Positions 1 to 44,126 of a stretch of 44,126 bases of DNA are shown here, in pieces. The DNA is from a virus. The notes under the pieces were generated by a model. That model saw only the letters and a program-made list of their open reading frames with translations, ran no database searches and was not told where the DNA came from. The translations under genes and the position numbers were made by a program. The stretch lies in IMG/VR virus record IMGVR_UViG_3300005253_000139, positions 1 to 44,126 of that record; one strand, written 5' to 3'. Each line of letters begins with the position of its first letter. Within the stretch, counting starts at the first letter, position 1.

Positions 1-1955
1 ACTCATCAAGCAATCCAGACGGGACGTGGGATGCCTTGACAGGAGGCTCGAATTGGGATGTTTATACTAAATTGATGTTACACGGAGATGGGAGTGATAC
101 ATCTCAAACAATTACTGATGAAGTATCGCATACTGTAACCGCTGTAAATCAGGCACAAATTGATACGGAGTTTAAGAAATTCGGCACAGGTTCAATTCTT
201 TTTGATGGAACAGGTGATTATTTAACCGTCCCTGATAGTGGTGAATGGGATTTTGGGACAGCCAAATTTACAATAGATTTTTGGATAAGGCTCAATACAA
301 CAGATTATATGTACATAATCGGGCAATACGAAGATGGGACTAAATATTGGTTTTTGTCTAAAGATGATAATGGTAAACTTAATTTTGTCGCACTTGATAA
401 CGGTTCCGCTATATCCTTTAACCTGCAATCCACAAACGCATTATTAACATCAACGGGAACTTGGTATCACGTTGCAGTAGTGAGATATGGGACAGGACAG
501 AACAATATGTATATGTTCGTAGACGGGGATTTAAAATCAAATAACTGGCAGGTAACTATGGAAGCTGACGAAAGTATGCCAGAGGTATCATCTTTATTAT
601 ATATTGGTCAGCGTGGCGATAATACTAGTTATATGAATGGATGGCTGGAGGAATTCAGGTTAAGCAAGGGAATAGCTCGTTGGACTGCTAATTTCACTTC
701 TCCGACTTCCGCTTATAGTGGTGGATCTTTTGCTATAACAGCATCCCGTTTCTGGACTATGGCAGACTGGCAATCAGGCAGGGCTTTAATCAATAGCGAT
801 ATAGGATTATACACTTACACGGGGACAGGGGATGCCTCTACTGTTTCTGCGGCTCCCATTGGAAAGTTTTTGATAATCTGGAAAAAATACGCTTTTATAT
901 TCGGTATAAGGGGTTCGCCAAATAACGGTCAATACTCAACTATAAGCGATTATACCACTTGGCCAGCAGGAAACACATTCAGTAATGCCTTTGATACATC
1001 CGATGGGGATGTAATCACAGGGGTAAGGATACTCAAAGGGAAGCTCTATATATTCAAGCGGTATTCCATCTTCAGGATAACCTATCTTGGTTCATCTCCA
1101 GAATTCCAAGTCGATCAAATATCAGGCGTTGGTTGTCCTTCCCATTATATTATCAAGGAAGTGGATATGGGCGGAGAGATAGGGACTGTCCTGATGTTTT
1201 TGACCACTGATAAGAAACTGGCTATTTTTGACGGGTATAACATACAAATCATAAATGATGTTTTAACGGAAGAAACCAATGATTTATTTGCTTCATCTGA
1301 CGATCAGCCATTATCTTTTTCTGATATGAATTTAAGGTATGTAGACTTATTCCACGCAGTAGTGAAAAGCGATACGTCTGAATATATCTTGTATTGTGTG
1401 TTAGGCTTGGATACCTCAGTCGCTTATGGCTTTGTATTTGATTACAGGGTAGGCGGTGTTTATCCCTATGACGGACAGGTTTTTGCAAGCAGTTGTTATG
1501 CCCTATCTACGAATAAATCCAAAAAATTATATTGCACGGGTTACACAGGTTATACTTGGCTTCAGGAGTCGGGGGATGATGATGATGGAACCGATATTAA
1601 CGCCTATTGGGTATCAGGGAAGATAAAAGCCGAAGGGGTAGCTCTCCTTAATAAAAACCTGTTATTGGGGATAAATATTAAAGAGATAACTTCATCTTCA
1701 ACTCTAAATATAGGTATGGAATATCGTTTTGACTGGAATGTATCTTGGATTACCTCTCAAAACTTTAATTTTGACCATAACGACGAATTAGCTTTTGGAA
1801 AGATTAAGGTTTTTGATATAGGGAATATAAATAATATGCTACAGGTTAAATTAAAAGATAATTCAGGAAACCCAGCACCGACGATTTATTCGATAGAATT
1901 ATTTGGAGACCTTCAACCATTGGGAGTTTCAATACAAGATAGGGCGACATCGTGA
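1..1955 (+). CDS. Tail nozzle-like protein, C-terminal part, with a LamG domain
   Basis: This frame is open from the window edge, so the gene starts outside or, if the sequence is circular, at 42704. The first ~230 codons repeat a unit seen at 43500-44126: a linker with NPDGTWDALTGG followed by a LamG/concanavalin-like domain (VPDSGEWDF, FTIDFWIR, TWYHVAVVR, GWLEEFRLSKGIARW). The remainder is all-beta, with YAFIFG, KLAIFDGYNI and a C-terminal VKLKDNSGNP segment, as in podovirus tail tubular B/nozzle proteins. LamG modules usually bind carbohydrate, so the inserted domains could contact host glycans. The stop codon overlaps the next start (GTGA). The nozzle assignment is inferred from position after the adaptor gene and from composition. 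Confidence 0.6.
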   Translation, partial: SSSNPDGTWDALTGGSNWDVYTKLMLHGDGSDTSQTITDEVSHTVTAVNQAQIDTEFKKFGTGSILFDGTGDYLTVPDSGEWDFGTAKFTIDFWIRLNTTDYMYIIGQYEDGTKYWFLSKDDNGKLNFVALDNGSAISFNLQSTNALLTSTGTWYHVAVVRYGTGQNNMYMFVDGDLKSNNWQVTMEADESMPEVSSLLYIGQRGDNTSYMNGWLEEFRLSKGIARWTANFTSPTSAYSGGSFAITASRFWTMADWQSGRALINSDIGLYTYTGTGDASTVSAAPIGKFLIIWKKYAFIFGIRGSPNNGQYSTISDYTTWPAGNTFSNAFDTSDGDVITGVRILKGKLYIFKRYSIFRITYLGSSPEFQVDQISGVGCPSHYIIKEVDMGGEIGTVLMFLTTDKKLAIFDGYNIQIINDVLTEETNDLFASSDDQPLSFSDMNLRYVDLFHAVVKSDTSEYILYCVLGLDTSVAYGFVFDYRVGGVYPYDGQVFASSCYALSTNKSKKLYCTGYTGYTWLQESGDDDDGTDINAYWVSGKIKAEGVALLNKNLLLGINIKEITSSSTLNIGMEYRFDWNVSWITSQNFNFDHNDELAFGKIKVFDIGNINNMLQVKLKDNSGNPAPTIYSIELFGDLQPLGVSIQDRATS

Positions 1956-2554
1956 AAGTTGCAAGTGTAGATTTAAGTAGACAATTAAGAAAAGATACAT
2001 CTTTATTAGAGATATTAAACAATATTACTCTTATCCTTAATTTGGGTCGGTATCAGATGAGGGTGGTTTCATCCGTTCCCACGCATACGGGAGAGGATGG
2101 GGAACATCTTTTATATATAAGTGGCACGGTAAGACGGTTTTATTTTTACGATACTACGAATTCGACTTGGCAGTTTTTAGAGTGGAATGCTAGTGGTTTA
2201 GGACAGGCAACGATAGTAGCGACAATAGCATTAACCGACCAAGGAGACGATATAGGTGCTACTACCTTATATACACCTGCGGCGTCAGGGATGTACCGGG
2301 TATCCACCTATGCCCTTACAACAACCGCAGGAGCTGGTGGGACGCTGGATGTAACAATCGGGTGGACAGACGATGAACAAGCACAATCGAGTGTGGTAGT
2401 AAATGATATGGATTTAACAGTAGATAAGACTGCGGCACAAAATACTTTATTTATCCGTTCAACAGCGGCAGCGATTACATACACAACAGCGATAGCGGGA
2501 AAATCAGGAAGTCCTAAATACTCGCTTTTTATTGTAGTGGAGAGAGTAACCTAA
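1952..2554 (+). CDS. Tail-associated beta-rich protein of unknown function
   Basis: A 200-residue protein starting at a GTG that overlaps the nozzle stop, so it is translationally coupled. Residues ~1-85 contain RFYFYDTTNSTWQFLEW, a segment style common in small phage tail proteins. Residues ~95-200 look like a beta-sandwich (GMYRVSTYALTT, LDVTIGWTDD, YSLFIVVERV), resembling receptor-binding or adhesin-like trimeric folds. No signal peptide or catalytic motif is visible. Position between nozzle and ejection proteins suggests a virion component. The function is not recognised. Confidence 0.5.
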   Translation: MKVASVDLSRQLRKDTSLLEILNNITLILNLGRYQMRVVSSVPTHTGEDGEHLLYISGTVRRFYFYDTTNSTWQFLEWNASGLGQATIVATIALTDQGDDIGATTLYTPAASGMYRVSTYALTTTAGAGGTLDVTIGWTDDEQAQSSVVVNDMDLTVDKTAAQNTLFIRSTAAAITYTTAIAGKSGSPKYSLFIVVERVT

Positions 2555-2564
2555 GGAGGAAGAA

Positions 2565-4154
2565 ATGAGTAAACGAATTTTCACAATCGCATTATTGGAG
2601 GATAAGGATTATCTTAAACTTCATAAACAATTCCCCAATATCGAAGAAAAAGATTTACATAATTCTCTGGGGTTTGCTGATAAGGAAAGCGGAGAAGCAT
2701 ATATCAGAAAAACATCAGTGGAAGATGTTGATATGGCGGTTGTCCAGCACGAAATCCAAGAACTTACATCAAAGAGTTCCGAACACGAAGATGAAACTGG
2801 AATTAGATGGTTCAGCCTTTCAAATATATTTAAAAAAGCAAAGAGGATTTTTGTTCCTGAATCAAAGGGAACCAGAGGTGGGATTTTAGGGTCATTAGGA
2901 GCTCTTGCATTAGCTCCTTTTACTGGTGGTGCTTCGTTGGCTTACTTACCATTAGCAGGTACAGCAGGTGGAGCTATCGGTGGAGCACAAGAGGGTGATA
3001 TTTTAGGAGGTGCATTAAAGGGATTTGGCATAGGAACTCTTGGAACAGTAGGTGCTGGAGCGATTCAAGGTGCGACTGCCGCAAAGGCTGGATTTTTAAG
3101 TAAGGCAGGTGGAGCAATATCTGGTGCAGGTGGAGCAGCGGGGCTTCCTGGATTTGGTGAGGGCGGAAAGTTGGCTGCATTAGGTGGAACAAAAGTTGCA
3201 CCTGCTCTGGCTGGTGGACCTTTAGCAACTTATGCAAGGGGTGGAAGTGTGTTGGGTAGATCATTAGTAGGAGGTGCTGCTCCAGCCGCAGGATTTGGAG
3301 CGGGTGCACCATCTTGGGTTCCTGGCGCAATATCAGCAGCAGGTAGAATTGCAACAGCAGGACCATTAGCACCGACATTAGGAGCAGGTCCTCGCATTAC
3401 ACCAACCCCTAGCGGATTACCACCAACTCCAACACCAGGAGTAGGAGTGCCTGGCGTAGGAGAAGCAGCACCTAAACCAACTTTTATGGAAAGAGCTAAA
3501 GATTTAATTACACCTAAAAATATATTAGGAGCAGGGGCATTATTAGGCGCAGGGGCAGTTCCATCACCAGAATTTCAAATGCCTTCAAGCATAGAGGATA
3601 TTAGGCAGAGGATTTTAGCTGATGAGGGCGGATTAACTCAACTCGGAAGAGAGGCACAAACAGAGTTAAGTAGTATCTTGACAACTCCTGCGGCAGAACT
3701 TTATCCGACAGCAGGGGACGCTTACTATGACGCTGCTTTAAGAAGAACAAGGGAGAATTACGAAAGAGCGCAGGAAGAATTAGATAAAGTTTATAATCGA
3801 GCAGGTGTTTTTGGAACAGGCGAACATTCAGCGGCGAAAGCAGAGTTAAGGGAAAATTTAGCGAGGACAGAAAGTTCTCTGGCTGCTGAAGTAGAACAGA
3901 GGAGATTTGAATTAGCAAGGACAGCTAAATATACAGCAATTCAAGATGCGCTTGGGGTAGATAGAGCGGTTATGGACGACCTTATCGGATTGTCGGGATT
4001 AGACGTGGCGACTGCGGCACAAATGTATGGTGCTGAAATGGCCGACATAACAAGTATTCGTGAAGCACTAGGAACTCTCGGAGCAGAACTTTTAGTTAGA
4101 GGCACGACTGGAGCTGGCACACAACCTAAAATAAACATAAATTTAGGACAATAA
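2565..4154 (+). CDS. Gly/Ala-rich internal virion (ejection) protein
   Basis: A 529-residue protein with a good GGAGGAAG site 6 bases before the ATG. Residues 1-100 are hydrophilic and contain VVQHEIQEL, a histidine-rich patch of unknown meaning. Residues ~105-345 are a long Gly/Ala/Pro-rich low-complexity region with hydrophobic stretches that could interact with membrane. Residues ~350-490 are helical and charged (RRTRENYERAQEELDKVYNRAG). This architecture and position between tail and large polyvalent protein match the small ejection proteins of podoviruses (T7 gp14 or P22 gp7/gp20 in role). The role is inferred; sequence families here diverge strongly. Confidence 0.45.
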   Translation: MSKRIFTIALLEDKDYLKLHKQFPNIEEKDLHNSLGFADKESGEAYIRKTSVEDVDMAVVQHEIQELTSKSSEHEDETGIRWFSLSNIFKKAKRIFVPESKGTRGGILGSLGALALAPFTGGASLAYLPLAGTAGGAIGGAQEGDILGGALKGFGIGTLGTVGAGAIQGATAAKAGFLSKAGGAISGAGGAAGLPGFGEGGKLAALGGTKVAPALAGGPLATYARGGSVLGRSLVGGAAPAAGFGAGAPSWVPGAISAAGRIATAGPLAPTLGAGPRITPTPSGLPPTPTPGVGVPGVGEAAPKPTFMERAKDLITPKNILGAGALLGAGAVPSPEFQMPSSIEDIRQRILADEGGLTQLGREAQTELSSILTTPAAELYPTAGDAYYDAALRRTRENYERAQEELDKVYNRAGVFGTGEHSAAKAELRENLARTESSLAAEVEQRRFELARTAKYTAIQDALGVDRAVMDDLIGLSGLDVATAAQMYGAEMADITSIREALGTLGAELLVRGTTGAGTQPKININLGQ

Positions 4155-4157
4155 GAT

Positions 4158-4853
4158 ATGCCATTTGAAAAAAGTGCTATACCTTGGAACAAAGGTAAAA
4201 GAGGATTACAAGTAGCATGGAACAAGGGAATGAAATTTCCTGAATTTTCTGGTGAAAATAACTCTCATTGGAAACCTAAAATAGAAAAAATATGCCTGCA
4301 ATGTAATAAAGAATTTGAGGTTTTTCCATCTTTTAAAAGAGCTAAATATTGTAGCTTTCAATGTTATTGGAAAAATCTTAAAGGCAAAAAACCTTGGATG
4401 ACAGGGAAAAAACATACAAAAGAAACATTAGAAAAACTTAAATCCTCTGGAGCGTTTTTTAATAAAGGGCATATTCCTTGGAATAAGAATAAAAAATTTA
4501 TTGAAATTTCAGGCAATAAGCATTGGAAATGGAAAGGCGGAACAAGCCCTTTATATGAAACACTAAGAAAGTCTTTTGAGAATGATAACTGGCGAAAGAA
4601 AGTTTTTGAACGAGATAACTATACTTGTCAGGAATGTCTCAATGAGGGGGGTTATTTAATAGCGCATCATAAAAAACCATTCGCAGAAATACTATCAGAA
4701 TTTTTACAACAATATTCTCAGTTCTCGCCAATGGAAGACAAGGAGACACTTGTAAGGTTGTCAATAACTTATGAACCATTTTGGAATATAAATAATGGCA
4801 AAACCTTATGTAAAGATTGTCATAAAAAAGAAACATTTAAAATCGGAGGTTAA
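4158..4853 (+). CDS. Free-standing HNH homing endonuclease with NUMOD-like repeats
   Basis: A 231-residue protein. The N-terminal half carries repeated IPWNKGK and GENNSHWK motifs typical of NUMOD3-type DNA-binding modules, and a zinc-binding CLQCNKEF...YCSFQC pair. The C-terminal half is the nuclease: a CQEC pair, the HNH core AHHKKPF near residue 172, an Asn (NINNGKTL) and the final CKDCHKK. Such enzymes cut an unoccupied allele and spread with their own gene. It sits 3 bases after the ejection gene and 5 bases before the next virion gene, an insertion between structural genes that leaves both neighbours intact. Its codon use is more AT-rich than its neighbours. Confidence 0.85.
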   Translation: MPFEKSAIPWNKGKRGLQVAWNKGMKFPEFSGENNSHWKPKIEKICLQCNKEFEVFPSFKRAKYCSFQCYWKNLKGKKPWMTGKKHTKETLEKLKSSGAFFNKGHIPWNKNKKFIEISGNKHWKWKGGTSPLYETLRKSFENDNWRKKVFERDNYTCQECLNEGGYLIAHHKKPFAEILSEFLQQYSQFSPMEDKETLVRLSITYEPFWNINNGKTLCKDCHKKETFKIGG

Positions 4854-4858
4854 TTGAT

Positions 4859-5401
4859 ATGGCTGATTGGCGTGCAGTTCAAGCAGGTTTGGGAAGGGGT
4901 TTTGAGCGAGGCTTTGCCACGGGTGGCAAACTCGGAGGCATAGGTTCTGCCATCAAGAAAGTTGCTAACCGGTTAAAATCCCAACGAGAGACAGGAGAAG
5001 CCCTTGAGACATTGGGGCAGACAGAGGAGATAAAACAAAAGATTAAGGCTAAATACACTCCTACTCCTGCATATAAACCCACGACAAGGGAAGAAGCATT
5101 AGAGTTTGAAAGGGCTAAAGTTGGGATAACCAGACAACCACAGGCGATTGTAGATCCTGAAGGTCAAGTAATTGGAGAAAGACCTTTCGGTTCGGTATTC
5201 CAACCCAAAGAAGATCCTTTTCAGAAGTATTTTTTTGGAGAAGGCGAAGAACCTACATTACCTACCGATAGAAAATCTTTTCTTAAAACTCCTGAAGGAG
5301 ATAGGATTTCAGTAGTTCATCCTGATGGCAGGCGAGGGAATATACCCAAGAGTCAACTACAAGAAGCGTTACAAGCTGGATTTAAAAGGACATCAAGGTA
5401 A
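4859..5401 (+). CDS. Small internal virion protein with GNIPKSQLQEAL motif
   Basis: A 180-residue protein starting just after the HNH gene. The N-terminus is Gly/Arg-rich and basic. The C-terminus (residues ~145-180) reads GDRISVVHPDGRRGN followed by IPKSQLQEALQAGFK, a motif I recognise as recurrent in phage internal or ejection proteins. Its stop codon overlaps the start of the 882-residue protein, so the two are probably co-translated and packaged together. Enzymatic function is not evident. Confidence 0.5.
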   Translation: MADWRAVQAGLGRGFERGFATGGKLGGIGSAIKKVANRLKSQRETGEALETLGQTEEIKQKIKAKYTPTPAYKPTTREEALEFERAKVGITRQPQAIVDPEGQVIGERPFGSVFQPKEDPFQKYFFGEGEEPTLPTDRKSFLKTPEGDRISVVHPDGRRGNIPKSQLQEALQAGFKRTSR

Positions 5402-8049
5402 TGGCGATAGATTTTAGACCTGCAATAGATTTTAGACCAACCACAAAAACTGCGACTATTGATTTCAGGGAAGAAAAGCCCCTTATTAAAACAGCCGCAG
5501 AAAAGGTATCGCCTATTTTAACTGGGATTACTAAAAAGACAAAGAAGGCTCTTTTGGCTCCCCAAAGAATAGTACCAGATTATCTTGCTGGCGAGAGAGA
5601 AAAGAGAGAAGTTATAAAAGAATTCATATCGGCAAAACCAGAAAGACCTTATGCCGTGAATATCGCAGGAGAACTTGGTAAGGAATTGATAGACTTTGCT
5701 TCTCCTGAAATGGTGATAGCCGGGGGATTGGCTGGTGGTGCGGTAAGAGCAGGTATAGGAAAAGTCCTTGCTACTAAAAAGGGATTACAGTTAGCCGAAA
5801 AATATGTACCGACTTTATTGAAAAAACCAATAGCCAAAGTCAAAGAGGCAAGATTACCAAAGCCAAGGGTTAAAGCAAAAGAGATAACAGTAACTCCAAG
5901 CAGGCCTAAACCTATGCAAGTTGGAAAAATAGAAAGAGCTACAATTACAGCGAGTGATGGTTCAAAGATGGTTGTAGAATATAATTTTGATACTCAAAAA
6001 CTACATAATGTAACTCAAAAAGTAACAAAAGATTTAAATCTTAAGGATTATCAAATAATGAAGAAAGCAAGTATAAAAGGCGCTAAAGAACGAGGGCAAA
6101 AACTTATTTTTAAAACTACAGAACTAAAACAACCCATACCACCTAAAGTACCGCTTACTCAAAAAGCTGTGGAATTACCCAAACCTGTCGTAAGTCCTGT
6201 CCAAAAAATAACCCAAGCCATAAAGGAAGCAAAGCCTTTAAGAAAAGAACAGGAAGCATTGTTCACCGCCGAACGTATAAAGAGAGTGGCTCAATTAGAG
6301 AAAGCTGCTAAAGTCGGTGGTGAAGCGGGGTATTTTGAACAATTAAAGGCATTAAAGGGACAATTACCAAAAGCTAAATTTGAGGGCATAAGAGGAAAGA
6401 TTAAGCAACCCGATATTGACTCATTATTTGATATTATAGAAAGAAATCCTGATTTATTACCTTTGGAAAAAATCACTACAAAATCTGGGTTATCAAAATT
6501 ATTAGGTGCGGAAGGTGGTGCTGTTCCCACTAAAGGTGAATTGAAATTACTTGGAGAAATATTCCCTAAAGATTTTGTTAATACAATCTTAACTAAAAGA
6601 TTGTTAGGTGAAAGAGTAGGGGAGGGGATTGCTGATGTCTTAAATGTTCCCAGAGCTTTGATGGCAAGTGCTGACTTATCCGCACCCCTGCGTCAAGGGG
6701 TATTCTTAGTTGGTAGACCAAAGCAATTCGCTCCTGCATTTAGGGATATGTTTAAATACTTCTTTAGCGAAAAATCTTATCAAGGCTTAATGGCTAATAT
6801 AAAGAAAAAATCTACTTATCCTTTGATGAGAAAAAGTAAACTCGCTCTTACTGATATAGGAGCAGGACTTACGGGTAGAGAAGAAGCGTTTATGTCAGGA
6901 TTGGCAGAGAGACTGCCTTTTGGAATAGGCAAAATAGTAAGAGCTTCCGATAGGGCATATACTGGATTTCTTAATAAATTAAGGGCTGATGTATTTGAGG
7001 ATTTGGTAAAATCGGCACGAAAACAGGGAATTAAAGTAGAGGGTAAAGTCCTTAATGATATTTCAAAGTTCATAGGTGCTGCTACTGGTAGAGGAAATCT
7101 AGGTGTATTGGAAAATGCTGCTGTTGCTTTAAATACCATATTTTTCTCGCCTCGTCTTATGGCTTCAAGATTGAGTTTATTAAACCCTGCTTTCTATATA
7201 AAGTTAGATCCGTTTGTGAGAAAAGAGGCGTTAAAGTCTTTATTTACTTTTGCGGGTACTGCTGCTTCTATATTTGGTTTGGCTAAAATGGGAGGGGCGG
7301 AGGTGGGTGCTGATCCACGAAGCGCAGATTTTGGAAAGATAAAAGTAGGAAATACCCGCTTTGATATTTTAGGTGGCTTTCAACAGTATATTAGGGCTGC
7401 TGCTCAAGTTATCACAGGAGAACACATATCTACTACCACAGGGGTAATAACTACTGTAGGCGAAGGATACAAGCCACTAACAAGAATGGAAATTATATCA
7501 AGATTTTTTACCACTAAAGAGTCCCCTGTAGCATCATTTATTACTACTATGTTAAGAGGGAGAACTGCTATTGGAAAAGAGGTTGTGATGGGGGAAGAGG
7601 TAGCTAATCGCTTTACCCCTATGGTGGCACAGGATATGAAAGATTTGTATGATGAAAGGGGATTAGAAGGAATACTAATGGGAATACCCGCTATATTTGG
7701 TGTGGGTGTCCAGACCTACGCCCCAACACCGAGTGAATTAGTCCGTTCTGCTAATTCGGTATTAAAATCTGCCAAGGATTTATTCCAACAAGGAAGATTT
7801 CAGCAAGGAAGAGAACTGATAGACAGAAATAAAGACCTTATTGAAAAAGGTAAATCAGTAGAACCAATGCAGAAGATAATAACTTTCTTCAAGAAACTAA
7901 ATACTAAATTAAAAAAGACTACTATTTTTACACCAGAACAAATAAAAGAAAAGACCGCCTTTAATAATGCAAGAATAGAACAAATGGAAGAAGAAATGAA
8001 GGCGAAGTTGGAAAGTAGTGAGCAAGGGATAGATTTCAGACCAGAATAA
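5401..8049 (+). CDS. Large polyvalent internal virion/ejection protein
   Basis: An 882-residue protein coupled to the preceding gene. The N-terminus carries three short IDFR motifs (IDFRP at residues 3-7 and 8-12, IDFRE near 20) and the extreme C-terminus carries another, IDFRP, one residue before the stop. Residues ~400-620 contain ALMASADLSAPLRQG and long amphipathic helices. Residues ~640-700 contain GADPRSADFGKIKVG and DILGGFQQY, signatures of the huge polyvalent proteins that phages package with DNA. The C-terminus is charged and coiled-coil-like. It is probably injected with or ahead of the genome. No lysozyme or transglycosylase motif is visible. Confidence 0.6.
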   Translation: MAIDFRPAIDFRPTTKTATIDFREEKPLIKTAAEKVSPILTGITKKTKKALLAPQRIVPDYLAGEREKREVIKEFISAKPERPYAVNIAGELGKELIDFASPEMVIAGGLAGGAVRAGIGKVLATKKGLQLAEKYVPTLLKKPIAKVKEARLPKPRVKAKEITVTPSRPKPMQVGKIERATITASDGSKMVVEYNFDTQKLHNVTQKVTKDLNLKDYQIMKKASIKGAKERGQKLIFKTTELKQPIPPKVPLTQKAVELPKPVVSPVQKITQAIKEAKPLRKEQEALFTAERIKRVAQLEKAAKVGGEAGYFEQLKALKGQLPKAKFEGIRGKIKQPDIDSLFDIIERNPDLLPLEKITTKSGLSKLLGAEGGAVPTKGELKLLGEIFPKDFVNTILTKRLLGERVGEGIADVLNVPRALMASADLSAPLRQGVFLVGRPKQFAPAFRDMFKYFFSEKSYQGLMANIKKKSTYPLMRKSKLALTDIGAGLTGREEAFMSGLAERLPFGIGKIVRASDRAYTGFLNKLRADVFEDLVKSARKQGIKVEGKVLNDISKFIGAATGRGNLGVLENAAVALNTIFFSPRLMASRLSLLNPAFYIKLDPFVRKEALKSLFTFAGTAASIFGLAKMGGAEVGADPRSADFGKIKVGNTRFDILGGFQQYIRAAAQVITGEHISTTTGVITTVGEGYKPLTRMEIISRFFTTKESPVASFITTMLRGRTAIGKEVVMGEEVANRFTPMVAQDMKDLYDERGLEGILMGIPAIFGVGVQTYAPTPSELVRSANSVLKSAKDLFQQGRFQQGRELIDRNKDLIEKGKSVEPMQKIITFFKKLNTKLKKTTIFTPEQIKEKTAFNNARIEQMEEEMKAKLESSEQGIDFRPE

Positions 8050-8058
8050 GGAGCCATT

Positions 8059-8436
8059 ATGCAATCCGTAATAACACCCAAAATAATAAAAGATACATCA
8101 AACTCAAACTGGACAGACAAAGTATTAACATCGGGAACGACTTATTACAGTGAAACAATACCATTTTTCTATTCAGATGGTTACACCTCTCTTTTAGTTA
8201 AGACAACCGCAAGTATCACCATCACCTTCGAGGTATCGGTAGATAAAGAGAATTGGTATATACCGTACGATATAAATGGAACTGCCTTAAATACGGTAGT
8301 AACGGCACTTACAAGTGATAGGTGGATTTCATTCGCCCCGCAGATAACGGGATATATAAGATTTAAGGTAGTGGCGAATAATGACGCAACGACATCCCTT
8401 ACCCTTATTCATAAAAAGGAGAAGAATAAGATATGA
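8059..8436 (+). CDS. Small beta-sandwich virion protein
   Basis: A 125-residue protein, almost entirely beta-strand in character (SITITFEVSVDKENWYIPY, GYIRFKVVANND). It resembles small phage decoration or fibre-accessory proteins in length and composition, but no family is recognised. Its stop overlaps the next start (ATGA), linking it to the fibre gene. Confidence 0.45.
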   Translation: MQSVITPKIIKDTSNSNWTDKVLTSGTTYYSETIPFFYSDGYTSLLVKTTASITITFEVSVDKENWYIPYDINGTALNTVVTALTSDRWISFAPQITGYIRFKVVANNDATTSLTLIHKKEKNKI

Positions 8437-11036
8437 GGAATAGACTTATCTTCGTATTATTACTTGTTTTTGTATTGTGCATACATTCAGAGATTGCGAT
8501 TGCCCGTTTCGGAGGAGAAGGGGCTTTTGGAAGTGTTGTGAATTATTTAAAGGTAGTAGCGACGCATATCCTACCATCTGCTACAGACACATACGATTTG
8601 GGTTCTTTGACTAAAAGATGGAGGAATTTCTATACAGGTGATTTAGATCTAACAGGTACAGGCCCTGACATCTCTTTCGTAGTTACCGGTGGCGACACAA
8701 TGGGTATCCACGCAGAAAGCGACATCTTCATAATAAAAAATGAGACCGATAATCACCAATGGTTCAGGGCAGAAGGTTCGCAGGATATATTTTTAAATCC
8801 TCATTCAGGCAACGTCTCAATCGGTGGCGGATATTCCTTCCCTGATTTTAGACTATATGTCGGCGGCACAACGAAGATAACAGGAGATACTACTTTAGGC
8901 GGAAACCTCACCTTTTCAGGTTCCAGTGCTTCTATCCTCGTAAGTTCAAGTATGGCAAGCGTCCTGACTATAGGTGGGGTAGAGGGAGCTTTTAATGGAG
9001 AAATGACATTTGATTTTGACGAAGAATTTTATGCGGTAAGAGTATCTTCTACTACGGCACATTCACAACTTTTAGCATTTGCTGTCCCTATCCTTATATT
9101 AAATGATGTTACGCTTCGGTTCGGAAACTCATCAACTTCTCAAATATCGTTAGAAACTACTGGTAATGATAATACCCAATGGGGGACAAATGTAGGAAGT
9201 GCTACTGGTTCTGGTTATGTCTCTTTTATGGAACGAGCCGATATGGGTAATGCCAACCGCTCCCCTACTTCTGCTTGGCCAGCAGGGGCTACTTCTGCTA
9301 ATGTTGTTTTAGATGTCCTTTCAAGCGATGAAACAGTCGCCGCAGATGGCGGTTTCTTATGGCACGACCAAGATGATTTTAATATAGCAAGTGGGACAGG
9401 CGGTATTAAAATATGGACAAAGATAGACTCAACCACAGGTATTCAACTCGGAGACTCTGATGGCGGAGTACCTATATTGATTGTTGATACGGAGAATGAG
9501 AATGTTGGTATTGGCAATGCAGCATTAAAACTTTGGCATAGTGCTTTTAAGGCTTTTCAGATTGGCCTTACAGGAGGTCTTACTTTAGTAGACGAAACTG
9601 ATGACGCATTAGATTTAATACAAAATGCTTTTTACGATACTGTTTGGAGATATATTGAAACAAATGAAGCATCTAGAATTAGGTTACAATTAGGCACAAT
9701 ACAATTTTATGTAGCTCCATTCGGCACAACCGATGATGTACTTACTTGGGTAGAAGCAATGAGAATAGATAATTCAGGCAACGTCGGTATCGGAACAACT
9801 GCACCAACAGCAAATCTTCAAGTAGTACAAAGCACAGCAGGAGTAGGAACTGTAGCAATAACAACAAACACAACTTGCACGGGAACTGGGACTCAATTCT
9901 TAAATACTTTTAAGGTCGGTGATACCATAACGATTACTGATACTGCTGAAACCAGGGCTATTACTGCGATTACAAATGATACGCTTATGACTATTGTATC
10001 AGCGACTAATGAAGCTTCCTCTACTTATACACTTGCTGGAGGAACCAGGTTATCGGTATTGGGAAATGGCAATGTCGGCATAGGGACGACAGACCCAGGT
10101 TCTCTCTTGCAAGTAGATGGAAATGTCTTAATAGGTGGTTCAAATAACGAATTAAGGTTCTATGAGGGGGTTAATTATGTAGGTTTTGAAGCCCCTGCCC
10201 TATCAGCAGACCAGATATGGGTATTGCCTCCTGCTGATGGAAAGGATGGTGATGTCTTAACGACCAATGCTTCTGGGATATTAAGCTGGCTTTCTGGGGC
10301 GAGTGAAGAATCTTGGGCTTTCCGTTCCCGTTCTGGTGCTTCAGGGACGACTTACGCTGGGGGATTTTATAAACACTCTGGGACTGCGAATGATTTTAGT
10401 GGAAATCCTACATTTGGGACAGTTAATTCCTCATACGCAGCCCATTTCTTCATAGTCACTGGTGCGGATACGGTGGATGAACTTACCATACGGGTTACAG
10501 GGACATCAATAACTGATGGAGGTGTGAGAGATGCCTCGCCTGATACGGAAGATTTAGTCATACCGATTTCCACTTCGGCAGGGGCTTATTATGAAACGAA
10601 TATAAAATGGCTAGGACAGGTGACTATTTCAGTAGTAAGCGGAACAGCGAAAATATGCGATTTTGGATTTGCTAAATACTGGGATAATAACAATACCGAT
10701 TTTGCTGTAGTGGGGTTAGAAGTCACTTGGTTAGGCGGTGCGACTGATACTGCACCCAATCTTATTTTAAGGCATCACAAGGGGACAGCAGGAAATACAG
10801 ATTGGACTTATACTGGAAGCGGTGCGACCCCTCCAACAGCAATAGCGGCTATGGCAACAGACCATTCAACAACTGAGGATAATGTAATTGATGGAGAGAA
10901 TGGTGCTTGGAAACGGGACAATCTTTCCGTGAATATAAATGGTTCTGGGAATGAGGGGGCTATCTGGGAAATCGTAACAACGGCGAATAAGACATTTGAG
11001 TTAGGGGATGCTTTATTAAGGATAACACCACAATAA
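8433..11036 (+). CDS. Tail fibre protein with an N-terminal signal-peptide-like segment
   Basis: An 867-residue protein. Residues 1-25 form a convincing secretion signal (hydrophobic LIFVLLLVFVLCI, then a possible AIA cleavage site), unusual for a fibre. The body contains repeated fibre motifs: DTYDLGSLTKRWRNFYTGDL near residue 55, GNVGIGTTAPTANLQV near residue 450, and GNVGIGTTDPGSLLQVDG near residue 550, as seen in long beta-helical fibres and in S74-chaperone-containing fibres. The C-terminal ~200 residues are a beta-sandwich (FAVVGLEVTWLGG, FELGDALLRITPQ) that may bind the receptor. I do not see the S74 catalytic residues. Confidence 0.7.
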   Translation: MRNRLIFVLLLVFVLCIHSEIAIARFGGEGAFGSVVNYLKVVATHILPSATDTYDLGSLTKRWRNFYTGDLDLTGTGPDISFVVTGGDTMGIHAESDIFIIKNETDNHQWFRAEGSQDIFLNPHSGNVSIGGGYSFPDFRLYVGGTTKITGDTTLGGNLTFSGSSASILVSSSMASVLTIGGVEGAFNGEMTFDFDEEFYAVRVSSTTAHSQLLAFAVPILILNDVTLRFGNSSTSQISLETTGNDNTQWGTNVGSATGSGYVSFMERADMGNANRSPTSAWPAGATSANVVLDVLSSDETVAADGGFLWHDQDDFNIASGTGGIKIWTKIDSTTGIQLGDSDGGVPILIVDTENENVGIGNAALKLWHSAFKAFQIGLTGGLTLVDETDDALDLIQNAFYDTVWRYIETNEASRIRLQLGTIQFYVAPFGTTDDVLTWVEAMRIDNSGNVGIGTTAPTANLQVVQSTAGVGTVAITTNTTCTGTGTQFLNTFKVGDTITITDTAETRAITAITNDTLMTIVSATNEASSTYTLAGGTRLSVLGNGNVGIGTTDPGSLLQVDGNVLIGGSNNELRFYEGVNYVGFEAPALSADQIWVLPPADGKDGDVLTTNASGILSWLSGASEESWAFRSRSGASGTTYAGGFYKHSGTANDFSGNPTFGTVNSSYAAHFFIVTGADTVDELTIRVTGTSITDGGVRDASPDTEDLVIPISTSAGAYYETNIKWLGQVTISVVSGTAKICDFGFAKYWDNNNTDFAVVGLEVTWLGGATDTAPNLILRHHKGTAGNTDWTYTGSGATPPTAIAAMATDHSTTEDNVIDGENGAWKRDNLSVNINGSGNEGAIWEIVTTANKTFELGDALLRITPQ

Positions 11037-11048
11037 AAAGGGGGTAGC

Positions 11049-11438
11049 ATGAAAGAACTCGTAAAGTATTTATTATTTATGGCGGTATGTATATTTGTAT
11101 TAACCTTTACGGTCAGTTGCTTAGCACAAGAGACTTTTGATGAAACTATTGTCAACCCTCAAAATCCCATTGTCGATACAATCCTGGACTTTGACAATAT
11201 GGAGATACATCTTAAACATTCAGAGGTGCGTACTTATATAATATCCCGAGATGTTAATGGAGATGAAGTAAGGAGAGAAGCAGGGCGGAATTATATCTAT
11301 AGAAATGAGAACGAGGATAATCCTGATACTCCCTATGATGAAACACAGATGCACACTATCTTTATGCAGAAATTGGGATTGAATAAAGCGGTAATCAAGC
11401 AGGCGGTAAAAGAGATGGAGTTGTTGAAACGAGAATAA
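11049..11438 (+). CDS. Secreted or lipoprotein-like protein, possible lysis accessory
   Basis: A 129-residue protein with a GGGG ribosome site. The N-terminal hydrophobic segment (YLLFMAVCIFVLTFTVSCLAQ) resembles a signal peptide with a weak lipobox (TVSC). The mature part is acidic, then ends in a helical basic tail (KAVIKQAVKEMELLKRE). It lies between the fibre gene and a one-helix coiled-coil protein, the usual place of lysis genes, but spanin identity is only a guess. Confidence 0.45.
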   Translation: MKELVKYLLFMAVCIFVLTFTVSCLAQETFDETIVNPQNPIVDTILDFDNMEIHLKHSEVRTYIISRDVNGDEVRREAGRNYIYRNENEDNPDTPYDETQMHTIFMQKLGLNKAVIKQAVKEMELLKRE

Positions 11439-11770
11439 TGGAGGAACGAATGAAAAAGTTTGTAAGTTTCGTAAGTGATTTAAGAACTATTATTGTATCC
11501 TGCCTTGCTATAATAGTGTTTCTGGGGTATCTCTCTGGGTTCCTCAAGCTCCCTAAACAAGTAGAGTTATTGGCTAAAACAACGGGGGAACTCAAGGAAA
11601 ATGATATGGAACAGACTATTGCTATTTCCTCTTTAGCTGATAATTTGGATGATTATATAGAGGTTCAGAAAATGCTTTATAAGGAACGGGAAAAGTACGA
11701 GATGGAACGGGAACGGAAACAGGATAGACAGATAGATTTATTGACGGAGATAGCGATAAATGACCGTTAA
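11438..11770 (+). CDS. Single-span membrane protein with a coiled coil (holin or inner-spanin candidate)
   Basis: A 110-residue protein with one membrane segment (residues ~19-34, IIVSCLAIIVFLGYLSGFL) followed by a charged helical coiled coil (residues ~50-105). This topology fits an inner-membrane spanin or a small holin-like protein. The first ATG overlaps the previous stop. An internal ATG at 11450, four bases after GGAGGA, could be the real start. No endolysin was found nearby. Confidence 0.45.
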   Translation: MEERMKKFVSFVSDLRTIIVSCLAIIVFLGYLSGFLKLPKQVELLAKTTGELKENDMEQTIAISSLADNLDDYIEVQKMLYKEREKYEMERERKQDRQIDLLTEIAINDR

Positions 11771-11933
11771 ACGAATATCCTATGACCCGCATATCATTCG
11801 TGTCCTCTGCCAACAGATAGTTAATATGAAGCGGTATAACTCGGAATGTCATTCTGCGAAGTGTGCACCTTGTTTGAAGAATATGGAAAGTTTATTAGAG
11901 GAAAAGGAAGTAATAGATGTGCAGGATAACTAA
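11760..11933 (+). CDS. Small cysteine-rich protein
   Basis: A 57-residue protein beginning at an ATG inside the end of the preceding gene and ending inside the next one. It contains four cysteines in a tight cluster (NSECHSAKCAPCLKN), a plausible zinc or disulfide knuckle. No family is recognised. Overlap on both sides supports it being part of the late operon. Confidence 0.4.
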   Translation: MTVKRISYDPHIIRVLCQQIVNMKRYNSECHSAKCAPCLKNMESLLEEKEVIDVQDN

Positions 11934-12141
11934 AGGAGGCATAGCATACGCAGACAACATTGATAACTTTTTTCGAGGGGATGAGGGGGATGATAATCTT
12001 CTGTTAGATTATGGTATCGCCAAAAGGATTGAGATAGACAAGGAAAAAGAGATAGATGTAATCCTTGAACTTCGCCGAGAACATCAAATCGATAATTTTC
12101 GGACAGCGGATTACACTATAAGAACAACTATAGAATTTTAA
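11917..12141 (+). CDS. Small hypothetical protein
   Basis: A 74-residue, acidic protein (DDYG-like and EKEIDVILELRREHQID segments). Its start overlaps the end of the cysteine-rich gene in another frame. No motif recognised. An alternative is that translation begins later, since no strong ribosome site precedes this ATG. Confidence 0.35.
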   Translation: MCRITKGGIAYADNIDNFFRGDEGDDNLLLDYGIAKRIEIDKEKEIDVILELRREHQIDNFRTADYTIRTTIEF

Positions 12142-12191
12142 ATTTTTCTTTTATGTTTTTTTGTAAGTTTACTTCCTTTCGGTCTTGGCAT
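12138..12191 (-). CDS. Antisense 17-residue basic mini-protein
   Basis: On the minus strand a canonical GGAGG lies 5 bases before an ATG. It opens a 17-residue frame, MPRPKGSKLTKKHKRKI, ending in TAA that overlaps the stop of the plus-strand gene. The product would be very basic, with an AT-hook-like PRPKGSK. The quality of the ribosome site is the main support; it may be a chance frame. Confidence 0.25.
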   Translation of the reverse strand: MPRPKGSKLTKKHKRKI

Positions 12192-12226
12192 AATTACCTC
12201 CAAAAAAGGTCAGCTTGGAGAAAAAG

Positions 12227-12619
12227 ATGAGTTCATTCACTAAACACCCACCACTTCAACCTTTATTAGATGGTATTCGTTGGCGTGTAATGGAAGCCTT
12301 TGAATATCACATTGGCTCAAAGGACTCAGGCGAAGTGGTTAAAATCCCTAAAGACTTCATAACAGACCTTGCCAGTATCCCAAAGATTTTCTGGAGTGTC
12401 ATAGGTGGCGCTTGGGGAAAGTATGGCTATGCCTCAATTTTACACGACTACCTTTATACAGTAGGTACTTATACCCGCAAACGAACAGACCAGATTTTTC
12501 TTGAAGCGATGAAAGTTTTAAAAGTCCCTTATTGGAAAAGAAAGCTAATGTACTGGGCTGTAAGAATTGGAGCAGGCATGCCCTGGCGAAGATACCGCAA
12601 GAAAGCACAGGTCTTATGA
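12227..12619 (+). CDS. DUF1353 phage protein
   Basis: About 130 residues. The segment IPKDFITDLASIPKIFWSVIGG, then YGYASILHDYLY and RKRTDQIFLEAMK, is the DUF1353 (PF07087) signature, a conserved phage family of unknown function often found near tail or lysis genes. I place the start at the ATG at 12227 because a GGAG lies 7 bases upstream; an upstream TTG at 12215 has no such site. It is the last gene of the plus tail module and faces the minus accessory operon. Confidence 0.7.
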   Translation: MSSFTKHPPLQPLLDGIRWRVMEAFEYHIGSKDSGEVVKIPKDFITDLASIPKIFWSVIGGAWGKYGYASILHDYLYTVGTYTRKRTDQIFLEAMKVLKVPYWKRKLMYWAVRIGAGMPWRRYRKKAQVL

Positions 12620-12634
12620 TATGGGTCGCATCGA

Positions 12635-12682
12635 GATAGTCCAACCACGAGGCTCTTAGAGACACTTTTTTAAGAGTTTATC
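12635..12682. terminator. Weak hairpin between convergent operons
   Basis: Between the convergent genes ending at 12619 (+) and 12710 (-), a 5-bp stem CTCTT/AAGAG (12653-12657 with 12672-12676) holds a T-rich loop, with GATA/TATC outside it. A terminator is expected here, but this one is weak on both strands. Confidence 0.25.
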
Positions 12683-12709
12683 GTCGGAAATGGTGATTTT
12701 GGACATATC

Positions 12710-12931
12710 CTAACTTATCCCATCATCAACAATCTCTGGTTCTTCAAAAGTCTTTGCTCCAATATTGCCATCTATTATAACAAAAATATCTTTTCCTTTT
12801 CTCCGGGTAAAGTCCACGCGAACCCACTTGTGTCCCAGGTCTTCCTGGTTTCTAAGGGTCAAAAAGGCCTCTATTAATAGGCTATCTACGCACTTGTACC
12901 ATTTTTTATCTCTTATGGTCTCCCCTGCCAT
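12710..12931 (-). CDS. Small hypothetical protein
   Basis: A 73-residue protein, possibly a small alpha/beta domain (WVRVDFTRRKGKDIFVIIDG). It is the last gene of the minus accessory transcript and starts 3 bases after the upstream membrane gene. No family recognised. Confidence 0.45.
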   Translation of the reverse strand: MAGETIRDKKWYKCVDSLLIEAFLTLRNQEDLGHKWVRVDFTRRKGKDIFVIIDGNIGAKTFEEPEIVDDGIS

Positions 12932-12934
12932 TGG

Positions 12935-13180
12935 TTATCTCCCAAACCATTTATATTTCCAATGTCCAACAAATAAGAGCATGATAATGTATGTCAGGAT
13001 ATTTATAGAAAATATCAATAAGAACCACATGGTATGAGGAGTTGATCCTTCCCAGTTGTATGGCCAACCACTCCTTGTGAAAATGTTAGGCAGAAACTTC
13101 AACCCTAAAAAATATAATGTTGGTAAAAAACCGACTGAACCTGTTACAATTATAAATCCTACTTTTTCTAATATAGTCAT
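12935..13180 (-). CDS. Small two-span membrane protein
   Basis: An 81-residue protein with hydrophobic segments at residues ~8-29 and ~50-70. It is a candidate inner-membrane protein. A cluster of small one- and two-span proteins and lipoproteins lies here (12935-15157), suggesting envelope modification or holin-like roles. Function not recognised. Confidence 0.45.
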   Translation of the reverse strand: MTILEKVGFIIVTGSVGFLPTLYFLGLKFLPNIFTRSGWPYNWEGSTPHTMWFLLIFSINILTYIIMLLFVGHWKYKWFGR

Positions 13181-13242
13181 GCGTTTCCCTCCTATTTTAG
13201 TAAATCATTTTAAAAAAGCAAGACCTCTTGTTTCTGATGTAC

Positions 13243-13356
13243 TCATTTATCTCTCCCTTTCAAATAGATAAACATTGTTATTATTAAAATAATAATCCAC
13301 CCACAGACCTTATCCCAAAGTTCTGTATTGGGTATGATTTCTTTTAAATTTAACAT
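13243..13356 (-). CDS. 37-residue single-span membrane protein
   Basis: The frame starts at 13356, 4 bases after the stop of the upstream lipoprotein gene. It has one hydrophobic stretch (WIIILIITMFIYL) and a positively charged end. Its stop overlaps an ATG of a further 13-codon frame preceded by GGGAGAG. The short length keeps confidence low. Confidence 0.35.
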   Translation of the reverse strand: MLNLKEIIPNTELWDKVCGWIIILIITMFIYLKGRDK

Positions 13357-13360
13357 TAGT

Positions 13361-13762
13361 TTATTTCATAATTAAGTGATTTTTTAGTAAATCATAACCT
13401 TGTTCCACCATTTCCTTCAATAAATTATAATTTTCTCGCACTATATCAAAAATTTCCTTATCCAACATTTCGCTTGTAGTGGACAATTCTTTATATAGCT
13501 CGGTTTTCAAGTAAAGTATAAACCCCTCTAATGAGCTGGATTTGCTATCTTTTAACATCCTTGCGATTACAAATGGATCTTGATTACTCTTCTCGAAGGC
13601 CTTTATTATCAACTGAGTTTCTTTATCAAATGTACTCATCATTATTTTGTATTCGATGGAGGCTTCATCATTATTGGAAGGCATCTGTTGTATCCTAAAA
13701 ACACAACTATTCAATAACCCCATCATACATAGCATCAAAATCCCCATGCATATACCTCGCAT
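13361..13762 (-). CDS. Lipoprotein overlapping another lipoprotein gene
   Basis: A 133-residue protein with a signal sequence and lipobox LLNSC near residues 16-20, so a lipid-anchored mature protein of ~114 residues with long helices. The first 56 bases of the gene overlap, in another frame, the end of a second lipoprotein gene (13707-13862). Nested or overlapping pairs of envelope proteins are typical of spanins, but here both members carry lipoboxes. Function is not recognised. Confidence 0.5.
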   Translation of the reverse strand: MRGICMGILMLCMMGLLNSCVFRIQQMPSNNDEASIEYKIMMSTFDKETQLIIKAFEKSNQDPFVIARMLKDSKSSSLEGFILYLKTELYKELSTTSEMLDKEIFDIVRENYNLLKEMVEQGYDLLKNHLIMK

Positions 13763-13862
13763 CCCACTTTTCCTCTGGTTTATATAAATTTGTTTCTACT
13801 TCTTTGGCACATCCAGATAACAAAATACATAATATAAGTAGTATTGACCTACTCATCTTCAT
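13707..13862 (-). CDS. Short lipoprotein (outer-spanin-like size)
   Basis: A 51-residue frame whose N-terminus is a clear lipoprotein signal (SRSILLILCILLSGCAK, lipobox LSGC). The mature peptide has ~34 residues. Its start overlaps the end of the upstream membrane gene (13849-14028) and its end overlaps the 133-residue lipoprotein gene, giving a chain of overlapping frames. Size and lipobox fit an outer-membrane spanin subunit; this is an inference. Confidence 0.45.
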   Translation of the reverse strand: MKMSRSILLILCILLSGCAKEVETNLYKPEEKWDARYMHGDFDAMYDGVIE

Positions 13863-14028
13863 TACCATAAAAGATTTTACCCTTCTCTTCTGCCCACTTT
13901 TTCATATTCCGAAAGGTAAACCATTCGTAAATCGTAGAGATGATTAAAAATATCAAACCCAATACAAAGATAAATATACCGAGTATTAACCAGCCGATAA
14001 GCCTATAAAATAGTTTAAATGATTTCAT
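13849..14028 (-). CDS. 59-residue single-span membrane protein
   Basis: The frame has a good purine-rich ribosome site (GGAAGAAGAA) and a long hydrophobic helix (LIGWLILGIFIFVLGLIFLI), followed by a charged tail. It overlaps the upstream zinc-ribbon frame by 4 bases (ATGA) and the downstream lipoprotein frame. With the lipoprotein it could form an inner/outer envelope pair. Confidence 0.45.
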   Translation of the reverse strand: MKSFKLFYRLIGWLILGIFIFVLGLIFLIISTIYEWFTFRNMKKWAEEKGKIFYGNEDE

Positions 14029-14165
14029 TTCTTCTTCCAGAAACTCTTATTGCTTCTATTCAGACAAATCTTACAGCAAGCAAATTCCACCGCCTTTCCT
14101 TTTTCCCATCTTATATCGGGGAATAATTCTCTTTTCCTTTTACAGCAATCGCATTTGCCTGTCAT
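14025..14165 (-). CDS. 46-residue zinc-ribbon-like protein
   Basis: The frame has CDCC near the N-terminus and CCKIC about 25 residues later, consistent with a small zinc-binding ribbon, and a basic C-terminus. It is translationally coupled to the next gene by ATGA. No family recognised. Confidence 0.4.
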   Translation of the reverse strand: MTGKCDCCKRKRELFPDIRWEKGKAVEFACCKICLNRSNKSFWKKK

Positions 14166-14166
14166 A

Positions 14167-14424
14167 TCAATTCACGATACACTTCCGATTACAATATTTG
14201 CAACGACCCATAACGAAAACCCCATCATATTCGTCTATCTTTTCTAATATGCAGCTGCCCCTTACAAATCGGCAATAAAGATATACTACGGGTTTAAACT
14301 TGCGTTTCCTATATTGGCGATCGAGAGAGTAGTGGAGCATTAAAACAAACACACTATACATCAAAAGCATTGTCATTAAAGTTACTATTCCTATTAGTGC
14401 GAGAACAAACAGAATAATTTTCAT
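14167..14424 (-). CDS. Membrane-anchored cysteine-containing protein
   Basis: An 85-residue protein with a hydrophobic N-terminus (residues ~3-30) and a basic cytoplasmic-like part ending in CKYCNRKC, a possible metal site. It lies 1 base before the next minus gene start. Function not recognised. Confidence 0.4.
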   Translation of the reverse strand: MKIILFVLALIGIVTLMTMLLMYSVFVLMLHYSLDRQYRKRKFKPVVYLYCRFVRGSCILEKIDEYDGVFVMGRCKYCNRKCIVN

Positions 14425-14440
14425 ATTTTTCTGGTAAGTT

Positions 14441-14650
14441 CTAATCTATAATCTTAAAACCTGCTTTTTCGGCTTCTGGTCTTTCAGAATATAATCTTAA
14501 TTTTGCAGGCCCTATTATTCTTGATAAGTCATTTCCATTCATAGTTACATTTATAGGTAAATTATTCTTCTTACGCCATTTATGAAATTCCTCCATTATA
14601 TAAGAATGTAAATGCTCACAATATGCAGCTTCATAATTTCCTTGACTCAT
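14441..14650 (-). CDS. Small soluble hypothetical protein
   Basis: A 69-residue protein. The ATG at 14650 is chosen because GGAGG lies 6 bases upstream within a 26-bp leader block that recurs at 22977-23002. A GTG one codon earlier is also possible. No family recognised. Confidence 0.4.
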   Translation of the reverse strand: MSQGNYEAAYCEHLHSYIMEEFHKWRKKNNLPINVTMNGNDLSRIIGPAKLRLYSERPEAEKAGFKIID

Positions 14651-14673
14651 CACTTACCTCCAGTAAGTTCTTT
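14648..14673 (-). repeat. Translation-initiation repeat, copy 1 (other copy 22977-23002)
   Basis: A 26-bp block including AAAGAACTTACTGGAGG and the start codon is 25/26 identical to 22977-23002. Partial copies occur at 22807-22820 and 23600-23619. It contains the ribosome binding site of the downstream gene. Confidence 0.7.
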
Positions 14674-15065
14674 TAATAATGGGGATTAGTTAAATACATT
14701 TCCCATATTTTTTCTCTTTCAAGGGCATTAAATTTCCTCAAAAACTCTTTGTTTTTCTTAAAGAAAGCATTATATTCGTCTAACAATATTCCTGTTTTTA
14801 CTTTATTACCATCTTCCCAAACGCTCACCCAATACCTATTTTCTATAAGTGTTTTTTTATGGGGATTTTTACTTATAATAGGATAAGATAAACACCATTT
14901 TTGACAAATAATATATTCTTTGGGAAACTCTTTATAAATATCCACTGAAATAATGCTATTGGGATTACTATCAGTTCTTTTTTCATATAAAGCAATTTTA
15001 ATTTCTCTGTTTCCTCCACACCCCCCCAAAAAGAAAACAAAGAGGATTATTGTAAACCATTTCAC
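14673..15065 (-). CDS. Lipoprotein of unknown function
   Basis: A 130-residue protein with a typical lipoprotein signal (FTIILFVFFLGGCGG, lipobox LGGC). The mature part has alternating strands and helices with no recognised motif. It overlaps the upstream 31-residue membrane frame by a few bases. It is probably periplasm-facing in a Gram-negative envelope. Confidence 0.5.
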   Translation of the reverse strand: MKWFTIILFVFFLGGCGGNREIKIALYEKRTDSNPNSIISVDIYKEFPKEYIICQKWCLSYPIISKNPHKKTLIENRYWVSVWEDGNKVKTGILLDEYNAFFKKNKEFLRKFNALEREKIWEMYLTNPHY

Positions 15066-15157
15066 CTTAACCTCCTTCTTAATATGAATATAGCTACAAG
15101 GAATATCGCGGTAGGAATAAATAAAATAGATAGTATTATCTTTAAAACTGTGTTCAT
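15062..15157 (-). CDS. 31-residue single-span membrane peptide
   Basis: The frame is mostly one hydrophobic helix (VLKIILSILFIPTAIFLVAI) ending in RRRLR, the positive-inside pattern of small phage membrane peptides. It overlaps the lipoprotein gene start (ATG...GTGA context). The ribosome site is weak. Confidence 0.35.
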   Translation of the reverse strand: MNTVLKIILSILFIPTAIFLVAIFILRRRLR

Positions 15158-15218
15158 TGAGACTTTTTAAAGAGATTTAAATTTAAGTATTTATTGATTC
15201 ATTGGGTATAAAAAGAGT

Positions 15219-16139
15219 CTAATTTTTATAGTTGGATGCGTAGTTCACAATATTCTCATAATCTTTTACCTTAATCTCAGATGAACTATCATAACCAAAT
15301 TTATCAAATAGAAATTCTTTCATTTTATCATCTGGCATATTCGAAGATTTAGATATGGCGAATAATCTTTTACGCTGTTTTTCACTTATAAGTCGATTCT
15401 CAAATTTTAGTTGTGTTTCGGGTTCTGGATGCAAGGTCTCTGCCTCTACTATTTCTTCTGCCGAACATTCTCCAAATGCCACTAAATCTGCAATAGCCCT
15501 ATTCTTAGCCCTTGTTTCTGCTATTGCCCTTGTATTATGCTCTGTCTTTAATAGATCCTTCTCGTCAGATGAGCAACTTCCGCACCCATCCATAAAAGCA
15601 CCATTGGGAGCAGTAGCCCGATAGGTGAAGTGATATGTAAAGCCATGCCCTCCATATTCTTCTCTCTTTTCTTCCAACTTTTCTAAAGAAAGATTGAAAA
15701 ACCTCTGACACTTACGCCAAAAAGACTTCTTCTTAAAGTCCTTACCACTTATCTTTTGTATATCCTCTGGCCGTATTATCTTATTAGCTAACTCCTGATA
15801 GGCATTAAAGGCCTCTACTGCCTTTTCTGCTGTTACTGCTGGCATTACAATCGCATCCTTAACTACTATTTCCTTATCCATTATTCCCTCCCGTTTTTGT
15901 CGTACTATTTTAGTTTTCTTTCCAAGTATCTCTCGCACACGCTTGGCGCTACAATAAGGACATGCCTCGTCTATGATAAGTTCATCATTATAAAGTAGAA
16001 GGCTATCTCCGCAGAAAACGCACCTCTTTTCAGTATCTATCCCTTCGTCTTTAGCTTTGTTCTCTTGCTCTTTTTCTGCTCTATGCGCATCTCTGTGCTT
16101 ATCTGCTTGTTCTGTAAAGATTAACTCTCTATCGTCCAT
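15219..16139 (-). CDS. Conserved phage protein with TRAKNRAI motif, possible annealing/recombination protein; two possible starts
   Basis: A 306-codon frame. Residues 1-86 hold a zinc-ribbon (CVFC at 40-43, CPYC at 60-63). An internal ATG at 15881 (residue 87) has a much better ribosome site, GGGAGGG 5 bases upstream, so a ~220-residue short form is likely. The core contains VTAEKAVEAFNAYQ, a TYRATAPNG strand, RAIAETRAKNRAIADLV and GECSAEE, then a C-terminal LISEKQRKRLFAI helix. This motif order is familiar from phage and archaeal proteins whose AETRAKNRA segment resembles single-strand annealing proteins (Rad52/Erf-like). That assignment is an inference. Confidence 0.5.
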   Translation of the reverse strand: MDDRELIFTEQADKHRDAHRAEKEQENKAKDEGIDTEKRCVFCGDSLLLYNDELIIDEACPYCSAKRVREILGKKTKIVRQKREGIMDKEIVVKDAIVMPAVTAEKAVEAFNAYQELANKIIRPEDIQKISGKDFKKKSFWRKCQRFFNLSLEKLEEKREEYGGHGFTYHFTYRATAPNGAFMDGCGSCSSDEKDLLKTEHNTRAIAETRAKNRAIADLVAFGECSAEEIVEAETLHPEPETQLKFENRLISEKQRKRLFAISKSSNMPDDKMKEFLFDKFGYDSSSEIKVKDYENIVNYASNYKN

Positions 16140-16219
16140 AAAATACCTCTAATGCTATTTCTTCTCATAGTTAATAATTTCTTAATTTATTAGGTAAAAA
16201 AATACACGCATCTTATGTT

Positions 16220-16330
16220 TCAAGGTTTCTTCTCTTTCATTTTTCGTTCCAATGCTAAACAGGAAGATAAAAGTTTTACCAACGGTTTTTGTTTAATAAG
16301 TTCTGTTGCAATGCTTGATTTAAAACCCAT
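16220..16330 (-). CDS. 36-residue basic hypothetical peptide
   Basis: A short frame starting 6 bases after the ParB-like gene stop, with a rather close AAGG upstream. The product is basic (ERKMKEKKP end). It could be noise. Confidence 0.2.
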   Translation of the reverse strand: MGFKSSIATELIKQKPLVKLLSSCLALERKMKEKKP

Positions 16331-16336
16331 CCTTTC

Positions 16337-17356
16337 TTACGGCTTTATACCCAACTCCTTAAACATCTTCTCCAGCTTATTATATAACTCAAATAATATA
16401 TTTTTCTTTGTTGTATCTTTAGGTAAACTTTTAAATTCACCACGTGGCATATTTTCTATAGCGTTAGTGGCGTGTTTTATTATTCTAAAAGTTTTACTGC
16501 CTAATGATACATCATCTTTTAAAACTATTTTCATAGCACTGGTATAAGTACCAGTCTTTGAGGTAAATTCTTTCATTGCGAGTTTGTTAGGCAATATAAA
16601 ACGGAAGTTTCTTGTATCTGATGAACCTAAATCATCGAATTTTTTATCATGGATCCATTCAAAAAATAACTCTTTATTTCTTTCATCCTCTTCAATCCAA
16701 TTTTTTACAGTTCTATGACAGTAAACCTCTGCAAAATAACTAAATCTTTTAATATCAGCATCATCTGGATAAGCCTCCATATATTCAACTGTAAGCTGAT
16801 ATGCTCTATGATGAACAAAAACTTGGTTTTTGTTCATCTGAACATATGCCTGGATTTCCTCATACGATAGGCCTCTATTATGATATAAATCATATACATG
16901 GCCTGCCCGGTTAAGTGCACTCCACTCTTTTTTACCACTAACGTGCCATCTTGCTTTAAGTATATCTATTTCTAAAGGAGCTATATCATCTATGGGCATC
17001 TCACATTCAACGGTATTAAACCTTGATGAGTTGACGTCTTTCAACTCACCTTCTTTTATATTTTTTATTATTTTACGTAAACAGACAACCCTTCTATTCC
17101 CTTCATATACCACATTTTTTAAACTGACAAAGGGTTTTTCAGAAAGGCCTCCTGAAGCCAAGATAGACTGGTATAACTTTTTTGTATCGTTCTCACTCCA
17201 AACAAGGTCTTCCATTTCATCATCATGTAATTTTTCTTTAATATGCCGGAACCTGACATTATTAGGATCTAGTTTCAATTTATGTAAAGGGATCTTCTCT
17301 ATTGTCATGCGTATACCATTTTTATCTTTTTTAACAAAAATACAGTGTGTTGCCAT
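16337..17356 (-). CDS. ParB/Srx-fold protein
   Basis: A 339-residue protein with an AGGAGGAG ribosome site. Residues ~19-110 match the ParB N-terminal domain: IPLHKLKLDPNNVR, then LYQSILASGGLSEKPFVSL and VYEGNRRVVCLRKI, the EGNRR segment being the conserved nucleotide-binding motif. Residues ~165-200 (RGLSYEEIQAYVQMNKNQV) look like a helix-turn-helix. ParB proteins bind centromere-like sites using CTP or act as nucleases or regulators. No ParA is present. Its gene follows an XRE regulator, and an iteron-like array lies ~2 kb away. Confidence 0.7.
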   Translation of the reverse strand: MATHCIFVKKDKNGIRMTIEKIPLHKLKLDPNNVRFRHIKEKLHDDEMEDLVWSENDTKKLYQSILASGGLSEKPFVSLKNVVYEGNRRVVCLRKIIKNIKEGELKDVNSSRFNTVECEMPIDDIAPLEIDILKARWHVSGKKEWSALNRAGHVYDLYHNRGLSYEEIQAYVQMNKNQVFVHHRAYQLTVEYMEAYPDDADIKRFSYFAEVYCHRTVKNWIEEDERNKELFFEWIHDKKFDDLGSSDTRNFRFILPNKLAMKEFTSKTGTYTSAMKIVLKDDVSLGSKTFRIIKHATNAIENMPRGEFKSLPKDTTKKNILFELYNKLEKMFKELGIKP

Positions 17357-17391
17357 ATCTTTCTCCTCCTTTTTTAGGGTTAGATTAAATA

Positions 17392-17622
17392 TTAATTCCT
17401 TAAATCATTTAAAAAGTAATCCGCTGATTCGTTACATAAACTTATAATTTTAACAAATGCTTTTAAAGGTGGTAATATTCTACCCTTCTCATAAAGCGAG
17501 ACCGATTTTTGATTTGAATGTATCTTTTTAGCGAACTTAGTTTGGGTTAGGTTTAATCTTACCCGACCTAGTTTTAGCTTATGACCAAATTTTACAACAT
17601 TCATATTAAAGGTATCTCTCAT
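17392..17622 (-). CDS. XRE-family helix-turn-helix regulator
   Basis: A 76-residue protein. GHKLKLGRVRLNLTQTKFAKKI then HSNQKSVSLYEKGRILPPLK is the classical Cro/C1-type HTH (residues ~13-55). A second ATG at residue 7 is an alternative start. It probably regulates the divergent early promoters around 20.1-20.2 kb or its own promoter at 17649-17657. It lacks a C-terminal cleavage domain, so it is Cro-like rather than CI-like. Confidence 0.75.
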   Translation of the reverse strand: MRDTFNMNVVKFGHKLKLGRVRLNLTQTKFAKKIHSNQKSVSLYEKGRILPPLKAFVKIISLCNESADYFLNDLRN

Positions 17623-17648
17623 AATAAATTCTTAACTCTTCTTCTATA

Positions 17649-17657
17649 ATTATAACA
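17649..17657 (-). promoter_or_regulatory. Extended -10 promoter for the XRE/ParB genes
   Basis: On the minus strand TGTTATAAT is an extended -10 (TGnTATAAT) 27 bases before the XRE start. No good -35 is visible, which extended -10 promoters tolerate. Confidence 0.4.
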
Positions 17658-17687
17658 TATTCTACTCTTTCTAACATATATTAAAAA

Positions 17688-17999
17688 TTAATCTTTGGGT
17701 TCTGCCTCTTTTTTTCGAGAGATTTTAGCGAATATCCAAATCTTATATTCACCAAGGTCTAGCAAATGTGGTTTTAGGTTGTAGTCCTCGTTTTTAAACA
17801 CCCTCCTAGCAAGAGTAGGTATAAATTTACAAGGTACATCTAATGTAACTTTGATAGCTGAATTCATTCTTATCCCTCTAAGTGTTCGCCAAAGGTCGTC
17901 GTACTTACTTGTGTATCTACCCTTTTGCCATTGAACAGAGGTAAATTTTATCTTCTCCCATTTAAACTTTGCAACTTTTGGTTCATTCTTTTTTGCCAT
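17688..17999 (-). CDS. Tandem paralog 2 of a small phage protein
   Basis: A 103-residue basic protein. It is related to its upstream neighbour: LWRTLRGIRMNSAIKVTL matches LWHTLRKLKINSAIEVTL, and both have a FKNE segment followed by IW-F-K. It overlaps the neighbour by 17 bases. The fold may be a small alpha/beta nucleic-acid-binding domain, but no family is recognised. Confidence 0.5.
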   Translation of the reverse strand: MAKKNEPKVAKFKWEKIKFTSVQWQKGRYTSKYDDLWRTLRGIRMNSAIKVTLDVPCKFIPTLARRVFKNEDYNLKPHLLDLGEYKIWIFAKISRKKEAEPKD

Positions 18000-18276
18000 T
18001 CTCCCCTCCTCTTCGTGGCACTTTAAAAAACTGCCAAATAGTGCCTTCTGTGTTTATCTTCCTTGCTCCTATCCTCCATTTCTCATTTTTAAATTTGCGA
18101 TAAAGTCCCCTGCGTAGCTGTTTCTTTCCCTCTTCTAAAGTAACTTCGATAGCTGAATTTATTTTTAATTTTCTAAGGGTATGCCAAAGCAAAGCGTGAC
18201 CGCCTCCTCCTCTTTCCCAGTTAGGTAAGGATTTTATCTTTTTAATATTGGACTTAAATAATACTTCTTTGCTCAT
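17983..18276 (-). CDS. Tandem paralog 1 of a small phage protein
   Basis: A 97-residue basic protein homologous to the following gene (shared LW-TLR--NSAI-VTL core and FKNE). The N-terminal part (KKIKSLPNWERGGGG) is glycine-rich where the paralog has KGRYTSKYDD. A structured, arm-closed element (18298-18378) lies 22 bases upstream of the ATG. Function not recognised. Confidence 0.5.
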   Translation of the reverse strand: MSKEVLFKSNIKKIKSLPNWERGGGGHALLWHTLRKLKINSAIEVTLEEGKKQLRRGLYRKFKNEKWRIGARKINTEGTIWQFFKVPRRGGENGKKE

Positions 18277-18297
18277 TCTATTGTTCCTATATAATTA

Positions 18298-18378
18298 GAG
18301 AGCCGGGAAACATATCCCCGATTGAGCCATTAGACTATGGAGGGTCTTTTTGGGCAGGATGCTGCTGTGCCGGCTCTC
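18298..18378 (-). ncRNA. Cloverleaf-like structured element
   Basis: A perfect 9-bp inverted repeat, GAGAGCCGG (18298-18306) with CCGGCTCTC (18370-18378), closes three smaller potential hairpins: GGG/CCC around 18305-18319, CCAT/ATGG with a 6-base loop, and GGCA/TGCC. The outline resembles a tRNA. However, no T-arm TTCGA sequence, no normal 7-base anticodon loop and no CCA are present. It lies between minus genes and begins in the stop codon of the small membrane gene. It may be a degenerate tRNA or a processing element. Confidence 0.35.
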
Positions 18379-18463
18379 AGTTTTGTTTGTCTTTCCTCAT
18401 CTTGTCCCTTACCACGCCTACAACTATAACCATCGCTATCACAAAGAGTATTAAAATATTCAT
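18377..18463 (-). CDS. 28-residue single-span membrane peptide
   Basis: A short frame with one hydrophobic helix (ILILFVIAMVIVVGVV) and a charged tail DKMRKDKQN. It follows the beta-barrel gene and ends where the cloverleaf-like element begins. Small size limits confidence. Confidence 0.3.
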   Translation of the reverse strand: MNILILFVIAMVIVVGVVRDKMRKDKQN

Positions 18464-18546
18464 AAAAAATTTGATAAGGTTATGATACGGTTAATCCCAC
18501 GGGTGAAATTTTCCATCCTTATCCCCAATTTTATGCAATTTAAAAA

Positions 18547-19380
18547 TTAAAACTTCGCTGTAAATTTAATACCAAATTCAGTAGTCTCATTTTTTGGCTC
18601 AGTGAAAGAATCAGTTACAAGCCATAATCCATTTTCTGAGAGAACCGTATCAGTAACCGTTTCTGAGTCCTTGATATTCCAATATCTTATGAAAGGCTCT
18701 ATTGCAAAATCTAGCTTCTCGCCTTTCTTCTGAAATTCTATTGAACCCCTAATACCATAGCCTTTGTCTTGGTCATTTTCAACATCATTATGAGTATACC
18801 AACCCGGCACGGCACTCCACACTCTAGCTTGGCTCATATAACTCTTCTGTTGTCCCCACCAGAAAATATCATATTCTAATATTGTCCTAACAGACCAACT
18901 ATTTTCTAGAGGAGCAGTAATTTCTACGCCTATAGGACTATAAATATACTGTGATTCCCTATCATAACCAAGTGCATTTGTTGAAGTTAGTCTATTTCCA
19001 AACTCATCGAATAAATATCTATACCCTATTCCTATATAAGGCGTAAGGGTAGATGTTTCTGATAAAGGATGATCATAACCTGCCAGTCCTCTGAACTCCA
19101 ACACGTAATCGTCTATATTATCCATGGTTCCTGAATTTTTGTAATCTACTTGTCCAAAACTATATAGACCTTCTGCTCTTAACATAACACCATTACGATA
19201 AGTATAAGAACCTAACAGACCATACATTATACCTTCTTGTTCCATTAGACCTGGTTCTTCATACTTTCTGTTAGAAATTTCAGTTCCTAATTCCCAAGTA
19301 TGCTCTTGTACTGGTTCTGCGAAATTACTCGTAACCCCTATAAACATAAAACATATTGTCGCTACTAATAATGTCTTCAT
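18547..19380 (-). CDS. Outer-membrane beta-barrel protein
   Basis: A 277-residue protein. Residues 1-21 are a Sec signal peptide. The mature part alternates amphipathic strands (GYDHPLSETSTLTPYIGIGYRYL, WSVRTILEYDIFWWG) and ends ...TTEFGIKFTAKF, with the C-terminal aromatic residue needed for BAM-dependent outer-membrane insertion. Phage-encoded barrels such as lambda Lom or porin-like morons alter the host surface or block superinfection. Its gene lies between an iteron-like array upstream and small envelope genes downstream, so it is probably made early or in a carrier state. Confidence 0.75.
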   Translation of the reverse strand: MKTLLVATICFMFIGVTSNFAEPVQEHTWELGTEISNRKYEEPGLMEQEGIMYGLLGSYTYRNGVMLRAEGLYSFGQVDYKNSGTMDNIDDYVLEFRGLAGYDHPLSETSTLTPYIGIGYRYLFDEFGNRLTSTNALGYDRESQYIYSPIGVEITAPLENSWSVRTILEYDIFWWGQQKSYMSQARVWSAVPGWYTHNDVENDQDKGYGIRGSIEFQKKGEKLDFAIEPFIRYWNIKDSETVTDTVLSENGLWLVTDSFTEPKNETTEFGIKFTAKF

Positions 19381-19414
19381 CTTCTTTTCTCCTTTCTTTC
19401 GGTTAATAATTAAT

Positions 19415-19602
19415 GATACGGTTTTGATACGGTGATACGGTTTCTTATACCTTTAATATAATAATTGACGCGGTTAGTGATACGGTGATACGGTTTTGAT
19501 ACGGATGATTTTAATATAAAAGTTATGAAAATGTGCTTATGATACGGTGATACGGTTATGATAGTGATACGGTTATTGTGGTGTGATACGGTTGTGATAC
19601 AG
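19415..19602. repeat. GATACGG iteron-like direct repeat array
   Basis: Ten exact GATACGG copies, all in one orientation (starts 19415, 19426, 19434, 19479, 19487, 19498, 19541, 19549, 19566, 19585), plus variants GACGCGG (19467) and GATACAG (19596). They occur in groups separated by AT-rich gaps of about 35 bases, with 8- or 11-base steps inside the groups. The extended consensus is TGATACGGTT. One outlying copy lies at 18484. This resembles an iteron origin, partition site or multi-site operator. Confidence 0.75.
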
Positions 19603-19606
19603 TTAA

Positions 19607-19680
19607 TGGTGGGTTGGGAAGGAATCGAACCTCCTTTTCCAGAGTTACGATCTGACGTGCCTCCAATACACCACCAACCC
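19607..19680 (-). tRNA. tRNA with predicted GUA anticodon (Tyr), atypical
   Basis: On the minus strand a full cloverleaf is visible: acceptor GGGTTGG/CCAACCC, D-stem GTGT/GCAC with GG in the loop, anticodon stem TCAGA/TCTGG, a 4-base variable loop, T-arm GGAGG-TTCGATT-CCTTC, and an encoded ACCA end. The 7-base anticodon loop is TCGTAAC, giving GTA. Two oddities are C instead of the usual U at position 33, and a short variable loop where bacterial tRNA-Tyr has a long one. The amino-acid identity is therefore uncertain. Confidence 0.8.
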
Positions 19681-19684
19681 AATA

Positions 19685-19769
19685 AGAACCGAGAGGCGTC
19701 TTTGATATGCCTACCCACATTCTTCACCACAAAGGCGTGGAAGAGGTATATTGATGCGCTCTCGGTTCT
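19685..19769 (-). ncRNA. 85-nt structured element closed by an 11-bp stem
   Basis: AGAACCGAGAG (19685-19695) and CTCTCGGTTCT (19759-19769) form a perfect stem. Inside, TCTT/AAGA and CCAC/GTGG can extend a central hairpin. It lies 4 bases beyond the tRNA in the same non-coding block and has no plausible frame of its own. It could be a small RNA or a processing stem for the tRNA precursor. Confidence 0.45.
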
Positions 19770-19800
19770 GATCATATCTATTACCTTGGTCAGCAAAAAA

Positions 19801-19904
19801 AGAGCTGGATATAACAGTCGACTATTTTCCTGGCTAGTTTGAGCATTTAGCGTATCAAGCAGGTGCTCTTGCCCCCGAAGAAAAAAATCCCTATATCCAG
19901 CTCT
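19801..19904 (-). ncRNA. 104-nt structured element closed by a 13-bp stem
   Basis: AGAGCTGGATATA (19801-19813) and TATATCCAGCTCT (19892-19904) are perfectly complementary. An inner GAGCA/TGCTC hairpin is possible. On the minus strand it directly follows the 54-residue gene and precedes the 85-nt element and tRNA. The ~320-base stretch 19606-19922 thus holds three RNA structures and no convincing protein gene. Confidence 0.45.
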
Positions 19905-19922
19905 CATATTTTCCTTGGTTAT

Positions 19923-20087
19923 CTATTTTTCAGCATATCTGCGATATGCTTGTACTATTTTTGGCCACATCTCTTCCAACTTTGCTAAGTTAGATTTATC
20001 TGCACATTCAATAGCTCGCATTAAAGCAGTTTGAAAACTGCCTGCATATTTATATTCCAATTCCCAATTATCCTGTGACATTTCCAT
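19923..20087 (-). CDS. 54-residue helical protein, first gene of the minus accessory transcript
   Basis: The frame begins after a GAGG ribosome site, about 85 bases downstream of the minus promoter at 20178-20206. The product is helical and mildly acidic (DNWELEYKYAGSFQTALMRA, KLEEMWPKIVQAYRRYAEK). No family recognised. Position suggests an early regulator or inhibitor. Confidence 0.45.
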   Translation of the reverse strand: MEMSQDNWELEYKYAGSFQTALMRAIECADKSNLAKLEEMWPKIVQAYRRYAEK

Positions 20088-20120
20088 TGTCTTTACCTCA
20101 TTCCTAACAATTTTTTATTG

Positions 20121-20149
20121 TTGACTTGGAAAAGGAAGATATATATAAT
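20121..20149 (+). promoter_or_regulatory. Sigma70-type promoter for the methylase gene
   Basis: TTGACT, a 17-base spacer and a perfect TATAAT. It overlaps the region of the opposing promoter and a palindrome at 20154-20175 just downstream of the -10. Confidence 0.65.
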
Positions 20150-20153
20150 GTTA

Positions 20154-20175
20154 ATATCTAAGTCTAATTAGATAT
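20154..20175. promoter_or_regulatory. 22-bp palindromic operator candidate
   Basis: ATATCTAA and TTAGATAT flank GTCTAA. The palindrome covers the predicted start sites of both opposing promoters, an ideal place for a Cro-like repressor such as the XRE proteins at 17392 or 20788. Confidence 0.5.
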
Positions 20176-20177
20176 AA

Positions 20178-20206
20178 ACTATACCATTTTTACGGTTTTG
20201 TGTCAA
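20178..20206 (-). promoter_or_regulatory. Consensus minus promoter of the accessory transcript
   Basis: On the minus strand: TTGACA, a 17-base spacer and TATAGT. The spacer contains TACGGTTTTG (plus-strand reading, 20191-20200), a 10-base match to the GATACGGTTTTG form of the iterons, so the iteron-binding protein might also act here. Confidence 0.7.
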
Positions 20207-20215
20207 GAGGAAAAT

Positions 20216-20608
20216 ATGAAAAAATTTAAAGGGATGATGACATCTATTCGTAGTGATTGGCGAACCCCAGAATGGTTATATAAGGAGTTAAACAAGGAAT
20301 TTAACTTTAATTTTGATCCTTGTCCTAATAATCCTAAGTTTGATGGATTAAGGATATCTTGAAAAAAACGAAATTTTATAAATCCTCCTTATGGTAGAGA
20401 AATTGGTAAATGGATAAAAAAGGGATATGAAGAAAGCCTACAGGCTAAATTGGTAGTTTTTCTAATCCCAAGCAGAACTGATACTATTTGGTGGCATGAT
20501 TTTATTATGAAAGCAAAGGAAATTCGATTTATTGAGGGTAGGTTGAAATTTTCTGAATATTCTAATTCTGCGCCATTTCCAAGCTGTATAGTAATATTTA
20601 AAATATAA
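20216..20608 (+). pseudogene. Dam-type N6-adenine methyltransferase interrupted by in-frame TGA
   Basis: Read through one TGA, the frame is 130 residues of the phage DNA N6-adenine methyltransferase family: SDWRTPEWLY, a DPCP motif, NFINPPYG (the catalytic NPPY motif) and LIPSRTDTIWWHD. The TGA (20360-20362, codon 49) stands where the family has Trp before K-R-F-NPPY. A single G-to-A change from TGG explains it. Other Trp codons in this gene are TGG. Without readthrough the product stops before the catalytic motif. The promoter and ribosome site (AGAGGA) are intact. It could be a recent inactivation, a sequencing error or true recoding. Confidence 0.7.
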
Positions 20609-20629
20609 ATTAGCTGTAACTAATTAATC

Positions 20630-20657
20630 TTGACAAATTCCTAAAAAGTGATATAGT
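20630..20657 (+). promoter_or_regulatory. Promoter of the XRE-led plus operon
   Basis: TTGACA, a 16-base spacer and TATAGT. The predicted start near 20664 coincides with the first arm of the structured leader. Confidence 0.65.
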
Positions 20658-20663
20658 TCACAA

Positions 20664-20768
20664 GACAGCAGAGGAACAGACTTTCTATTAAAATGGGATC
20701 CTTGCGTAAGCGTAAAAGGAGGAGAGATGGTTTAGCTGTTTCTCTGTTGTCGCGCTGAAAAGGATCCC
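20664..20768 (+). promoter_or_regulatory. Structured 5' leader with interleaved inverted repeats (pseudoknot candidate)
   Basis: Arm A (20664-20679, GACAGCAGAGGAACAG) can pair with 20736-20751, with two mismatched or wobble positions. Arm B (GGGATCCTT, 20695-20703) pairs perfectly with AAGGATCCC (20760-20768). The order A-B-A'-B' is a pseudoknot. Between them lies GGAGGAG followed by an ATG-GTT-TAG start-stop. The element immediately precedes the ribosome site of the XRE gene. Confidence 0.5.
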
Positions 20769-20787
20769 TTTCTTTTAGGAGGTTGCC

Positions 20788-20970
20788 ATGAGAGTCCTAA
20801 ATTATTACGAAGATCGTGAGATAAATACCTTTATAAAAATATATGGTCAGGCTAGAATGGCTAAGAAAGCCGGGGTCTCGCCATCGTATTTGTCACAAGC
20901 GTTAAAAGGCAAATACGCAATCCCGGAAGATGTGTATCAAAGGATAAAAGAGGTACTAAAAGGTGGGTAA
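20788..20970 (+). CDS. Small Cro-like helix-turn-helix protein
   Basis: A 60-residue protein with an AGGAGG site. Residues ~20-45 (GQARMAKKAGVSPSYLSQALKGK) are a helix-turn-helix typical of Cro/XRE proteins, followed by IPEDVYQRIKEVL. As the first gene of the plus early operon, it is a candidate repressor of the divergent promoters and the partner of the XRE protein at 17392. Confidence 0.75.
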   Translation: MRVLNYYEDREINTFIKIYGQARMAKKAGVSPSYLSQALKGKYAIPEDVYQRIKEVLKGG

Positions 20971-21214
20971 AGAAGAAATAGAGGAAATACTGATAGTATG
21001 TATAGGTAAAGAGGGTACACATACAGATGATTCCTTATTAATGTCTTGCCACAGGTGCGGAAAAGATGTATGGGTATCTCCTCATAATCTAGGAAAAAAA
21101 CTTATCTGCACAATCTGTGTAACTAAACTTAATCCAAAGGAAGTACAGTTTAAGGTTGCTATGCAAGATTTATTAAAAGCAGCTAATTTTTTAGAAAAAT
21201 ATAATTCAAAATAG
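20963..21214 (+). CDS. Small zinc-ribbon protein
   Basis: An 83-residue protein starting at GTG, overlapping the Cro-like gene by 8 bases. CHRC near residue 29 and CTIC near residue 50 form a zinc ribbon; the C-terminus is helical. Probably a small regulatory or nucleic-acid-binding protein. Confidence 0.5.
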   Translation: MGKEEIEEILIVCIGKEGTHTDDSLLMSCHRCGKDVWVSPHNLGKKLICTICVTKLNPKEVQFKVAMQDLLKAANFLEKYNSK

Positions 21215-21262
21215 ATTAGGATAAAACAGGAGATAGGGAAGTGAAGAGAGAAGAGAAAGAGG

Positions 21263-21448
21263 TTGCCTGATGAAATAGAACTCGATAACGGGTATATACA
21301 TACATTACGAATATGGAAAGAAGATAGTGAATGGATAGTTGCTTATGAAGATTGTTATGGGAATTATTATACACAAATTAGAGGCAATACCGAAGCCGAA
21401 GCAAGAGGCAAGATGTGGTGCTACTTACGGGAGAAAAAACTAATATGA
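21263..21448 (+). CDS. Small hypothetical protein
   Basis: A 61-residue protein starting at TTG, six bases after GAAAGAGG. Strand-rich (IHTLRIWKEDSEWIVAYED) with a C-terminal helix TEAEARGKMWCYLREKK, as in small phage proteins resembling DUF2591-type folds. No family is assigned. Confidence 0.4.
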   Translation: MPDEIELDNGYIHTLRIWKEDSEWIVAYEDCYGNYYTQIRGNTEAEARGKMWCYLREKKLI

Positions 21449-21621
21449 CCAACAACCAATACTGCCTAATCCTAGATGAGACTATAAATAAGTGGCTTGG
21501 GAAAAAGTACAAGGGGAGAAGTCCAATACTTAACATTCTCGCAGGTGTGCTTATTTTGTTTTTGATCCGACTCTTGTTTGTCCTAAGAAGGATTAGAAGA
21601 GTCATAAGTTATTTAACCTAA
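21445..21621 (+). CDS. Single-span membrane protein with basic tail
   Basis: A 58-residue protein beginning at the ATG that overlaps the previous stop (ATGA). One hydrophobic helix (ILNILAGVLILFLIRLLFVL) is followed by RRIRRVISYLT. Function unknown. Confidence 0.4.
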   Translation: MTNNQYCLILDETINKWLGKKYKGRSPILNILAGVLILFLIRLLFVLRRIRRVISYLT

Positions 21622-21644
21622 AAGAACTTAGTTTTTTTTAGGTT
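21615..21644 (+). terminator. Hairpin with T-rich loop after the membrane gene
   Basis: AACCTAAAA (21615-21623) pairs with TTTTAGGTT (21636-21644), 9 bp, overlapping the stop codon. No T-run follows the stem, so it may be an RNA-stability element rather than a terminator. Confidence 0.35.
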
Positions 21645-21691
21645 ATTAAAAGAGTATTTATAAAGATAGGGAATTAAGAAAATATTAACTA

Positions 21692-21865
21692 ATGGAAACC
21701 TCAAATCGCTCAATCTTAAAACGCTATAAAAAGGCCTTTAATCCGGAAGAACTGGAGGGAACGGTCAAGATTTGCCCCAGGTGTAAAATAGGGAAGAGGC
21801 ATAGAAGAGGCCGGATGTGGACACCCTGTAAATTCTGTAGCAATTTAAGGATAAGTAGGAATTGA
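21692..21865 (+). CDS. 57-residue zinc-ribbon basic protein
   Basis: The frame has CPRC and CKFC pairs 18 residues apart with many Arg/Lys between them, consistent with a nucleic-acid-binding zinc ribbon. It ends 1 base before the DUF4326 start. No strong ribosome site is seen upstream. Confidence 0.45.
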   Translation: METSNRSILKRYKKAFNPEELEGTVKICPRCKIGKRHRRGRMWTPCKFCSNLRISRN

Positions 21866-21866
21866 T

Positions 21867-22130
21867 ATGAAAGTAGTAAATATAACAAAAGATATATATG
21901 ATGTTTATATTGGTAGAGGTAGTAAATGGGGCAATCCTTTTATTATAGGTAAGGATGGAAACAGAGAAGAAGTTATTAGTAAGTATGAAGCGTATTTTAT
22001 GGCTCATCTATCTTTGATAGATGATTTGCCAGAATTAGAAGGAAAAATACTAGGCTGCTTTTGTAAGCCTCAAGATTGCCATGGAGATATATTAGTTAGG
22101 ATGGTAGAAGACAAAATATGGAAAAAATAA
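21867..22130 (+). CDS. DUF4326 protein
   Basis: An 87-residue protein with the full DUF4326 (PF14216) signature: YIGRGSKWGNPF, VISKYEAYF, LEGKILGCFCKPQDCHG. The family is widespread in phages and bacteria; its biochemical function is unknown, though Cys/His conservation suggests metal or nucleotide binding. Confidence 0.85.
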   Translation: MKVVNITKDIYDVYIGRGSKWGNPFIIGKDGNREEVISKYEAYFMAHLSLIDDLPELEGKILGCFCKPQDCHGDILVRMVEDKIWKK

Positions 22131-22148
22131 GATAGGAGGGAGGTAGTT

Positions 22149-22385
22149 GTGAGAATCAAGATAAAAATAAAACATCCTAAGCAGATCCTGGTAATTATAC
22201 TTATTAGCGCAATAACTGTCTTTTATATGTCCAGGAACTTTAGATATAAGGTTATCTTTGCAAAAGAGCGTATTGTAAAGTGTGATGGTCTTACAGGTAG
22301 GACATGGTTCTTAAAGAAGATCCCTCATCCTGATAGGAGGGGGCGTTCTAGGCTCATATGGATGGAGTTGAGGGGAGGAATATAA
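22149..22385 (+). CDS. Membrane-anchored small protein
   Basis: A 78-residue protein starting at GTG after GGGAGG. One hydrophobic segment (residues ~12-28) follows a very basic N-terminus; the rest is basic. It is the last gene of the plus operon, only 10 bases from the convergent minus gene, with no evident terminator between them. Confidence 0.4.
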   Translation: MRIKIKIKHPKQILVIILISAITVFYMSRNFRYKVIFAKERIVKCDGLTGRTWFLKKIPHPDRRGRSRLIWMELRGGI

Positions 22386-22395
22386 TCAATTACAT

Positions 22396-22548
22396 CTACT
22401 TAGACTTCGTCTCACCTGGAGTTGACGGTTTAAAAACAAACTCATGTCCGCATTTCCTGCATCGATTAAGTTTTTTCCTCGTTAAATAATATGTATAATA
22501 ACTCTCACATCGCGGACATTGTGGTCTTACTGGTAAAATTTTAGGCAT
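22396..22548 (-). CDS. 50-residue zinc-ribbon protein
   Basis: The frame contains CPRC and CRKC 18 residues apart and ends VFKPSTPGETKSK, typical of a small zinc ribbon. It is the last gene of the minus early transcript, overlapping the upstream gene by 8 bases. Confidence 0.45.
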   Translation of the reverse strand: MPKILPVRPQCPRCESYYTYYLTRKKLNRCRKCGHEFVFKPSTPGETKSK

Positions 22549-22792
22549 GATCTACCTCCTTGGTTTTAAGTTTCCAAATCTCGGCAAGTTTCTTTTTAAG
22601 CCTATTTAACTCTTTATGCTTCTTAAATATTTTTTTCATTGCTCTTTCCCTCGCCACGATACCCTTTTCACTATGCGCATATCTACACATAGCCTTTTTA
22701 CCCTTAGTTGTCTTTCTGTATTTTTCCCGTCTTGCCCTACCTCTAGGGCTTGCATTATACTCTTTTTCTTTTGCTCTTGTTTTCCACGGCAT
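22541..22792 (-). CDS. Highly basic small protein
   Basis: An 83-residue protein, about one third Lys/Arg (PWKTRAKEKEYNASPRGRAR, RAMKKIFKKHKELNRLKKK). The N-terminal half repeats a short KGxxARxRxxKK-type pattern familiar from phage basic proteins near endonuclease VII or HNH genes. Probably nucleic-acid-binding. Confidence 0.45.
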   Translation of the reverse strand: MPWKTRAKEKEYNASPRGRARREKYRKTTKGKKAMCRYAHSEKGIVARERAMKKIFKKHKELNRLKKKLAEIWKLKTKEVDHA

Positions 22793-22793
22793 A

Positions 22794-22979
22794 TTAATCC
22801 TCCTTTCCAGTAAGTTCTTTATATAAATCCATTACTATTTCTTTAGATATATTTATAAAAAGACAATCACAAATAGAAACAGGTCTACATATACTTAATT
22901 TATCTGTTACTACCAAAAGTAGTTGTTTATATGTGATTACTTTATGGCACTTTTTACAGTATTCAACTGCGTGTAGCAT
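22794..22979 (-). CDS. Small cysteine-rich protein
   Basis: About 61 residues. CKKC near the N-terminus and CDC near residue 38 may bind metal. The start at 22979 is preceded by GGAGG in the 26-bp repeat also found at 14648-14673. The coding end itself contains a partial copy of that repeat. Confidence 0.4.
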   Translation of the reverse strand: MLHAVEYCKKCHKVITYKQLLLVVTDKLSICRPVSICDCLFINISKEIVMDLYKELTGKED

Positions 22980-23002
22980 CACTCACCTCCAGTAAGTTCT
23001 TT
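22977..23002 (-). repeat. Translation-initiation repeat, copy 2
   Basis: 25/26 identical to 14648-14673 (AAAGAACTTACTGGAGG plus start). It overlaps the stop of the upstream gene by two bases. Confidence 0.7.
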
Positions 23003-23453
23003 AACTTCGGCTTTGGCTAAAAGCATTTTTAATAGATGAACCAATCTTACACGCATAACATCTTCCAGTTGCTTCATCTTCTCTTATTTCACAGGGCTGT
23101 AGTAAACAAAACTTCCCTGCAATTTCTAATTGGTCTACCTTCCCCTCATCTATCTTCTTTGTGCCGAACTGACAGATGACATTGACTATAGCTTCTATAT
23201 TCTTTTTGCATAATATCTCTCCCAAATGCACTCCTTCCATTGTATCTCCAAAATAACGTCTTTCGTTCAGTGCTTTAATTATCTTCTCCTCATCCAACCT
23301 CTCAAGCACTTCTATCTCACCACACTCGTCAAGGGCTTGGTTATAGATACAGTTAGGACAATCACCACATTCCCTATGACCCCCATCAAATTGTCTTACT
23401 CTGTATTCACACTCTTTCTTCTTCGGCAACAACCCTGTGTCTTTGAGTTTCAT
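23001..23453 (-). CDS. Cysteine-rich early protein with ICQFGTKKI motif
   Basis: About 150 residues from the ATG at 23453, chosen because AGGAGGG stands 5 bases upstream. Multiple cysteines (CEYR, ECGDCPNC, ECGEIE, CLLQPC, CYAC) suggest metal binding. The segment LDEEKIIKALNE...VNVICQFGTKKIDEG resembles LDDRKVNKLVKE...VKVICQKFGTRKV in the gene at 25156-25614 and FGAKKIDEGS at 23644-24192. Function unknown. Confidence 0.45.
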   Translation of the reverse strand: MKLKDTGLLPKKKECEYRVRQFDGGHRECGDCPNCIYNQALDECGEIEVLERLDEEKIIKALNERRYFGDTMEGVHLGEILCKKNIEAIVNVICQFGTKKIDEGKVDQLEIAGKFCLLQPCEIREDEATGRCYACKIGSSIKNAFSQSRS

Positions 23454-23476
23454 AGCACCCTCCTTATGGAAGTTAT

Positions 23477-23602
23477 CTACCAACTTCTATCTCTACACCT
23501 TGATACCATTTCCCAAAAACAATCATCACACATATCATCACCACAAGATAGTCCACCCTCAAAATGTTCCTTTGCTTCTTTTCCACACTTACACTTCTTC
23601 AT
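23477..23602 (-). CDS. 41-residue cysteine-rich peptide
   Basis: The frame has CKC, then CGDDMCDDC, seven cysteines in all, and a GGAGGGGTG ribosome site. It is plausibly zinc-binding. Its leader is a shortened variant of the 26-bp initiation repeat. Confidence 0.4.
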   Translation of the reverse strand: MKKCKCGKEAKEHFEGGLSCGDDMCDDCFWEMVSRCRDRSW

Positions 23603-23643
23603 CACCCCTCCAGTTCTTTAACTATTGGTCTAATCGTGCAAGT

Positions 23644-24192
23644 TTATGTAGCTCCCTGTGATGTTTTCTGCAAAGCCACACTACCTCTATTGTATTTCCT
23701 CCTATAAGGAGTTTGATTTAAAAGTCGCATACAGTTTTTACACCACGAAGCCAGGCAACCAGTTGCTCTGTTTGTAAGGTAAAACTCGGTAGCAGACTTT
23801 ACTTCTTTACATTTGGTGCATTTTCTTGAACCCTCATCTATCTTCTTTGCACCAAACTCTTTTTTAAGTTTATCGCTCTCTACTCCAAATATCTTATGTG
23901 CCCTGTCTAATGCTCCCCTTAATTCATCTATCTTCTTTGTACTGTCTATAAGGGTTTGTCTTAGTCTTTTTATTTCTTCTCTTAGAACAGGAACGCAAGT
24001 GCAATGTATTTCATCAGAGGCACATTTTTCATCCATTACTTTTTCATGTACCTCGCTTACTTCTTTATAAAAGTCTATAAGGGTTTGCAAGGCTTCTTTC
24101 TCAAAAGGTGTCAAATTACATTCAGGATTACGCTTTAATTTACTACTCCCATTAACTAACTTCGTTATCTCTACCGCATCTTTAATATCCAT
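23644..24192 (-). CDS. Coiled-coil protein with C-terminal zinc finger
   Basis: A 182-residue protein. Residues ~20-115 are helical and heptad-like (EEIKRLRQTLIDSTKKIDEL). Residues ~124-155 (CTKCKEVKSATEFYLTNRA...WCKNC) form a zinc-binding domain of the kind found in phage endonuclease VII-associated proteins. The linker contains FGAKKIDEGS, shared with neighbours. Function unknown. Confidence 0.5.
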   Translation of the reverse strand: MDIKDAVEITKLVNGSSKLKRNPECNLTPFEKEALQTLIDFYKEVSEVHEKVMDEKCASDEIHCTCVPVLREEIKRLRQTLIDSTKKIDELRGALDRAHKIFGVESDKLKKEFGAKKIDEGSRKCTKCKEVKSATEFYLTNRATGCLASWCKNCMRLLNQTPYRRKYNRGSVALQKTSQGAT

Positions 24193-24194
24193 AT

Positions 24195-24335
24195 CTATTC
24201 CTCCTTTAATTCTTGTTCTGCCTTAACACAATAACTATGAGATGTTTCATAGTCTAATCTTTCAAACCTTCCTTCTTTTCCACCCTCTCGATTATAAATT
24301 TCAATGGCTTTGGCTATGACTTTATCCGCATCCAT
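24195..24335 (-). CDS. 46-residue acidic peptide
   Basis: The frame has a GGAG ribosome site and starts MDADKVIAKAIEIYNREGG. Helical. It ends 3 bases before the next gene. No family recognised. Confidence 0.4.
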   Translation of the reverse strand: MDADKVIAKAIEIYNREGGKEGRFERLDYETSHSYCVKAEQELKEE

Positions 24336-24367
24336 CTCTATTTCTCCTTCCTATAACTTAAATCGTC

Positions 24368-25153
24368 TTATTCAGGTATTGGATGAGTTTCTTCTGCTAC
24401 CTGTTCCATAAGAGTTTTGTCTTTCTTATGAGAGAGACAGGAAAAACAAAAACTGTAACTATAACTAAACGGTGTACCTATTTTCTTACGCATTAAAAGA
24501 TTTCTCTTTCTACTTATGAAATGCAATAAGCGAGACATATATTTAGTGCATAACAAACCGTTTTTTGATTTTAACCATCTATTTAATTTATTTAGTATTG
24601 TGGCCTGACCCCATCCTTTTATGTTTATTATAGTAAAAGAGTTCATCAATAAAAAAGTCTTGAAATTCTTGAAACTAAAAAGGGAAGGATAAATATAAGG
24701 ATGTAGGTTTTTAGGATTAGGTATACTAATAATGAAAGTTCCCTTATCTTTCAATACCCTTTTTATCTCCCAGAAACAATGATGGGGACTTTCAATATGC
24801 TCTACTGTCTCAAAACACAGTACAATATCAAACATATCATTATGGTAGGGAAACTCATCTATGCTAATATCTGCTAAGGCACAAGAAAGCCCTTTCTGCT
24901 CACAGGAAAACACCCCTGTTTCAGAAGCGTCTATACCAAAAACATCATTGTTATTATCCTTTAACATTTTTAAAAGTGTTCCCTCACCACAACCTACATC
25001 CAAAATTACTTTGCCAGTAACATTCTCTAATAAAATATCCCTGACCCACGCAAATCTCTCGTTACCGCCAATGGCAGTTTTTAAACCCTTATAGTATTGC
25101 CTATATGCTTTTTTAGCTTTACCCATAAAAAATTTATTATTATTTTTCTCCAT
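24368..25153 (-). CDS. Class I SAM-dependent methyltransferase
   Basis: A 261-residue protein. VILDVGCGEGTLLKML (motif I, binds SAM), VFGIDASETGV (acidic loop), FDIVLCFETVEHIE (motif IV) and FIISIPNPKNL follow the methyltransf_11/UbiE-type order. The C-terminal ~90 residues are basic and aromatic. Substrate unknown; enzymes of this type often modify sugars or lipids, and O-antigen modification would suit the O-antigen gene at 40101, but that link is inference. Confidence 0.8.
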   Translation of the reverse strand: MEKNNNKFFMGKAKKAYRQYYKGLKTAIGGNERFAWVRDILLENVTGKVILDVGCGEGTLLKMLKDNNNDVFGIDASETGVFSCEQKGLSCALADISIDEFPYHNDMFDIVLCFETVEHIESPHHCFWEIKRVLKDKGTFIISIPNPKNLHPYIYPSLFSFKNFKTFLLMNSFTIINIKGWGQATILNKLNRWLKSKNGLLCTKYMSRLLHFISRKRNLLMRKKIGTPFSYSYSFCFSCLSHKKDKTLMEQVAEETHPIPE

Positions 25154-25155
25154 AT

Positions 25156-25614
25156 CTATTCTCCTTTCACCTTACCGATATATATTAGGTCATGGATAGC
25201 TTGGGCTAATAAACCATAGTTAGATAATTCTTTATAAATTAAATTTAATCCTCTGCTATCATCATAATTTGGTTTATAGTTTTCTTTCCCTATTTTAGAC
25301 GATAGAATATCTATTTTCATTGCTAAGGCTTGTAATTTCTGTTTTATTGCCCTCTCTATCTCATCCACACTAACCTTACGAGTGCCGAATTTCTGACAGA
25401 TAACTTTTACAATATCTAAATGAATATTTTCACCATAAAACTCTTTAACTAATTTATTCACCTTCCTGTCATCCAACTTCTCCAATCGCGGCTTCTCTAA
25501 CTGGGTGATGGCGTAGGTGAGGGCTTCAGTTTCCTTATCTTCTTTTAATCTACCAGTAGAAGATATCCAACGCTTCTCTATTTCCTTCAACACCTCTAAA
25601 TGTTTATCGTTCAT
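25156..25614 (-). CDS. Helical early protein with ICQKFGTRKV motif
   Basis: A 152-residue protein, all-helical. The segment LDDRKVNKLVKEFYG...VKVICQKFGTRKV is shared with the cysteine-rich protein at 23001-23453. It ends 2 bases before the methyltransferase start. Function unknown. Confidence 0.45.
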   Translation of the reverse strand: MNDKHLEVLKEIEKRWISSTGRLKEDKETEALTYAITQLEKPRLEKLDDRKVNKLVKEFYGENIHLDIVKVICQKFGTRKVSVDEIERAIKQKLQALAMKIDILSSKIGKENYKPNYDDSRGLNLIYKELSNYGLLAQAIHDLIYIGKVKGE

Positions 25615-25624
25615 AAGTGCCTCC

Positions 25625-26305
25625 TTAATTTAACATTCTTCCTAAATTTACTTTCTTTTTAATAGTAATTTTTCTATACTGTAATGCTGCTATTAAAGCC
25701 CATATTTTTTCTTTTGATGGTTCAGGCAAATTGCATTGTTTTGAATCAGCACCTATATTTACAAAATCAGGCTTTATGTTCGTTAACCAGTTTACTAATA
25801 CATCTACATCAAAATCAAGTATAGGTTCTATTGTAATAAATGTTTTCTTAAACATACATATTCCTCTTAATCTATTTTCTGGAGCGGGAGCGTCTGATAG
25901 TTTTGGATAAGGTCTATTACTTTCTATTGTAGTTCCTATCATAAAACTTTTAGGAAATAAATTCATATAATTAGAAGCTCTATCAGGATTTTTAGTCTGA
26001 AATACATAATTATTATTTGGATATATTTTGCAATGATGGAAAATTTTTACTATCCATTCTTGAGAAATACCTTGTGCAAACATATCATTCATATGCTCTA
26101 TAAAAATTGTTTTCCCTTTTCCATAGTCAACTTTTAATTCATGTTCAAGAAGTCTTATATTGCCCTGAAATCTTGGACTAACTCCAAATCTGTTTCTCTG
26201 CACATAGCAATAACTACATTTATGAGGACATTCGCCCCCTAAATGAGAGTGCATATGTGTTACCCAATCATACATATTTCCTTTTGAAGTTTTAAGACTC
26301 ATCAT
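25625..26305 (-). CDS. DUF5131 radical-SAM-like phage protein
   Basis: A 226-residue protein. CPHKCSYCYV near residue 26 is the CxxxCxxC iron-sulfur motif of radical SAM enzymes. VFQTKNPDR, MIGTTIESNRPY, FITIEPILDFD and VNIGADSKQ match the DUF5131/phage Gp37-Gp68 family. The reaction is unknown; family members occur in many phages. Two adjacent ATGs (26305 and 26302) are possible starts. Confidence 0.8.
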   Translation of the reverse strand: MMSLKTSKGNMYDWVTHMHSHLGGECPHKCSYCYVQRNRFGVSPRFQGNIRLLEHELKVDYGKGKTIFIEHMNDMFAQGISQEWIVKIFHHCKIYPNNNYVFQTKNPDRASNYMNLFPKSFMIGTTIESNRPYPKLSDAPAPENRLRGICMFKKTFITIEPILDFDVDVLVNWLTNIKPDFVNIGADSKQCNLPEPSKEKIWALIAALQYRKITIKKKVNLGRMLN

Positions 26306-26308
26306 CCC

Positions 26309-26327
26309 TCTCCTTTATCGTTCTGGG
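26309..26327 (-). repeat. 19-bp leader repeat (second copy 26811-26829)
   Basis: Identical 19-bp sequences, read on the minus strand as CCCAGAACGATAAAGGAGA, supply the ribosome binding site of the DUF5131 gene here and of the 68-residue gene at 26600-26806. Confidence 0.7.
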
Positions 26328-26362
26328 TATTTGCTCATATCTTTATGCTCCTTGCTAAATCC

Positions 26363-26572
26363 TTATTCATCCCATCTTAATTCTTTTCTTTTAAAATAAG
26401 ACCAAGTAAAAGGTTGCGAAAATTGAACTATATATTCCTTCCAATTCTTCCTTTTTAGACTATTGATAGCTGACTCTTTTACTATTGCCACAACCTCTCC
26501 TCGTTTACCATCCCAATCCTTATATCCATAGTCTTTTACTCTTACCATATTACCTAATTGGATTTTCTTCAT
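26363..26572 (-). CDS. Small SH3/KOW-like protein
   Basis: A 69-residue protein. The N-terminus (LGNMVRVKDYGYKDWDGKRG then EVVAIV) has the KOW/SH3-barrel pattern of nucleic-acid-binding domains. Starts after GAGG. Function unknown. Confidence 0.45.
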   Translation of the reverse strand: MKKIQLGNMVRVKDYGYKDWDGKRGEVVAIVKESAINSLKRKNWKEYIVQFSQPFTWSYFKRKELRWDE

Positions 26573-26599
26573 ATCCTCACCTCTCTTTTTCTTTCAAGT

Positions 26600-26806
26600 T
26601 CAGGTTAAATTTTGTACATCTCTCTCAATCTTTATCGCCATATCTTTTAATAGTGCAGGGATATTTCTTTGTATTTCAAGGGGTGCTTGTATAGAAAACC
26701 CATGACCTTTAGTGCCTCCAAAAACTATTAAAATTACTCCTAAAGCATTGGTCTTTTTTCTAATTAAGGTTGTTTCTAAATCATATTTTCCTGGTCCTAT
26801 TGGCAT
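26600..26806 (-). CDS. Small hypothetical protein
   Basis: A 68-residue alpha/beta protein (GKYDLETTLIRKKTNALGVI, LIVFGG). Its leader is the 19-bp repeat at 26811-26829. Not recognised. Confidence 0.4.
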   Translation of the reverse strand: MPIGPGKYDLETTLIRKKTNALGVILIVFGGTKGHGFSIQAPLEIQRNIPALLKDMAIKIERDVQNLT

Positions 26807-26836
26807 ATGCTCTCCTTTATCGTTCTGGGCTAAATT

Positions 26837-26919
26837 AGTCAGCCAGTCGTAGCCAGAAAGAAAGGAAGAGCTAGATTTCCGTCTAGGTGGTGATCTCTTT
26901 TACCAGACCACGACTGACT
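26837..26919. other. Arm-closed intergenic element without a gene
   Basis: CAGTCGT (26844-26850) pairs with ACGACTG (26910-26916), extended outward by AGT/ACT; an inner CTAGA/TCTAG hairpin lies between. Read on the plus strand, CAGAAAGAAAGG (26854-26865) follows the first arm, the same 12-mer that follows the upstream arms of two cassettes at 27.6-29.8 kb on the minus strand. It could be an inverted, gene-less relative of them. Confidence 0.4.
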
Positions 26920-26929
26920 GTTTACGATT

Positions 26930-27406
26930 TTATCTTTTCTCCTGTAATTGCTTGAGAACTTCTCTATATATTTCTACATTTGCTTTCTTATAAAGCTCAT
27001 CCTTCCAGGCCTTTAAGGCCTTTAAGGCCTCCTTTTGCTTCCTTTTGCTGATATTCTTATAAATCCTCTGGCTTTCTTTTTCCAGCAACTCTTTAATTAA
27101 AGTCTGCCTCCAATACCGTCCTATCGTTTTCGTAAAACTCTTGTGCTTGTCCACACCCTGTCTTTGTGCCTCCTGGATCAGAACCTGCCTTCTGATTGCC
27201 AGATCAAGCAGCTCTTCCAAATCTTCTGTCCTATTACCGGTGTAAGGGGAATATTTAATTTCATCTTCAAGGTCTTCAAGAGTCATCACATAGTTATTTA
27301 TTCTGGCTACCACCTTTTTTTCTTCGGGTTTTTGGATGCAGCCAAAACAAAAACCAACTACACAAATCAATCCAAGAATCAACCAAATAAAACTCTTTTT
27401 TTCCAT
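26930..27406 (-). CDS. SurA/PrsA N-domain-like lipoprotein
   Basis: About 158 residues from the ATG at 27406, chosen because AGGAGG lies 9 bases upstream and it begins a lipoprotein signal (residues ~4-23, ending at cysteine after CFG). VVARINNYVMTLEDLEDEI, LLDLAIRRQVLIQEAQRQGVD and FTKTIGRYWRQTLIKELL follow the SurA_N/PpiC chaperone N-domain pattern, which binds unfolded outer-membrane proteins. No parvulin catalytic domain follows. It might chaperone the phage's own barrel (18547) or secreted virion proteins; this is inference. Confidence 0.65.
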   Translation of the reverse strand: MEKKSFIWLILGLICVVGFCFGCIQKPEEKKVVARINNYVMTLEDLEDEIKYSPYTGNRTEDLEELLDLAIRRQVLIQEAQRQGVDKHKSFTKTIGRYWRQTLIKELLEKESQRIYKNISKRKQKEALKALKAWKDELYKKANVEIYREVLKQLQEKR

Positions 27407-27419
27407 TCCATTTTCCTCC

Positions 27420-27563
27420 TTATCTTGAGTCTTGACTACAAATATGTTTTTTATTTTCTCCAAAGTAATTATATGGTTTCATTATTAAGTTAATGTCTAC
27501 TTCTTGACCACAATCGTCGCAAAACCATTTGTTTATAGTCTTGTCTTTATGGAAGCCAGCCAT
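27420..27563 (-). CDS. 47-residue zinc-site protein
   Basis: The frame has CDDCG and a later HIC, with a GGGAGGG ribosome site. Just upstream is a GCCA-GAAA-TGGC hairpin with a GNRA tetraloop. Function unknown. Confidence 0.4.
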   Translation of the reverse strand: MAGFHKDKTINKWFCDDCGQEVDINLIMKPYNYFGENKKHICSQDSR

Positions 27564-27610
27564 CTTTCCCTCCCTTGCCATTTCTGGCGGTTAAAATCCC
27601 TTGCTATAAA

Positions 27611-27634
27611 CTAAAGACTTTTAAAGGTCTTTAG
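27611..27634 (-). terminator. Hairpin at the downstream edge of the cassette array
   Basis: CTAAAGAC (27611-27618) and GTCTTTAG (27627-27634) form an 8-bp stem touching the last cassette arm. On the minus strand TTTATAG follows, so it may be a weak terminator or processing signal. Confidence 0.4.
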
Positions 27635-28020
27635 CACTTGTAGAGCTGTTTGATGGGAGAGACGGGTTTGAGATTTAATTAAGTTTATAAGCTCGATAAT
27701 CACCCCAGAAATAATTATCTATGGTGTCTAATGTTCCAAATCTATGTCCTCGATGTATTACCCCATATGCTTTAATGCTAAAAATCTCACTTGTTGCATT
27801 ATCTATCATATAAGCCCCTGATTTTCCAATATCAACATAGCTGTATTTTCTTTTAATATGATAGCGAGCAACAGCATTATCCATATTGTCTTGACAGGCA
27901 AGTTTTCTTTCTCTTAATCTTTGCTGCTGTTCTTTTGTAATTTTATCACATAAATCTTTTAATTTCTGTTCCATTTCGCCCTTTCTTTCTGCCTATCCCA
28001 TCAAATAGCCCTACAAGTGC
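27634..28020 (-). repeat. Cassette 5: 25-bp inverted repeat around the 99-residue gene
   Basis: Arms 27634-27658 and 27996-28020 match at 23 of 25 positions (GCACTTGTAG, then TTTGATGGGA ends); in the minus RNA one mismatch is a G-U wobble. The upper arm ends exactly where the next cassette begins (28020/28021). CAGAAAGAAAGGG lies between the arm and the ATG. Confidence 0.85.
27675..27974 (-). CDS. Cassette gene, 99 residues
   Basis: The N-terminal third is helical and charged (EQKLKDLCDKITKEQQQRLR). The rest is strand-rich and aromatic (YHIKRKYSYVDIGKSGAYM, FGTLDTIDNYFWGDYRAYKL). A similar composition is seen in small phage early proteins. No family recognised. Enclosed by cassette 5 arms. 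Confidence 0.5.
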   Translation of the reverse strand: MEQKLKDLCDKITKEQQQRLRERKLACQDNMDNAVARYHIKRKYSYVDIGKSGAYMIDNATSEIFSIKAYGVIHRGHRFGTLDTIDNYFWGDYRAYKLN

Positions 28021-28335
28021 ACTCAAAAGACGATAAAACGCCATGATCTGCTGTTTCTCTGTTGTCTGTTATTTTACGTATGTTAGCATTGCCTCATCAA
28101 TGATACTATCAATCTCACCCTTAGCCCCTTGCCATATAGTAAAGAGGCCACTTGATAGGCGATCCCGGATATTGCGCTTGATCTGCGTATAGTCAACGCT
28201 CATAAATGGGAATGTTGCCTGCTCAAATAGTTCCAGGTGTGTCTGTTCCTTGACATATGCAATGTTTTTCTCCCCTATGGTTTGTAACATAAAAATCCCC
28301 TCTTTCTGATCATGGCGTTTTATCGTCTTTTGAGT
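28021..28335 (-). repeat. Cassette 4: perfect 28-bp inverted repeat around the 73-residue gene
   Basis: Arms 28021-28048 and 28308-28335 are exact reverse complements over 28 bp (begins ACTCAAAAGACG, ends GCCATGATC), with 259 bases between. There is no target-site duplication outside. CAGAAAGAGGGG lies between the upper arm and the ATG. A perfect repeat of this length is not expected by chance. Confidence 0.95.
28069..28290 (-). CDS. Cassette gene, 73 residues
   Basis: Mostly helical (NIAYVKEQTHLELFEQATF, TQIKRNIRDRLSSGLFTIW). No motif recognised. Its downstream region carries the complement of a 17-base sequence in the plus leader (20735-20751). Confidence 0.5.
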   Translation of the reverse strand: MLQTIGEKNIAYVKEQTHLELFEQATFPFMSVDYTQIKRNIRDRLSSGLFTIWQGAKGEIDSIIDEAMLTYVK

Positions 28336-28338
28336 TTA

Positions 28339-28976
28339 TATAGCAAGCCGGAGGGAGAGGCAAAGGCGGTTATGTTTATGTTATTCTTGCGACTTGCCAA
28401 TCCTGTGAATTTTGAAAACAAGCACTAATGTTGTTAGCGTCTTCTTCATATTTAAAAATCTTTGCCCTTGCTCGTTCTCTGATCCATGAGGCACACCTTT
28501 TTGTTATCTTCCACAAATAAATGTTTTCCCCATCATACTTTTTAAATACAATAAACTTTTCTTTTGGGAGTCTCGTCTTCAATGCCTTTTTAAGCAAATT
28601 ATCAAAGGCCGGCGTTTCTCTGTTTTTCTGGCATATATCATAATCCTTGCCTAATCCGGGAAGGTGCCAATCAAAAGATTTATACTCCGGCAAATGTCTT
28701 AATACTTCCAATGCTCTCATATACTTGCTTGAGCCTTGCTGAAAACAGCCACTTTCATATGCCTTAAATATTTCTAATTCCAAAGCATCGTGGCCTTTTT
28801 CTTGAAGTATCTTGCTCAATGAAAAACTTTCGCATTCTTCAAAGGTTCGTGGATAGACATTATTTGAGGCACAAGTGATTAAGACCTTATTTTGATCTAT
28901 CCGGATTTTTCTTATAATCTCATAACTCATTTTATCCCTTTCTTTCTGTCCTTGCCTCGCCCTCTGGCCTGCTATA
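28339..28976 (-). repeat. Cassette 3: 27-bp inverted repeat around the 184-residue gene
   Basis: Arms 28339-28365 and 28950-28976 match at 23 of 27 positions (TATAGCA start, GAGGCAA near the end). In the minus RNA two of the four differences are G-U pairs. Gaps to the flanking cassettes are 3 and 2 bases. Confidence 0.85.
28376..28930 (-). CDS. Cassette gene, 184 residues
   Basis: I place the start at 28930 because AAAGGG lies 6 bases upstream; longer starts would run through the cassette arm. The protein has an N-terminal strand-rich part (IIRKIRIDQNKVLITCASNN) and a helical middle with LPEYKSFDWHLPGLGKDYDI, then a basic C-terminus. A phage early protein of unknown function. Confidence 0.5.
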   Translation of the reverse strand: MSYEIIRKIRIDQNKVLITCASNNVYPRTFEECESFSLSKILQEKGHDALELEIFKAYESGCFQQGSSKYMRALEVLRHLPEYKSFDWHLPGLGKDYDICQKNRETPAFDNLLKKALKTRLPKEKFIVFKKYDGENIYLWKITKRCASWIRERARAKIFKYEEDANNISACFQNSQDWQVARIT

Positions 28977-29015
28977 TCCTTGTGAAGTTTAGAAGAGGCA
29001 GAGAGGTTAAGGGTT

Positions 29016-29174
29016 TTATTCTTCATACAATAAAACATCTCCATAGTCATCAAATGACATATAAATGTTTTCTGTATAATCTTCATCACTGTCCTTTTTA
29101 TTAGTATTGATTAAACGGACTTCATTATCTAAATCTGTATCCAGTAATTTTTTAATCAAGGTTATTACTTTCAT
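29016..29174 (-). CDS. Cassette gene, 52 residues
   Basis: A short acidic frame (LDNEVRLINTNKKDSDEDYT, DDYGDVLLYEE) coupled to the preceding 90-residue gene by ATGA and preceded by GGAGG. Likely a two-strand small domain. Not recognised. Confidence 0.45.
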   Translation of the reverse strand: MKVITLIKKLLDTDLDNEVRLINTNKKDSDEDYTENIYMSFDDYGDVLLYEE

Positions 29175-29443
29175 TTTTTACCTCCTTCCTTAAAGGGCTG
29201 TTGCTTGCAAAATTCTTCATGACAATAATAAAGCCCTAGATGTTCAGCACAATAACCACCACAGGTAGGACAAACAGTATCTTTTATGGGTTTTCTTGCC
29301 ATACACAAAATGGCATCAGGTACATCAGTTTCTTCTAGGACTTTCTTTATTGCTTTTAGTGTCCATTTTTTTGCCTCGTTAGGCAACCCCCATAAATAAG
29401 GTTTTTCTTTTGCCTCTTTACATATTTCTGGTGAGTATAACAT
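29171..29443 (-). CDS. Cassette gene, 90 residues, zinc-ribbon
   Basis: The C-terminus has CPTCGGYCAEHLGLYYC and a further Cys, a likely zinc site; the N-terminal half is helical (NEAKKWTLKAIKKVLEE). Starts at 29443 after AGAAAGAAAGG. Not assigned to a family. Confidence 0.5.
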   Translation of the reverse strand: MLYSPEICKEAKEKPYLWGLPNEAKKWTLKAIKKVLEETDVPDAILCMARKPIKDTVCPTCGGYCAEHLGLYYCHEEFCKQQPFKEGGKK

Positions 29444-29492
29444 ATTTTCCTTTCTTTCTTCTGCCCCTTGTAAACTTCACAAGTTCGGTCAA

Positions 29493-29772
29493 TTATAGGA
29501 TTGTAGCACAGCCAGAAGTGGCGTTAAGTATTTATGACTTAAAACTTTCAATATGTTTGTGTATCCTGTCCTGTCCCTCTTTCATTGCTGTTTCATAACA
29601 GTCTGGACAAGTCATTTTTCCAGTGCCTTCAACCATAGTCCAGTCTGGTTTATTACTTGCACCAATAAAAAAAGATAACCCTTTTTTGGTCTTTCCGCAA
29701 TATTCGCAAATAGTTTTTGTGTTGTCCATTATATCCTCTCTCTCTGTCTCTGGCTGTCTTACAATCCCATAA
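29493..29772 (-). repeat. Cassette 1: 24-bp inverted repeat around the 65-residue gene
   Basis: Arms 29493-29516 and 29749-29772 match at 21 of 24 positions (GGATTGTA and ACAGCCAGA blocks). It is nearest the promoter. GAGAGAGAGG follows the upper arm. Nine bases separate it from cassette 2. Confidence 0.75.
29532..29729 (-). CDS. Cassette gene, 65 residues, zinc-ribbon
   Basis: CEYCGKTKKG near the N-terminus and CPDC near residue 41 form a zinc ribbon; the C-terminus is helical. First gene of the minus early transcript. Not assigned. Confidence 0.5.
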   Translation of the reverse strand: MDNTKTICEYCGKTKKGLSFFIGASNKPDWTMVEGTGKMTCPDCYETAMKEGQDRIHKHIESFKS

Positions 29773-29783
29773 TCAACGCTATA

Positions 29784-29827
29784 AATCTCCGACGCTGTTA
29801 GGCCGTGAGATTATTTGTCGGGTTCAT
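29784..29827 (-). promoter_or_regulatory. Leader peptide overlapping an H-type pseudoknot
   Basis: Minus RNA: AAGGAG, then ATG opening MNPTNNLTA and a TAA stop (29827 to 29798). The same bases can form CCGAC (29817-29821) with GTCGG (29789-29793) and AATCTC (29807-29812) with GAGATT (29784-29789), interleaved as an H-type pseudoknot sharing one G. Translation of the peptide would unfold it, an attenuator-like layout. Confidence 0.45.
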
Positions 29828-29859
29828 ATTTTTATCAACTCCTTTCCTTAACTAGTTAG

Positions 29860-29888
29860 AGTGTATCACACACACACAGCTTTGTCAA
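29860..29888 (-). promoter_or_regulatory. Consensus minus early promoter
   Basis: TTGACA (29883-29888 on the complement), a 17-base GT-rich spacer and TACACT. It drives the leader and cassette array. Confidence 0.7.
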
Positions 29889-29909
29889 GTAATTATTTAG
29901 TTTATTTTC

Positions 29910-29937
29910 TTGACAGGGTTTTAGGATGTGATAAACT
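29910..29937 (+). promoter_or_regulatory. Plus early promoter, divergent to the minus one
   Basis: TTGACA (29910-29915), a 16-base spacer and TAAACT. The two -35 boxes are 21 bases apart, so one bound regulator could control both. Confidence 0.65.
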
Positions 29938-29958
29938 AGAGATAAAGAAAATTGCTAT

Positions 29959-30080
29959 CGGACATACTAAGATGGCATTATTTCTGGTGAGTAATACTTC
30001 CAGCAAGTAAGAATACCAAATGCGAAAAGAGGGAAGTGAGATTACACAAACCAGAAGTAATGCCATTTTTTTATTGTCCG
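29959..30080 (+). ncRNA. Long nested hairpin RNA in the initiator leader
   Basis: CGGACA/TGTCCG (outer), ATGGCATTATTTCTGGT (29972-29988) with 30050-30066 (17 bp, one mismatch), and GTAAT-ACTTCC (29991-30001) with GGAAGT-GAG-ATTAC (30032-30045) stack into one long stem. A 7-base T-run follows the middle stem, so it could be a terminator/attenuator or a small RNA. The 428-base gap 29730-30158 holds only this, the promoters, the leader and the outer cassette-1 arm. Confidence 0.55.
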
Positions 30081-30158
30081 GATTTGAATTTTAAAGGGAT
30101 TTAGTGTATACTTTTATGAAAGATTGGGCTATATAGATATATATTACAAGGGGGGTTT

Positions 30159-30707
30159 ATGGATAGTGATGTTCTAAGTAAAGTAATACAATCAACAAAG
30201 AGAGATAAAAGAAAAAGGATTGATGAAGGCTATCAATATATTAAGTTAGAGTTCTTTAAATTATGCCAAGACCGGGATATAAAGGGCAATACAATGCTGC
30301 TCTTGATATTCTTGCGGGGTTTATATTGTTATCTGCAACGACCAACCTTTAACCTTTCCAACAAGTTTATAATAGATAAGCTGGGCTTTGCGCTTAACTC
30401 GTTAAGGAAGGCACGCCAGGAGCTAAAACACAAGGGCATTTTACTATATCAGGAGTTTCATGGTAGAGGCAAAGAGACTCAATATACTATGTTAGGCACA
30501 ACGCTCCTTCCAGCGCTAAAAGGTTCAAAAATATCACTTAAAGGTGCAGAAATTGAACCTTTGGTTTGTGCTCAAAAGGTGCAGAAATTGAACCCCCTAT
30601 ATAAAGAGTTAATAAGAGTTAATAAAGAGTTAGACACTTATACACAATCTCAACCTAAAAACTGGAAAAAAGACACTATGCGAGATCTAGAGACCATGCA
30701 AAACTAA
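30159..30707 (+). CDS. Winged-helix replication initiator-like protein
   Basis: A 182-residue protein starting after GGGGGG. Residues ~45-115 (GNTMLLLIFLRGLYCYLQRP, then FIIDKLGFALNSLRKARQEL, KHKGILLY) have the winged-helix pattern of plasmid and phage initiators (RepA/DnaD-like). The coding DNA for residues ~120-160 carries perfect repeats in two frames and an AT-rich tandem, as lambda O carries its origin. The C-terminus is hydrophilic and could contact host helicase loader. Biochemical role is inferred. Confidence 0.55.
   Translation: MDSDVLSKVIQSTKRDKRKRIDEGYQYIKLEFFKLCQDRDIKGNTMLLLIFLRGLYCYLQRPTFNLSNKFIIDKLGFALNSLRKARQELKHKGILLYQEFHGRGKETQYTMLGTTLLPALKGSKISLKGAEIEPLVCAQKVQKLNPLYKELIRVNKELDTYTQSQPKNWKKDTMRDLETMQN
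30519..30634. other. Candidate replication origin inside the initiator gene
   Basis: AAAGGTGCAGAAATTGAACC occurs twice exactly (30540-30559, 30575-30594), 35 bases apart and hence in different reading frames. AAAGGTTC (30519) and GAACCTTT (30555) form an inverted pair. Two tandem AGAGTTAATA units and a partial third (30605-30634) make an AT-rich tract resembling an unwinding element. Confidence 0.5.
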
Positions 30708-30829
30708 TGCCTATAAAACAAGACCATGACTCATACAATAGACAGCATATTACAAACCAAACTAATAAGAGACAACCTGGCTAGGCCTGCGATCTCTTTC
30801 TGGAAAAGGGTATATTATATTATTGTTAG

Positions 30830-31015
30830 ATGGATTGGCTAGACGAGTTTAGAGCACAATTCGAGCATGATGAGCACATGAGGCACTTAAAAAGGGATGA
30901 GTTTCATGGGTACGTACAAATAAACTTTGTAAAGGGCAGGCCGGCGAATTGTAATTGTAATGTTCATGTTAGGGCTTTAAAGTACAAAGATGCTAAACAG
31001 ATTAATCTTAATTAA
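30830..31015 (+). CDS. Small DUF2292-like protein, paralog of 36963-37115
   Basis: A 61-residue protein; EFHGYVQINFVKGRPANCN matches KFYGNIQLNFFEGKVVNVN in the gene at 36963. This G-x-I-x-F-x-G-x-V pattern is typical of DUF2292 (PF10055) small proteins. Both begin MDW. Function unknown. Confidence 0.5.
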   Translation: MDWLDEFRAQFEHDEHMRHLKRDEFHGYVQINFVKGRPANCNCNVHVRALKYKDAKQINLN

Positions 31016-31025
31016 GTGAGGTTAT

Positions 31026-31298
31026 ATGTTTAAGAGCGAGAGAAAAAGAGTTGAGGAGGCATATATAAAGTTGTCCGAGCTTTTAGATGAATTGCAGATT
31101 AAACCTACGCCTTTAAAGAAGACAAAGCAGGATATACAGGGAAATCTTAATATGGAATTGAAAGTAATGAAGATTGATATGGTAGAAGTAAAAGACAGGG
31201 CTAAACGGTTAAATGATTGTATGGGTTTATTGATACGTAGTTACCGGCGTAAGCCAAAACAGGATGAAAAGAGAAAAACGTTAATAAAATTTAAATAG
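31026..31298 (+). CDS. Basic coiled-coil small protein
   Basis: A 90-residue helical protein (RKRVEEAYIKLSELLDELQI, DMVEVKDRAKRLNDCMGLLI) with a basic tail. It precedes a strong terminator-like hairpin and the packaging genes. Function unknown. Confidence 0.45.
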   Translation: MFKSERKRVEEAYIKLSELLDELQIKPTPLKKTKQDIQGNLNMELKVMKIDMVEVKDRAKRLNDCMGLLIRSYRRKPKQDEKRKTLIKFK

Positions 31299-31317
31299 GC
31301 CTGATCGTAACAAAACG

Positions 31318-31386
31318 AAGGGCATTTTGTCTGATGATTACCCACCGTATATGGAGGGTCGTTAAGACAGAGTGCCCTTTTTTATT
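31318..31386 (+). terminator. Long-stem terminator before the packaging genes
   Basis: AAGGGCA (31318-31324) pairs with TGCCCTT (31373-31379); inside, GTCT pairs with AGAC across 4-base internal loops, then ACCC with GGGT. A TTTTTTATTT run follows. It resembles the element at 37136-37191 in layout and tail. Confidence 0.65.
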
Positions 31387-31400
31387 TATTGGGAGAGATT

Positions 31401-31601
31401 ATGAGGGTAATTCGTAAAGACTGGGATGTTATTAGGCGAGAGTATATCACAACGCCTATAACAATGGATGAATTGTGCGAGAAGCACACTTTGGCACACT
31501 CAACAATGGCATGGCATATGAAGCGAGAACAATGGACAGACAAAAGAAAAGAGCATTGTAAGAGAGTAGATATGAATAGTCTTAAAGGGGATATAGTGTG
31601 A
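31401..31601 (+). CDS. Helix-turn-helix protein, small terminase candidate
   Basis: About 66 residues from the ATG at 31401 (GGGAGAG 4 bases upstream). DWDVIRREYITTPITMDELC then KHTLAHSTMAWHMKREQW has the HTH pattern of phage small terminase N-terminal domains (W-I-Y...LA-KY...S--TL--R---EGW). It overlaps the next gene by GTGA, so the two might together supply the small terminase. The assignment rests on motif and position before the large terminase. Confidence 0.5.
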   Translation: MRVIRKDWDVIRREYITTPITMDELCEKHTLAHSTMAWHMKREQWTDKRKEHCKRVDMNSLKGDIV

Positions 31602-31828
31602 GACTAAAGCTAAACGCCGAGACCCGTGTCGGTTTAAAACTCCAATCTGAAGAGAATTTAAAATTTTTGGCTTCAATCCTTAATAAATCCAAGAATAATA
31701 TAGCCGAATTGACAAAGATAGCGGAGCTGTTAAGAGGCAATGCAACAGAGCGCACAGAAGTACCAGAGAAAGAGAAGCAAGAACGGATCGATCGCTTGAC
31801 TAGATACAGGACAGCGTCGGTAAATTAA
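31598..31828 (+). CDS. Small helical protein, possible second part of small terminase
   Basis: A 76-residue protein starting at GTG overlapping the previous stop. NAETRVGLKLQSEENLKFLA and ELTKIAELLRGNATERTEVP resemble the oligomerisation region of small terminase proteins. Whether this is a separate subunit is unknown. Confidence 0.4.
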   Translation: MRLKLNAETRVGLKLQSEENLKFLASILNKSKNNIAELTKIAELLRGNATERTEVPEKEKQERIDRLTRYRTASVN

Positions 31829-31933
31829 GTAAGGCAGTATGGTTACGAGTAAGTCTATTGGCGTGGTGTTTACAGCCCCTATTGTGTAGTTTACAATAAC
31901 TGCATTATAGGCGGTTAGAACGAAATTAGAGAC

Positions 31934-31947
31934 GGGGGAGGGGGGGG
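31934..31947 (+). other. G-tract upstream of the terminase
   Basis: GGGGGAGGGGGGGG in an otherwise AT-rich genome, within the 168-base non-coding gap 31829-31996. It is a possible packaging-site or structure element. I see no palindromic cos site around it. Confidence 0.3.
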
Positions 31948-31996
31948 AATCGTGATTTCAGAATGGGAATAGATACCCCCTAAATAAGTCTTTACT

Positions 31997-32194
31997 ATGT
32001 TTCAAACTCGTATGACCAAAAAAGATAAACTTGATATTATTTCTGAATGGTTTGGTAAATTTCCTTGTACCAAATTCTTTAAAGATTATGGAGGCGGTTG
32101 TATCGTAGCCCTATGGTCAGAAGAAGAAATGCTTGATTTGATAGAAAAGCGAATTGAAGAAGAAAAGAGGGATTGGGTGAAGTGTGATAAATAA
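31997..32194 (+). CDS. Small acidic hypothetical protein
   Basis: A 65-residue protein (KLDIISEWFGKFPCTKFFKD, WSEEEMLDLIEKRIEEEKRD). Its stop overlaps the start of a membrane peptide. Not recognised. Confidence 0.4.
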   Translation: MFQTRMTKKDKLDIISEWFGKFPCTKFFKDYGGGCIVALWSEEEMLDLIEKRIEEEKRDWVKCDK

Positions 32195-32268
32195 TGACCG
32201 CAACCCTAATCATAATATCAATACTAGCATTACTAATAGCACTTAATATATTATGCAGACAATCCTAA
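32194..32268 (+). CDS. 24-residue membrane peptide overlapping the terminase start
   Basis: A short frame that is one hydrophobic helix (ATLIIISILALLIALNIL) ending CRQS. It overlaps the stop upstream by one base and the large terminase start by 16 bases. A holin-like peptide or a translational coupler. Confidence 0.35.
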   Translation: MTATLIIISILALLIALNILCRQS

Positions 32269-33914
32269 AAGACATAGAACAAGAAGAAGCCTGTATCGCT
32301 AAAAAAACTCCCTTATTTCTTGTCGAGGAAGGGTTCTTGACCATAAAGACCAAAGCCGGAGAGCTGGTTAAATTCAAATTAAACGTCATACAAAAAATGG
32401 TTTTAGAAAAAATCAAATCCATCCAGGCAAAGGGGAAACCTGTTCGGTTGTGGATTTTAAAGGCCCGACAGACCGGGATTTCGACAGAGATACAGAGCAT
32501 TATTTATGCTTATACATCGCAAGGGGAGGCTACGAACTCTCTGGTTGTGGCAGATGACATCGATGGGGCGAATTACATTTTCAGTATGCAGAAACTATTT
32601 CATGAGATTTTGGAACCTCATCTAAAGCCGGATATAAAGCACTCTAATGAAAAGAAGTTAGAATTTGACAGGATACATTCTCAAATCCTGATTGAGACAT
32701 CAGAGAACCTAAGAGCAGGACGAAAGTATACCTTCCGGTACGTTCACCTCTCAGAGGTGGCTTATTTCAAGGATTTGAAGGCGTTAATGCTAGGATTGAA
32801 TCAATCAGTCCCTAATCTCCCTGGGACCATGATTATAGGGGAAACTACCGCTAACGGATTAGGAAACCAATTCTATGACGAGTGGGTGAACGCTGAAAGC
32901 GGAATGTCGGATTGGGAGACTTTATTTATCCCCTGGTTTAAGGTCGAAGAATATTCAATGAATTTATCAAACGGTATGTATCCTGTGGATGCCATAGAAT
33001 TCTCATCCCCTACTGAAAAAGAAAAGTTTTTGATGGAAGAGGAAGTAATTAAGAGGAAATACAGCTTGAGCCTAGAACAGCTCTGCTGGAGACGCTGGTG
33101 TATCGTAAATAACTGTAACCGTTCAGTCTTACAATTCAATCAGGAATATCCGGACTCTGCTGAAACCGCATTCATAGCTACAGGAGATCTATTCTTCGAT
33201 AAAGCGGCTTTAAAGGCGCAGGAAATCAAAAAACCCATAGCAATAGGGAATATCGTAAAAGAGGAGAGTAAATACGTATTCAGGCATTCCTCATCTGGGC
33301 TTTTCAAGATCTATGAATATCCCGTTAAGAGGGGGCAGTATGTCGTAAGTGGCGATCCAGCGGAGGGACTTGAAAATCAGGATAAATCAGCGAGTGTGGT
33401 TTTAAATAAAAAGACGAACCGGACAGTTGCTACTTACAACCATAATATCCCGCCTGACAGGTTCGCTGAAGACCTGATAAAATTAGCTTATTATTTTAAC
33501 ACCGCGATTATAGCTTGTGAGAATAAGGGTTACGGTCACGCAGTCAATCAGGATATATATAGGAATTACGGCAGGGTATATCGGAAGATCAGGAATAAAA
33601 AAGGATTTAACGAACCGACTCTTGATTTGGGATGGAATACGAATTCCGCCACGAGGCCACAGATGCTCTCTCAAATGGCCGAAGAAGTAGCAAACGGTTC
33701 GACAGACCTGTTGGACAAAGATTTAATTATGCAGTGCTGGACATTTATAAACAATACTAAAAAAATGAGGGCGGAGGCGGAAAAAGGGAAGAACGACGAT
33801 CTGATTATGTCAAGGGCAATCGCAGGGCAGGTTCGATTGGAACAGCCTTATAAGGACAGGGAATTTAGGAAAAAGAAAAAGAAACCGAGGCTTTATGGCG
33901 GGAGTGGGTATTAA
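32253..33914 (+). CDS. terL: Large terminase subunit
   Basis: A 553-residue packaging motor. The ATPase domain shows an adenine-binding VIQKM, Walker A-like KARQTGIST (residues ~70-78), Walker B YVHLSEVAYF (~170) and a coupling motif MIIGETTANG. The nuclease domain shows VVSGDPAEG with the first catalytic Asp, IACENKGYGH and KNDDLIMSRAIAG with the final acidic residues. It cuts concatemeric DNA and pumps it into the prohead through the portal. Both domains are intact. Confidence 0.9.
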   Translation: MQTILKDIEQEEACIAKKTPLFLVEEGFLTIKTKAGELVKFKLNVIQKMVLEKIKSIQAKGKPVRLWILKARQTGISTEIQSIIYAYTSQGEATNSLVVADDIDGANYIFSMQKLFHEILEPHLKPDIKHSNEKKLEFDRIHSQILIETSENLRAGRKYTFRYVHLSEVAYFKDLKALMLGLNQSVPNLPGTMIIGETTANGLGNQFYDEWVNAESGMSDWETLFIPWFKVEEYSMNLSNGMYPVDAIEFSSPTEKEKFLMEEEVIKRKYSLSLEQLCWRRWCIVNNCNRSVLQFNQEYPDSAETAFIATGDLFFDKAALKAQEIKKPIAIGNIVKEESKYVFRHSSSGLFKIYEYPVKRGQYVVSGDPAEGLENQDKSASVVLNKKTNRTVATYNHNIPPDRFAEDLIKLAYYFNTAIIACENKGYGHAVNQDIYRNYGRVYRKIRNKKGFNEPTLDLGWNTNSATRPQMLSQMAEEVANGSTDLLDKDLIMQCWTFINNTKKMRAEAEKGKNDDLIMSRAIAGQVRLEQPYKDREFRKKKKKPRLYGGSGY

Positions 33915-33927
33915 GAAAGGATAATCT

Positions 33928-34302
33928 ATGTCAAACGATAACGGAAGCAAACCAAGAATAGACATTATCAACGAAAAGATAAAAGAGCTTGAGGTCAATA
34001 AAGATGCGAATAAAGTTGAATTAACCAAACTCTATGAAGAGAAAATTTCTCTTGAGCTACCGAAAAAAGAAGAACCCAAGGACTTTAAGATAGCGGAGAT
34101 ATGGATAAGAGAGGGACAGTTGATGCTTGATGCCTCGCCTGAATTCTGGATGGATAAATTACGGGCGTTGGGAGTTTTGGAAATGTGCAAAGACATAGTG
34201 AAGAAATTTAAACAGGAAAAGCCGAAGATTATAACGGGCAATATGATGAATAAATTTAACCGCATTAAAAACAGGGTTGGTGGGATGTTCGGGAAAAAAT
34301 GA
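33928..34302 (+). CDS. Helical hypothetical protein between terminase and portal
   Basis: A 124-residue protein; an N-terminal coiled coil (IDIINEKIKELEVNKDANKV) and a basic C-terminus (MMNKFNRIKNRVGGMFGKK). Overlaps the next small gene. Probably a head or packaging accessory. Confidence 0.45.
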   Translation: MSNDNGSKPRIDIINEKIKELEVNKDANKVELTKLYEEKISLELPKKEEPKDFKIAEIWIREGQLMLDASPEFWMDKLRALGVLEMCKDIVKKFKQEKPKIITGNMMNKFNRIKNRVGGMFGKK

Positions 34303-34478
34303 ATATAAAATGCAGGATTAGAAGAAGATGTAGTAAATGCCACGCAGAAAGAGATAGTTATTTTATCACCAGAACAATAGCTCAATTAAGACGGCGAGGA
34401 AAAAGAATGGGATTAGCTAACGACGATATTGATATAGCTATTATAGGGCAGAAGATGTGGTCTGCGGAGATGATTTAA
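34299..34478 (+). CDS. 59-residue basic protein
   Basis: The frame overlaps its neighbours by 4 and 1 bases. It has CRIRRRCSKCH at the N-terminus, a possible metal site, and an arginine-rich middle. Not recognised. Confidence 0.4.
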   Translation: MNIKCRIRRRCSKCHAERDSYFITRTIAQLRRRGKRMGLANDDIDIAIIGQKMWSAEMI

Positions 34479-34603
34479 TGCCGATAAAACTTGAACGAAA
34501 GTTAAAAAAAATAGCAGCTAAAAGAGGATATGGCAAGGAACGGACTGGACGTTATGTTTACGGAACTCTTGGAAAAATAAAGGATGTAAAAAATGCCAGA
34601 TAA
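34478..34603 (+). CDS. 41-residue conserved phage protein
   Basis: MPIKLERKLKKIAAKRGYG then RYVYGTLGKIKD is a pattern I recognise from many phages, always short and upstream of portal genes or near head genes. It overlaps the portal start by 11 bases. Function unknown. Confidence 0.55.
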   Translation: MPIKLERKLKKIAAKRGYGKERTGRYVYGTLGKIKDVKNAR

Positions 34604-36566
34604 TATGTTGATAGAAAGACCAGAACTATTGAAACCAGCGACGACTCCTGAAAAAGCCGAGAAGAAATTTAACCCAGAGGATATGAAAAAGGATGTTATA
34701 AAGTGGGTTACTGATTCACGCACCTATTACGCTGATAGATTTAAAATGGTGGATGAGTATGTGAAACGCTACGAGGCAAAACGAAGCATCTCCGGTCTTA
34801 TGGGCTGGGGCGATGACCCGAAGGCAAGCCCAAAGGATTCTCCTTGGAAAGACTGTTCCGATGTGGGTATTCCCCTAGAGGCATTTACGATCGAGGGATT
34901 GCTTCCGAGGTTTTTAAAGGTCTGTTATGGATCAAAACCTATCGTGTGGGTAAGAGGAGAAACGGATGATGATTTAGAACAAGCCAAAGTAGTCCAAGAG
35001 GCGTTGAATTTCCAAGTAACCAAAAAAATCAAGATATACCGCAGGATGAAAAATGTTTTTAAAAACGTCGTTATGCAAGGGGACGGTTTTGCCAAATGCG
35101 TGTGGGAGGAAGAATATAAGATTATAAATAAAGTCGTCTATTATGTGGTGAACCCTGAAACAGGGGAACTGTATTTGAACCCTGAAACAAACGAACCGAT
35201 AACCGTAACAAATGACGCTGATATTCCGCCAGTAAACGAACAAGGGATGCCGCAGGTAAAGGTAAAACAAATCCTATCTGAAAGAAAGAAAATATACGAT
35301 AATCCAAAGATATATTCCCGCAATATAAAACAAATCATAATCCCTAAAGACGCCAATACCCCAGAGATAGATGACTTGGATTGGATATGCGATACATATG
35401 AACGAACGATAGACTGGTGTAAAAGACGGGTTGGAGATGAGGACGAGGGAAAGTTTAATGCAAGAGCGGTTCGGGAAATGGAAGAGGATTTACAGACAAA
35501 AAATCCATCACGTGAAAACCATAATTTTTCTAAAATACTCATAAGCGAATGGCACGGGAGATATGATGTAAATGACGATGGTATGGAAGAAGAAGTAATA
35601 GTTTTTATCGGTTCTACTGACTTAATGGGAAAAGCGACTCAGGAGAGTATAGAGTCAAGCAAACTATTGGGATGGATGATTTCCCCATATCCTAAAAGAC
35701 CGTTCTTTCACTACCAGATTATCCCTATGGATGATAGTTTCTACGGGAAAGGCGTTCCTGAATTCCTGATAGGGATACGGAATTTAGTCGATGCTATATT
35801 CAACCAGATGTTAGACAGGGGTTCCATAACGAACAATCCTCCTACGATAGTCCCCCCAGGCCACGACCCAGACGAAAATCCATTTGGTCCAGGGGCGCAG
35901 TGGGTATCGGATAATCCCCTAGCTTACAGGGTGCTGGAACTTCCTAAATCCGAGCAGATAGAATTTAAAAAGATGGAGTTTTTATTGGCGTTAGTTCAAA
36001 AACTTTTTGGAACGACTGATTTCACCCCTCCCCCGCAGATGGGCGCTCAAAGGACTGCCACAGGGATAATGACAATAGTCAGCGAGGGGAATATAAAGTT
36101 TGACGATATGATAAGGGCGCTTCAGGATGTGAATGAGGATTTATATGATTTTATAGTCCAGTTAAACGCTGATCTGATAGAGGATGAATTCGTCTTTATG
36201 GTAACAGGCCAGGAGAATCCATTCAAAAAGATAAATAAAAAAGGCTGGGTAGGAAACTTTGATTTTGAGGCAGTGGGAAATTCCATCAATATAAATAGAG
36301 AGATAGAGCAAAATCGTGCCACGATCGCTTACAGGACTGGGATGGAGTCGTTCGGCAAAAACCCTGCCATAACACCATCTGTGATGCTGACTTTGACTGA
36401 TAATTTCTTCACATCCATTGATATGCGGAATATAAAACTGCCTACAATAGATGAGATACAGCAACAGAGGGTAAAGGAAATGGCTATGGCTATTCAGGAA
36501 AATGAACGGATGAATTTAGAGAAAGGACAGCGTGGACAAACCCAAAGAGGACAGTCGCAAAGATAA
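34593..36566 (+). CDS. Portal protein
   Basis: A 657-residue portal of podovirus type. SPWKDCSDVGIPLEAFTIEG and VMQGDGFAKCVWEEE in the N-terminal half, FHYQIIPMDDSFYGKGVPEF with ELPKSEQIEFKKMEFLLALV in the stem/wing region and a long C-terminal helix with QRGQ repeats match the P22 gp1/N4-type portal architecture. It forms the dodecameric DNA channel docking with the terminase. Its C-terminal coding end overlaps the next gene. Confidence 0.8.
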   Translation: MPDNMLIERPELLKPATTPEKAEKKFNPEDMKKDVIKWVTDSRTYYADRFKMVDEYVKRYEAKRSISGLMGWGDDPKASPKDSPWKDCSDVGIPLEAFTIEGLLPRFLKVCYGSKPIVWVRGETDDDLEQAKVVQEALNFQVTKKIKIYRRMKNVFKNVVMQGDGFAKCVWEEEYKIINKVVYYVVNPETGELYLNPETNEPITVTNDADIPPVNEQGMPQVKVKQILSERKKIYDNPKIYSRNIKQIIIPKDANTPEIDDLDWICDTYERTIDWCKRRVGDEDEGKFNARAVREMEEDLQTKNPSRENHNFSKILISEWHGRYDVNDDGMEEEVIVFIGSTDLMGKATQESIESSKLLGWMISPYPKRPFFHYQIIPMDDSFYGKGVPEFLIGIRNLVDAIFNQMLDRGSITNNPPTIVPPGHDPDENPFGPGAQWVSDNPLAYRVLELPKSEQIEFKKMEFLLALVQKLFGTTDFTPPPQMGAQRTATGIMTIVSEGNIKFDDMIRALQDVNEDLYDFIVQLNADLIEDEFVFMVTGQENPFKKINKKGWVGNFDFEAVGNSININREIEQNRATIAYRTGMESFGKNPAITPSVMLTLTDNFFTSIDMRNIKLPTIDEIQQQRVKEMAMAIQENERMNLEKGQRGQTQRGQSQR

Positions 36567-36795
36567 CAGAGCAGAGGATTACCTAAATTGGTTTAGTATA
36601 TCCAATCATAATGGCTGGCTGGTTTTTAAAAGAGAACTTAAAAAATACATAGAAACTTACGATATTTATATGAATAATCCTGACGCACCAGCGGAACTCT
36701 TAAAAAACTACCAGTTGATAAAAAAAGGACTTCAGTTAGCGATGGATATTCCGAAGTCACTTGAGTTTAAGGCGAAGCAGGCAAGGAGGAAGTAA
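36532..36795 (+). CDS. Small helical protein after the portal
   Basis: An 87-residue protein starting at GTG within the portal end (35-base overlap). KRELKKYIETYDIYMNNPDA then ELLKNYQLIKKGLQLAM resembles small phage head proteins. Function unknown. Confidence 0.45.
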   Translation: MDKPKEDSRKDNRAEDYLNWFSISNHNGWLVFKRELKKYIETYDIYMNNPDAPAELLKNYQLIKKGLQLAMDIPKSLEFKAKQARRK

Positions 36796-36962
36796 TGGCA
36801 GACCATGACCCGATAGAAGATATAAACAGGAAACTCGACATTCTAATGAAGCACGTCGGTTGCGAGATGACTGAAAAGAAATATATGGATATGTCAGATG
36901 AGGAAAAAGACGATTATGATGAAAAGCACCCAAAGAAAGAAAAGGAAACACCAGAGGAATAA
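36795..36962 (+). CDS. 55-residue acidic protein
   Basis: A frame preceded by AGGAGG, sharing one base with the stop upstream. Strongly acidic and charged C-terminal half (SDEEKDDYDEKHPKKEKETP). Not recognised. Confidence 0.45.
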   Translation: MADHDPIEDINRKLDILMKHVGCEMTEKKYMDMSDEEKDDYDEKHPKKEKETPEE

Positions 36963-37115
36963 ATGGACTGGATTAAAACTTTTATAGAAGATGAAAAGTT
37001 TAAGGACAAGAAAGAGATAGTCAATTTAGAAAGAGAGAAGTTTTATGGCAATATTCAGTTAAACTTTTTCGAGGGAAAAGTTGTTAATGTAAATAAAAAC
37101 CAAACATTAAAATAA
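36963..37115 (+). CDS. 50-residue DUF2292-like protein
   Basis: MDWIKTFIEDEKF and KFYGNIQLNFFEGKVVNVN place it with the paralog at 30830-31015 and with DUF2292-type peptides. It starts immediately after the previous stop and ends before a terminator-like hairpin. Confidence 0.5.
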   Translation: MDWIKTFIEDEKFKDKKEIVNLEREKFYGNIQLNFFEGKVVNVNKNQTLK

Positions 37116-37135
37116 ACGGATAATCTGAAACACAG

Positions 37136-37191
37136 AAGCCGTATTCACTAACCCTACAATTTGTAGGAAGTCAATACGGCTTTTTTATTTA
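37136..37191 (+). terminator. Terminator-like hairpin before the scaffold gene
   Basis: AAGCCGTATT (37136-37145) pairs with AATACGGCTT (37173-37182); an inner CCTACA/TGTAGG hairpin sits in the loop. A TTTTTTATTT run follows and then the ribosome site of the scaffold gene. It could adjust expression between portal and capsid. Confidence 0.7.
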
Positions 37192-37204
37192 TAAGGAGGT
37201 AGTT

Positions 37205-37963
37205 ATGGCAACTCAACCTAACACCAATACTGGTCAGGTTGACCCAGAAGGACAGCAGTTAAATGCCGATGGAACACCTATAACACCAGAGGTAACTCCA
37301 GAGGTAACGCCAGAGAAGTTATATGCTGGAAAGTATAAAACGCCTGAAGAGCTGGAAAGTGCCTACGCATCCTCGAATAGTGAGGCAACTCGTATGGCGC
37401 AGGAAATCAAGCGTTTGAATACCTTAATCCAGAAAGCACCACCGCAACAGAAGGAGGCAATTCAGGATAAGATTGACGACCTTTCTAAATACTTTGACCC
37501 TGAAACTGCCAAAATCCTGACGACTTACACTAAAGACAAGATTGCCGAAGCGATAAAGACTGAACGGCAGTCTTGGAAAGGTGATACGGATTTTGTCAAG
37601 CAGGTTACAGATGTTTGGGAAGAAACCAAAAAATTATATCCTGAAGCAGCCAACCCTCAAAGTAAGCTATATTTGCGAGCAAATGAAATCTTGTTTGAAC
37701 GCAATTTAGCTGAAATATCTGAAGATGGAACGGTGCAACTTTTAACTCCTTTTGCGTATCGTATTGCTGTTGAAGCGGCATCTGCGGAGTTAGGTAGGCA
37801 AGCTCCTGCAAATGCTGAAACAAAGAACAAGAAAGGTCGGGCGGTTCAGGTGGCAGGCAAGGGTTCTATAATCCGAACAGGAGGGAAACTTTCCTATGCC
37901 GAATATATGAAACTGGACGACGACGCTAAAGATGCCTATGATAAATCAACTACAGGGGGATAA
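37205..37963 (+). CDS. Scaffolding protein
   Basis: A 252-residue, acidic, helical protein. LYAGKYKTPEELESAYASS is the typical N-terminal motif of phage scaffold proteins, followed by coiled-coil segments, a TDFVKQVTDVWEETKKLYPE helix, and a C-terminal GGKLSYAEYMKLDDDAKDAY that probably contacts the capsid shell. Three TPEVTPE units near residue 28-36 form a short repeat. It directs prohead assembly and is lost before DNA filling. Confidence 0.75.
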   Translation: MATQPNTNTGQVDPEGQQLNADGTPITPEVTPEVTPEKLYAGKYKTPEELESAYASSNSEATRMAQEIKRLNTLIQKAPPQQKEAIQDKIDDLSKYFDPETAKILTTYTKDKIAEAIKTERQSWKGDTDFVKQVTDVWEETKKLYPEAANPQSKLYLRANEILFERNLAEISEDGTVQLLTPFAYRIAVEAASAELGRQAPANAETKNKKGRAVQVAGKGSIIRTGGKLSYAEYMKLDDDAKDAYDKSTTGG

Positions 37964-37964
37964 A

Positions 37965-39269
37965 ATGGATTTTTTAAAATATCTCCGTAGTTTACTGGGG
38001 AACAATAAGGGTGCTGCTACTTTAAACCTACATACCTACAATTCAGGAGCGGGGGAATTTGACGACGCTATACCTGAATTTTGGAATGCGAGGCTTTACG
38101 ATGATGGTATTCGTAAGGCGTTCTGGGGGAGTAAGTTTGAAGGGAAGGAAGGTTCTTCAAAGCCGATTATAACGAAAGATAATTTTATGAAAGGCCCAGG
38201 GGATGTCATACACTTCCAAGTTTTAAGTAACCTTTTCTCCAGTGGAGTTACAGGAGAATCAACATTAGTAGGAAACGAAGATAAGCTCTCAATGAGCCAA
38301 TTCGATTTAACAGTCGATTGGATTCGTAATGCGGTTGCATTTACGGAAAATCTTGAGAAGCGAGTTAATTTTAGTATAACACAAGTCGCAAGACAGAGGT
38401 TATCAAATTGGCTTGCTCGTTTTATTGACGAGGGGATGTTTACACAGCTAATTACTACTGAGTCGCCTGATGAACTTTACGCAGGTAGCGCACCCAGTGA
38501 ATCTGTCCTCGGTGATAATGATGTCTTCGGAACGGAAGAAATAGACCGCATTAAATTAGCACTTCAGAGAAAAGGTGCTATACGAATATCCGTCAAGATG
38601 GATAATGGCGAGGAATTGGATACATTCGGTATCGTCATATCCGAGATTGATGAATACTGGTTAAAGGGTGATAGTGTCTGGCAACAGGCGCAGAGGGAGG
38701 CAGGGATTAGGGGAGAGAAAAATAGGATATTCACTGGAGCTTTAGGGATATATAACGGTTGCATATTATATGTCCACAGGTCAGTGAAATCAGCGAACGA
38801 AGTTATGGGTTCTCCTTTAAGACCTGAGTGCCGACTTTATACAAGTATTGGTTCTTCAGGTGAAACCACAATAACAGTCGGTAACAACTCCAAGGCAAAC
38901 TATACAAAGTTCTTCCCTACTACAGGGACACTTATGATAGGAACCGAGGAAATCACTTACTCTGCGAAGGGCGTTAATGCGTTCACTATAGACCAAAGGG
39001 CACAGAACGGAACGTCTGCTGCCTCTCATACTGCCGGAGATCTCATAACCCTAAGGAACATATCAACACAGATAGGGTTTGGTGCGGAGATAGCAGTAAG
39101 AGGTTGGGGTATGAAGCCGACTCCAATAACACAGACTCACGATTATGGCTTTGAGAATGGCATTGGTATTAAAGCAATCTTTGGACAGGTTGCCGTAAAG
39201 GATACTTCTGGAAACGAGAAGAACTATCTTTTAATGAAATCCTATGCTAAAAACCCAGGAATTATATAA
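37965..39269 (+). CDS. Major capsid protein, N4-gp56/DUF4043 family
   Basis: About 434 residues from the ATG at 37965 (AGGGGG upstream). GDVIHFQVLSNLFSSGVTGE, NEDKLSMSQFDLTVDWIRNA and ARQRLSNWLARFIDEGMF are the hallmark segments of the N4-gp56 (DUF4043) HK97-fold capsids. Residues ~300-365 (TIGSSGETTITVGNN, LMIGTEEITYSAKGVNAFTI) look like an inserted beta domain at the capsid surface. The two following genes may decorate it. Confidence 0.8.
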   Translation: MDFLKYLRSLLGNNKGAATLNLHTYNSGAGEFDDAIPEFWNARLYDDGIRKAFWGSKFEGKEGSSKPIITKDNFMKGPGDVIHFQVLSNLFSSGVTGESTLVGNEDKLSMSQFDLTVDWIRNAVAFTENLEKRVNFSITQVARQRLSNWLARFIDEGMFTQLITTESPDELYAGSAPSESVLGDNDVFGTEEIDRIKLALQRKGAIRISVKMDNGEELDTFGIVISEIDEYWLKGDSVWQQAQREAGIRGEKNRIFTGALGIYNGCILYVHRSVKSANEVMGSPLRPECRLYTSIGSSGETTITVGNNSKANYTKFFPTTGTLMIGTEEITYSAKGVNAFTIDQRAQNGTSAASHTAGDLITLRNISTQIGFGAEIAVRGWGMKPTPITQTHDYGFENGIGIKAIFGQVAVKDTSGNEKNYLLMKSYAKNPGII

Positions 39270-39281
39270 GGAGATAATATC

Positions 39282-39677
39282 ATGAAGAAAATTATTATCG
39301 CTTTGATAGTTCTTGGAATATTGGCGTTTGGAGTTTCATTATCAAGTGCTGATCAAACAAGAACTATCAATCACAGGTATAAGGCTATTGCAGCAGGTAC
39401 AAGCTCTCCGAATACAGTAGAAGGAAACTATGAGATGCGTAGTGTAACCATTTACAGGATTACTGGTGTTGCTACATCTTCAAATGCTGTTTTTGGAATT
39501 TACAACGTCTCGGCACAAGGTGATATGTCAGTTAATGACAACCTTGCGATAGAAGGCGGAGAAGCTACTTCAGGAGATGCCCTTCCACATATGTATTTCG
39601 GAAAAGAGGGGATAAGGCTTGCTGCTGGCACGGTAGTCAGGGCTATTGGCTGTACGATTGTTCTTGAGTATCTGTAA
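39282..39677 (+). CDS. Signal-peptide-bearing beta protein, copy 1
   Basis: A 131-residue protein; residues 1-23 are a clean Sec signal (KKIIIALIVLGILAFGVSLS, then SSA-DQ). The mature part is all beta and ends IVLEY. The order A-EG-EAT...GI-LAAGT...I-LEY is shared with the next gene, so the two are diverged duplicates. A capsid-neighbour gene with a secretion signal is odd; it might be a host-surface protein or a decoration protein whose hydrophobic start is used in assembly. Confidence 0.55.
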   Translation: MKKIIIALIVLGILAFGVSLSSADQTRTINHRYKAIAAGTSSPNTVEGNYEMRSVTIYRITGVATSSNAVFGIYNVSAQGDMSVNDNLAIEGGEATSGDALPHMYFGKEGIRLAAGTVVRAIGCTIVLEYL

Positions 39678-39744
39678 TCGGATACCAACAGAAAATTATA
39701 GGGGGCGGGGTTTTATACTCCGTTCCCTGTAATGAGGAGAATTT

Positions 39745-40101
39745 ATGAAAAGATTTTTATTGATGCTGCTGATAATCCTGCTTCCTGCGTTAGCTTTTGC
39801 CGATGCAAGGATAAACAAAGTTGTAACCACAACGACTGAATATACATCGAGTCAACTGATACAAACAGGGGTAACGAATGTTTATAGGGTGTACTTTATC
39901 CCCTCTTCCAATGGTGGCTGGTTTGCGCTTCATAATTGCCTGACTATTGGTGCTGCTGCGTCAACTAATGCAAAAGTTGAAGGTATGGAGGCGACGGCAT
40001 TCAATGGACAGCCGCAGGATTTTACAAGTATCCCCGTAGAGTTTTCAACAGGTCTTTTTTTAGATATATACAACGGTAGCATTCTTATAGAGTACGAATA
40101 A
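39745..40101 (+). CDS. Signal-peptide-bearing beta protein, copy 2
   Basis: A 118-residue protein; residues 1-20 are a strong signal (RFLLMLLIILLPALAFADA, cleavage after AFA). The mature part ends ILIEYE and shares its strand order with copy 1. Preceded by a GAGGAG site; its stop overlaps the next start. Function unknown. Confidence 0.55.
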   Translation: MKRFLLMLLIILLPALAFADARINKVVTTTTEYTSSQLIQTGVTNVYRVYFIPSSNGGWFALHNCLTIGAAASTNAKVEGMEATAFNGQPQDFTSIPVEFSTGLFLDIYNGSILIEYE

Positions 40102-41231
40102 TGTTTGATATAGCTTTATTCATATTCCTGTTATTATCCCCGATAATCTTATTGCCAGCGATAGGAAATATCTCGGCCTTGCAGTTTTATCAATTCGGGA
40201 AAATAGATTCTATGAACTCGATGTTACAGTTGCAATTTTTTCAGTTCGGGACAATCGGTTTGTTTATCGTATCCCTGTTCCAAAAAAGGATAAGGGAATA
40301 TAAGGATTTTTGGCTGTCGTTATTTTTGGCTGCCTGTCTGGTGAGTATCTTCCTTCATCCCATATCAGTAACAATGTCAATAAATATCTTTCTGGGATTT
40401 TTTCTTTACAAGTTAGTCGTTGAATATACCAAGAATATAAAATTAGTTTTAATAGCAATAGCTATTGTCAGTGCGTTCAATTTCATATTTGCTGTTTTAC
40501 AATCCTTTGACATACGCCTTATCTATAGTGATACGGGGAGGATTGACGGTTTGATGAAAATGTCAAGCCATTTAGGGACATACCAAGCGATGAGCGTGCC
40601 TATCTTATATATGTTTAATCCCATATTAGCAGTCATACCTTTGATTGGATTGGTATTAACCAAGACAACGACGGCGATCGTAGGCGTTTTTGTGGGTGGG
40701 ATGTATTTACTGCAAAAAAAGGTAGGGGACCCCATATGGTTGATACTTTTAAGTTTGGGTTCTATGTGGAAAATGTTTTTTATGTCATTATCGGCTTTAT
40801 TGGTTGTATTTATAGTTAGGAACAGGACGGAGATTTTGATGGATTTTGCCACAAGAATATGGATATGGAAAGATACGATATTTAATCTTGATTTTTTGGG
40901 TGTGGGGTTCCAAAAATTCATAAAACCTGTGCACGGATTGTCTTCTAATGAGACATTTTTTAATGCAGTTCATCCATCTGAAATCTTTAACAGCACTTAC
41001 AACATATATTTATATGTGGTTTATTCTCTTGGGATTTTATCCATTCCGATTTTCATATGGGTATACAGACAGTTTAGATTTAAAAATCAAGACAAGGTTG
41101 CAAGGTGTTTATTCGCATCTTGTTTAATCCTGTTAATCATAGGTTTAGGTCAATCGTTTATGGAATTTCCAAGGCTTGCTGGGACAGCAATAGTTATCTT
41201 TGGGTTACTGAAGATAAAACAAGGAGGGTGA
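40101..41231 (+). CDS. O-antigen ligase/polymerase-like membrane protein
   Basis: A 376-residue polytopic protein with ~9-10 membrane segments. SDTGRIDGLMKMSSHLGTYQ, LVLTKTTTAIVGVFVGGMYL and an R-x-W-x-W-K-D-T...LGVGFQKF loop before HPSEIFNSTYNIYL resemble the Wzy_C family (WaaL/Wzy), where a large periplasmic loop binds the undecaprenyl-linked glycan. In phages such enzymes change the O-antigen to block superinfection. It lies in the late head operon, coupled to the signal-peptide gene (ATAATG). Confidence 0.65.
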   Translation: MFDIALFIFLLLSPIILLPAIGNISALQFYQFGKIDSMNSMLQLQFFQFGTIGLFIVSLFQKRIREYKDFWLSLFLAACLVSIFLHPISVTMSINIFLGFFLYKLVVEYTKNIKLVLIAIAIVSAFNFIFAVLQSFDIRLIYSDTGRIDGLMKMSSHLGTYQAMSVPILYMFNPILAVIPLIGLVLTKTTTAIVGVFVGGMYLLQKKVGDPIWLILLSLGSMWKMFFMSLSALLVVFIVRNRTEILMDFATRIWIWKDTIFNLDFLGVGFQKFIKPVHGLSSNETFFNAVHPSEIFNSTYNIYLYVVYSLGILSIPIFIWVYRQFRFKNQDKVARCLFASCLILLIIGLGQSFMEFPRLAGTAIVIFGLLKIKQGG

Positions 41232-41232
41232 G

Positions 41233-41532
41233 ATGGATATTCAGTTAAAGTATAAAGGCGGTCGCTCGCTTATGAAGGTGATGCATGAAAGAAAACCGTA
41301 TGTCTTTAAAACGGATAATGATTTTACCTGTGATTGTCCTCAAAGAGTAGTTGACTGGTTGGCACAGAACGCTACAGGGCAGTTTCAGGTGCAACCGACT
41401 AAAACAGTAATTAAGGAAGTCGAAGTAGAAAAACCGAAGACGCTTAAATGTGATGAGTGTGAATTTACCGCTAAAAGTGAATATGGACTTTTGGTGCATA
41501 AAAGAAAGCATAGAAAAGGGGGTAAAAAATGA
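41233..41532 (+). CDS. Small protein with a C2H2 zinc finger
   Basis: A 99-residue protein. The C-terminus KCDECEFTAKSEYGLLVHKRKH fits C-x2-C-x12-H-x3-H spacing with the conserved Phe and Leu, a C2H2 finger. Residues 1-50 contain VFKTDNDFTCDCPQRVVDWL as in small phage head proteins. It is coupled to its neighbours. It may bind DNA or a virion partner. Confidence 0.55.
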   Translation: MDIQLKYKGGRSLMKVMHERKPYVFKTDNDFTCDCPQRVVDWLAQNATGQFQVQPTKTVIKEVEVEKPKTLKCDECEFTAKSEYGLLVHKRKHRKGGKK

Positions 41533-41966
41533 GGCACACTGAATTATCTACGGATATGCAGAAGTATTTAAAAGACAGCGATTATCTGAAAAAGGATATT
41601 AAGAGATTAGGGTTAGAGAAAAATAAACTTGAAACCGAGTTTTCCTCTACCGCTAAGAAAGTCTCTGATATAAAAGGCGAACAGATTTCAATAGAGAAGA
41701 AGGCGAAGGAAACTGTTGCTAAGGCAGAATTTGAAGCAAAGGAGATAAAGAGCAAGGCAAGGCAGATCGAGATAAAGGCGAATGAAAAGAGAAGCGAAGT
41801 TGATGTAAAATTAAGCGAGACTGCCGATATTAAAAGGGAATTAGGCAACCTCGTTAAATCAAATGAAGGGAAAGAGAAAAATCTTATATTAGAGAAAGTA
41901 GAGGTAGATAAGATAAAAAGCAAACTTCTGACTATTGTAAAGATGATTAAAAACGAAGTGGGGTAA
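41529..41966 (+). CDS. Long coiled-coil protein
   Basis: A 145-residue protein almost wholly heptad-patterned (KKDIKRLGLEKNKLETEFSS, AKETVAKAEFEAKEIKSKAR). It overlaps the zinc-finger gene by ATGA and lies 5 bases before the adaptor gene. It could be a head-tail connector helper or fibre-like component. Confidence 0.5.
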   Translation: MRHTELSTDMQKYLKDSDYLKKDIKRLGLEKNKLETEFSSTAKKVSDIKGEQISIEKKAKETVAKAEFEAKEIKSKARQIEIKANEKRSEVDVKLSETADIKRELGNLVKSNEGKEKNLILEKVEVDKIKSKLLTIVKMIKNEVG

Positions 41967-41971
41967 AATTT

Positions 41972-42691
41972 ATGGCTACTTTTGGATTAGAGTTCAGCGA
42001 GATAAAAACTCGTGTCAAGGATTATGCCAATATCACTAATATCGAAGGTGCAGACACAAAGGCTGGTAGGGCAGTCAATGACGCACTCCGTAAGTTAGCA
42101 GGGAAAAGGCGATGGATAGGTTTACGAAGACAAGACACGATAACACCCGTAGCGTCTACCCAGAGCTACGCCTTGACCTCTCTAACGGGGTTTAACTATC
42201 CTTTAAGGGTATTTTACTTAATAAACGGTATCCAACAGCCGATAAGGATACTCTCTGATGATGAATGGTCTGATAAAACTGATAATGACAGCGTAGGCAA
42301 TCCTGATGTATGTGCATTTTTAGAAATATCAGGCGCACAAAAACTTTATCTTTCACCCTTACCTTCCGCGGCTTTCGTAGCTTTGTATTCCACGATTTAC
42401 ATAGACTACGACAAAAAGCCTACAGAACTTTCAGGGAATAGTGATGTTCCCGATATACCGCCTACAAACTGCCAGATGGCTTTAGTTTACTACGCTACGG
42501 CTGAATTATTGGCAAAACAAGGGGATTTAAAGGGTTTAGCAATATGGGAGGCAAAAGCAGAGAAGGAGTTATCTAAATATTTCACAAGCGATATACATTT
42601 TAAAGGCGTTAAGAGGCAATCAGGCAAACCATCTATGGGGATACTTCACGGAACCTCGATAATAAGACCGCAAAGGGATTATAGACAATAA
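41972..42691 (+). CDS. Head-tail adaptor (tail tubular A-like)
   Basis: A 239-residue protein. FSEIKTRVKDYANITNIEG and ADTKAGRAVNDALRKLAGKR form the helical N-terminus typical of podovirus adaptors (T7 gp11/P22 gp4 role), with strand-rich middle (LYLSPLPSAAFVALYSTIYI) and a helical YYATAELLAKQGD segment. It joins the portal to the nozzle. Confidence 0.7.
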   Translation: MATFGLEFSEIKTRVKDYANITNIEGADTKAGRAVNDALRKLAGKRRWIGLRRQDTITPVASTQSYALTSLTGFNYPLRVFYLINGIQQPIRILSDDEWSDKTDNDSVGNPDVCAFLEISGAQKLYLSPLPSAAFVALYSTIYIDYDKKPTELSGNSDVPDIPPTNCQMALVYYATAELLAKQGDLKGLAIWEAKAEKELSKYFTSDIHFKGVKRQSGKPSMGILHGTSIIRPQRDYRQ

Positions 42692-42703
42692 TCGGAGGAT
42701 TTT

Positions 42704-44126
42704 TTGATTAAAAAACAGATAACTGTGATTTCAGATTTTTCAGGCGGGCAGGATACAAAGACTCCCATGATCTCGATGGCTTTGAATAAAAGCCCGAATA
42801 TGAGGAATTTTCACTGTGCAGGTGTTAAAAACCGCCTTGTGAAACGGGGAGGGTTTAGTAAACTCAATTTATCTACTGTTGAGTCTGACGGGCTTGATGT
42901 GTTTTATCCCTGTGGATACCAGACTTATGATTATCCCCTGAGATATGAAGCAGCAAATACTCGAATATCGCAGGGTTTTAAATGTAAAACATCGGGAACC
43001 GTAACAAAGGTAAGGCTATGGCTTAAAAAAGTAGAAACCCCCGCAGCAACCGATACCGTAACTTTAGAGATCCAATCAGACTCATCAGGTGTCCCTTCAG
43101 GAACAGAGGTAACAAATGGAGTTGCAACCGCTATTGATATTTCTGATGTGATAACTTCTTCTTATGCGTGGGTAACTTTCACCTTTTCCACCAATCCTAC
43201 CTTAGTAGCGGGAACACAATATCATTTGATGTTAGAAGGGGCGTTTACGATTTCAACCACGAATTATATTCATTGGGGAGTAGATAATTATGATGTAATT
43301 TATCCCGACGGGACAATGTCTGTCTATGATGGGACTACTTGGATGACTGATACTTTATATGATGCCTGTTTCGAAGTGTATATTTCAGATGGAGTAGCAG
43401 GAAACGATGGATTTGCTACTTGGGATTTTTCTTCTAAAAATATGCTATTAGGGGTATTCGGGACTACGCTCTATAAAATGGATAGGGACTCCTCTGGAAA
43501 TCCTGATGGGGTTTGGGACGCCTTAACAGGTGGTGGAACTTGGGATGCTTTTACGAAACTTATGCTTCATTGCGATGGGAGTGACCAAGCGACAACCTTT
43601 ACTGATGAGATTTCCCATATCGTAACCGCCAATGGAGATGCAAAATTAGTAACTGCTGAAAAGAAATTCGGCACTGCTTCAGGCATATTCGACGGAAGTG
43701 ATGATTTAACTGTCCCTGATAGCGATGACTGGAATTTAGAAAGCGGGGATTTTTCATTTGATTTCTGGTCATGGTTTGATGCAGTAGGGGCAAATGGTTC
43801 AGACCATACTATATTTTACCAAGAAACCGATGGGACTAATTTTTGGGATATACGATGGCATAATATTGATGGTGGAACAGGTTATTGGGAACTTAGAGTT
43901 AGAGTAGTTGGTGTTAATATTATAGTCGCACAGGGAACATTCTTTCCAACCCTTGATACTTGGTATCACATTGAAATCAGTCGTTCAGGGAATAATTTTA
44001 GATGGTTTGTTGATGGAGTGCAAGTCGGTTCAACAACCGTAGATAGTAGTTCAATGCCTGATTTTACGGGTTCTTTATATATAGGTTCTGCTGCTGGTAG
44101 CAGATATTTCACAGGACAATTAGATG
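42704..44126 (+). CDS. Tail nozzle-like protein, N-terminal part, with LamG domain (continues past window end)
   Basis: Starts at TTG 42704 after CGGAGG. Residues 1-50 (ISDFSGGQDTKTPMISMALN, NMRNFHCAGVKNRLVKRGG) are the canonical nozzle N-terminus. Residues ~85-225 form a beta-sandwich (GTVTKVRLWLKKVETPAATD). A linker NPDGVWDALTGG near residue 265 leads into a LamG domain (VPDSDDWNLESGDFSFDFWS, TWYHIEI) that is cut by the window end just before its last strand. The frame joins position 1 in phase. Together with 1-1955 it would make one protein of ~1,125 residues with two LamG modules. Confidence 0.65.
   Translation, partial: MIKKQITVISDFSGGQDTKTPMISMALNKSPNMRNFHCAGVKNRLVKRGGFSKLNLSTVESDGLDVFYPCGYQTYDYPLRYEAANTRISQGFKCKTSGTVTKVRLWLKKVETPAATDTVTLEIQSDSSGVPSGTEVTNGVATAIDISDVITSSYAWVTFTFSTNPTLVAGTQYHLMLEGAFTISTTNYIHWGVDNYDVIYPDGTMSVYDGTTWMTDTLYDACFEVYISDGVAGNDGFATWDFSSKNMLLGVFGTTLYKMDRDSSGNPDGVWDALTGGGTWDAFTKLMLHCDGSDQATTFTDEISHIVTANGDAKLVTAEKKFGTASGIFDGSDDLTVPDSDDWNLESGDFSFDFWSWFDAVGANGSDHTIFYQETDGTNFWDIRWHNIDGGTGYWELRVRVVGVNIIVAQGTFFPTLDTWYHIEISRSGNNFRWFVDGVQVGSTTVDSSSMPDFTGSLYIGSAAGSRYFTGQLD

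Follow-up and report, generated by a model that had tools for sequence, protein, structure and literature searches.

Results

Five consecutive cassettes are each bracketed by a private inverted repeat

The window, that is, the whole 44,126-nucleotide stretch of DNA analyzed here, belongs to a 47.7-kb IMG/VR virus record from an uncultivated phage. The portal protein of this phage matches the SU10 portal family, indicating a tailed phage with an SU10-like portal, and its terminase is distant kin of the terminases of many tailed phages. The terminase and structural genes are on the plus strand from approximately 31 kb, and a block of minus-strand genes adjoins a divergent promoter region. Within this block, at 27634–29773, lie five consecutive cassettes (C1 to C5) with six genes, two in C4 and one in each of the others, and every cassette is bracketed by its own pair of inverted-repeat arms (Table 1). 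The cassettes are packed end to end, with successive gaps of 0, 2, 1, and 8 nt; the two arms of a pair are 230–590 nt apart and never overlap the coding sequences that they bracket.

Table 1. Positions of the cassette genes, arms, and adjoining elements in the window and of the complete cassettes in the sister contig L014
Feature	Position	Strand	Remarks
Probable sigma-70-type promoter of the array	29860..29888	−	TTGACA-17-TACACT, TG before −10
C5 5′ arm	29749..29773	−	22/25 Watson-Crick with 29492–29516; mean pair probability 0.91 (full transcript)
C5 gene, 65 aa	29532..29729	−	two CxxC pairs, zinc-ribbon-like; weak match to phrog_17873
C5 3′ arm	29492..29516	−	partner of 29749–29773
C4 5′ arm	29460..29483	−	homologous to Lb 5′ arm of L014 (21/24 identical)
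C4 first gene, 90 aa	29171..29443	−	Cys/His-rich; no family match
C4 second gene, 52 aa	29016..29174	−	overlaps first C4 gene; own ordinary SD, without own arms
C4 3′ arm	28979..29002	−	homologous to Lb 3′ arm of L014 (22/24 identical)
C3 5′ arm	28952..28977	−	23/26 with 28338–28363
C3 gene, 184 aa	28376..28930	−	no family match
C3 3′ arm	28338..28363	−	partner of 28952–28977
C2 5′ arm	28308..28335	−	28/28 with 28021–28048; pair probability 1.00
C2 gene, 73 aa	28069..28290	−	no family match
C2 3′ arm	28021..28048	−	partner of 28308–28335
C1 5′ arm	27993..28020	−	25/28 with 27634–27661
C1 gene, 99 aa	27675..27974	−	L014 homologue (47% identity) inside other arms
C1 3′ arm	27634..27661	−	partner of 27993–28020
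Short hairpin CTAAAGACCTTTAAAAGTCTTTAG adjoining C1	27611..27634	−	seen in sequence
Cassette Lb of L014	arms 702–726/967–991 (L014)		gene of 69 aa; fold z −7.9
Cassette La of L014	arms 310–336/674–700 (L014)		gene of 103 aa; fold z −3.7

When all inverted repeats with arms at most 1.5 kb apart were scored (match 1, mismatch −2), the five arm pairs proved to be the five best of the window, with scores of 28, 19, 18, 17, and 16. In 30 dinucleotide shuffles of the window, a mean of 0.1 pairs scored at least 16 and none scored at least 18. All five pairs that a first-pass annotation had placed at 27634–29772 were thus found again, and its arm coordinates held overall, except that in detail the C3 arms were offset by 1–2 nt. 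Its claim that each pair encloses one or two intact minus-strand genes, with the arms outside start and stop, was upheld in the five cassettes. The short hairpin next to C1 has TAAAGACCTT in common with L014, where it occurs at the beginning of the following, truncated cassette region; the hairpin is possibly the remnant of a sixth cassette.

The cassette genes gave few database matches. NCBIfam and PADLOC searches returned nothing for the cassette proteins except one sub-threshold zinc-protein match of the C5 gene, and comparison with toxin families gave no match, nor did an Rfam search. The C3 and C4 proteins had no matches in IMG/VR, and C1 and C3 had none among GenBank phages. Homologues of C1 were present in 17 other contigs, none of them bracketed by arms, and the C5 relatives in two contigs (L053 and L054, 75–79% amino acid identity) likewise lacked arms. 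The C1 and C5 genes therefore do not need the arms, and we rejected the idea that the arms are a property of the gene families.

A sister contig keeps the design with other arms and genes

Among 14 contigs with a related terminase, L014 (IMGVR_UViG_3300005663_002838) is the one close relative that reaches upstream into the array region. It derives from the same metagenome as the window phage, and the two terminase proteins are 87% identical. Its cassettes are arranged in the order Lb, La, and then the start of a further gene that is cut by the contig end. The two complete cassettes have purine-rich 5′ linkers of 14–19 nt between arm and start codon and 11 nt between stop codon and 3′ arm.

The arms of C4 and Lb are homologous on both sides (Table 1), and the genes that they enclose are unrelated. 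The 15-nt stretches inside and outside these arms match at only 4–8 of 15 positions, so that homology stops at the arm ends. The first-pass annotation had proposed a search for compensatory arm changes in related phages, and alignment of C4 with Lb provided one such two-sided change, from G-C to A-U at pair 4. Furthermore, pair 7 changes from A-U to G·U, pair 14 from a C·C mismatch to U·G in the minus RNA, and pair 18 is G·U in both, so that all differences between the C4 and Lb arms keep or improve pairing in the minus RNA. This comparison involves two sequences from one metagenome, a size at which the shuffle control is powerless, and the two-sided change thus counts once.

The converse was found for La, the gene of which is homologous to that of C1 (47% amino acid identity), while the La arms differ but pair equally well. 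We do not claim homology between the C1 and La arms, since the 5′ arms are weakly alike (p = 0.0075) and the 3′ arms are not (p = 0.76). With arms kept and gene swapped in C4/Lb, and gene kept and arms differing in C1/La, arms and genes are decoupled, and pairing and spacing persist. Divergence of the arms without compensation had been named beforehand as evidence against the design; L014 opposes this, as its arm sequences have changed and the design has been kept.

Each cassette is predicted to fold into a closed domain

The minus transcript from 29857 to 27600 (2258 nt) was folded without constraints. All five stems formed, with mean pair probabilities of 0.90–1.00, and the minimum-energy structure contained 23–28 pairs per stem. 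The view of each message as a closed domain therefore holds in unconstrained folding of the full transcript. Compared with shuffled controls, as the first-pass annotation had suggested, the five window cassettes had fold energy z scores of −4.4 to −6.5, whereas six control genes from this phage scored between −2.3 and +1.3; for all seven cassettes, counting the two of L014, the range was −3.7 to −7.9. The complementary plus strand folds almost as well as the minus transcript, so that folding alone cannot tell the strand.

The arms differ between cassettes but pair within each, as had been noticed at first reading: cognate arm duplexes reached −33.5 to −46.0 kcal/mol, whereas non-cognate combinations within the window were no stronger than −17.4 kcal/mol. 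Likewise, the 70-nt flanks (UTRs) of the cassette genes formed duplexes of −46.9 to −55.4 kcal/mol, versus −22.6 to −29.3 kcal/mol in shuffles. Flank pairing of ten other minus-strand genes of the phage did not go beyond approximately 1.5 standard deviations of shuffles.

The position of the arms relative to start and stop is constant. In the window, the 5′ arm ends 16–21 nt before the ATG and the 3′ arm begins 12–20 nt past the stop codon; for all seven cassettes these distances are 14–21 and 11–20 nt, respectively, so that the predicted helices come close to the ribosome-binding site and the stop codon but include neither. The 5′ linker is purine-rich and in all seven cassettes holds a Shine-Dalgarno (SD) sequence of the AGAAAGAAAGG-like kind outside the helix; in the five window cassettes these sequences are GCAGAAAGAAAGGGCGAA, AGAAAGAGGGGATTTTT, GGACAGAAAGAAAGGGATAAA, AGAAAGAAAGGAAAAT, and GACAGAGAGAGAGGATATA. 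The linker between stop codon and 3′ arm is rich in A and C and poor in G. Mean unpaired probability of the SD linker in the fold was 0.44–0.87, indicating that it lies outside the helix but is not free throughout. Ordinary SDs of the AAGGAG type occur at many other genes of the phage and also at the second C4 gene.

The array is probably transcribed as one minus-strand operon

Just upstream of C5 is a site with a perfect −35 element (Table 1), which we regard as the probable promoter of the array, the number of consensus matches not being above chance. L014 has TTGACA-17-TAGTAT at 1096–1068, upstream of its own array. No convincing terminator was found within the array, and plus-strand promoter-like sites in it were few and not above shuffles. 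As part of the explanation that we favor below, the array is probably a single minus-strand operon of small accessory genes.

The imperfect positions of the stems bear on the strand as well. Read on the minus strand, the seven stems contain 10 G·U pairs, 3 A·C pairs (wobbles on the plus strand), and 5 other mismatches. The 10:3 ratio of G·U to A·C gives a one-sided p of 0.046, or 0.07 if the position common to C4 and Lb is counted once; this marginal bias leans toward selection on the minus transcript, that is, at the RNA level.

Bracketed genes are rare in the phage DNA covered

Bracketed genes were searched for in approximately 1.35 Mb of phage DNA, comprising terminase relatives, contigs with C1 homologues, T7, lambda, and Manatee Spring podovirus. 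None scoring at least 16 was found in this DNA outside the window and L014. Of 1909 open reading frames tested, five had an upstream-downstream pairing of at least 13, all of them in the window and L014; C3 and C4 are missing from these five, the probable reasons being the choice of start codon and the presence of two genes in one cassette. A degenerate pattern of the C4/Lb arms matched only L014 in IMG/VR, and a search of GTDB genomes with the terminase gave no match. Bracketing as a general habit of the phage group was considered and was not seen in the other contigs with related terminases. Several near relatives are truncated at the position expected for the array, a little upstream of the terminase. 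The array is thus rare in the phage DNA covered, with several near relatives cut off at its place.

Discussion

The elements of this array have precedents. The first-pass annotation had likened the cassettes to rRNA processing stems, and the likeness fits in geometry: like the stems of pre-rRNA that RNase III processes around 16S and 23S, the array consists of domains that follow one another in a single transcript, with the sequences on either side of each paired into a long closing helix. A long, near-perfect helix (24–28 bp) surrounds the functional RNA in 5 of 5 window cassettes and in both complete cassettes of L014. Unlike pre-rRNA, the units are phage protein-coding cistrons, the stems are mutually specific for each gene, and RNase III cleavage is presumed here. 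The RNase III sites of T7 early genes offer a second parallel, in that double-stranded sites are expected to divide a polycistronic phage transcript into its cistrons. The T7 sites, however, are local hairpins between genes, whereas the array helices are formed by distant arms that flank a gene, and the bracketed-gene search found none in T7 or lambda.

Pairing between the 5′ and 3′ UTRs of one message, as the array shows for each cistron, is known from bacterial hosts. In the Bacillus subtilis hbs mRNA, one 14-nt interaction between 5′ and 3′ UTR protects the message from RNase Y (reviewed in PMC7821165); this is a single interaction in one host gene and not in a phage. In the Staphylococcus aureus icaR mRNA, pairing of the 3′ UTR with the SD is repressive, and RNase III cuts the 5′–3′ duplex (PMC3868564); the array, by contrast, leaves the SD outside the helix. 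A long-distance 5′–3′ interaction also closes the whole small-protein message of type I toxin mRNAs such as hok and AapA (PMC6733600). Those mRNAs have a sequestered SD and an antisense antitoxin and occur as single loci, none of which was seen in the array, where the antitoxin was sought by a promoter scan, and in none of the seven cassettes is the SD sequestered by the 3′ end. Among phages, the extended start-associated sequences (ESAS) of cluster K mycobacteriophages are 17-bp inverted repeats, mostly 4–13 bp apart, upstream of a gene (PMC3203893). They are likewise tied to the translation starts of several small phage genes but share a consensus, and we rejected this reading for the array because its arms lie far apart around the gene, are private, and have no common consensus. 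In agreement with the first-pass annotation, which knew of no phage system with consecutive bracketed mRNAs, searches of a set of open-access papers turned up no account of coding cassettes arrayed in tandem with a mutually specific closing helix for each; the elements with precedent are processing stems, pairing between 5′ and 3′ UTRs, and the inverted repeats associated with starts of phage genes.

We consider it probable that the locus is an operon of modular mRNAs, in which each 5′ UTR would be zipped to its own 3′ UTR by a mutually specific helix of 24–28 bp. Each cassette would then be a self-closing message within a shared transcript, with the stems isolating every cistron and the SD region left outside the helix. 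Host RNase III would cut the helices in the manner of pre-rRNA, or the helices would act uncut as barriers; either way, messages with paired 5′ and 3′ ends would result, shielded from end-dependent ribonucleases and insulated from their neighbors. The proposal builds on the observed arms, geometry, predicted folding, and specificity, and on the persistence of the design in L014, where arms and genes have changed; from these we infer helix formation in vivo, selection at the RNA level, and an effect on stability or translation. The arms, being as much as several hundred nucleotides apart, must meet while ribosomes translate the loop between them, a point that we counted against the proposal.

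Whether the helices are cut is a separate matter. In most bacteria, RNase III is expected to act on uninterrupted RNA helices of 24–28 bp, although RNase III sites are not reliably predictable from sequence. Together with the cutting of the icaR pairing by RNase III, this expectation makes cutting of the stems somewhat favored over uncut helices, and we give it slightly less than an even chance. An unlikely but serious alternative is that the stems stay intact without any involvement of RNase III, juxtaposing stop codon and SD so as to let ribosomes start again on the cistron that they have just translated, and blocking exonucleases and read-through between cistrons. In all seven cassettes the SD linker lies just inside the 5′ arm and the stop codon precedes the 3′ arm by 11–20 nt, an arrangement consistent with such a closed loop, as the helix need not melt for an initiating or a terminating ribosome; the stems are also near enough to stack (gaps of 0–8 nt), and the 14-nt pairing of hbs protects its message from RNase Y (PMC7821165). 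Against uncut stems stand the length of the helices, which makes them expected RNase III substrates, and the fate of the 5′–3′ pairing in icaR, which is cut (PMC3868564). A further RNA-level reading, in which the stems silence translation until processing as in type I toxin mRNAs, is improbable. The hok and AapA mRNAs do close small-protein messages 5′ to 3′ (PMC6733600), but the SD lies on a purine linker outside every helix of the array, so that the repressive type does not fit; moreover, a promoter scan, the one means by which an antisense antitoxin was sought, revealed none, and the cassette genes match no toxin family.

Besides these RNA models, the main other rival is an origin or role at the DNA level, where the arms would mark sites of recombination or insertion (exchange sockets, invertible segments, or the terminal repeats of small mobile gene cassettes) and would be kept complementary not by RNA function but by gene conversion or by template switching from one arm to the other. 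Several observations would suit such exchange borders: the same arms hold another gene in C4/Lb and the same gene has other arms in C1/La, the C4/Lb homology stops at the arm ends, the C2 arms are perfect (28/28), and whole cassettes differ between the window phage and L014. However, the arms share no recognition motif, so that no single recombinase could use them, and the C1 and C5 homologues from other phages lack such borders. All seven genes have one orientation and a constant SD and stop spacing, neither of which a DNA border would require, and mismatches have been retained rather than converted, with a lean to G·U on the transcribed strand. An integron gene-cassette array was rejected since the arms pair across the gene and not with the neighboring arm, the attC-type palindrome being absent, and segments invertible by one recombinase do not agree with window cassettes whose arms are unlike each other. 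We hold a DNA-level account to be distinctly unlikely. That the array arose by chance or as an assembly artifact is scarcely credible. The contig is metagenomic, and a second contig of this virus breaks off at 30077, a short way beyond the array, indicating that assembly was difficult nearby; however, an independently assembled, diverged relative, L014, has the same design, which already largely refutes this account, and shuffles do not reproduce the array. Chance was rejected by these shuffles together with a permutation test at the level of open reading frames.

Returning to the modular operon, each stem is mutually specific and self-contained, so that the phage could acquire a cassette, drop one, or put a new gene into one and leave the rest intact. 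The helices might act as barcodes by which each cistron is closed off, excised, and protected as an independent mRNA with zipped ends, making genes pluggable as self-sufficient RNA modules, an extension that we put forward tentatively and rate slightly short of even.

If true, a polycistronic phage transcript would be organized like pre-rRNA, with each coding message closed by its own helix, and this would be a new way to make independent, stable bacterial mRNAs from one promoter. Such an organization would help to explain the free exchange of small accessory genes. It would also supply a design rule for insulated operons, namely orthogonal closing stems, a purine SD linker, and an A/C-rich 3′ linker. 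The two natural versions of the array make it testable whether 5′–3′ pairing protects bacterial messages without repressing them.

A probable small RNA upstream of the cassette array

Upstream of the five tandem minus-strand gene cassettes (C1–C5, each enclosed by its own inverted-repeat arms), a small noncoding RNA is probably encoded on the opposite strand, with a counterpart in the sister contig L014 (IMGVR_UViG_3300005663_002838). The putative RNA has its own divergent promoter, recognized as a promoter-like sequence match (TTGACA-16-TAAACT), and a T-run located 3′ of a long rod-like hairpin with z values of -6.1 in the window and -4.0 in L014. Its motif AATACTTCCANCAAGTNAGA was kept in L014 and had no further occurrence in IMG/VR beyond these two contigs, and a comparison of the RNA with Rfam returned no match.

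L004, a 99.5% identical contig from nearly the same virus, ends at 30077, precisely where the terminator hairpin of the putative RNA lies, and several further relatives break off upstream of the terminase gene, at a distance of a few hundred bases, as if the region around 30077 were difficult to assemble. Window and L004 also differ right at the small-terminase-like gene (about 145 aa in L004), which may reflect strain variation or misassembly.

Features around the array and in related contigs
Feature	Position	Strand	Remarks
Putative small RNA	window 29936-30076; L014 1190-1330	+	promoter-like site, rod-like hairpin, T-run
Leader upstream of C5	29782-29857	-	strong SD (AAGGAG), possible short ORF
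Hairpin CTAAAGACCTTTAAAAGTCTTTAG	27611-27634		directly 3′ of last cassette (C1)
Small-terminase-like gene	31389-31835		broken in window, intact in L004
Bracketed single gene, 104 aa	L078:5084-5458 (phage contig IMGVR_UViG_3300028883_000003)		perfect 14-bp inverted repeat

Cassette borders, candidate further cassettes and stem mismatches

As read from its sequence, the C5 leader could encode a 9-aa peptide, MNPTNNLTA, which was not conserved in comparison with L014. The hairpin following C1 shares TAAAGACCTT with L014, where this shared sequence stands at the start of the next cassette region; this hairpin could be a sixth cassette, emptied or decayed. No fewer than 17 further phage contigs encode members of the C1 protein family (C1 protein, 27675-27974, minus strand), and the family has no assignment in Pfam, PHROG, or NCBIfam. 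The bracketed L078 gene, which comes right after a tRNA-like sequence, has a purine linker, AGAAAGAGAGAAAG, resembling those of the C1–C5 array, and is perhaps a lone, weaker example of the cassette design, or else a chance arrangement.

Among the six imperfect stems, the predicted RNA helices formed by paired cassette arms, five (C1, C3, C4, and C5 in the window and La in L014) have a mismatch 13-16 nt from the outer end, and the sixth, L014 Lb, has a G·U at the corresponding place. This placement, a pattern noticed post hoc, could be relevant to a nuclease.
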